This document shows, piece after piece, positions 1 through 30,177 of a stretch of 30,177 nucleotides of DNA. Numbering within the stretch: the stretch's first letter is position 1; every line of letters starts with the position of its first letter. The position numbers were made by a program, and so were the translations under genes. The DNA lies in IMG/VR virus record IMGVR_UViG_3300001371_000010, positions 1 through 30,177 of that record. The stretch is one strand, 5' to 3'. Below the pieces are notes generated by a model. It was not told the DNA's origin, did not search any database, and was given only the letters and a program-made list of their open reading frames with translations. This DNA comes from a virus.

Positions 1-12
1 CAAACAGGGTCA

Positions 13-208
13 ATGGTATATAATATGCTTATTGCAAGGCATACCGTGATAATGCAAAAATGATACTAGGATCGATTTAAAGGGCGTCTTAAATTAAATG
101 GTATGATATATGCTCTATGCAAGGCATGCCGTGTTAGATGCAATTCTAATACCAATTCAATGCAATGGCACAGAGTATGCTCAAGCATGGCATACCATGC
201 TATTAGCA
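13..208. repeat. Three imperfect ~45-bp repeats, operator-like
   Basis: Copies lie at 13-56, 98-142 and 165-208. Each starts with ATGG, passes through ATGCT, then a core GGCATRCC (38-45, 123-130, 189-196), and ends near GCA. The third copy contains an inverted repeat, GCATGG/CCATGC, around CATA; the first two are less symmetric (GCAAGG...CCGTG). The array lies directly upstream of a strong promoter at 254-282. Repeated, partly palindromic sites next to a phage promoter commonly bind a repressor or activator. That function is inferred; no regulator gene is visible in the window. Confidence 0.6.
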
Positions 209-253
209 TATATCATACTAGAAAAATATGCAATCTTTTTCATATCATCTTAG

Positions 254-282
254 TTGACAATAATTTCATAAAATGATACAAT
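254..282 (+). promoter_or_regulatory. Sigma70-like promoter facing right
   Basis: TTGACA (254-259) and TACAAT (277-282) are separated by exactly 17 bases. Transcription would start near 289 and run into a stretch without a credible reading frame. The likely product is therefore the non-coding RNA region to the right, which also converges on the end of the leftward operon. Confidence 0.7.
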
Positions 283-449
283 ATAAACACACCAAGATGA
301 TTGATAATAAAGGAATAAATTACCTTGCATTAATCTTGCCATAGTGAGACAGTGACAATAAAAGTAAATGATTGTAACACGAATTGTATTGATACATATG
401 AAATAACTTTCACCGTGTATGAAAACTACTTAATATTGTGTTACGAAAA

Positions 450-485
450 TATGAAAAGATTTTCATATATGAAAATCTTTTCATA
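450..485. repeat. Perfect 36-bp palindrome
   Basis: The 18 bases from 450 (TATGAAAAGATTTTCATA) are followed by their exact reverse complement, centred between 467 and 468. It could be a dimer or tetramer binding site in DNA or a long hairpin in RNA. It is followed by A-rich rather than T-rich sequence on the plus strand, so it is not a standard terminator. Nothing around it is coding. Confidence 0.85.
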
Positions 486-567
486 AAAAGTATAAAGATA
501 ATTGCTCACTATGTAAAGCTAATCTCACACTTTCATTAAAATGCATGGATAAAATGTAAATATTTCT

Positions 568-698
568 GCCCAAAAAAGTGTAAGGTAGTCCATACAGTCT
601 GGAGATGCTTGTGCACCAAGGATCTTGACTGGTAGCACGAAAAGGGGCCCCCTTTCTCTATTAGATGGAAGGCTGATGGGCTTGTTAGACTTACCTAC
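568..698 (+). ncRNA. Candidate structured non-coding RNA
   Basis: About half of the bases are G or C (54 of 110 from 581 to 690 by hand count) in surroundings that are strongly AT, a common mark of structured RNA. Possible helices are GCCCA (568-572) with TGGGC (677-681), TCCA (589-592) with TGGA (600-603), GTGCACCA (611-618) with TGGT-A-GCAC (630-638), and AAAGGG (641-646) with CCCTTT (650-655). GTAAG (580-584) can also pair with CTTAC (690-694), which would cross the first helix as a pseudoknot. It lies downstream of the promoter at 254-282. I recognise no known RNA family. The strand is chosen from the promoter only. Confidence 0.4.
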
Positions 699-720
699 GT
701 ATATCTAAAAAATTTTTAAA

Positions 721-777
721 AAAAGACTATCATATTTAAAAAAAGACTATCATATATAAAAGACTATCATATATAAT
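721..777. repeat. Three ~20-bp AT-rich direct repeats
   Basis: Units starting AAAAGACTATCATAT occur at 721-740, 741-760 and 758-777, the last overlapping its neighbour. They lie between the candidate RNA and the 3' end of the leftward operon. Function unknown; possible protein-binding iterons or slippage products. Confidence 0.7.
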
Positions 778-836
778 AGTAAAAAAATCTAAAAAATAAT
801 ACCAAACTTACTCTATATAATAATAATAAAAAATTT

Positions 837-926
837 TTAAAAAATTTTTTTAATTAAATATGCTGTTAATAATCCAATGAAACAACATAAAACTCCTGCA
901 AAATAACCGAAATAAAAATTAATCAT
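837..926 (-). CDS. 29-aa single-helix membrane peptide
   Basis: The peptide starts MINFYFGYFAGVLCC and has one hydrophobic stretch of about 20 residues before a lysine-rich tail ending KKIF. A good ribosome site (GAGGAA, eight bases ahead of ATG) and the reading frame just upstream suggest a genuine translated microprotein, the last gene of the leftward operon. I do not recognise a family. Membrane insertion is inferred from composition only. Small one-helix proteins of this kind are common in phage accessory regions and are usually of unknown function. Confidence 0.45.
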   Translation of the reverse strand: MINFYFGYFAGVLCCFIGLLTAYLIKKIF

Positions 927-929
927 AAT

Positions 930-1004
930 TTATTCCTCAAGCCATAATAATATAGTTCGGAGTTTTTTATGAATAAATTCTAATTGAGAAATATCTATTA
1001 ACAT
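930..1004 (-). CDS. 24-aa hypothetical peptide
   Basis: A short frame (MLIDISQLEFIHKKLRT..., ending LLWLEE) fits the gap between the zinc-ribbon gene and the membrane peptide, with AAAGGA 11 bases upstream. Its own 3' end supplies the ribosome site of the next gene. It could be an amphipathic helix. Its only support is position, a ribosome site and leftward strand, so it may not be a gene. Confidence 0.3.
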   Translation of the reverse strand: MLIDISQLEFIHKKLRTILLWLEE

Positions 1005-1012
1005 AACAATAA

Positions 1013-1180
1013 TTATCCTTTTTTAAATCTTTTTTTATTATTTCTTCTACCACAATTACTACATTTTGAATATTCGCCTACTAAATTACTATCACATATA
1101 TTACACCAAAATTTATTTTTTTTAGCTTTTAATTTATCAATTCTATTTTTATGGCGTAGTTTTAATTTTATACTCTCCAT
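1013..1180 (-). CDS. 55-aa zinc-ribbon-like protein
   Basis: A very basic protein with two CxxC knuckles, CNIC near residue 26 and CSNC near residue 40, arranged as in zinc ribbons (CxxC-x10-CxxC). The N-terminal third (KLKLRHKNRIDKLKAKK) and the tail (RRNNKKRFKKG) are rich in lysine and arginine, suggesting nucleic-acid binding. The start overlaps the end of the preceding reading frame by 13 bases. It is too short for a catalytic domain. A DNA- or RNA-binding or host-takeover role is a guess; the zinc knuckles are seen directly. Confidence 0.6.
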   Translation of the reverse strand: MESIKLKLRHKNRIDKLKAKKNKFWCNICDSNLVGEYSKCSNCGRRNNKKRFKKG

Positions 1181-1394
1181 TTACTCATCTCTATTGCTGT
1201 CCTTTTTGTTTGTCTATGCTGTTCTTCATAATCTGATAATTGAACTTGAAGCCAATCAATTTGTTTAATACTAAATTCAATATTCATAGTATAATATTTT
1301 TCAAGCCATACATGATCAAATACTGTTCTTTCTTAAATTGTACCGATAATTTTGTTGTTTGTTTCTTTAATGCTTATAAATATGTATTATCCAT
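1168..1394 (-). pseudogene. Broken small gene (internal TAA and frameshift)
   Basis: After the ribosome site AGGATATATAATG the frame reads MDNTYL, a TAA stop, then ALKKQTTKLSVQFKKEQ. The protein-like sequence continues in another frame as TVFDHVWLEKYYT and runs to a stop at 1168. The final 39 residues (MNIEFSIKQIDWLQV...) have their own ATG at 1287 and could still be made. The reconstructed product would be about 75 residues, polar and probably helical. No family recognised. Either a decayed gene or two assembly errors; the neighbouring broken genes favour decay. Confidence 0.5.
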
Positions 1395-1402
1395 TATATA
1401 TC

Positions 1403-1684
1403 CTAATGTTTGTATATTTTTAATTTAGTATTTACTTTTATAAATAATGCAAAATTACTTTCATTTTTATTAATTTCCATATTTTTATATTTAGAATATT
1501 CAGATATAAATACATACATAAGATGTACTTTTAAATCTACATTATCTTTATTGAATTCATCAATTATAATGTCAATAACTTGTTTAAAATTTAATGTATT
1601 TAAATACATATTATCACAATCATATTCACGGTCAGCATTTTTATTAAACAATGGAGGAAACCTTGGTGGCTTTTGATGAAACAT
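1403..1684 (-). CDS. 93-aa hypothetical protein
   Basis: An intact frame starting MFHQKPPRFPPLFNK and followed by an acidic, lysine-rich, probably helical body (NTLNFKQVIDIIIDEFNKD). Its ATG directly follows the TAA of the upstream broken gene (TAAATG), indicating an operon. There is no signal peptide or metal motif. An overlapping plus-strand frame of similar length exists, but leftward orientation and tight linkage favour this one. No family recognised. Confidence 0.55.
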   Translation of the reverse strand: MFHQKPPRFPPLFNKNADREYDCDNMYLNTLNFKQVIDIIIDEFNKDNVDLKVHLMYVFISEYSKYKNMEINKNESNFALFIKVNTKLKIYKH

Positions 1685-1856
1685 TTAATTATCACTTTCA
1701 TTTATTGGTATACAATGAGTTACATTCATAATTTTTTCAGCTAATTCTATAAATGTTTCCTATCTTTAGGAATTTTTCAATATATCCTTGCAAAATTCCA
1801 ACATCATCATAAATAACTTCTGTATATGTTACAATATCTCCAATCTCATTTTTCAT
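1685..1856 (-). pseudogene. Small gene with frameshift
   Basis: From ATG at 1856 the frame gives MKNEIGDIVTYTEVIYDDVG and continues to IEKFLKIG, then soon meets TGA. Shifting one base forward at about 1755 restores a protein-like sequence, ETFIELAEKIMNVTHC, that ends in TAA immediately before the ATG of the next gene. The fit of the shifted frame to the operon spacing suggests an original product of about 57 residues. The N-terminal residues resemble small beta-barrel proteins, but I do not assign a family. Either a true mutation or a sequence error. Confidence 0.45.
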
Positions 1857-1873
1857 ATATAATACTTATTTAA

Positions 1874-1946
1874 TAGCGCTAAGGGGAATTGAACCCACTC
1901 TTACGTAGTTGAAAGCCACGTGTCCTAACAACTAGACGATAGCGCC
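1874..1946 (-). tRNA. tRNA-Glu (anticodon TTC)
   Basis: A full cloverleaf reads on the minus strand: acceptor GGCGCTA with TAGCGCT, D-stem GTC/GAC, anticodon stem CGTGG/CTACG with loop CTTTCAA giving anticodon TTC, and T-arm with TTCAATT loop. The CCA end is not encoded. The T-stem has one T-C mismatch. Its 5' end overlaps the last 15 bases of the protein gene upstream, so the two must be cut from one transcript or made alternatively. GAA is a common codon in this AT-rich genome, so a supporting role in translation is plausible. Confidence 0.9.
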
Positions 1947-2261
1947 ATTTTTATATTTTGGATTTGCTGGACTCTCTATTAAATCTATTCCAAATGGACC
2001 CTTAAAATTAAATATGGCCATACAATTAGAACATATTAAATTAATACATATTCCACCAGATGGCCCTTCCATACAACATTTTTCCCTGCAAAATGGACAT
2101 CCATTCTTTATAAAATATTCATTATCCCAGTGTTTTCTAGATATAAAACTTTCTTCCTCTAAACTTTCGTTAATATGTCTATTATATTTAATTCCAAATA
2201 TAATACATAATATCAATGGAATTGCTAAAAATCCACAGATTGTAAAAATTATTTCTAACAT
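1932..2261 (-). CDS. 109-aa membrane-anchored zinc-ribbon-like protein
   Basis: Residues 3-24 are strongly hydrophobic (IIFTICGFLAIPLILCII), a signal anchor or transmembrane helix. The rest is polar and cysteine-rich: CPFC and CC near residues 55-63, then C-x4-C-x2-C (CINLICSNC) near 72-80. This looks like a small zinc ribbon on the cytoplasmic or periplasmic side of a membrane anchor. The C-terminal six codons and the TAG stop lie inside the tRNA-Glu gene. No clear ribosome site precedes the ATG. Function unknown; the anchor and cysteine pairs are seen directly. Confidence 0.6.
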   Translation of the reverse strand: MLEIIFTICGFLAIPLILCIIFGIKYNRHINESLEEESFISRKHWDNEYFIKNGCPFCREKCCMEGPSGGICINLICSNCMAIFNFKGPFGIDLIESPANPKYKNGAIV

Positions 2262-2294
2262 AAATTTTTATTTTTTATTAATATAATACTTATT

Positions 2295-2489
2295 TTAAAT
2301 AAATTTACAATTACATTCTACATTTCTTATAACATTAAGTAACAATATTTCCATTTTTAAAATAGAAAAATTAATATCTTCAAATTTAATAAATACATCT
2401 TTAATATTATATGTATTACGATTACAATATTTTTTTAATATCTTTATTGCTATATTCAAATTATGTAATGTTGTTATAATAAATATTTT
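2295..2489 (-). pseudogene. In-frame continuation after a TAA stop
   Basis: Directly after the stop of the 113-aa gene, the same frame stays open for 64 codons: KIFIITTLHNLNIAIKILKK, then a polar stretch, a leucine-rich helix MEILLLNVI, and CNCKFI. There is no ATG, so it is probably the former C-terminal part of the upstream protein (178 residues in total), cut off by a single TAA. It could also be a separate gene with an unusual start, or be reached by readthrough. I favour truncation. Confidence 0.4.
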
Positions 2490-2831
2490 TTAATTAAATA
2501 TTTTTATTAATTTATTTCCGGTACAATAAATAAGATGTTTAACTTTACCTAATTCTTTTTTTAATTCTGATCTTCTATCAAATAATTTTGCTAATTCAAT
2601 ATATTGTTTATCATATATTTCTGCTGTTTCTAAACATAATTCCCAATTAATCCAATTATTATAACCGTTACAAAAATTCTCATAATAATCTTCTCTGGCA
2701 TTATTAAAATCTCTTAATATTAAATTTCCTTTTTCATCGTCATATTTAGAAATAATTTCATATATTTTATTTTTTACTTCTCTTAATTCATTAGTATTAT
2801 ATGCGTACCACATTAATAATGCTTCACTCAT
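2490..2831 (-). CDS. 113-aa hypothetical protein
   Basis: An intact, mostly helical protein (MSEALLMWYAYNTNELREVK...) rich in aromatic residues in the middle (NGYNNWINWELC). Its ATG overlaps the TGA of the upstream 61-aa gene as ATGA, so the two are translationally coupled. The protein may be a truncated form, because the frame remains open after its TAA. No family recognised. Confidence 0.6.
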   Translation of the reverse strand: MSEALLMWYAYNTNELREVKNKIYEIISKYDDEKGNLILRDFNNAREDYYENFCNGYNNWINWELCLETAEIYDKQYIELAKLFDRRSELKKELGKVKHLIYCTGNKLIKIFN

Positions 2832-3013
2832 TTGCTTAACTCACTATATATTTTTTTTGCTAAAATGGTAAAATTTTTCCATCTATAATGTAATTCTTTT
2901 TTAATATTATTATCACAAAAAGCAGTATATGGTGAAAATTCAGATATTTGTTCATCTGGATTATATCCGTAATATAAACATATTTCACGGCAAATCTTTT
3001 CAAATAGAGGCAT
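2828..3013 (-). CDS. 61-aa hypothetical protein
   Basis: Starts MPLFEKICREICLYYGYN and ends KKIYSELSK. A small polar protein with several aromatic residues and three cysteines that do not form a metal-site pattern. It is coupled to the next gene by ATGA. The spacing to the upstream membrane peptide is 25 bases. The ribosome site is weak. No family recognised; it is accepted as a gene because of the coupling. Confidence 0.5.
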   Translation of the reverse strand: MPLFEKICREICLYYGYNPDEQISEFSPYTAFCDNNIKKELHYRWKNFTILAKKIYSELSK

Positions 3014-3038
3014 ATCATTATCAATAATTATTATTTTT

Positions 3039-3119
3039 TTATAGTGTTTTATATAATATTATTAATAAAATATCAAAAAATAAAAATATAATTATTATCG
3101 CTATTTGATATTGATTCAT
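3039..3119 (-). CDS. 26-aa membrane peptide
   Basis: MNQYQIA is followed by an unbroken hydrophobic run (IIIIFLFFDILLIILY) and a short positive tail, KTL. It starts within the stop codon of the kinase-like gene (TAATG), so translation is probably coupled. One membrane-spanning helix is predicted by eye. Peptides of this size may act on host membranes or on partner proteins, but nothing in the sequence says which. Confidence 0.45.
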   Translation of the reverse strand: MNQYQIAIIIIFLFFDILLIILYKTL

Positions 3120-3652
3120 TATCTTACATTTAATAATAAATTAAATTCTTCATCTAATGAAGACTCAATATATTCTCTTTTTTTTCGGTTAAAAACTTCT
3201 TCCCAATTATTATATCCTCTATTTTCCTTTTTTCTATAATTTAAATTTAATATACTTCCAATACCAAAATCAATAGATATTATATACGGATTAAATTGTT
3301 TTGCTATATCAATAAATCTTTTTCTACTAGATTGTTTAACATTAGGCATATCAATAATAACATTAAACCTATGTACAAGACTACAAAAAATACATTGATT
3401 TTCTATTGTTTTATATAAATTACTTTTATTTTTATCATAATTTAAATATGTTCCGCTAATCATTGTTATTATTGCATCATCATTAATTATAATAAATTTT
3501 TTTGAATATGATGTTATTTTACTAGCGAACGACGATTTTCCAGTTCCAATATTTCCTGTTAATATTATTAATAATTGCTTATCTGTTGGAAAATATTTTT
3601 TAAATAATGTTTCAATTTTAATATTTTTATCTATTATTTCTATTTTTTTCAT
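3119..3652 (-). CDS. P-loop kinase, polynucleotide-kinase-like (AAA_33 type)
   Basis: The Walker A motif GNIGTGKSS sits near residues 33-41 after a hydrophobic strand (LLIILT). A strand ending in NDD (IIINDDAI, near 54-61) matches the substrate-binding aspartates of the 5'-kinase domain of T4 polynucleotide kinase and AAA_33 proteins, and VIIDMPNVKQSSRKR (near 98-112) matches the region where those enzymes have (S/D)xTN and a following arginine. At 177 residues it is one kinase domain with no phosphatase half. Such enzymes phosphorylate 5' ends of nucleic acid or small substrates; here the substrate is unknown. Linked by overlap to small genes on both sides. Confidence 0.65.
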   Translation of the reverse strand: MKKIEIIDKNIKIETLFKKYFPTDKQLLIILTGNIGTGKSSFASKITSYSKKFIIINDDAIITMISGTYLNYDKNKSNLYKTIENQCIFCSLVHRFNVIIDMPNVKQSSRKRFIDIAKQFNPYIISIDFGIGSILNLNYRKKENRGYNNWEEVFNRKKREYIESSLDEEFNLLLNVR

Positions 3653-3786
3653 AAATTATTTATTAATTTATTAAACATATCATTGTAATTTTGTAATTTA
3701 CTTTTAATAATAATTAATTTAAAAAATAATATATTTTTTTTAATATGTTTTTTATTTTTTTCTTAAGTAAATATTTTATCTAACAT
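3649..3786 (-). pseudogene. Small gene with internal TAA
   Basis: ATG at 3786 follows a good ribosome site (GAGAAGA). The frame gives MLDKIFT, then TAA at 3763-3765, then stays open as EKNKKHIKKNILFFKLIIIKS and onward to a TGA that overlaps the kinase-like gene's ATG as ATGA. The coupling and ribosome site suggest a former 45-residue gene interrupted by one stop (a change such as CAA to TAA). Readthrough cannot be excluded. Confidence 0.45.
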
Positions 3787-3841
3787 AAAATCTTCTCGAT
3801 AAATATATTAAGTAACAGACGAATAAAGAGCATTTTAGCAT

Positions 3842-3985
3842 CTAATAATATATAAATAAATATAATAAACCTAATAAAATATTACCTAATAATGAAAAAA
3901 ATAAACATCAACTATCTTTTGTAAATATAGATGATATAGTTCCACATATTCAAAAACATATTGTTGTTATTACCCATAAGTTCAT
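3842..3985 (-). pseudogene. Two-helix membrane peptide with two in-frame TGA codons
   Basis: ATG at 3985 follows the ribosome site AGGAAA. The frame reads MNLWVITTICF, TGA (3950-3952), ICGTISSIFTKDS, TGA (3908-3910), CLFFSLLGNILLGLLYLF, ending in TAG at 3842. Both TGA codons stand where tryptophan would suit a membrane protein, giving a 47-residue peptide with two hydrophobic segments. Other genes in the window use TGA as a stop and TGG for tryptophan, so two TGG to TGA mutations are the simplest explanation. Recoding is the exciting alternative. Confidence 0.4.
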
Positions 3986-4006
3986 TATTTTTCCTATATA
4001 TTTAAT

Positions 4007-4183
4007 TTATAATATTTTACAAAAAGGTTCATTAACAAAGTCATCTAAATATTTTAAAATATTTTTCCATTTCATACGTAAAAATGGATCTTTAATAGTA
4101 TTTATCATAATATTTATATAATGTTTAGATTTTTCTAATTGTATTATTGTTTCTATTAAATTTAATTCGTATAATTTTTCCAT
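4007..4183 (-). CDS. 58-aa hypothetical protein
   Basis: MEKLYELNLIETIIQLEKSK is followed by a basic, aromatic-rich helix (MKWKNILKYLDDF). The ATG shares its A with the TAA of the upstream 147-aa gene (TAATG), strong evidence of a translated, coupled gene. It looks like a small all-helical protein; no family recognised. Confidence 0.55.
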   Translation of the reverse strand: MEKLYELNLIETIIQLEKSKHYINIMINTIKDPFLRMKWKNILKYLDDFVNEPFCKIL

Positions 4184-4626
4184 TAAAAAATTATATCCTT
4201 TTCTTCTGTAAATAATGAAAAAAAACTTTTAAAACATTTATTACAGGATTTTTTATCTAATCTATTCTCTTCACAATGTTTATTTAATTTATCATATATT
4301 TCTTTAAATTTATCATTTTCATAATAATTTATATTTTCCAGCATATCACATATGCATATTGTACAACATTCTTCAAATTCTAAGATTAATTGTTCTTTTT
4401 CTTTATCAGTTAATTCTATATTCATATAATATTTTTTTATTTCTTTTATTCTTTTTATAAGATTATGATCTAATTCTTCAAAAAACCATAATATGTCGCA
4501 TTTATCTTCATATTCTATAAAATATGAATTATATTTATAATCTTCTTGTGGAATATTTGGTTTTTCATACCATACATTTCTCATTATAGGCCATAAATTA
4601 CATAAACTATCTAAACGGCCATTCAA
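4183..4626 (-). CDS. 147-aa cysteine-rich protein with WYEKPN motif
   Basis: The N-terminal part contains VWYEKPNIPQEDY (near residues 18-30), shared with the 61-aa protein at 6283-6468 (IWYEKPNLNENDY). The middle is acidic and helical. The C-terminal half has clustered cysteines (CCTICIC near 88-94, then CEENRLDKKSCNKC near 123-136), compatible with metal binding. Translation could also begin at the methionine just before RNVWYEKPN, because residues 1-14 look less conserved in style. Coupled to genes on both sides. Function unknown; the WYEKPN repeat marks a phage paralogue family. Confidence 0.6.
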   Translation of the reverse strand: MNGRLDSLCNLWPIMRNVWYEKPNIPQEDYKYNSYFIEYEDKCDILWFFEELDHNLIKRIKEIKKYYMNIELTDKEKEQLILEFEECCTICICDMLENINYYENDKFKEIYDKLNKHCEENRLDKKSCNKCFKSFFSLFTEEKDIIF

Positions 4627-4747
4627 ATTTTTGTTGTTCTTTTTTAATGTTTTCTTCTGTTTTATTATTATTTTCTTTAATATTCTGTTTTTTTATTATA
4701 TTTTTTTTATTTTTTTTTTTTAATTTTTGTAATATTTCCTTTATCAT
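4607..4747 (-). CDS. 46-aa lysine-rich peptide
   Basis: MIKEILQKLKKKNKKNI and a polar tail ending KFEWPFR. The 3' end overlaps the start of the 147-aa gene by 20 bases. Composition is extremely lysine- and asparagine-rich, partly because of the A-rich sequence, so coding potential is uncertain. AAAAAATG gives no clear ribosome site. It is listed because it fills the gap in the operon. Confidence 0.3.
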   Translation of the reverse strand: MIKEILQKLKKKNKKNIIKKQNIKENNNKTEENIKKEQQKFEWPFR

Positions 4748-4803
4748 TTTTTCTATCAATTATTTCAATTAATAAATTATCTTACTAATTTATATTCCTT
4801 ATT

Positions 4804-5040
4804 TTATTTTCTTCCAAATACTTTGTTATGTATTTTTTTTATTTTTTTATATAAAATTTGATTATTTAATTCTAATCCAATATAAGTATATAATAATATT
4901 ATTATTAAATATATTTTTTTATTATATACATAATATAATATAATAAATAATGGAATTAAAATTAATTTTAATAAATTTATTATAATATATAATAATTTAA
5001 TTATATTTTTAAATTTATATAATAATAATTTTTTATTCAT
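4804..5040 (-). CDS. 78-aa membrane protein
   Basis: Starts MNKKLLLYKFKNIIKLLYII. Two long hydrophobic segments (near residues 16-40 and 43-57) are separated by a short charged turn (YNKK), and the C-terminus is basic (KKIKKIHNKVFGRK). This fits a two-helix inner-membrane hairpin with both ends in the cytoplasm. The ATG overlaps the upstream TGA as ATGA. Holins have this topology, but no holin family is recognisable and the position within an accessory operon is not diagnostic. Confidence 0.5.
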   Translation of the reverse strand: MNKKLLLYKFKNIIKLLYIIINLLKLILIPLFIILYYVYNKKIYLIIILLYTYIGLELNNQILYKKIKKIHNKVFGRK

Positions 5041-5210
5041 TTTTTACCATACTCATTTAAATTATTATATTTTATTATTTTATAAAATTTATTTTTAATT
5101 TTTATTGGAAAATATTCTTTTACATTATTAATCCATCTTGATTCTTCTATTTTTGTTCCTATATAAAATCCTATTAATATAGAACCAATTATTGTAATTA
5201 TAATTTCCAT
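5037..5210 (-). CDS. 57-aa membrane-anchored peptide
   Basis: MEIIITIIGSILIGFYIGTK is an N-terminal hydrophobic helix with GxxxG-like spacing, followed by a charged tail (EESRWINNVKEYF...). Probably a one-helix membrane protein with a cytoplasmic tail. It starts inside the 3' end of the 44-aa gene and ends by ATGA overlap with the next membrane gene, so three genes are tightly coupled. A partner role with the downstream two-helix protein is inferred only from this coupling. Confidence 0.5.
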   Translation of the reverse strand: MEIIITIIGSILIGFYIGTKIEESRWINNVKEYFPIKIKNKFYKIIKYNNLNEYGKK

Positions 5211-5332
5211 TTCATTTTATCCAAATTAATAATTGCATGTTTAAAATTTTTTGAAAATACTATTTCTTTTAAATCTTTTTTTGCTTCATTAATATTTTTG
5301 TATACTTTAGGTTCATCTTTATTATTTCTCAT
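5198..5332 (-). CDS. 44-aa hypothetical protein
   Basis: I choose ATG at 5332 because GAGG lies 9-10 bases upstream; a longer frame begins at 5386 without such a site. The peptide MRNNKDEPKVYKNINEAKKD is polar and helical, and ends DKMKWKL within the next gene's start. No family recognised. Confidence 0.45.
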   Translation of the reverse strand: MRNNKDEPKVYKNINEAKKDLKEIVFSKNFKHAIINLDKMKWKL

Positions 5333-5389
5333 AATCAATACCTCATTTAGATATGTTGATCTTATATCTATTAAAATTATAAACATTTT

Positions 5390-5731
5390 TTAAATATATA
5401 TATGATTTTTTGCTTGTGATAATATATTTTGTAACTTATCCCAGAATGAATCTAATTTTTCCTTTTTTGCGAATGGCAATGATTCACTAAAACTAGTACC
5501 GTTTATTTTTCTATAAATTGTATTATTTCCTTTAATCCAATTCGTTGAAATAATATAATACTCTCCTTGTGATTTAATTAATACTGATTTATAAGAACCT
5601 TTAACTATACCAAGAAAGTATCCTAATACTTCTTCGCAATTATCTAAAACACTAAAATGCTCACCTTTTGGCATTTGTTTAATTAATGTCTTAGTTAATT
5701 TTCTATCAACAGAATTAACTTTAATATTCAT
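5390..5731 (-). CDS. 113-aa hypothetical protein
   Basis: The ATG at 5731 is preceded by GGAGAAAT, a much better start than the one at 5776. The protein (MNIKVNSVDRKLTKTLIKQM...) has alternating hydrophobic residues in the middle (GYFLGIVKGSYKSVLIKSQG, YYIISTNWI), suggesting a compact alpha-plus-beta fold, and a helical C-terminus (KLDSFWDKLQNILSQ). It lies just after the pyrE-like remnant in the operon. No family recognised. Confidence 0.6.
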   Translation of the reverse strand: MNIKVNSVDRKLTKTLIKQMPKGEHFSVLDNCEEVLGYFLGIVKGSYKSVLIKSQGEYYIISTNWIKGNNTIYRKINGTSFSESLPFAKKEKLDSFWDKLQNILSQAKNHIYI

Positions 5732-5777
5732 TATTTCTCCAATTTTTATTATTGCAATATTCACAATCAGATGCATT

Positions 5778-6283
5778 CTAACTAGGAATATTTTTTTTAA
5801 TTAAACTATAAAGTGAAATTATATTATTATTAACAAATAAATTATTTAAATTTTCATCTCTATTCCATATATAAAAAGCCGCAATAACATTTCCTCCGTG
5901 AGATAAAATTGTTTGTGCTGTTTTTATTATTGAATTTCCAGTTGTAACAATATCTTCAATAATAATTACTTGTTTTTTAATTAAATATTCTCTAAAAGAT
6001 TTTCTAAACTTCATAATATGAAAATTAGTTATATGTGATAACCCATCTGGAAAACTTTTTAATATTATATCTGATTTCTCTGGAAATATTAATGGTTTTC
6101 CGAGTTCAATTGCTAAAGGATCCGCAAAACATATTCCTGCTACTGCCTTATTACGGCATTATATAATTCTGAAAACATTGCAATTTTTATTTTTTCTATA
6201 TATTTATCAGAATGTTTTCCTGATCGTAAAACAAAATGTCCTTTTTTTATTATAATATCTTCAAAAACTTTTTCTAAATTCAT
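5778..6283 (-). pseudogene. pyrE: Orotate phosphoribosyltransferase-like gene, frameshifted
   Basis: The frame from ATG at 6283 gives GHFVLRSGKHSDKYIEK (near residues 15-31), typical of the N-terminal domain of orotate phosphoribosyltransferase, and stops at TAG (6140-6142). One frame back, the sequence continues as KAVAGICFADPLAIELGKP and later VIIIEDIVTTGNSI, the PRPP-binding motif of type I phosphoribosyltransferases. The two halves meet near 6150, and the join looks shorter than in intact enzymes. PyrE converts orotate to OMP in pyrimidine synthesis. The 3' half has an ATG at 6014 and could be translated alone but would lack the N-terminal domain. Most likely a decayed metabolic gene. Confidence 0.7.
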
Positions 6284-6468
6284 TAACTATTCCTTAATTT
6301 ATTTAATTCTTTTTTAATTTTTTCATGATATTTTTTATCTGTTTCTTGATAATAATATGTGTATCCTTCATATTTGTCTTTTTTTTTAATTAATTCATAA
6401 TCATTTTCATTTAAATTAGGTTTTTCATACCAAATTTCTTTATTTAAAAATAAAAAATTATTTTTCAT
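6283..6468 (-). CDS. 61-aa WYEKPN paralogue
   Basis: MKNNFLFLNKEIWYEKPN is followed by LNENDYELIKKKDKYEGYTY and a helical, charged end. WYEKPN-x4-DY and the following acidic/aromatic pattern match residues 19-60 of the 147-aa protein at 4183-4626, so the two are paralogous or share a domain. The ATG overlaps the TGA of the upstream frame (ATGA), and the stop overlaps the start of the pyrE-like gene. Function unknown. Confidence 0.6.
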   Translation of the reverse strand: MKNNFLFLNKEIWYEKPNLNENDYELIKKKDKYEGYTYYYQETDKKYHEKIKKELNKLRNS

Positions 6469-7000
6469 TCAAATTGATTCATTTGTATTTGTTTTCTCCA
6501 ATTATCTTCATGTTCTAATTTTAATTCTCTTAATTCTTCAATAGTTTTTCTATTATTCTGGCATTTTATGATTCTTTGCACATAAATTCACCATCCCAAC
6601 ATGCCGCGGTTAAACATTTATCACATACTGTTATTTTTGTATTGTAAAAAATTTTTTTATATATTGTATTAACTGAATCATTTATAATAGAATCAATATA
6701 ATTATTTATATCTATATCTGACATAAATAATATATAAGTTGAAATTTCCTTATTTTCGGTATAAAGTTTTTTATTATATAAAATAATAAAATTTAAATTT
6801 AATTCATTTTTATAGTTAATTATAATTAATAACGTTACTGATTTTAATTTTATTTTTTGTTTAAACTTTTCATTAATTAAAAGTATTAATATATATGTAT
6901 CTTTTAATTTATCAATGTCTATTTTATATATATTAAACTAAAAATTTTTTTTAATTTTATTTTCTATTGTATTAAAATCTAATTTGTTAAATTTTAACAT
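6465..7000 (-). pseudogene. ~178-codon cysteine-motif gene with amber stop and frameshift
   Basis: From ATG at 7000 the frame gives MLKFNKLDFNTIENKIKKNF, then TAG (6938-6940), and is then open for over 120 codons to TAA at 6566. The late part contains CDKCLTAACWDGEFMC, a CxxC-x4-C-x6-C motif likely to bind zinc. One frame back, from about 6581, the sequence KTIEELRELKLEHEDNWRKQ continues to a TGA overlapping the next ATG; it could be the true C-terminus after a frameshift or a 38-aa GTG-start gene. The long open frame without ATG after the amber codon is strong evidence of a former gene. Confidence 0.5.
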
Positions 7001-7055
7001 AACTTTTCATTATTTTATTGTTATTTTTATGAAATGATTTTTATTTTTTGACCTA

Positions 7056-7112
7056 CAATCTTTACTTCGTTATATATCATACTATCGTATGATATATAAC
7101 TCGTAAAGATTG
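7056..7112. promoter_or_regulatory. 57-nt stem-loop in the leftward leader
   Basis: CAATCTTTAC (7056-7065) pairs with GTAAAGATTG (7103-7112), and GTTATATATCATAC (7069-7082) pairs with GTATGATATATAAC (7087-7100). Only a TTC/TC internal loop and a TATC apical loop are unpaired. It lies about 55 bases upstream of the first leftward ATG (7000). It may be a processing site, a protein-binding hairpin or a DNA palindrome. Confidence 0.8.
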
Positions 7113-7205
7113 ATTATAAAATATTATTATATATAATTTATTATTATATATACTTATATATTATTAATATATATTATATATATTAATATATAATATATTA
7201 TATAT
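7113..7205. other. ~90-bp pure AT tract
   Basis: Almost only A and T, dominated by TATAT and ATTA steps, between two hairpins in the leader of the leftward operon. No reading frame. Easily melted DNA of this kind occurs at replication origins and strong promoters; nothing else here, such as iterons or an initiator gene, supports an origin. Confidence 0.5.
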
Positions 7206-7224
7206 GCAGCTCGTCCCTCGCTGC
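7206..7224 (-). promoter_or_regulatory. 5'-end hairpin of the leftward transcript
   Basis: On the minus strand GCAGC-GAGGGACGA-GCTGC is the only GC-rich element nearby and starts about eight bases after the -10 box at 7232-7237. The transcript would therefore begin with this stem-loop. Hairpins at the very 5' end are known to protect messengers from RNase E-type decay; that role here is inferred. Confidence 0.5.
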
Positions 7225-7231
7225 TATTTTA

Positions 7232-7260
7232 ATTTTAGCATATTTTAGAAAAAAAGTCAA
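7232..7260 (-). promoter_or_regulatory. Sigma70-like promoter for the leftward operon
   Basis: On the minus strand TTGACT (7255-7260) and TAAAAT (7232-7237) are separated by 17 bases. It would drive the genes from 7000 leftward. A second, weaker promoter lies upstream of the MmcB-like remnant. Confidence 0.65.
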
Positions 7261-7283
7261 GTAAAATTTTTAATTTTTTTAAA

Positions 7284-7877
7284 TTATTTTTTTAGGTCTA
7301 TTTTATTAATATTTTCTATTAACTTTTTAAAATTATTGTCATTATGTAATTTTGTATTGTCATTGAAATATTTCTTTCAAAAGTATAATCTATTTTTTTA
7401 TTTTTTAACCATTCGTTCCAATAATATTTTTTAGAATATATTTTTTGCTAATTTTTTTGTATTGATCTCCACATTAAAATATATTTATATAAATCTTCCG
7501 GTATTGAAACTTTTCTTATTACAGCTTTTTTTAGTAAACAATCTTTTTTCATTTATTGATGTTATAATCAATCCAATATCATTTCCTAATTCATTATGCT
7601 CTATTATCTCAAGTGTACAAACAAAATAAAAATCAGAACAATATTTTAAATATTCTCTCCATTTATTATCATTTAAAAAATCTGAACGGTTTACTTTGAT
7701 TTCATAACAATATGTATGAGGATATACTTATGATCTAGTTACTACAAGTAAATCCATTATAAATAATTTTTTATTAATCCACGTTGGCTATGTTTTACAT
7801 TCTTGAATACATATATCTTTTGAATGTTTTTCTAAAAATAAATTTAAAATCATTTTTGCAGTTATTTTTATTTTCAT
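7284..7877 (-). pseudogene. MmcB-family nuclease-like gene, heavily broken
   Basis: ATG at 7877 has a ribosome site (AAGGA). The central sequence YEIKVNRSDFLNDNKWREYL, followed by YCSDFYFVC and GLIITSINEKRLFTKK, matches MmcB-type DNA-repair/restriction-fold proteins (PF06319), in which ExK is part of the active site. The frame is interrupted by TAG (7788-7790) and TAA (7728-7730), shifts at an A7 run (LFTKKA to AVIRKVSIPEDLYKY), meets TAG again after MWRSIQKN, and seems to shift once more before LIENINKIDLKK at 7284. About 198 codons in all. With three stops and two shifts it is almost certainly a pseudogene. Confidence 0.7.
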
Positions 7878-7919
7878 AATAATCCTTATTAATTTATTTT
7901 TAAATTATTTTCTATATAA

Positions 7920-7948
7920 ATTATAACATAAAATTATAATTTAATAAA
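7920..7948 (-). promoter_or_regulatory. Possible promoter of the MmcB-like remnant
   Basis: On the minus strand a perfect TATAAT (7920-7925) lies 17 bases after TTTATT (7943-7948), about 43 bases ahead of the ATG at 7877. The -35 box is weak and the region is AT-rich, so chance matches are likely. Confidence 0.35.
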
Positions 7949-8011
7949 GTATTATTTTATTAAAAATATTATTTTATTTTTTTCATGTAATATGCTATAT
8001 ATATAATATAA

Positions 8012-8062
8012 CCCCAAATCGTCACTTCCTTTCTTAGTGGGGAACACAGTAATATGCTCCCC
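8012..8062 (+). promoter_or_regulatory. Alternative GC stems upstream of the rightward operon
   Basis: GGGG at 8039-8042 can pair either with CCCC at 8012-8015 (extending CACT 8023-8026 with AGTG 8036-8039) or, as GGGGA, with TCCCC at 8058-8062. The two cannot form together. GTAATATGCT occurs at 7987-7996 and again at 8049-8058. No promoter is seen upstream of it on the plus strand, so it may be a DNA-level site rather than an RNA switch. Apart from this and the two promoters, 7878-8175 shows no features. Confidence 0.35.
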
Positions 8063-8111
8063 ATTTAAAATCAATAAGATAAAATAAATAATAAAAAATT
8101 TTTATTCTATA

Positions 8112-8140
8112 TTGAAAAGTAATAAATTATGTAGTATAAT
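8112..8140 (+). promoter_or_regulatory. Sigma70-like promoter for the rightward operon
   Basis: TTGAAA (8112-8117) and TATAAT (8135-8140) are spaced by 17 bases. Transcription would start near 8147, about 30 bases before the first plus-strand ATG (8176). It is the best candidate for driving the packaging and structural genes. Confidence 0.7.
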
Positions 8141-8175
8141 TTAATAGAATATGATTTAAAAAAGAAAGAAAAGTT

Positions 8176-8357
8176 ATGAAAGATAATTATTTAAATTATA
8201 AAAATTTAAAAAAAATGAAAATGAATTGTCTAAATTTTTAGATATAATTTATTATTGTCCTATATTAAATACTATTATAAGTTCTACAAGAAAAATAATG
8301 TTTAATTATAAAAAATTAAATAATTTTTGCTGTAATAAATATGAAAGGAATGAATAA
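8176..8357 (+). pseudogene. First gene of the rightward operon, frameshifted at an A8 run
   Basis: ATG at 8176 follows a purine-rich ribosome site (GAAAGAAAAG). The frame MKDNYLNYKNLKK stops at TAG soon after a run of eight A (8208-8215). Shifting one base at the run gives a 60-residue product that continues NENELSKFLDIIYYCPILNT and ends FCCNKYERNE, whose TAA overlaps the next gene's ATG (TAATG). The coupling supports the shifted frame as the real one. The cause could be mutation, a homopolymer sequence error, or slippage by polymerase at the A run. No family recognised. Confidence 0.5.
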
Positions 8358-8695
8358 TGGGTGATGTAGTTAAAATTAATAAATCAAAAAATAATGCTAC
8401 TTTAAATACAGAAAAAATAAACGAAAATAATAAGAAATCTTTTTTACGATATCATGTTAAACTTGAAGATACTAAAATATATTATCTTGCAGTAGATATA
8501 GAACCAGAGATAGAAACAGACGATAAAGAAAAGAAAAGTGAAAATATAAAGAAAGAAAATACAAAAGCAATAATGACTGCATGGGATGTTATTAAAAATA
8601 AATTAATTGATTTAAATAAAATTAAAATAGGTGATGCATATAAGCAAGAAATTCTTAAAGTAGAATCTGTTGTAAAAGAAACAAAAGATAACTAA
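8357..8695 (+). CDS. 112-aa hypothetical protein
   Basis: Starts MGDVVKINKSKNNATLNTEK. The N-terminal and middle parts (residues 1-30 and 50-70) are low-complexity and highly charged, flanking a short beta-like block (FLRYHVKLEDTKIYYLAVDI), with a helical C-terminus. It is coupled by TAATG to the upstream frame and preceded by GAAAGGAATGA. It is the second gene after the rightward promoter, where phages often place small-terminase or regulatory genes, but no family is recognised. Confidence 0.65.
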   Translation: MGDVVKINKSKNNATLNTEKINENNKKSFLRYHVKLEDTKIYYLAVDIEPEIETDDKEKKSENIKKENTKAIMTAWDVIKNKLIDLNKIKIGDAYKQEILKVESVVKETKDN

Positions 8696-8705
8696 TTAAA
8701 ATATT

Positions 8706-8825
8706 ATGGCAGTGATGGTAATGGAAGACATGCTAGGTACTAGTGAAGAGAATTTGTCATACAAATTTAAAGATATTGCGCTGTATCTTCTTCAATTGCA
8801 GGTTAGATTCCTGCCTACCATACCA
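8706..8825 (+). ncRNA. Unusual tRNA-like RNA with encoded CCA
   Basis: The ends form a tRNA: acceptor ATGGCAG (8706-8712) with CTACCAT (8815-8821; one C-A mismatch), discriminator A, CCA (8823-8825), T-stem GCAGG/CCTGC with loop TTAGATT, and a D-arm ATG/CAT with a GG-containing loop (8715-8731). Where an anticodon arm is expected there is only CTAG-GTA-CTAG (8733-8743), a triloop. A large variable region follows: TGAAGA (8744-8749) pairs with TCTTCA (8789-8794) and encloses two hairpins, one with a seven-base loop GTCATAC that shows CAT. It is either a degenerate Leu/Ser-like tRNA or a tRNA mimic. It lies within the rightward operon. Confidence 0.55.
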
Positions 8826-8875
8826 ATTATTATTAAATATAATAAAATAATATTATTTTATTGAAAAATAATAAA

Positions 8876-9196
8876 ATGTCTGTTAAAATATATAATAGAG
8901 AAACAAAAACATTTGAAATAATTAAACCAAAGTTAGTCCATATTGGTTCGGTTAAAAAATGTGATAAAAATAATTTACCATTAACATATAATGATAAATT
9001 AATAATATATAATTTTGTTGAAAAAGTTAAGTATTTAGGTGAAGAATTTGGTTCACGGCAAATAACATCTTTTTCAAATAAAGATATATTTAAAATACAT
9101 GACGATTTTAAAAAAGAACAAGGAAGTAACATTAGTTTAAATATATCTAATAAAAATAATGATTTAGAAAGAATAAAAAAACAACTGGGGTTATGA
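8876..9196 (+). CDS. 106-aa hypothetical protein before terminase
   Basis: I take ATG at 8876 rather than TTG at 8861. The product starts MSVKIYNRETKTFEIIKPK and contains PLTYNDKLIIYNFVEKVKYL, then a charged C-terminus (NDLERIKKQLGL). It ends TGA-TAA 17 bases before terL. Its position suggests a small terminase subunit or a packaging accessory, but no helix-turn-helix is obvious and I see no match to known TerS families. There is no strong ribosome site. Confidence 0.55.
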   Translation: MSVKIYNRETKTFEIIKPKLVHIGSVKKCDKNNLPLTYNDKLIIYNFVEKVKYLGEEFGSRQITSFSNKDIFKIHDDFKKEQGSNISLNISNKNNDLERIKKQLGL

Positions 9197-9214
9197 TAAT
9201 GAGAATATTATTTA

Positions 9215-10687
9215 ATGACTCCAGAAGAAGCAGCATTTCTAGCTAAGAATAATTTCTACGCTTTTCCTAAGTTTGCATCAGGTTTACAGTGTCCTCGCCA
9301 TATAAAATTCATAGCAGATAAAATTCAAGAAAAGCTTGAAGATATAAGTCTTGATTTTAAATTATTATTAATTTCGCTCCCTCCTCGACATGGGAAAACT
9401 CTTCTTATATCAAAGCATCTTCCAGCATGGTATCTCGGAAGAAACCCTGATAAAAGAATAATACTTACTTCTTATTCGGCTGAATTATCAGATGAAAATT
9501 CTGATTATGCAAAAGATGTATTCGCAAAATGGGGGCCTATTCTTTGGGATGCTCATCCGAGTAAGTCATATTATAACCGTAGTAAATGGAATACAACAAA
9601 AAGCGGAGGGTGCATATCTGCTGGTATAGGCGGAAGTATAACAGGATTTGGAGCTGATCTCTTCATAATAGATGATTATTTTAAAGGGCCTGAAGAAGCT
9701 CAATCAAAAGCTGCCCGTGATAAACTATGGGATAAATGGCAAGGGATAATTGGAACTAGGTTGCATCCAGGATGTCTTGTAATAGTTCTGGCTACTCGTT
9801 GGGGGCATGATGACTTGATGGGGAGATTGATTGATAAACAGGTTATTGAAGGTGCTGAATTTCCCTTTAAGTTTGAATATATCAATATGCCTGCATTGAT
9901 CGAGGATGAACACGATCTTGAAAATGATCCTCTTGGTAGGAAGATTGGCGAAGCATTATGGCCTAATAGGTTCTCCTCAAAACTTTTAAAAAATGCTAAA
10001 AAAATAGTAGGCCCCTATTGGTGGAATGCTGAATTTAAGGGTCGTCCTTCAAGAGAAGGAGGAAATCTATTTAAATCAGAACATTTTAGATACTATGATA
10101 TAGATAGATTGACAAATGATATTCTATGTTGGAGAGCATCAGAAAAAGACCCTATTAGAGTTCGCCGAAATGAAATGAAGATATGTGTTATAGTTGATCC
10201 CGCATTGGAGAAAAAAACCAAAAACGATCCTACCGGAATGCACGCATGGGCATATTCTAGGAAGCATAAGGTATGGATGCTACTAGATAGATTTGTTGAC
10301 AGAATAGATCATTCAAAAATAAATGAAACTTCTAAAGTTTTTGCATATAAAAATAATGCTTCATACATTCTTGTTGAAAATGAAAAATTAGGTAAAATAT
10401 TAGTAAAGCAATCAGAAGGAAATGATAAAATAGGAAGTAGAAAAATACCGTTTAAAGAAGTTCCGACAAAAGGAATTGATAAATATGCTCGTGCTACACC
10501 AATGGCATCATATTGTGAAAATGAACGAGTATTTTTCCCAAAAAATGCACCATGGTTAATTGAATTTGAAAGAAATTTAAAAGATTTTCCAAGTGGATCA
10601 CATGATGAGGACGTAGATTTGGCAGCATATGCTTCAACAATGGAAGATAAAATATCAATAGCTGAAGCTTTGGCAGGTATACATTAA
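9215..10687 (+). CDS. terL: Terminase large subunit
   Basis: The ATP-driven DNA-packaging motor and headful nuclease that docks on the portal. The ATPase domain shows Walker A PPRHGKT (residues 56-62), Walker B LFIIDD (149-154) and the coupling motif ATRW (193-196). The RNase H-like nuclease domain shows its acidic residues in IVDPA (D328), VENE (E388) and HDEDVD (463-468). At 490 residues it is full length for the Terminase_6/gp17-like family. The ATG at 9215 has only a weak ribosome site. Base composition is richer in G and C than that of the leftward genes, consistent with a conserved core gene. The portal gene follows after 17 bases. Confidence 0.95.
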   Translation: MTPEEAAFLAKNNFYAFPKFASGLQCPRHIKFIADKIQEKLEDISLDFKLLLISLPPRHGKTLLISKHLPAWYLGRNPDKRIILTSYSAELSDENSDYAKDVFAKWGPILWDAHPSKSYYNRSKWNTTKSGGCISAGIGGSITGFGADLFIIDDYFKGPEEAQSKAARDKLWDKWQGIIGTRLHPGCLVIVLATRWGHDDLMGRLIDKQVIEGAEFPFKFEYINMPALIEDEHDLENDPLGRKIGEALWPNRFSSKLLKNAKKIVGPYWWNAEFKGRPSREGGNLFKSEHFRYYDIDRLTNDILCWRASEKDPIRVRRNEMKICVIVDPALEKKTKNDPTGMHAWAYSRKHKVWMLLDRFVDRIDHSKINETSKVFAYKNNASYILVENEKLGKILVKQSEGNDKIGSRKIPFKEVPTKGIDKYARATPMASYCENERVFFPKNAPWLIEFERNLKDFPSGSHDEDVDLAAYASTMEDKISIAEALAGIH

Positions 10688-10704
10688 ATTAGGGGGAATG
10701 TAAA

Positions 10705-12312
10705 ATGAATGAAAAACATATTACTCATGTTAATACAATACATGATTCAATTAGAATACGAAATAAAAAAATGTACGATGCTTATTCAAATGCAATGTCA
10801 GGGTTTGGGGGACAGTATGATCCTATACAACGATTGACATACGATACATCAACTGTGCTAGATAGAAATACTATAGAATCATTATATCGGCAAGATTGGT
10901 TATCTAGAAAAATTATAGAAACTATTCCAAATGATTGTACTAGAAAATGGATAAATATAACAATACCAGATGAAAAAATATTAACTGATATTCAGAATAA
11001 ACAAGAAGCGTTAGATATTGCGACTACAATTAAAGAAGCAATCATTAATGCACGGTTGTATGGCGGAGCATTAATAATAATTGGAATTGATGATGGAATG
11101 AAGCCATCACAAAAAGTAGATTATTCAAAAATAAATGATATATTATATTTAAATGTAATTGACAAAAATTATATTGATGTAAAGACATATTATAATAATC
11201 CATTTAAATCTAATTATGGAAAGCCAGAATTATATAGATTACAATTAAGTTTGAAATCAGATAATTATAATGAGAATAATAATATAATACATGAATCACG
11301 AATATTGCGATTTGATGGAAATTACCTTCCAGAATTTACACGAAAATTAAATAATGGATGGAATGATTCTGTTTTAAATACATTGAATCAATCATTAAAA
11401 CATTATGGTACTTCTATACAATCTGGAGCAATATTATTTCAAGATTTCATAAATAAAGTATTAAAAATTCCGAATCTTTCTGATCTTTTACAGTCAGATG
11501 AAGGAAGAGCAGCACTTGAGCTGCGATTACAATATGCAATTGCGAATTTTTCTTCACTTGGTATGGTATTAATAGGTGAAGATGAAGAATATAATAAAGT
11601 ACAGACTCCTATTAGTGGATTAGCAGATTTAATAGATAAATATATAGAAATTATGGCGGCTGCTTCTGGTATACCGAGAAGTATAATATTTGGTCAATCA
11701 TTAGGGACGCTTGCTGGTGCAACTGAGACAACAAGGTCATATTATGATTCTTGCGTATCATATCAAAAGTTTTCGATGAAAGAAAAAATAAGAAAATTAT
11801 TTAAAATGATTCTTTGCAGCAAGTCATGTGTTACAAATGGAAAAGAACCTAATGATTGGGGATTTGATTTTAATTCATTATGGGATGAAACTAATAAAGA
11901 AAAAACAACTTCAAGAAAAATGCAAGCTCAAGTTGATGAGATATATTTACAAAATAAAGTATTAACTCCTGATGAAGTATGTATTTCACGATTTAGGGCA
12001 AGTGGATATAATTTTGACACAATAGTAAATGTAAATAAAAGAATTGGAGAATTTTTTACAGAACAATCTAATTCTTTTGGAAACAATATGAATGTTGATA
12101 GTTTTGACCCACCTCTATCTGGAAATGCTCCTTTAGAAGTTAAAAAGATATTATCTCATATATATGTACATTTGCGTTCACAATGGGTTAAAGAACATCC
12201 TAATGATAAAGAAAACAAGAATAATAAAGAAATGTGTGTTCGAATTGCATGGAATGCTGTAAAAGAATCAGGGTGGTATAAAAATGAAAATGGTGAATGG
12301 AGCAAAAAGTAA
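10705..12312 (+). CDS. Portal protein (DUF1073/Gp6-like) with ChaB-like C-terminus
   Basis: The dodecameric ring at the unique vertex, through which DNA enters and leaves. The N-terminal part (DPIQRLTYDTSTVLDRNTI..., then WLSRKIIETIPNDCTRKWI) and the core (GIPRSIIFGQSLGTLAGATE, then RSYYDSCVSYQ) match the Gp6-like portal family PF06381. Residues about 476-535 are unusual: LEVKKILSHIYVHL..., then VRIAWNAVKESGWYKNENGEW, resemble a ChaB-type domain (AWxAVK...W). Length is 535 residues. It has a good ribosome site (AGGGGGAA). The ChaB-like tail is inferred from pattern and may help link the portal to the protease or scaffold. Confidence 0.85.
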   Translation: MNEKHITHVNTIHDSIRIRNKKMYDAYSNAMSGFGGQYDPIQRLTYDTSTVLDRNTIESLYRQDWLSRKIIETIPNDCTRKWINITIPDEKILTDIQNKQEALDIATTIKEAIINARLYGGALIIIGIDDGMKPSQKVDYSKINDILYLNVIDKNYIDVKTYYNNPFKSNYGKPELYRLQLSLKSDNYNENNNIIHESRILRFDGNYLPEFTRKLNNGWNDSVLNTLNQSLKHYGTSIQSGAILFQDFINKVLKIPNLSDLLQSDEGRAALELRLQYAIANFSSLGMVLIGEDEEYNKVQTPISGLADLIDKYIEIMAAASGIPRSIIFGQSLGTLAGATETTRSYYDSCVSYQKFSMKEKIRKLFKMILCSKSCVTNGKEPNDWGFDFNSLWDETNKEKTTSRKMQAQVDEIYLQNKVLTPDEVCISRFRASGYNFDTIVNVNKRIGEFFTEQSNSFGNNMNVDSFDPPLSGNAPLEVKKILSHIYVHLRSQWVKEHPNDKENKNNKEMCVRIAWNAVKESGWYKNENGEWSKK

Positions 12313-12422
12313 ACATTTTAATTATAATTTGATAATATTTTATATAATAAGACTTATATTTGATTTTTTTATATTATAATGTTATAGTTATAATAGAATA
12401 TATATAAAAGGAGTTTTTAATT

Positions 12423-13721
12423 ATGCCAATTCCAATGCCAAATGAAAATGAGGAACAAAATACTTTTATTGGTAGATGTACTGGAATAATAAAAGGAGAA
12501 TTTCCAGACAATAAACAACGTACAGCAATTTGTTATTCTCAATGGAGAAAAAGTAAAAAAGATTCAGTAGATAATGTAGATAGAAATATTTGTTTTAATA
12601 TTGATGCACAATCTAATTTAAAATTAGATCAACAAACTGGTTTTCTTTATGGCAAAGCATATGTTACTCGATCTGGTGTTTTTGATTATTATGATTTAGA
12701 TGGTAATTTAATGAGGGAATTAAGATCACCAGAAGAAGTTTTTGATAAAGAATCAATGGATTCTATTAAATTAAAACCAATTGTTTATGATCATCCTGAA
12801 AAGATGGTGACAGTTGATAATATAAAAGATTTACAAGTTGGAACGATTGGAGATAGTGCTGAAAAAGATGGAATATTCTTATCAACAAATATAGTTATTA
12901 CAGATAAAGATATTATACAAAATGTACTTGATAAAAAAAAAGCAGGATTAACAACTGAATTAAGTTGTGGATATAGCTGTGATTTAATTCCTGAATATGG
13001 AGTTCATGATTCAGAAGGATATTATACTTTTAAGCAGAGTAAAATACGATACAATCATGTGGGGATTGTAGACAAAGCAAGAGCCGGAAAAAATGTACGT
13101 ATACTTGATAAATTAACTAATAAAAATAAGGAGTTTACAATGAGTAAAGTTCAATTCGTAAGAAATGCAATTAATCTTGATAGTTTTAAGGTTGATGCAA
13201 TTTCTGGACAATTTGATGATGAATCAATAATTGTTATATCATCTTTTAGTAATAAATTAGATGAGGCTTCAACAATTATTGACTCAATAACAAAAGATAA
13301 GAATGCATTGCAAGGTAAATTAGATCAAGCTAATGAAAATACAATTGAATTAAATAAAAAACTTGATACATTCACAAATATTGATTCTCTCGAAGTAATC
13401 ACAATGTTTAATGAAAGAAAAAATGTATTAGATGTTGCAGAAAAACTTTCAGTAGAATGTAAGGATAAAAATTTAAAAGATATAAAAATTGATTGTATTA
13501 AGAAAGTATCAGAAGATTTTGATTCAGCAAACAAAACAGATGAATACATAAATGCTCGATTTGATTCAATTAATGATTTAATTGAAATAAAAAATAATAA
13601 AGATTCAAAAAATTATTATGCAAATTTTATGAAAAATATGAAAGATGCTCAAGGATCTAAAATAGTAAATCCACGTGATAATTTTATTAAGAAAGATAAA
13701 GAACAAAATAGAAAACAATGA
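12423..13721 (+). CDS. Prohead protease-scaffold fusion (DUF2213-like)
   Basis: Three parts are visible. Residues 1-45 (IGRCTGIIKGEFPDNKQRTA, then CYSQW) are a short Cys/Trp motif found at the head of many phage maturation proteins. Residues about 55-230 resemble DUF2213 proteases: H124 in YDHPEK and S181 in TTELSCGY are the likely catalytic residues, with NHVGIV at 211-216 closing the domain. From residue 240 on the protein is a charged coiled-coil (DSITKDKNALQGKLDQANEN), typical of scaffold. It would assemble the procapsid and then cut it for expansion. It has ribosome site AAAGGAG. The TGA stop overlaps the ribosome site of the next gene. Confidence 0.8.
   Translation: MPIPMPNENEEQNTFIGRCTGIIKGEFPDNKQRTAICYSQWRKSKKDSVDNVDRNICFNIDAQSNLKLDQQTGFLYGKAYVTRSGVFDYYDLDGNLMRELRSPEEVFDKESMDSIKLKPIVYDHPEKMVTVDNIKDLQVGTIGDSAEKDGIFLSTNIVITDKDIIQNVLDKKKAGLTTELSCGYSCDLIPEYGVHDSEGYYTFKQSKIRYNHVGIVDKARAGKNVRILDKLTNKNKEFTMSKVQFVRNAINLDSFKVDAISGQFDDESIIVISSFSNKLDEASTIIDSITKDKNALQGKLDQANENTIELNKKLDTFTNIDSLEVITMFNERKNVLDVAEKLSVECKDKNLKDIKIDCIKKVSEDFDSANKTDEYINARFDSINDLIEIKNNKDSKNYYANFMKNMKDAQGSKIVNPRDNFIKKDKEQNRKQ
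13140..13721 (+). CDS. Nested scaffold protein from an internal start
   Basis: An in-frame ATG at codon 240 of the protease gene is preceded by AAGGAG with six bases between GGAG and ATG, a better site than most in this operon. Translation from here gives a 193-residue protein, MSKVQFVRNAINLDSFK..., consisting only of the helical, charged scaffold part. The arrangement matches lambda C/Nu3, where protease and scaffold share a C-terminus. The assembly core would contain mostly the short form with a few protease fusions. Confidence 0.7.
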   Translation: MSKVQFVRNAINLDSFKVDAISGQFDDESIIVISSFSNKLDEASTIIDSITKDKNALQGKLDQANENTIELNKKLDTFTNIDSLEVITMFNERKNVLDVAEKLSVECKDKNLKDIKIDCIKKVSEDFDSANKTDEYINARFDSINDLIEIKNNKDSKNYYANFMKNMKDAQGSKIVNPRDNFIKKDKEQNRKQ

Positions 13722-13734
13722 GGAGAATTAAAAC

Positions 13735-14505
13735 ATGCAAACTTCGATAAATACTACTTTACAGGTTGGATTGCCTGGACAGCTTTATGGTATGAATCAT
13801 GATATTATAGGACGTAATAATTATTCAAAGAAATTGGACAAGGTTACAATAACGGCAGCAGATGCGGCTACTGTATGTACTATTAATGGTACAGCATATA
13901 CAGCAAATGCACTTGCTGCTACTATGACAAAAACTGCAATTGCAGAAGAGTTAGCAGGGTTAGTAAATGCAGGAACAGATGCAGTCGCCTATTTTACGGC
14001 AACTAATGAATATATTCAAGTTGAGGCACTTGTCGTTGGAACTACAACTACAGTTGTTGGAACGACAAACTGTACCGTAACTGCTCAAATAGCAAATGCT
14101 GCCGCAATTGACTTTGGTTTGTTCGTTTGTCAGGACGTGATGGATCAAGAAAAGGCGAGAGTACCTATAGTGGCAGCAGACGTAACCACAGCTTTAACGG
14201 CATTAGGTATTACATGTCATACACAGGCAATAGAACAATTCTATCAAAGTGTTGGTGGTGCAGGATATGCCTTGAATGAAGAGATGAGTATTGTAAAACG
14301 TGGAGCAATTTGGGTATTAACTGAGTCTACTGTTACAGTAGCTTCTACGCCATATGCTCGTTATACAGTGAATACTACCGAGAAATTAGGGGCAATCCGC
14401 GGGGATGACGATACAAGTAAGGCAGGAATTATACCTACAGCTCGATTCTTGCGAGGTGCTTCTGCTGGTGGATATGCTCTTTTAGAGATCAATTTACCTA
14501 ATTAA
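13735..14505 (+). CDS. Capsid cement/decoration protein with inserted beta domain
   Basis: Located between protease and major capsid protein, where structural cement proteins (Gp24-like, DUF2190-related) lie. The start MQTSINTTLQVGLPGQLYGM and the C-terminal part (RFLRGASAGGYALLEINLP) fit that family. Residues about 36-118 (KVTITAADAATVCTINGTAY, then later EYIQVEALVVGTTTTVVG) form a separate Thr/Ala-rich beta domain like those in three other virion proteins of this window. The protein would bind the outer capsid and stabilise it. Ribosome site GAGGAG. Base composition is more balanced than in most genes here, as expected for a highly expressed virion gene. Confidence 0.75.
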   Translation: MQTSINTTLQVGLPGQLYGMNHDIIGRNNYSKKLDKVTITAADAATVCTINGTAYTANALAATMTKTAIAEELAGLVNAGTDAVAYFTATNEYIQVEALVVGTTTTVVGTTNCTVTAQIANAAAIDFGLFVCQDVMDQEKARVPIVAADVTTALTALGITCHTQAIEQFYQSVGGAGYALNEEMSIVKRGAIWVLTESTVTVASTPYARYTVNTTEKLGAIRGDDDTSKAGIIPTARFLRGASAGGYALLEINLPN

Positions 14506-14528
14506 TATATAAATGGAGGATAAATAAA

Positions 14529-15467
14529 ATGCCAATTAAATTAGATGCTATACAGCATCGTTTTGATGTAAATGAAACATTGATGCTTGCAAGGGAGCTT
14601 GAAAGTATAGAGGCTACTCTTTATGAGTGGAAAGAGAAAGAATTAAAATATCGTGCTTTAATTTCTGTAACTAATGCTGATAATCCTGGTGCTGAAACTA
14701 TTACCTACCGTATGATTACCATGGTAGGTATGGCAAAAATTATAGCAAATTATTCTGACGATCTTCCTCGTTCTGATGCATTTACGAAAGAATACTCTCA
14801 AAAGGTTAAAACAATAGCAACATCTTTCGCTTACAATACTCAAGAACTTAGGGCTGCTGCAATGGCAAATAAGCCTTTGGATTCGCTTAAAGCCTCTGCC
14901 GCACGAAGAGCAGTGAGAGAAAAGGAAAATTCTATTGTATGGACTGGTGATATTAGTCACGGAATTATAGGATTTTTGAATAATACCAATATTCCTACGG
15001 TTGCCGCTGCTGCCGGAGCAGGTGGAACTATATGGGCGCTAAAGACTCCTGACGAAATGCTTGAAGACGTAACTACATTAGTATCACTTATTCGTACTCA
15101 ATCAAAAGGTATTCATTCAGGCGATACATTATTGCTTCCTATTGCTCAATATACATTAATAACCACTCTCCCTAGATCTGCAAATAGTGATACTACGGTT
15201 GCTCAGTTTATATTACAGAATGCAGCATATGGAATTAAACAAATTGATTGGTTAAATGAATTGTCAAGCGCATTTGTATCTGGAACAAAAGATGGTATGG
15301 CGTTATATGAGAAAGACCCTGAGGTAATTGAAAATCGAATTCCTCTTGAAATGATTACTCTTCCGGTTCAAGAAAAGGGTCTTGAGTTCATTATTCCGGT
15401 TGAATCTCGTAATGGTGGTGTTGTGATTCGTTATCCTTTAGCATGCGCATTCATGACAGGTATTTAA
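14529..15467 (+). CDS. Major capsid protein (DUF2184 family)
   Basis: The main shell protein, with the HK97 fold expected for DUF2184. Hallmarks are a long N-terminal helix region (NETLMLARELESIEATLYEW), TITYRMITMVGMAKIIANY, the segment RAVREKENSIVWTGD followed by GIIGFLNN, and a C-terminus ending RNGGVVIRYPLACAFMTGI. At 312 residues it is normal size for this family and shows no delta-domain extension, consistent with a separate scaffold. Ribosome site GGAGGA. A strong hairpin follows the stop, as is common after highly expressed capsid genes. Confidence 0.9.
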   Translation: MPIKLDAIQHRFDVNETLMLARELESIEATLYEWKEKELKYRALISVTNADNPGAETITYRMITMVGMAKIIANYSDDLPRSDAFTKEYSQKVKTIATSFAYNTQELRAAAMANKPLDSLKASAARRAVREKENSIVWTGDISHGIIGFLNNTNIPTVAAAAGAGGTIWALKTPDEMLEDVTTLVSLIRTQSKGIHSGDTLLLPIAQYTLITTLPRSANSDTTVAQFILQNAAYGIKQIDWLNELSSAFVSGTKDGMALYEKDPEVIENRIPLEMITLPVQEKGLEFIIPVESRNGGVVIRYPLACAFMTGI

Positions 15468-15484
15468 TTATTAATTAACAATTA

Positions 15485-15513
15485 ATGCCGGATAATTCAT
15501 TATTATTCGGCAT
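15485..15513 (+). terminator. 12-bp hairpin after the capsid gene
   Basis: ATGCCGGATAAT (15485-15496) pairs with ATTATTCGGCAT (15502-15513) with a single G-T pair and a five-base loop. No T run follows, so it is not a canonical terminator. It may partly terminate, or protect the upstream capsid messenger from 3' decay. Confidence 0.6.
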
Positions 15514-15537
15514 ATTATGATGGGGAAAGAATTAAAA

Positions 15538-16038
15538 ATGATCGTATTATATAAAAATCCAAATACATTATCATTGCCATATCCTGAAAAAAGAATGGTT
15601 GATGTAAAAGATAATAAAGGAATAATTGTTTTGGGTAAAGATAATTTACCTCAACAAATAGAAAAGGAAGTTGCACAATATTTTAAATTTGTTCCTGGAA
15701 GAAATTATATAAGTGCTTCTTTGTGGAAGAAAATAGTAAAATATAATAAAGAAGATTTTGATAATTGTTATTCAACATTATTAAAAGTTTTTAAGCCGGA
15801 AAAAGAAAGTAAAGATGGAATTGAGATAGGTATCGACGAGGCAAAAATAGAATTATCTGAATTGTCTATTCAGGAATTTCAAGAATTAATTGAATGTACT
15901 ATGGAAGCAGATGATTTAAAACGATATTTAAAATTTGAAAAGACGAAAGATAGACCGAGAAAAGTAATAATTGATGCAATAAGAGCGCAATTAAATCAAA
16001 TAAATTTAGCAGATGAAATTATTAGCGAAGAGAAATAA
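15538..16038 (+). CDS. 166-aa head/neck-region protein, unknown
   Basis: I choose ATG at 15538 (MIVLYKNPNTLSLPYPEKRM) because GGGGAAAG precedes it; an in-frame ATG at 15517 lies against the hairpin. The N-terminal half is beta-like. The C-terminal half is helical and ends in a segment ELSIQEFQELIECTMEADDL then KVIIDAIRAQLNQ, similar to small helix-extension-helix (FI/HeH-like) modules. Its place between capsid protein and the DUF4054-type connector suggests a head-assembly or completion role, but the family is not recognised. Confidence 0.6.
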   Translation: MIVLYKNPNTLSLPYPEKRMVDVKDNKGIIVLGKDNLPQQIEKEVAQYFKFVPGRNYISASLWKKIVKYNKEDFDNCYSTLLKVFKPEKESKDGIEIGIDEAKIELSELSIQEFQELIECTMEADDLKRYLKFEKTKDRPRKVIIDAIRAQLNQINLADEIISEEK

Positions 16039-16040
16039 TA

Positions 16041-16412
16041 ATGTCATTAACAACTAAAGTAAATGTATTAGCGATAGCACCAGAATTAAGTACATTATCA
16101 GATGATACGTGGAATTTATTTTTAACAGATGTTGAGTTAAATATAAGTGCTTCTGTATTTGGCACTAAGACTGAAATGGCTGCACGTTATTGGGTTGCTC
16201 ATCGCTTGAAATTAATACAAGATGCTAGTTTAGGTGGAGCAAGTGGGCCAATTACAAAAGAGAGAGTTGGCGACATCATGAGGGAATATGCTAAAGTAAG
16301 TACGGTTTTGCAGTCTGAAAAAGATTATTCAAGAACATCTTATGGCACAACATTTCTTTCAATAAGACGATCAGTATTAGTTGGAATGTCATTTGTTTCT
16401 CCAGGTATATAA
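16041..16412 (+). CDS. Head-tail connector/adaptor (DUF4054-like)
   Basis: An all-helical 123-residue protein, with DDTWNLFLTDVELNISASVF, then AARYWVAHRLKLIQDASLG and SYGTTFLSIRRS near the end. This layout matches DUF4054 adaptor proteins that sit below the portal ring. It is packed between neighbours with two bases on the left and none on the right, so it is part of one operon. Confidence 0.75.
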   Translation: MSLTTKVNVLAIAPELSTLSDDTWNLFLTDVELNISASVFGTKTEMAARYWVAHRLKLIQDASLGGASGPITKERVGDIMREYAKVSTVLQSEKDYSRTSYGTTFLSIRRSVLVGMSFVSPGI

Positions 16413-16928
16413 ATGTTTGACGTTGAATTAATTGATGAAAAAACTGCATGGACAAATCTTGTCAATAAGATTCGTGAATTAACTGATGAAACTGGAAATA
16501 TGGTAGAAGTTGGCTTGTTTGATGATATAGGATTAATATCAATTGCAAAAGAAAATGAATTTGGTGATTCACCTCATCATGCTCGACCATGGCCGATACC
16601 TGAACGCTCTTTTTTACGGTATGTTTTTGATAGAGATATTGGGAAGAATTTTAAATTATTAAAACAAGGTTTAGACGATATTTTGTTTAGAAATAAAAAA
16701 AGATTTGTGGTTTTAGAAGAGATTGGAAAGTATGTTTCTTCTTCTATAAAAGAATTTATATTGAGTGATTATTATGTATTTAAAAAACCTAATCATCCAA
16801 TTACAATTAGGAGAAAGAAACATGCTCATCCACTTATACAAAGTGGAAAAATAGCAAGTACTATAACATATAAAGTTGGGCATGGAAATCCATCTGAATC
16901 TGGAAAAACAAAAATAATAGAAGTATAA
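16413..16928 (+). CDS. Neck/virion morphogenesis protein (HK97 gp10-like)
   Basis: Contains VEVGLFDD, then IAKENEFGDS, PIPERSFLRYVFD, a helical middle, and NHPITIRRKKHAHPLIQSGK before a beta-rich end. The series EFG, PxRxFLR, NxPxTIxRK and PLIxSGK is characteristic of HK97 gp10/Mu gpG-like tail completion and neck proteins. At 171 residues it is of family size. It probably joins the head connector to the tail terminator. Confidence 0.75.
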   Translation: MFDVELIDEKTAWTNLVNKIRELTDETGNMVEVGLFDDIGLISIAKENEFGDSPHHARPWPIPERSFLRYVFDRDIGKNFKLLKQGLDDILFRNKKRFVVLEEIGKYVSSSIKEFILSDYYVFKKPNHPITIRRKKHAHPLIQSGKIASTITYKVGHGNPSESGKTKIIEV

Positions 16929-16929
16929 A

Positions 16930-17553
16930 ATGTCACTATTATACAATGAAAGTATAATTATAGTTAAAAAAGCATCTGGTTCATATCCAAGTATAGCAAA
17001 AGGACATTATGTTGCAGGTGCTACAAGTTATGTTGATACATTAGCAAGTGTTCAACCATTAAATGATGATGAATTACAAATATTAAAAGAAGGTGACAGA
17101 ACAAAGGGAAGTTTAAAAATATATTCAACATCTGAGCTTTCTAATGGAAATTTTATTAGAAGATCATATGAAAATGTTGCAATGATTGTTACTTGTACTG
17201 TAGATAATGTTATCGATGATACGGATTATATATGTGAAATAAATGATATTGAATATTCATATTATTCAGGTATTGGAGCAACAGCAATATCTATTGTTGC
17301 TGGATTAGTTGCAGAAATAACTGGAGTAACTTTAATTTCTGTTGTTGATAATCTTGATGGGACTTATATAATAACATCTACTGTAAAAGGAACAAGTTTT
17401 TCTATAGAGGTTGACGAAAATCAATCATACAATATTGATATTGAAAATGTTCAAAAACAATATAAATTAATTAATACAAAAGATTATACTACTCATAATA
17501 TAAAATATTATAAATCTACAGGATTATTATCAGAGCGAGAAGATGGGCTATAG
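16930..17553 (+). CDS. Head-closure-like protein with inserted beta domain
   Basis: Residues 1-80 (including LASVQPLNDDELQILKEGDR and SLKIYS) resemble the small beta-barrel head-closure or stopper proteins placed between gp10-like and tail terminator genes. The closing part (KQYKLINTKDYTTHNIKYYK) completes that fold. Between them, at about 83-165, is a beta domain (MIVTCTVDNVIDDTDYICEI, ATAISIVAGLVAEITGV, LDGTYIITSTVKG) like those in the cement, sheath and baseplate J proteins. Its 3' end overlaps the next gene by 11 bases. Family assignment is by pattern and position. Confidence 0.6.
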   Translation: MSLLYNESIIIVKKASGSYPSIAKGHYVAGATSYVDTLASVQPLNDDELQILKEGDRTKGSLKIYSTSELSNGNFIRRSYENVAMIVTCTVDNVIDDTDYICEINDIEYSYYSGIGATAISIVAGLVAEITGVTLISVVDNLDGTYIITSTVKGTSFSIEVDENQSYNIDIENVQKQYKLINTKDYTTHNIKYYKSTGLLSEREDGL

Positions 17554-18046
17554 ATTAAATCAAATATATGAAGATGCTATTTATGATTTTATTGTAGCAT
17601 CGGTAGGTGCTGGTGTATCAGTTATATGGGATAAGCAAAATGCTGATAAACCTAATTTGCCATATATTACATTAAATATACCTGGAGGCCCTATTCCAGT
17701 TGTTAATAGACCAACTTCAAAATATAAATCGTTAGATACGTGGACATATGGATTTTGTTCGAGAGTTACTTTAAGTATTAATTTTTATGGATATGAATTA
17801 CATCAATATTATTTGGAAAAAATAATTCAATCATTATATATAGATGATAAAGTAGATTTATTAAATATTGCTGGATTAGCTTGTTGGGGATATGATGGGC
17901 CAAGAGATTTGAGTGTATTAATTGATACTGAATTTGAATATAGAGGTCAAGTTGATGTGTTTTTATCATACGGAAAAACAGTAGATTCTTCACCTGGAGA
18001 AGTTCAAAAAATAGGATTAAATGGAGAAGTAATTGAAATACCTTAA
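17543..18046 (+). CDS. Neck/tail terminator protein (gp12-like)
   Basis: A 167-residue protein starting MGYRLNQIYEDAIYDFIVAS, then NLPYITLNIPGGPIPV, VTLSINFYGYELHQYYLEKI and a closing FEYRGQVDVFLSYG. The pattern of a helix, a beta sheet with YxTL and a second helix followed by RxxVDV matches phage neck terminator proteins of myoviruses of this lineage. It would cap the tail tube and sheath and join the neck. It is followed by the sheath gene after 18 bases with AGGAG. Confidence 0.75.
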   Translation: MGYRLNQIYEDAIYDFIVASVGAGVSVIWDKQNADKPNLPYITLNIPGGPIPVVNRPTSKYKSLDTWTYGFCSRVTLSINFYGYELHQYYLEKIIQSLYIDDKVDLLNIAGLACWGYDGPRDLSVLIDTEFEYRGQVDVFLSYGKTVDSSPGEVQKIGLNGEVIEIP

Positions 18047-18064
18047 TTATATTAGGAGAATAAT

Positions 18065-19429
18065 ATGAGTGAAGTTAAAGATTATGTTGTAATAAATATT
18101 ACTCGTGAAACAGCACGAGTAACAAGAACAGGATTTGGAATACCATTACTTTTTGGAGGTCATTATCATTTGCCTCCAACTACACGAGTATATACTTATT
18201 CTGATCCTGCTGATATGTTAGACGATGGGTTTCTTACAACTGATGATTTATATATTGCAGCTTTAAAGTTAATGTCTCAAGAATTATCTCCTTCAATGTT
18301 TAAGATTGCAAGAAAGTTAGAAAATGTAAATTCTAAGGCTACTTTAGCATTTACTGGAACTCCTTCTGCCGGAACGTGGACGCTGACAATTGGTATAGCA
18401 GATGCAACACCTGTAGTATCTGGTGCAATAACATATGCTGCCGATAATGATTGTGCTACAATAAAGAGCGTAATAGAAGCAATGACAGGAATAACAGAGG
18501 TAACAGTTACAGGATTGTATAGTACGGGATATACAATAGAATTTACTGGTGTAGATGCAGCACATGATTTTAGAATAACAGCAATAAATGTATCAAGTCT
18601 TACAGGAGTTACCGCTGCAACAGTCACAATGACTCAATATGGAAGTGCAACAGAAGCATGGAATGTTGGCCTTGCTGCTGTTATAGCAGAAGATAATGAT
18701 TGGTATGCATTAGTAGCTACTACAAGAACAAAGGCTGATATACTTTTACTTGCTGCTGCAATAGAAGCCGAACTAAAAATATACGTAACTTGTACTGGTG
18801 AGGCAGATGTTAAAAATGGAGTTGCAGCAAATACATTACTCTCCCTTGAAGCATTGGCTTATGATAGAACAGCATATTTATATAGTTCTGATTATGCTAA
18901 TTTTCCAGAGGCAGCTTGGCTTGGTGGGCAATTACCAAAAAATCCTGGGTCAACTACATGGAAATTTAAAACTCTTGTTGGCATTACGCCTGATTCTCTG
19001 TCTACAACTGAATTTGACAATATAAAAAATCACGAGGGTAATACTTATGAAACCGTCGGAGGTGTTAATATAATATCATCTGAGGCTGTTGTTGTTAGTG
19101 GAGAGTATATTGATATTATACGAGGAACAGACTGGTTGCAAACGAGTATGCAAGAGGATTTATATGCTCTTCTTGTTGGAGTGGAAAAAATTCCGTTCAC
19201 AGAGCGAGGAGCTGGAGCAATTGAGACTGTTATTAGAAAATGGCTTGCTGTTGGGGAAAGTGAGAATTATAATTTATTATCTCCCAATCAATCAGTTGTT
19301 ACAATGCCTAAAGTTGCTGATATTTCCGCAGCAGATAGATTGGCACGATTCTTTAGTGGAATTACATTTAGTGCAGTATACGCTGGTGCCGTACATAAGA
19401 TTGGAATTACAGGTAAATTAACTGTTTAA
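18065..19429 (+). CDS. Tail sheath protein (DUF3383-like)
   Basis: This contractile sheath subunit proves a myovirus-type tail. Family features are the N-terminal VVINITRETARVTRTGFGIP, then an alpha/beta core with AWLGGQLPKNPGSTTWKFKT and TYETVGGVNIISSEAVVVSG, the segment IDIIRGTDWLQTSMQEDLYA, and a beta C-terminus. Residues about 92-193 (TLAFTGTPSAGTWTLTIGIA ... GYTIEFTGVDA) are a separate Thr-rich beta domain, probably projecting from the outer surface. Length 454 residues. Two other plus-strand frames overlap it but are shadows. Confidence 0.9.
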   Translation: MSEVKDYVVINITRETARVTRTGFGIPLLFGGHYHLPPTTRVYTYSDPADMLDDGFLTTDDLYIAALKLMSQELSPSMFKIARKLENVNSKATLAFTGTPSAGTWTLTIGIADATPVVSGAITYAADNDCATIKSVIEAMTGITEVTVTGLYSTGYTIEFTGVDAAHDFRITAINVSSLTGVTAATVTMTQYGSATEAWNVGLAAVIAEDNDWYALVATTRTKADILLLAAAIEAELKIYVTCTGEADVKNGVAANTLLSLEALAYDRTAYLYSSDYANFPEAAWLGGQLPKNPGSTTWKFKTLVGITPDSLSTTEFDNIKNHEGNTYETVGGVNIISSEAVVVSGEYIDIIRGTDWLQTSMQEDLYALLVGVEKIPFTERGAGAIETVIRKWLAVGESENYNLLSPNQSVVTMPKVADISAADRLARFFSGITFSAVYAGAVHKIGITGKLTV

Positions 19430-19455
19430 ATATAATAGGATAAAGGAAAAAAAAT

Positions 19456-19860
19456 ATGCGAACATATAATCCACAACAGGTATCGATACTCGGAGGAGTA
19501 TCGTTACTAACACAATGGAATAATGTAAGAATTACTCGTGCCGAAGATGGAACTATGTTTAGCGCGGGGACAAATGGAGAGATAACTAGAACTATAAATG
19601 CTAATAAATTAGGTAGTTTCATTATTACAATGCCTCAAACAAGTTATGATAATGATATTTTAAGTGCTCTTGAGATATCTAAAGCTGCACTTACATGGGC
19701 GTTAATAGATAAGTCCGGAACAACTAAAGCAATTATTGATCTCGGTACGGTTATTAAAATGCCTGATTTTGATTTTGGGAAAGAATCCGGAACAAGAGAA
19801 TGGACTGTAACTGGTGAATTAACTGTTGTTTTTATTGGTGGTAATAATTTAGATAGTTAA
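19456..19860 (+). CDS. Tail tube protein (DUF3277-like)
   Basis: A 134-residue beta-rich protein (MRTYNPQQVSILGGVSLLTQ, then GTNGEITRTINANKLGSFII, TLPQ-like TMPQTSYDND, and MPDFDFGKESGTREWTVTGE). The gene order after the sheath and the RxxNANKxG and EWTVTGEL motifs match DUF3277 tube proteins of Mu-like contractile tails. It stacks in rings inside the sheath around the tape measure. Its ribosome site is only a weak AAAGGAAAA. Confidence 0.85.
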   Translation: MRTYNPQQVSILGGVSLLTQWNNVRITRAEDGTMFSAGTNGEITRTINANKLGSFIITMPQTSYDNDILSALEISKAALTWALIDKSGTTKAIIDLGTVIKMPDFDFGKESGTREWTVTGELTVVFIGGNNLDS

Positions 19861-19877
19861 TAGAGGAGAAATTTAAG

Positions 19878-20265
19878 ATGGGGAAGAAATTTTTTGAACA
19901 TGAAATAGATGGAGAATATTATACGTTTTTTATGTTACGTCCAAGGATTAGCCTTTCTTTGTTGATAAAAATGTTTAAAATAATAGGCCCAGGAATTGGA
20001 AAGGCTTTTCCGCAAGAAGTTAAGGTTAAAAATGTATTAGATTCAGATATTAACATTGGAGGATTGTTTTCTGAATTATCTAATAAAATTAATACTACTT
20101 GATGAAGGATCAGCATATGATACTTTGTTTACTGGTAGAATAAAACATCTTTTTAAAGTATTTTTTAAAGCTTTAGAGGTGCAATATGCTGATTTTTTAG
20201 CCGGAAAAGACCCATTAGAGTTCATAATTCAGGAGTCAAAGAAAGTGGGTCTGGAAACAACTTAA
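19878..20265 (+). CDS. Tail assembly chaperone, G-like, with an internal frameshift
   Basis: ATG at 19878 follows GAGGAG. The frame gives MGKKFFEHEIDGEYYTFFML and continues to GGLFSELSNKINTT, then TGA at 20100. One base forward, from about 20080, the sequence LILLDEGSAYDTLFTGRIKH, then FKALEVQYADFLAGKD, is the expected C-terminal half of tail assembly chaperones and runs to TAA at 20263. Removing one A from AAAA (20085-20088) would join them as one protein of about 129 residues. It binds the tape measure during assembly. The join is either a mutation, a sequence error, or a +1 recoding site. Confidence 0.65.
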
Positions 20266-20456
20266 AATATTCAGAATTAATTGATTTTGAGAATTTAAAT
20301 GTTGATTTTTATATTTGGCGACCAATATTAGAAAAAATTGTAACGTTAAAAGAAATGGATGAACATTGGGATATAAATGATTTAGCCGATGCTCATGAAG
20401 TATTAGATATTAAATATATTATTGAAAAACAATATACTAATGAAATTATAAAATAA
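20241..20456 (+). CDS. Tail assembly chaperone T-like extension by -1 frameshift
   Basis: There is no start codon near the beginning. The frame continues from the G-like protein one base back at TCAAAGAAAG (20236-20245), giving ESGSGNNLKYSELIDFENLN, then VDFYIWRPILEKIVTLKEMD, and ends at TAA 20454-20456, two bases before the tape measure ATG. In long-tailed phages (lambda G/GT, P2 E/E') this arrangement is conserved: a small share of ribosomes slip -1 to make a fusion. The slip site is not a perfect heptamer. Position and open frame make it convincing. Confidence 0.7.
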   Translation, partial: ESGSGNNLKYSELIDFENLNVDFYIWRPILEKIVTLKEMDEHWDINDLADAHEVLDIKYIIEKQYTNEIIK

Positions 20457-20457
20457 A

Positions 20458-22212
20458 ATGACTTTGAGAACATTATTAGTTAAATTAGGATTTAAAGGAG
20501 ATATATCTAAATTAGTTCAATTTAATAATAAGATAACTAGTTTAAAAAGTAATGTTATTGGTCTTAGTGCAGTATTCGCCACTGCTGCTGCATCATTAGG
20601 GTATTTTGTAGGACAAGCGGCAAAAATGGAACGAATACAAATATCCTTTAAAGTATTAGCTAGAGGCATAGCTACAAGTAAAAAATTGTTAAAGGATATT
20701 CTTGAGTTTGCCGCTGAAACTCCGTTTGAAATACCGAATGTTTTGGAAACAACTAAATCCTTACTTGCATTTGGAATAAAAGCTAAAGACATGGTTAAAA
20801 CAATGCAGGAAGTAGGTGATGTTGCTGCTGGTATGGATAAACCGCTTAATATACTTGCTCAAAGTTATGGCCGTGTAATGGCAAGTGGTAGATTGCTCGG
20901 TAGGGTATTATATAATTTACGATTACAAGGTGTTCCTATAACTGAATATTTATTAAAAATTACTGGGGAAAAATCAATAGCTACATTACAAAAATTAGTA
21001 TCACAGGGAAAAATAACAGCAGATGTTTTTTCTAAAGCATGGGATGCTATGCGTAAAGAAAGGTTTATGGATGTTTTGTTTGAACAAGCGCAAACTTTTC
21101 TTGGAATACTTTCTAATATAAAAGATCAGATTACTTTATTATCTATATCTATAGGAAGTCATTTTCTTCCACAATTCAAAACAATAGCATGGTATCTTTA
21201 TGAAATGTTAAAAAGAGCACGTGTTCTTGTTGAAGATCCAAAAAAAATGGAAGGATTTGTTAACAGAATAAATTATTTAATGAATTTAATGAATAAATCA
21301 TTTATTAAAATTTATTATAGATTAAGAGAAACAATTGATCAGTTTGGTGGAATCAATAAAGTTTTAAAAGCATTTGCTATAATAATTGGAACATTTGCAA
21401 GTGTAAAAACATTGGCATTGTTAGGAAAATTATCAATGTCAATATTAGGAATATTTAATATATTTTCTCATTGGAAATTAACATTACTAGGTGCTAGTAT
21501 AATATTATTAATAGGGGCTATAGAGGATTTTCTTGCATTTTTAGCAGGCAAAGATGCATTAATAGGAAGAATATTAAATAAGTTAGAAAATGATTTTCCA
21601 AAAGCTTTTGCAAATATAAAAAAGTGGCTCAATATATTAAAATCATCAATGGAAGTATTGTCACTTTTTATATATGCAGTGTTTACAGGTAATATAGATT
21701 TATTGAAAAAAGCATTGGAAGATTTTAGTAAATCATATCGAGAATTTATAAAACCAGTTATTACACAAAAAATAGAAGAAAAAAAAGAAATAGATATTAA
21801 TCATATTCCATATATAATGAATGAAGAACAAAGAAAAAAATTATTGAAAAAATTACAAGATAAATATGGTGAGACTGGAGGATATGCTGCACAAGTCCCG
21901 TTATTAAAGCTTATAATGGATGTAGGTAAAAGATTTCAAGATATAGGAAGAGGTATAGGCTTGCCAATAGGCCCTGGTGCTTGGTATGAAAAAATGATGG
22001 GGCATAGAGAATTGCCAGGAAAATCATTGTATGGCGGTATTAATTTGCAGACAGCTTTTCCTATTAATATAAATGTAACAAATCATAATAATACAATGAA
22101 TGAAAAAGAATTATCTGAAAAAATGACAACTCATTTTAAACCAACTGTTATTAAAACTATTGATGAATTATTAAAATCAGAAGCGGCAAATTTATATCCA
22201 AAAGAATATTAA
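20458..22212 (+). CDS. Tape measure protein
   Basis: Located after the chaperones. Sequence is mainly helical: MTLRTLLVKLGFKGDISKLV, then a hydrophobic segment (NVIGLSAVFATAAASLGYFV), a conserved domain (ILEFAAETPFEIPNVLETTK, with DVAAGMDKPLNILAQSYGRV), and further hydrophobic stretches (LTLLGASIILLIGAIEDFLA). These are typical of tape measure proteins that fill the tube lumen and fix tail length. At 584 residues the tail should be fairly short; using about 0.15 nm per residue gives roughly 90 nm. No lysozyme or peptidase domain is visible. Confidence 0.85.
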   Translation: MTLRTLLVKLGFKGDISKLVQFNNKITSLKSNVIGLSAVFATAAASLGYFVGQAAKMERIQISFKVLARGIATSKKLLKDILEFAAETPFEIPNVLETTKSLLAFGIKAKDMVKTMQEVGDVAAGMDKPLNILAQSYGRVMASGRLLGRVLYNLRLQGVPITEYLLKITGEKSIATLQKLVSQGKITADVFSKAWDAMRKERFMDVLFEQAQTFLGILSNIKDQITLLSISIGSHFLPQFKTIAWYLYEMLKRARVLVEDPKKMEGFVNRINYLMNLMNKSFIKIYYRLRETIDQFGGINKVLKAFAIIIGTFASVKTLALLGKLSMSILGIFNIFSHWKLTLLGASIILLIGAIEDFLAFLAGKDALIGRILNKLENDFPKAFANIKKWLNILKSSMEVLSLFIYAVFTGNIDLLKKALEDFSKSYREFIKPVITQKIEEKKEIDINHIPYIMNEEQRKKLLKKLQDKYGETGGYAAQVPLLKLIMDVGKRFQDIGRGIGLPIGPGAWYEKMMGHRELPGKSLYGGINLQTAFPININVTNHNNTMNEKELSEKMTTHFKPTVIKTIDELLKSEAANLYPKEY

Positions 22213-22224
22213 AAAAGTGTTAAT

Positions 22225-22884
22225 ATGACTAATATATTTAATGATATAGGCGGTAATAAAATTACTTTAATAAAAGATGGTGATAAAACTATTATTGCTT
22301 GCGATGCAGTAATAAGTGAATCACATCGAATGACAGCAGAAGCTACACAGTATGAGATAGAGGATGGAAGTGATATTCATGACCATATCATTAAGAGAGG
22401 TAAATTATTAACTATTGAAGGTATAGTAAGCGATGATCCTATAACAATATTGCAAACAGGGATGCTTGATAGAACTATCGCTGCCATAACTCCATCATTT
22501 ATAAATTCAAAATTGTCATACGGACTAAGTGAAGATAAGGGTAAACCAAGTAAGGAAGCGTTTGATCAATTTGAACAGATATATGATAATAAATTAATCG
22601 TTACAATAATAACAGGATTAAAAGAATATAATAATATGGTTATGGAAGAACTTGATATAAGTAGATCAAGTAAAACCATTAGATCATTAAATTTTACAGC
22701 ATCATTTAGGCAATTAAATTTAGTTAATGCAGTATTTATTAGTACACCAGCTACATATCAAACGACAGAGTTAGGTGCTCAACCAAAAGAAAATGTTGGA
22801 AAACTTAATTCAAAATCATTGCCAGGAACGGATAATAGAGGGTTTATTGCAACTGTATATGATTGGGCTACAAATGTTTTCTAG
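22225..22884 (+). CDS. Dit-like/ripcord baseplate protein
   Basis: Residues 20-60 (TIIACDAVISESHRMTAEAT, then YEIEDGSDIHDHIIKRGKLL) match the N-terminal Dit-like domain (vT..PvEdGs.isDHi) of baseplate hub-ring proteins in small contractile tails. The C-terminal third is polar (STPATYQTTELGAQPKENVG) and ends in a hydrophobic patch. It would connect the last tube ring to the hub and the tape measure's end. Its 3' end overlaps the next gene by 11 bases. Confidence 0.7.
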   Translation: MTNIFNDIGGNKITLIKDGDKTIIACDAVISESHRMTAEATQYEIEDGSDIHDHIIKRGKLLTIEGIVSDDPITILQTGMLDRTIAAITPSFINSKLSYGLSEDKGKPSKEAFDQFEQIYDNKLIVTIITGLKEYNNMVMEELDISRSSKTIRSLNFTASFRQLNLVNAVFISTPATYQTTELGAQPKENVGKLNSKSLPGTDNRGFIATVYDWATNVF

Positions 22885-23215
22885 TGATAATTCATATATA
22901 GTACAAATATCATTGAAAAAAGATAAATATAATTATGAGTTTTCTACTATAATTGGAGAAAATACATACATAATATGGATTTATTATAATCGTAGGATGA
23001 ATCGATATATATTGAATATTAGCGATGAAAATAATGAACCTATATTAATGGGTATACCAATGTTAGTTGGGGCAAAAATGATTAAAAGATTTGCTTATAA
23101 TAAATTAACAGATATTAAATATTTATTATTATATAATCTTGAAGATGGCACTAGCGAGATAGATGAAAATAATATAAGTGTTGCTTTGTTATTTACGTTT
23201 AAAGAAATAGTATAA
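22874..23215 (+). CDS. Baseplate plug-like protein (DUF6983-like)
   Basis: I choose ATG at 22874 (MFSSDNSYIVQISLKKDKYN) rather than the upstream in-frame ATG at 22775, which lies within the previous gene. The 113-residue protein is beta-rich, with INxxNxxWIxD-like IIWIYYNRRMNRYILNISD and a middle GIPMLVGAKMIKRF. This is the layout of the small plug proteins that follow Dit-like genes in short contractile tails. It overlaps the next gene by one base (TAATG). Confidence 0.65.
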   Translation: MFSSDNSYIVQISLKKDKYNYEFSTIIGENTYIIWIYYNRRMNRYILNISDENNEPILMGIPMLVGAKMIKRFAYNKLTDIKYLLLYNLEDGTSEIDENNISVALLFTFKEIV

Positions 23216-24255
23216 TGTTATTATATAATAGAAAATCATATGTTGTTTTCGGGCCTTTGAAGAAATTAACTCTATTAGAAGGTACAGTGTTGGTTTCAGG
23301 TGAATCTTCTTTAAATTTAACTTCTGGATGGAATGATTATAGTGTAGCTCAATTAGGTTGGCCTTATGTTGGGAATACACAATCAATTTCATTGTATGGA
23401 AGAGGATTTGCTGATTTAAGAGTTAAATTTGATATAAAAAAGAATCTCGAATCCAATTTAAATAAATCAGATATTTTTATATATAATTGCAGTAAAGATT
23501 CATATAAAATATTACAACAAGTTAATGAAACATATGCTGTTCAATTATCAGTAGGATATGCAGATATTAAAAATTCAATTTTTATTGGTGATATAGAAAA
23601 TTCTTTATATTATAGAGAAGGGCCAGATTGGGTTCTTAAATTAGAGTCAAAGGACGGACAGCATCTTTCGCAAGAAGGAATTATTAATAAATCATACAGA
23701 GAAAATAAAAGTGTTAAAGATATATTACTAGATATGATAAATTCTTCAGAATATACACCTAGAAATGCATATAATGATGCTAAGAAATGGATACAAGAAA
23801 ATATAACATTAGATAACATAGTTAAAAATGGTTTAGCAGTAAGTGGACAATTAAAAGAAGAATTAAAAAAAATATTATCTAATTTTGGAGCTTCATTAAG
23901 TATTCAAGATGAAAAAGTACAAATAATATATAATAATACAAATAATAAAGATAACATTGTTTTAATATCTCCATATACAGGTTTAATAGGATCACCAGTT
24001 GATAAAGGTTCAGAAGAAGGTATAGAATTTAGATGTCTATTAATACCAATAATAAAACCAGGAACATTGGTTCGTATTGAAAGTAAAATAGTAAATGATT
24101 ATTATAGAGTGGATAATATTGAATATAAAGGAGATACACATGGCAAAGATTGGGAATGCAAATGTGAAGCATCTCGTCCTCAAAATATTAATACTGATTT
24201 GACAGAAGTTAAATATTACAATAATCAATATTTTGATGTAGAGTTGGAAGAATAA
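23215..24255 (+). CDS. Baseplate hub protein (gpD/gp44-like)
   Basis: Residues about 60-220 (RGFADLRVKFDIKKNLESNL, then VGYADIKNSIFIGDIENSLY, KLESKDGQHLSQEGIINKSY, NKSVKDILLDMI) resemble the split-barrel hub proteins gp27/gpD/Mu gp44, in which a first beta barrel reports on ring contacts and the next carries YADxxxxIFxGxI. The C-terminal part (SPYTGLIGSPVDKGSEEGIE, then FRCLLIPIIKPGTLVRIES) matches the family's second barrel with LIPxIxPG. It forms the trimeric hub that holds the spike. Confidence 0.8.
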   Translation: MLLYNRKSYVVFGPLKKLTLLEGTVLVSGESSLNLTSGWNDYSVAQLGWPYVGNTQSISLYGRGFADLRVKFDIKKNLESNLNKSDIFIYNCSKDSYKILQQVNETYAVQLSVGYADIKNSIFIGDIENSLYYREGPDWVLKLESKDGQHLSQEGIINKSYRENKSVKDILLDMINSSEYTPRNAYNDAKKWIQENITLDNIVKNGLAVSGQLKEELKKILSNFGASLSIQDEKVQIIYNNTNNKDNIVLISPYTGLIGSPVDKGSEEGIEFRCLLIPIIKPGTLVRIESKIVNDYYRVDNIEYKGDTHGKDWECKCEASRPQNINTDLTEVKYYNNQYFDVELEE

Positions 24256-24261
24256 TATATC

Positions 24262-24936
24262 ATGATGATTAAGAGTACGAGAACTCCAAGTTTTTCTGAA
24301 TTTATTAAAATGGCATTAAGAAATATTGCTCTTGATATTCATGTTTCTGTTCCAGGTAGAATAACATCATATGATAAAGATACTCAGAAAGCAAGTGTCG
24401 CACCATTATTGAAAAAGAAATTCAATGATATAAATGCAACATTGGCAGATTTACCAGTTTTAAATAATGTTCCTGTTTTACATTTACAATGTAATTTAAG
24501 AAATACATTTATATCATTACCAATTAAAATAGGTGATATAGGAATGATAATATTTTGCGATAGGAGTATTGATAATTATTTATCATCTATTCCACAAGAA
24601 GGTGAAATTAAATCAATATTTCATAATGATAGTAGAATTCATGATTTGAGCGATGCTTGGTTTTTACCAGGAATACTTCCATTTAATATTGCTCTTGAAG
24701 ATACAAGTGATGATGATATAATAATAAAAAATGAAGATATAAAAATTAATATAAAACCAGATGGAACTATAACTATAAATAATGGTACAAATGAATTAAT
24801 AGAAACATTAAGTACATTAGTTGATAATTTAATAAATGCTCAAGTATTAACATTGTTAGGGCCTCAACCTTTTATTGCAGATACAGTTGCTAAATTAATA
24901 CAAGATAAATTTAAAATAGATTCTTTTAAAGGATAG
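24262..24936 (+). CDS. Baseplate spike (Gp138/gpV-like)
   Basis: The N-terminal OB-like domain (LRNIALDIHVSVPGRITSYD, then QKASVAPLLKKKF, NNVPVLHLQ, LPIKIGDIGMIIFCDRSIDN) matches the Gp138 N-terminal domain of central spike proteins; motifs VPGxIxxYD and GDxGxxIFxxRSID are clear. The C-terminal part (IKINIKPDGTITINNGTNEL) would form the beta-helical needle, followed by a short helix. It is the membrane-piercing tip attached to the hub trimer. Two adjacent ATG codons at the start leave one residue uncertain. Confidence 0.8.
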   Translation: MMIKSTRTPSFSEFIKMALRNIALDIHVSVPGRITSYDKDTQKASVAPLLKKKFNDINATLADLPVLNNVPVLHLQCNLRNTFISLPIKIGDIGMIIFCDRSIDNYLSSIPQEGEIKSIFHNDSRIHDLSDAWFLPGILPFNIALEDTSDDDIIIKNEDIKINIKPDGTITINNGTNELIETLSTLVDNLINAQVLTLLGPQPFIADTVAKLIQDKFKIDSFKG

Positions 24937-24941
24937 TTAAA

Positions 24942-25175
24942 ATGCCATTAACTGGAACAGCTTCAACATGGAGAGATGCTATAATTTCTGCATTGGGAAT
25001 AAGTTTTACTGGACTTACGCCAGCAGAAGAAACTCAAGTTAAAGCAGCGTGGTTAGCAATATGTCAAACGCACATAACGCATATAACTATAAATGCTATT
25101 ACATCAACAACAGGAGTTACTGGAGCCGGAACACCACCTCTTACTATTATTGCACAACCTGGAGTTATCACATGA
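24942..25175 (+). CDS. 77-aa small baseplate/spike-associated protein
   Basis: Starts MPLTGTASTWRDAIISALGI and ends in a glycine- and threonine-rich tail, STTGVTGAGTPPLTIIAQPG. The helical N-terminal part with an AWLAICQTHITHI middle and the repetitive glycine tail are typical of small proteins between spike and gp25-like genes, but I do not assign a family. It overlaps the next gene (ATGA). It may sit on the spike tip or be a chaperone. Confidence 0.55.
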   Translation: MPLTGTASTWRDAIISALGISFTGLTPAEETQVKAAWLAICQTHITHITINAITSTTGVTGAGTPPLTIIAQPGVIT

Positions 25176-25555
25176 TACCGAATATTATTGATTTAAAACT
25201 CGATCCCGATGACTGGACTTCTATTATTATAGATGCTCAGGATTTAGATACGGTTAATGGGATAGATGCAATTGAACAACATTTAAAACAGCGATTGCAA
25301 TTTTTTCGTGGAGAATATAAACATGATCTTACTCGCGGTATTCCATATCACGATAAATTTTTCAAAAAAACTCCAAATCCAATTGTTATCGATAGTATAT
25401 TGAAGGATGTTATTTTGACAACACCTGGAATAACAGAATTGTTGAAGTTTACAATAGAATTATACAGTGCAACAAGATTATTAACAGTTACTTTTAAAGC
25501 AAATACAGATGAAGGTATATTAGACTATACGGGAACAATAGCATTAGCAAATTAA
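25172..25555 (+). CDS. gp25-like baseplate wedge / sheath initiator
   Basis: I choose ATG at 25172, which overlaps the previous stop as ATGA. The 127-residue protein has VNGIDAIEQHLKQRLQFFRG, YKHDLTRGIPYHDKFF, and a C-terminal beta hairpin (LLTVTFKANTDEGILDYTGT). These match W/gp25-like proteins (I.Q.l...L....gE.....GipY). It links the baseplate to the first sheath ring and starts sheath polymerisation. Confidence 0.85.
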   Translation: MIPNIIDLKLDPDDWTSIIIDAQDLDTVNGIDAIEQHLKQRLQFFRGEYKHDLTRGIPYHDKFFKKTPNPIVIDSILKDVILTTPGITELLKFTIELYSATRLLTVTFKANTDEGILDYTGTIALAN

Positions 25556-25565
25556 GGATATTATT

Positions 25566-27134
25566 ATGGCAATAACATATGGTATTACATCTGAAGGATT
25601 TGTCATAAAATCACTAGATGTAATAAAACAAGAAACCGATGAAGATTTAAAAGCGGCATTAAATAATAATATTAATTTATTGCCCGAATCTGTTTTCGGA
25701 ACATTAAGAGATAGGTTTGCAGAGCGATTGCATGAATTATGGGAATTGTTTCAGTTATTATATAATTCAATATCGCCTCAAACAGCAGAAGATGTATCAC
25801 TTGATAATATATGTGATTTCGCAGCTATAGAGCGATTAGAGGCACGAAAATCTACGGTAGTAGAGCAAGCCTTGTTTGGTACGGCTACTACTGTAATTCC
25901 AGCAGGAACGCAAGTATCTGTCAGTGGAGATACTACAACTATATTCGCAACTGATGAAATGGTTACTTTAATAACAGGTACAGATGAAGTGCAGACAATT
26001 ACTTTTTCTACGGTTCCGGATGAAGGTAGCATTACGTTTTTCTATAATACCGAAGAGACATCTGCGCTCGCTTACGATGATGCTACACCAGCAGTAACAT
26101 TGCAAACTTATTTAAGGGCGTTAGCATCATTATCTGAGGTTACTGTATCTGGATCGTTCGCAGCAGGATTTGCAGTAACTTTTGCCGGAGAAGATGGAAA
26201 GCAAGAACAACCATTATTAATTGAAGGAACAAATTCTTTAAAGACAGCAAGTGTATCCGTTACAATTACTATTATGGAAACTACTCCTGGAGTATATCAG
26301 GGAACAACTTCTATGACTTGCACTGAAACAGGACCGAAGAATGCAAATGCAAAATCATTGAGTGTTATAGATACTCCTGTGAGCGGTTTTACGAAGACAT
26401 TTAACATTGATGATGCAGTAGTGGGCAGGAACATAGAAACTAACTCAGAATTGAGAGTAAGACGTAATCAAAGTGTTGTTACATCAAGGGCTGCTACCGT
26501 AGAAGCTATAATAAACAAAGTGCTCGAATTGAATGATGATGAATATGAAGATTTACCGCAACTTACAGATGTTGTTGTATATGAGAATGATACAGATATT
26601 CCAAATTATTATAGTAGAAATATGGAAGCGCATTCTATAATGGTTGTTGTTCGTCAAGAAGGTGATGTTGATACACGAGATCAAGAAATAGCACAAGCTA
26701 TATTTGATTCTAAAGCGGCAGGGATAGGAACTTCGCATGGATTAGCTACAGGAGGTAATGCAGTTACAAAAACAGTAACAGATAGTACAAATATAGATCA
26801 TAATATAAAATTTATTCGTCCAGATGGAATTGACATATATATTATATTTGAAAATTTTTCTACAGATTCTAATTATCCGATTGATGGAGATGATCAATTA
26901 AAAGAAATACTAATTGCATGGGGAAATGAACTTGGAGTTGGTGTTGATATAATAGTATACCCACAATTAATTGCACAAATGAATGAAGTTCCAGGAATAT
27001 TAGATTTTAATATTAAAATAGGCACTTCTTCTCCCCCTACTCTTGATGATAATATAGATATAAGCGATGGAACAAGTACGGTGCCAGAATTTAGTATATG
27101 GAGTACGACTAATATAACAATTAATCACGTGTAA
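25566..27134 (+). CDS. Baseplate J-like wedge protein with inserted beta domain
   Basis: A typical baseplate wedge protein: N-terminal helices (SLDVIKQETDEDLKAAL...), VSLDNICDFAAIERLEARKS, then FGTATTVIPAGTQVSV, a later conserved core with NSELRVRRNQSVVTSRAATV, HSIMVVVRQEGDVDTRDQEI, and C-terminal beta/alpha units. Residues about 141-240 (EVQTITFSTVPDEGSITFFY ... AVTFAGEDG) form an extra beta domain close to that in the sheath. The J protein forms the iris of the baseplate with the gpI-like partner. At 522 residues it is longer than many J-like proteins, which the insertion explains. Confidence 0.85.
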   Translation: MAITYGITSEGFVIKSLDVIKQETDEDLKAALNNNINLLPESVFGTLRDRFAERLHELWELFQLLYNSISPQTAEDVSLDNICDFAAIERLEARKSTVVEQALFGTATTVIPAGTQVSVSGDTTTIFATDEMVTLITGTDEVQTITFSTVPDEGSITFFYNTEETSALAYDDATPAVTLQTYLRALASLSEVTVSGSFAAGFAVTFAGEDGKQEQPLLIEGTNSLKTASVSVTITIMETTPGVYQGTTSMTCTETGPKNANAKSLSVIDTPVSGFTKTFNIDDAVVGRNIETNSELRVRRNQSVVTSRAATVEAIINKVLELNDDEYEDLPQLTDVVVYENDTDIPNYYSRNMEAHSIMVVVRQEGDVDTRDQEIAQAIFDSKAAGIGTSHGLATGGNAVTKTVTDSTNIDHNIKFIRPDGIDIYIIFENFSTDSNYPIDGDDQLKEILIAWGNELGVGVDIIVYPQLIAQMNEVPGILDFNIKIGTSSPPTLDDNIDISDGTSTVPEFSIWSTTNITINHV

Positions 27135-27136
27135 AG

Positions 27137-28855
27137 ATGCCAACATTTAATTTTATTGATTCAGATACATTAACTTCTGCCGAAACAGTACGTATACGTA
27201 CATGTTTTATAACGTCTACAAGATTTGTAGTATGTTATATTGATGTTGCTACTAATAATTTATATGCTGATATATATGAAATATCTGGTGACATTATTAC
27301 TCCTATTATGCAAGATGAACTTTTATTATCTAGTGTTAGAACAACTGCGGGTCAATGTTATGGTATTGCAAAAGTTAGAGACAATATGTGGATTGTTATA
27401 TATGTTACTGCATCTCAATTTGCGTATAGGTCTTGTTACTATAATGGATTAACATTAGATACATTATCTGGTACAGTTGATGTTAACTCTGCTAATTGGT
27501 TTACGTCATGTTGTTGCAGAATAGCAGAAGATAAAATAATAGCAAGTGCTGGAAACAGTGGGGGAGGATACAGTAGATTACGATGTTTAGAATATAATGG
27601 ATCAACATGGTCTTTGGGAACTACAGCAGGATTGGCAGTCTATGGTTCTAACGCAAGTATAACATCGGCAGGGGAGAATAAGTTTTTATTTGTACGGCAT
27701 AATGGAGGATCATCAAAAGGTGAAATTTTTGTGGGTACTGTATCGGGAACTACAATAACCTTAGGAGGTGCATATAATTTAGATGGAACTGATGATGTTT
27801 CATATACTAGTTGTTGTGAAATGGATTCTGATAAAGTTATTGTATGTGTTAGATCGCCGGAAGGAACAGATGATAGTAAAGCTTATGCAATTACAATATC
27901 TGGGCTTATACCAACAATAGGTAGTTATTTTATATTCAGTGATCCAGAAGGATATCCATCTTCATGTAAAAAATTCAGTGATAATGAGCATTTTATGTTA
28001 ATATATGGAGATAGTGATACTCCGCAAAAAGGATATGGACAAATATGTGAAGTAAATTGGAGTACACAAGCTATTACTTCTCTTGAAGGCGAAATTGTTT
28101 TTCACGACGGAGCAACGGGTGGATTTGGAGATCAAGGAATTGATCTTGATATTAATTCTACTGATAATTTTATTATTGCATTTCAAGATGATGAAGATGC
28201 TAATGATATTCTTAAAATTAAATATGGTGAAGTATTACTTGTTCCATTACCACCAACTGGAATATCTGTTATTGCCGGAAGTGAGCAAAATACTATAACA
28301 TTTCTTGTTGATGATGATGCAGATTATACTAATATTTATTGGTCAAATAGTCCAGGTGTCACTAAAGCTACAGGAGTTAAGATAGCAGATGTAACGAGTC
28401 CATATGTTCATAGTTCTCTAACTGGTTCTTTGCCATATTATTATGTATTAGTTTCTGAAAATGCATATGGTGAAGGTGAAGAATCTACCGAATATAGTGG
28501 CACTCCACTTTCATCTAATCCTATAATATCTGGAACTGTTGGAGATAGTCAAAATAATATTTATATTAGTTCATGTCCTGGTGTTATTAAATATCATATA
28601 TATTGGAGTTTAGATTCTGGTGTTACAAAAGAAACCGGAATAAAAATAGAAGATGTAATATTAGTAAATAATATATATGAACATATTGATTTGACTAGAC
28701 AGAATTATTATTATGTTGCTACAAGTGAAGATATTGGTGGTGAAAGTGATATATCAAACGAGATATGCTTGAAGCCAGATTTTGAAGGAAAAATATTTGA
28801 TCATACAGATAGAATAAAACAATCATTATTATATCAGTATGTAGGACGGGATTAA
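27137..28855 (+). CDS. Propeller-like protein with two Fn3-like domains
   Basis: Residues about 1-370 consist of short repeated beta units (FVVCYIDVATNNLYADIYEI, CYGIAKVRDNMWIVIYVTAS, FLFVRHNGGSSKG, KVIVCVRSPEGTDDSKAYAI), suggesting a beta-propeller. Two Fn3-like domains follow, starting PPTGISVIAGSEQNTITFLV and NPIISGTVGDSQNNIYISSC, each with YxIYWS and a closing YYYV. The last 20 residues (FDHTDRIKQSLLYQYVGRD) look like the N-terminal helix of gpI/DUF2612-like wedge proteins. Placed between J and gpI-like genes, it is probably displayed on the baseplate and may bind host surface glycans. Confidence 0.65.
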   Translation: MPTFNFIDSDTLTSAETVRIRTCFITSTRFVVCYIDVATNNLYADIYEISGDIITPIMQDELLLSSVRTTAGQCYGIAKVRDNMWIVIYVTASQFAYRSCYYNGLTLDTLSGTVDVNSANWFTSCCCRIAEDKIIASAGNSGGGYSRLRCLEYNGSTWSLGTTAGLAVYGSNASITSAGENKFLFVRHNGGSSKGEIFVGTVSGTTITLGGAYNLDGTDDVSYTSCCEMDSDKVIVCVRSPEGTDDSKAYAITISGLIPTIGSYFIFSDPEGYPSSCKKFSDNEHFMLIYGDSDTPQKGYGQICEVNWSTQAITSLEGEIVFHDGATGGFGDQGIDLDINSTDNFIIAFQDDEDANDILKIKYGEVLLVPLPPTGISVIAGSEQNTITFLVDDDADYTNIYWSNSPGVTKATGVKIADVTSPYVHSSLTGSLPYYYVLVSENAYGEGEESTEYSGTPLSSNPIISGTVGDSQNNIYISSCPGVIKYHIYWSLDSGVTKETGIKIEDVILVNNIYEHIDLTRQNYYYVATSEDIGGESDISNEICLKPDFEGKIFDHTDRIKQSLLYQYVGRD

Positions 28856-28859
28856 TATT

Positions 28860-29345
28860 ATGAATATTAAAATATCTGATTTATGTAATTGTTTATTTGG
28901 AAATCAAATACAAAAATTAGAAAATAAATTAAGAGAATTTTTATATATATTAAAAATAGACATTGTTGAAGGTGATCAGCTTGATAATATTGGTGAAATA
29001 GTTGGTCAAGATAGATTAGGATATAGTGATGCTTATTATAGAATATTATTAAAAGTTAAAATAGGTGCGAATGTTTCCGAAGGTGATATTGAAAGAATAT
29101 TAACATTATGGAAATTATTAAGCAGTTCAGAAAATGTTCAATTACATGAAATATATCCTGGTAAGATAAAATTGATTACCGACGAATATTTACCTGCTGA
29201 TATTTTTATATTTATGAAATCATTTGCAAGTATTGCTATTGCAGGTGGAGTAGGAATAGATACAATAATGGTAACAGATCCTACTCGATTTGGATTTGGA
29301 GCTACAATGGGTGCATTTGATACTTTATGGGCTACCGTGTATTAA
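28860..29345 (+). CDS. gpI/DUF2612-like baseplate wedge protein
   Basis: Motifs IQKLENKLREFLY, GDQLDNIGEIVGQDRLGYSD, AYYRILLKVKIGANVSEGDI and the C-terminal FGFGATMGAFDTLW match DUF2612 and tail protein I-like wedges. The usual N-terminal helix with its QF/QYxGKxN motif is missing; it appears at the end of the upstream protein, and a one-base change at GGG (28850-28852) would join them. At 161 residues it is slightly short. It pairs with the J protein and anchors the tail fibre encoded next. Confidence 0.75.
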   Translation: MNIKISDLCNCLFGNQIQKLENKLREFLYILKIDIVEGDQLDNIGEIVGQDRLGYSDAYYRILLKVKIGANVSEGDIERILTLWKLLSSSENVQLHEIYPGKIKLITDEYLPADIFIFMKSFASIAIAGGVGIDTIMVTDPTRFGFGATMGAFDTLWATVY

Positions 29346-29359
29346 AAGGAAAATAAATT

Positions 29360-30177
29360 ATGGGAGCAACAAAACCTTCAAGATTATTAGATTGGATCAA
29401 CGATGATGATTCAGCAAAATATACTATTCCAAGTGCAGGAGATCAATTAGCAGGTTTTATAAGCGGTACAAATGCAGATCCTAAAATATTCAATTGGGGT
29501 TGGTGGAGAATAAGCCAATGGATAGAATTTTTAAATAGTACATTTGATTCTAATGGTAATGAAATTAATGCACCAAAATCAATAACAATTACTGAAACAA
29601 TTTCTCCAGTAGCAAGTTGTGTTGTTCTTGATTCAGGCGGAATAAAATCATGGGATGGATCGAGCAATGCTATCTTTAGCGTTAATGAATCTGGTGGAGT
29701 ATCATTAGGATATAGTGGTAATGATGTTATTTCATTATCAGCAGGTACTTTATCAATTTGTACGGCTTCATCTGCTGATTTGGTTAAATTACATGCTGTA
29801 ACGGCATCATATACCGAAATAAACCAATTAACAGGAGTTGTGGTTGGTGGAACATCTTCTGGTGATATCGTTACGATTAACGCAACGCAAACTTTGACGA
29901 ATAAAACTTTAACAACTCCTAAAGTTAATGAAGCTGTTAATTTAACGACCACTTCAACTGAATTAAATCAGCTTGATGGAGTATCGGTAGGTGGCAGTTC
30001 ATCTGGAGATATTGTTACAATAGATGGAAGCCAAACGCTTACTAATAAAACTATATCATTTGCTCAAATAGGAACAGGTACGGCAGCAGCAGGAAGAACA
30101 TTTACCATAACAGGGCACGATTCAACTCCTGCTAATTTTGCATTTCAAGGATCGACTAGATATACAAGAATGTCATG
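29360..30177 (+). CDS. Tail fibre protein, 3' end outside the window
   Basis: ATG at 29360 follows AAAAGGA. The N-terminal 60 residues (TKPSRLLDWINDDDSAKYTI, then GWWRISQWIEFLNST) would bind the baseplate. The shaft contains two copies of a 48-residue unit with TE(I/L)NQL-GV-VGG-SSGDIVTI and QTLTNKT (about 29813-29956 and from 29957), a repeat known from phage tail fibres. The frame is open to the window edge (272 codons seen). It would recognise the host surface. A minus-strand frame here is a shadow. Confidence 0.85.
   Translation, partial: MGATKPSRLLDWINDDDSAKYTIPSAGDQLAGFISGTNADPKIFNWGWWRISQWIEFLNSTFDSNGNEINAPKSITITETISPVASCVVLDSGGIKSWDGSSNAIFSVNESGGVSLGYSGNDVISLSAGTLSICTASSADLVKLHAVTASYTEINQLTGVVVGGTSSGDIVTINATQTLTNKTLTTPKVNEAVNLTTTSTELNQLDGVSVGGSSSGDIVTIDGSQTLTNKTISFAQIGTGTAAAGRTFTITGHDSTPANFAFQGSTRYTRMS

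Follow-up and report, generated by a model that had tools for sequence, protein, structure and literature searches.

The DNA analysed here is a 30,177-nt stretch of a virus (IMG/VR record IMGVR_UViG_3300001371_000010, positions 1–30,177; hereafter the window), which carries a structural operon of the contractile-tail type encoding terminase, portal, protease, major capsid, tail sheath and tape-measure proteins. On the plus strand, gene A (8357–8695, 112 aa) and gene B (8876–9196, 106 aa), both conserved in relatives, precede the gene for the large terminase subunit (9215–10687), and a sigma-70-like sequence, TTGAAA-17-TATAAT (8112–8140), is a candidate for the operon promoter by its match to the consensus alone. 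Between genes A and B, 390 bases upstream of terminase, lies a 120-nt element (8706–8825, plus strand), which begins 10 nt after the end of gene A and ends 50 nt before the start of gene B, and which, from its anatomy, a scoring scan and its homology, is annotated here as a tRNA-derived RNA gene of class II type without a usable anticodon loop. The sole call by ARAGORN in the window at default settings is a tRNA-Glu at 1873–1947. Elsewhere in the window, the minus strand encodes at 3119–3652 an AAA_33-type P-loop kinase that may be polynucleotide-kinase-like. A GC-rich intergenic stretch at 556–710, for which Rfam gave no match, seemingly shares the motifs GGGNCCC, TCTCTATAT and TTGTTAGACTAC or its complement with GC-rich intergenic stretches of several phages of the group (L110:16636–16785, L115:14751–14860 and L117:13116–13210), and these stretches possibly form one RNA family.

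The initial annotation had described a tRNA-like RNA with acceptor, D and T arms and a genomic CCA at 8706–8825, and both the coordinates and this anatomy were confirmed. The 5′ strand of the acceptor stem, ATGGCAG (8706–8712), pairs with the 3′ strand, CTACCAT (8815–8821), at six of seven positions, with a C5:A68 mismatch, and the 3′ strand is continued by A73 (8822) and the encoded CCA (8823–8825). T8 and G9 connect the acceptor stem to the D arm, ATG-GTAATGGAAGA-CAT (8715–8731), which has a fully paired stem (3/3), a loop equal in length to that of a class II phage tRNA (contig L126) and G18G19, and in which A14 is replaced by T. The T arm, GCAGG-TTAGATT-CCTGC (8798–8814), is paired throughout (5/5), with C56 of the TTCRANY loop consensus replaced by A. 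In total, 14 of the 15 acceptor, D and T pairs are present, and the anticodon and variable-arm stems are also paired; the replacement of the near-invariant A14 and C56 means that the 8–14 and 19–56 contacts are lost. What remains of the anticodon arm (8732–8744) is GCTAG-GTA-CTAGT, the shrunken arm that had been noted initially, with five pairs (one of them G–U) and a 3-nt loop in place of the canonical 5-bp stem and 7-nt loop, and without U33. The variable arm (8745–8793) is expanded to a three-way junction, which is 49 nt in length with a GAAGA/TCTTC closing stem and two hairpins, GAATTTGT-CAT-ACAAATTT and AAGATA-TTGCGC-TGTATCTT. This junction had been recognized in the initial annotation; the 7-base loop assigned there to the CAT hairpin corresponds to an alternative pairing, as the predicted fold has 8 bp and a loop of 3 nt. 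The long paired variable arm and the D loop are those of class II tRNAs, although the variable arm is far oversized, and the combination of recognizable tRNA homology with a lost decoding feature is as expected of a tRNA pseudogene or pseudo-tRNA. With its codon-reading loop gone, the RNA is, judged from its sequence, predicted to be incapable of normal decoding.

The resemblance to tRNA is not a product of chance. A scan with a composite score made up of the T arm, acceptor, T8 and GG selected two sites in the window, namely this element and the tRNA-Glu; in 218 Mb of Markov sequence with the dinucleotide make-up of the window the score of the element (at least 32) was reached at 25 sites, only one of which carried CCA, so that the resemblance is real. 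Likewise, the T-arm motif GGTTNRANTCC, expected 0.17 times per window, was found twice, in this element and in the real tRNA-Glu. The folding energy of the whole RNA was not significant (z = −1.5, 16 of 200 shuffles; z = −1.3 in a second run), and that of the variable region was borderline (z = −2.0, p = 0.037; better than 96% of shuffles), which is only suggestive of a real signal. The minimum-free-energy fold (−29.5 kcal/mol), in which the CCA end pairs with the D-arm region, is 4.5 kcal/mol better than the cloverleaf (−25.0 kcal/mol).

ARAGORN at default settings did not call the element. The relaxed searches proposed with the initial annotation gave only noise-level calls with ARAGORN when introns were allowed, and Rfam RF00005 recovered the T arm alone (11.5 bits against a gathering threshold of 29; E = 9.6). 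A known Rfam family was thus rejected, with matches at the T-arm level only, as was an intron-bearing tRNA, for which lowered ARAGORN thresholds yielded nothing above noise. A tmRNA was rejected in the same way: ARAGORN made no tmRNA call in the window, Rfam gave no tmRNA match, and lowered thresholds again returned noise. The T loop TTAGATT is that known for tRNA-Pyl; a pyrrolysine-type tRNA was nevertheless set aside on account of the D arm, which is of the Leu type with GG.

The descent of the element was indicated by a pattern scan of IMG/VR with its D-arm/anticodon-stem sequence, which returned three contigs with an intact tRNA with a long variable arm (L126:200–286, L127:320–406 and L128:3438–3524), called tRNA-Asn GTT by ARAGORN; the other matches were coding-like or due to chance. 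These three tRNAs have G73 and the anticodon GTT, an Asn anticodon on a Ser/Leu-type body. They share with the element T8 G9, the ATG/CAT D stem, the D-loop length, the GCTAG…CTAGTG stem, the T arm and the encoded CCA, and over positions 7–31 they align with it without a shift in register and agree at 23 of 25 bases, a figure that was partly preselected by the search pattern, whereas the register, the upstream GTGAT and the downstream CTAGTG, with which both continue, are independent of it. In contrast to these tRNAs, the element has T14 and A56, is about 6 nt short in the anticodon loop (GCTAGCCTGTTTAGCTAGTG in L126) and has a variable arm of 49 nt rather than approximately 13–15 nt. By this match, exact in register, the element is a remodelled class II tRNA gene. 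No DNA homologue was found in phage records, and a genome scan gave no tRNA match.

Nine terminase relatives (50–79% identity) were inspected, most of them as whole contigs. No orthologue of the RNA was found in INPHARED or among these nine relatives, so that the arrangement sought in related phages following the initial annotation did not recur. In three of them (G001, G002 and G003) a gene of 108–111 aa, gene C, which is missing from the window, lies between genes A and B; the ordinary tRNA that was initially envisaged at this place in relatives is therefore not found in the closest ones, which have a protein gene instead. In contig L111 the terminase gene is apparently interrupted by an intein (L111:11636–14116, 826 aa).

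Other tRNA-like RNAs do occur in the group. In G002, G003, G005 and G009 such RNAs head the terminase operon, behind promoter-like sequences. With stems assigned by hand, the acceptor, D and T pairs are complete (16/16) in each of G002, G003 and G005, and none of their anticodon loops is 7 nt in length (10, 5 and 6 nt, respectively). Between the RNAs of G002 and G003, whose orthology rests on position alone, the stems show two-sided changes. The G009 copy, with flanks close to those of G005, has two broken pairs in its T stem. The Rfam tRNA model scored 45.9 bits for G002 and 33.3 bits for G003 and gave no match for G005 and G009, and ARAGORN at default settings called none of the RNAs of G002, G003 and G005; with the threshold lowered to 85%, the anticodon that it gave for G002 and for G005 had two letters, which is taken to mean a short loop. 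Further RNAs carry a T arm and an acceptor: a 130-nt RNA in G003 (9746–9875, minus strand, within L216, 9735–9885) has a perfect acceptor and T arm and no recognizable D or anticodon arm, and a homologous pair in G005 and G009 shows two-sided changes in its stems. Homologous RNAs of about 180 nt, in which a T arm is accompanied by a long closing helix, were observed at L113 (~10077–10255) and L118 (~12667–12845), with two-sided base changes in that helix and covariation in a GAAA-loop hairpin. The weak tRNA at L218 (G002 3279–3350, minus strand; 21.3 bits), which has the anticodon CTA and is called tRNA-Pyl by relaxed ARAGORN, is a possible amber suppressor. The operon head of G001 is occupied by a different structured RNA of about 240 nt (L105:4811–5053, plus strand; z = −3.28, 0 of 200 shuffles), for which Rfam holds no family. 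It has a 13-bp closing helix and is situated directly 3′ of a strong sigma-70-like promoter and 5′ of a SLOG-like gene, and it contains stretches that we take to resemble 23S (AACTTCGGGAGAAGG) and 16S rRNA. A scan for further operon-head RNAs anchored on the SLOG gene returned mostly distant phages.

On balance we lean, with little more than even confidence, towards a non-decoding class II tRNA gene that has become derelict under relaxed selection. In this reading the anticodon loop of a phage tRNA gene of the Leu/Ser type has disappeared, and extra hairpins have been added to the variable arm; the RNA would be co-transcribed with the flanking terminase-operon genes, and a CCA-ended RNA of approximately 120 nt might yet be freed from the transcript by RNase P of the host and trimming of the 3′ end, and the gene would be without function, akin to the other damaged tRNA genes of the phage group. 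Decay of a Leu/Ser tRNA had been among the initial suggestions, and it gains from the in-register match to class II phage tRNAs. It is favoured because A14 and C56 are lost, the 5–68 pair is mismatched and a competing fold scores better than the cloverleaf; the lack of an orthologue and the presence of other damaged tRNAs in relatives, such as that of G009, point in the same direction. A degenerate tRNA has been reported in phage CBA120 (PMC3184105), and tRNA pseudogenes have been predicted in T4-like phages (PMC1524935). Against decay, almost all of the stems of the RNA are intact and its insert outfolds most of its shuffles, and the complete pairing in G002, G003 and G005 despite abnormal loops is not predicted by simple decay. 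This intactness is partly explained by recognition bias, because only copies with intact stems are readily recognized, but such a bias leaves the lack of canonical tRNAs at these loci unexplained.

The alternative of a maintained RNA, which retains a non-decoding module of acceptor, D and T arms, is a serious one, to which we give a clear minority of our confidence. The module would serve processing, stability or the binding of host factors (RNase P, the CCA enzyme, EF-Tu or a synthetase), and the anticodon arm would be dispensable or selected against. Charging of Leu- and Ser-type tRNAs by bacterial LeuRS and SerRS is independent of the anticodon. The fully paired operon-head RNAs with their abnormal loops, the two-sided changes between G002 and G003 and the occurrence of further T-arm/acceptor RNAs in G003 and in G005/G009, the latter with two-sided changes of their own, all argue for maintenance, and a precedent is provided by tRNA-Other of Bacillus cereus, a non-translating RNA with a deletion phenotype (PMC3399842). 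However, the RNAs have no common anticodon or variable architecture, the RNA of the window is located off the operon head and has lost A14 and C56, the G009 copy is broken, the orthology of G002 and G003 is positional, and the stems were assigned by hand. The tRNA mimic suggested initially, matured with CCA or recognized by host factors, is a possibility that gains some weight because relatives combine intact acceptor, D and T stems with abnormal anticodon loops. The proposed decoy for anticodon nucleases, on the other hand, finds no support and was dropped, as the loop cut by those enzymes is the missing part and the CAT hairpin is at most a putative stand-in for the anticodon. More broadly, and somewhat doubtfully, the phage group may keep non-decoding tRNA-like RNAs in the region from the promoter to terminase, with acceptor, D and T arms conserved and the anticodon/variable region free to change, of which the RNA of the window would be a class II version put to a non-translational use.

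A working tRNA of odd shape, with AATTT-GTCATAC-AAATT as the anticodon arm (CAT) or with an intron removed by splicing, is very improbable. By inspection the hairpin is able to form 5 bp and a 7-nt loop with U33, CAT and A37, but in the predicted fold the loop closes to 3 nt, and by homology the original anticodon stem is the GCTAG/CTAGTG pair. This arrangement requires extra sequence between the D arm and the anticodon arm, and an 18-nt segment separating the two is without a parallel known to us; splicing fares no better given the noise-level ARAGORN calls. That 8706–8864 is instead a short protein gene with accidental tRNA features is scarcely credible and was rejected on codon usage: although a frame of 52 codons (frame 1) opens exactly at 8706, 10 nt past gene A, and several IMG/VR matches to part of the anticodon-arm sequence look coding-like, the frame has a codon score of −0.20 (+0.09 to +0.44 in neighbouring genes) and a GC3 of 0.40 (median 0.15), the RNA part, at 0.40, is lower in codon adaptation than any stretch of 40 codons in the structural genes, no conserved homologue of the 52-aa product was found, and the composite tRNA score with CCA is expected only about once per 218 Mb.

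As mere products of decay, these RNAs would illustrate how decoding is lost from phage tRNAs; if instead maintained, they would be natural tRNA-shaped RNAs without a decoding end and would offer a route to non-translational uses of the tRNA shape in phages. Since ARAGORN at default settings missed all of these genes, they probably escape routine annotation as well, and a phage tRNA without an anticodon loop is not described in the literature covered by our search.

Among known systems, the tRNA-like domain of tmRNA similarly keeps the acceptor and T arm and has the anticodon arm replaced, whereas the RNA of the window is far shorter and no tag reading frame was identified in it. Like tRNA-Other of B. 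cereus, it is tRNA-shaped and thought to lie outside translation; tRNA-Other, however, retains a Trp anticodon and its deletion has a demonstrated phenotype (PMC3399842). RNAC and RNAD of T4, small phage RNAs as the predicted RNA of the window would be, are detected as late RNAs in T4-infected cells (PMC9697503). Phage tRNAs with mutated anticodon loops evade anticodon nucleases and are predicted to be still functional in translation (PMC10264068); in those tRNAs the loop is altered, whereas here it is gone. The degenerate tRNAs and pseudogenes of other phages (PMC3184105, PMC1524935) are also damaged phage tRNA genes; whereas those genes are calls from tRNA searches only, the RNA described here has near-intact stems, with the damage concentrated on the missing anticodon loop and the oversized variable arm.
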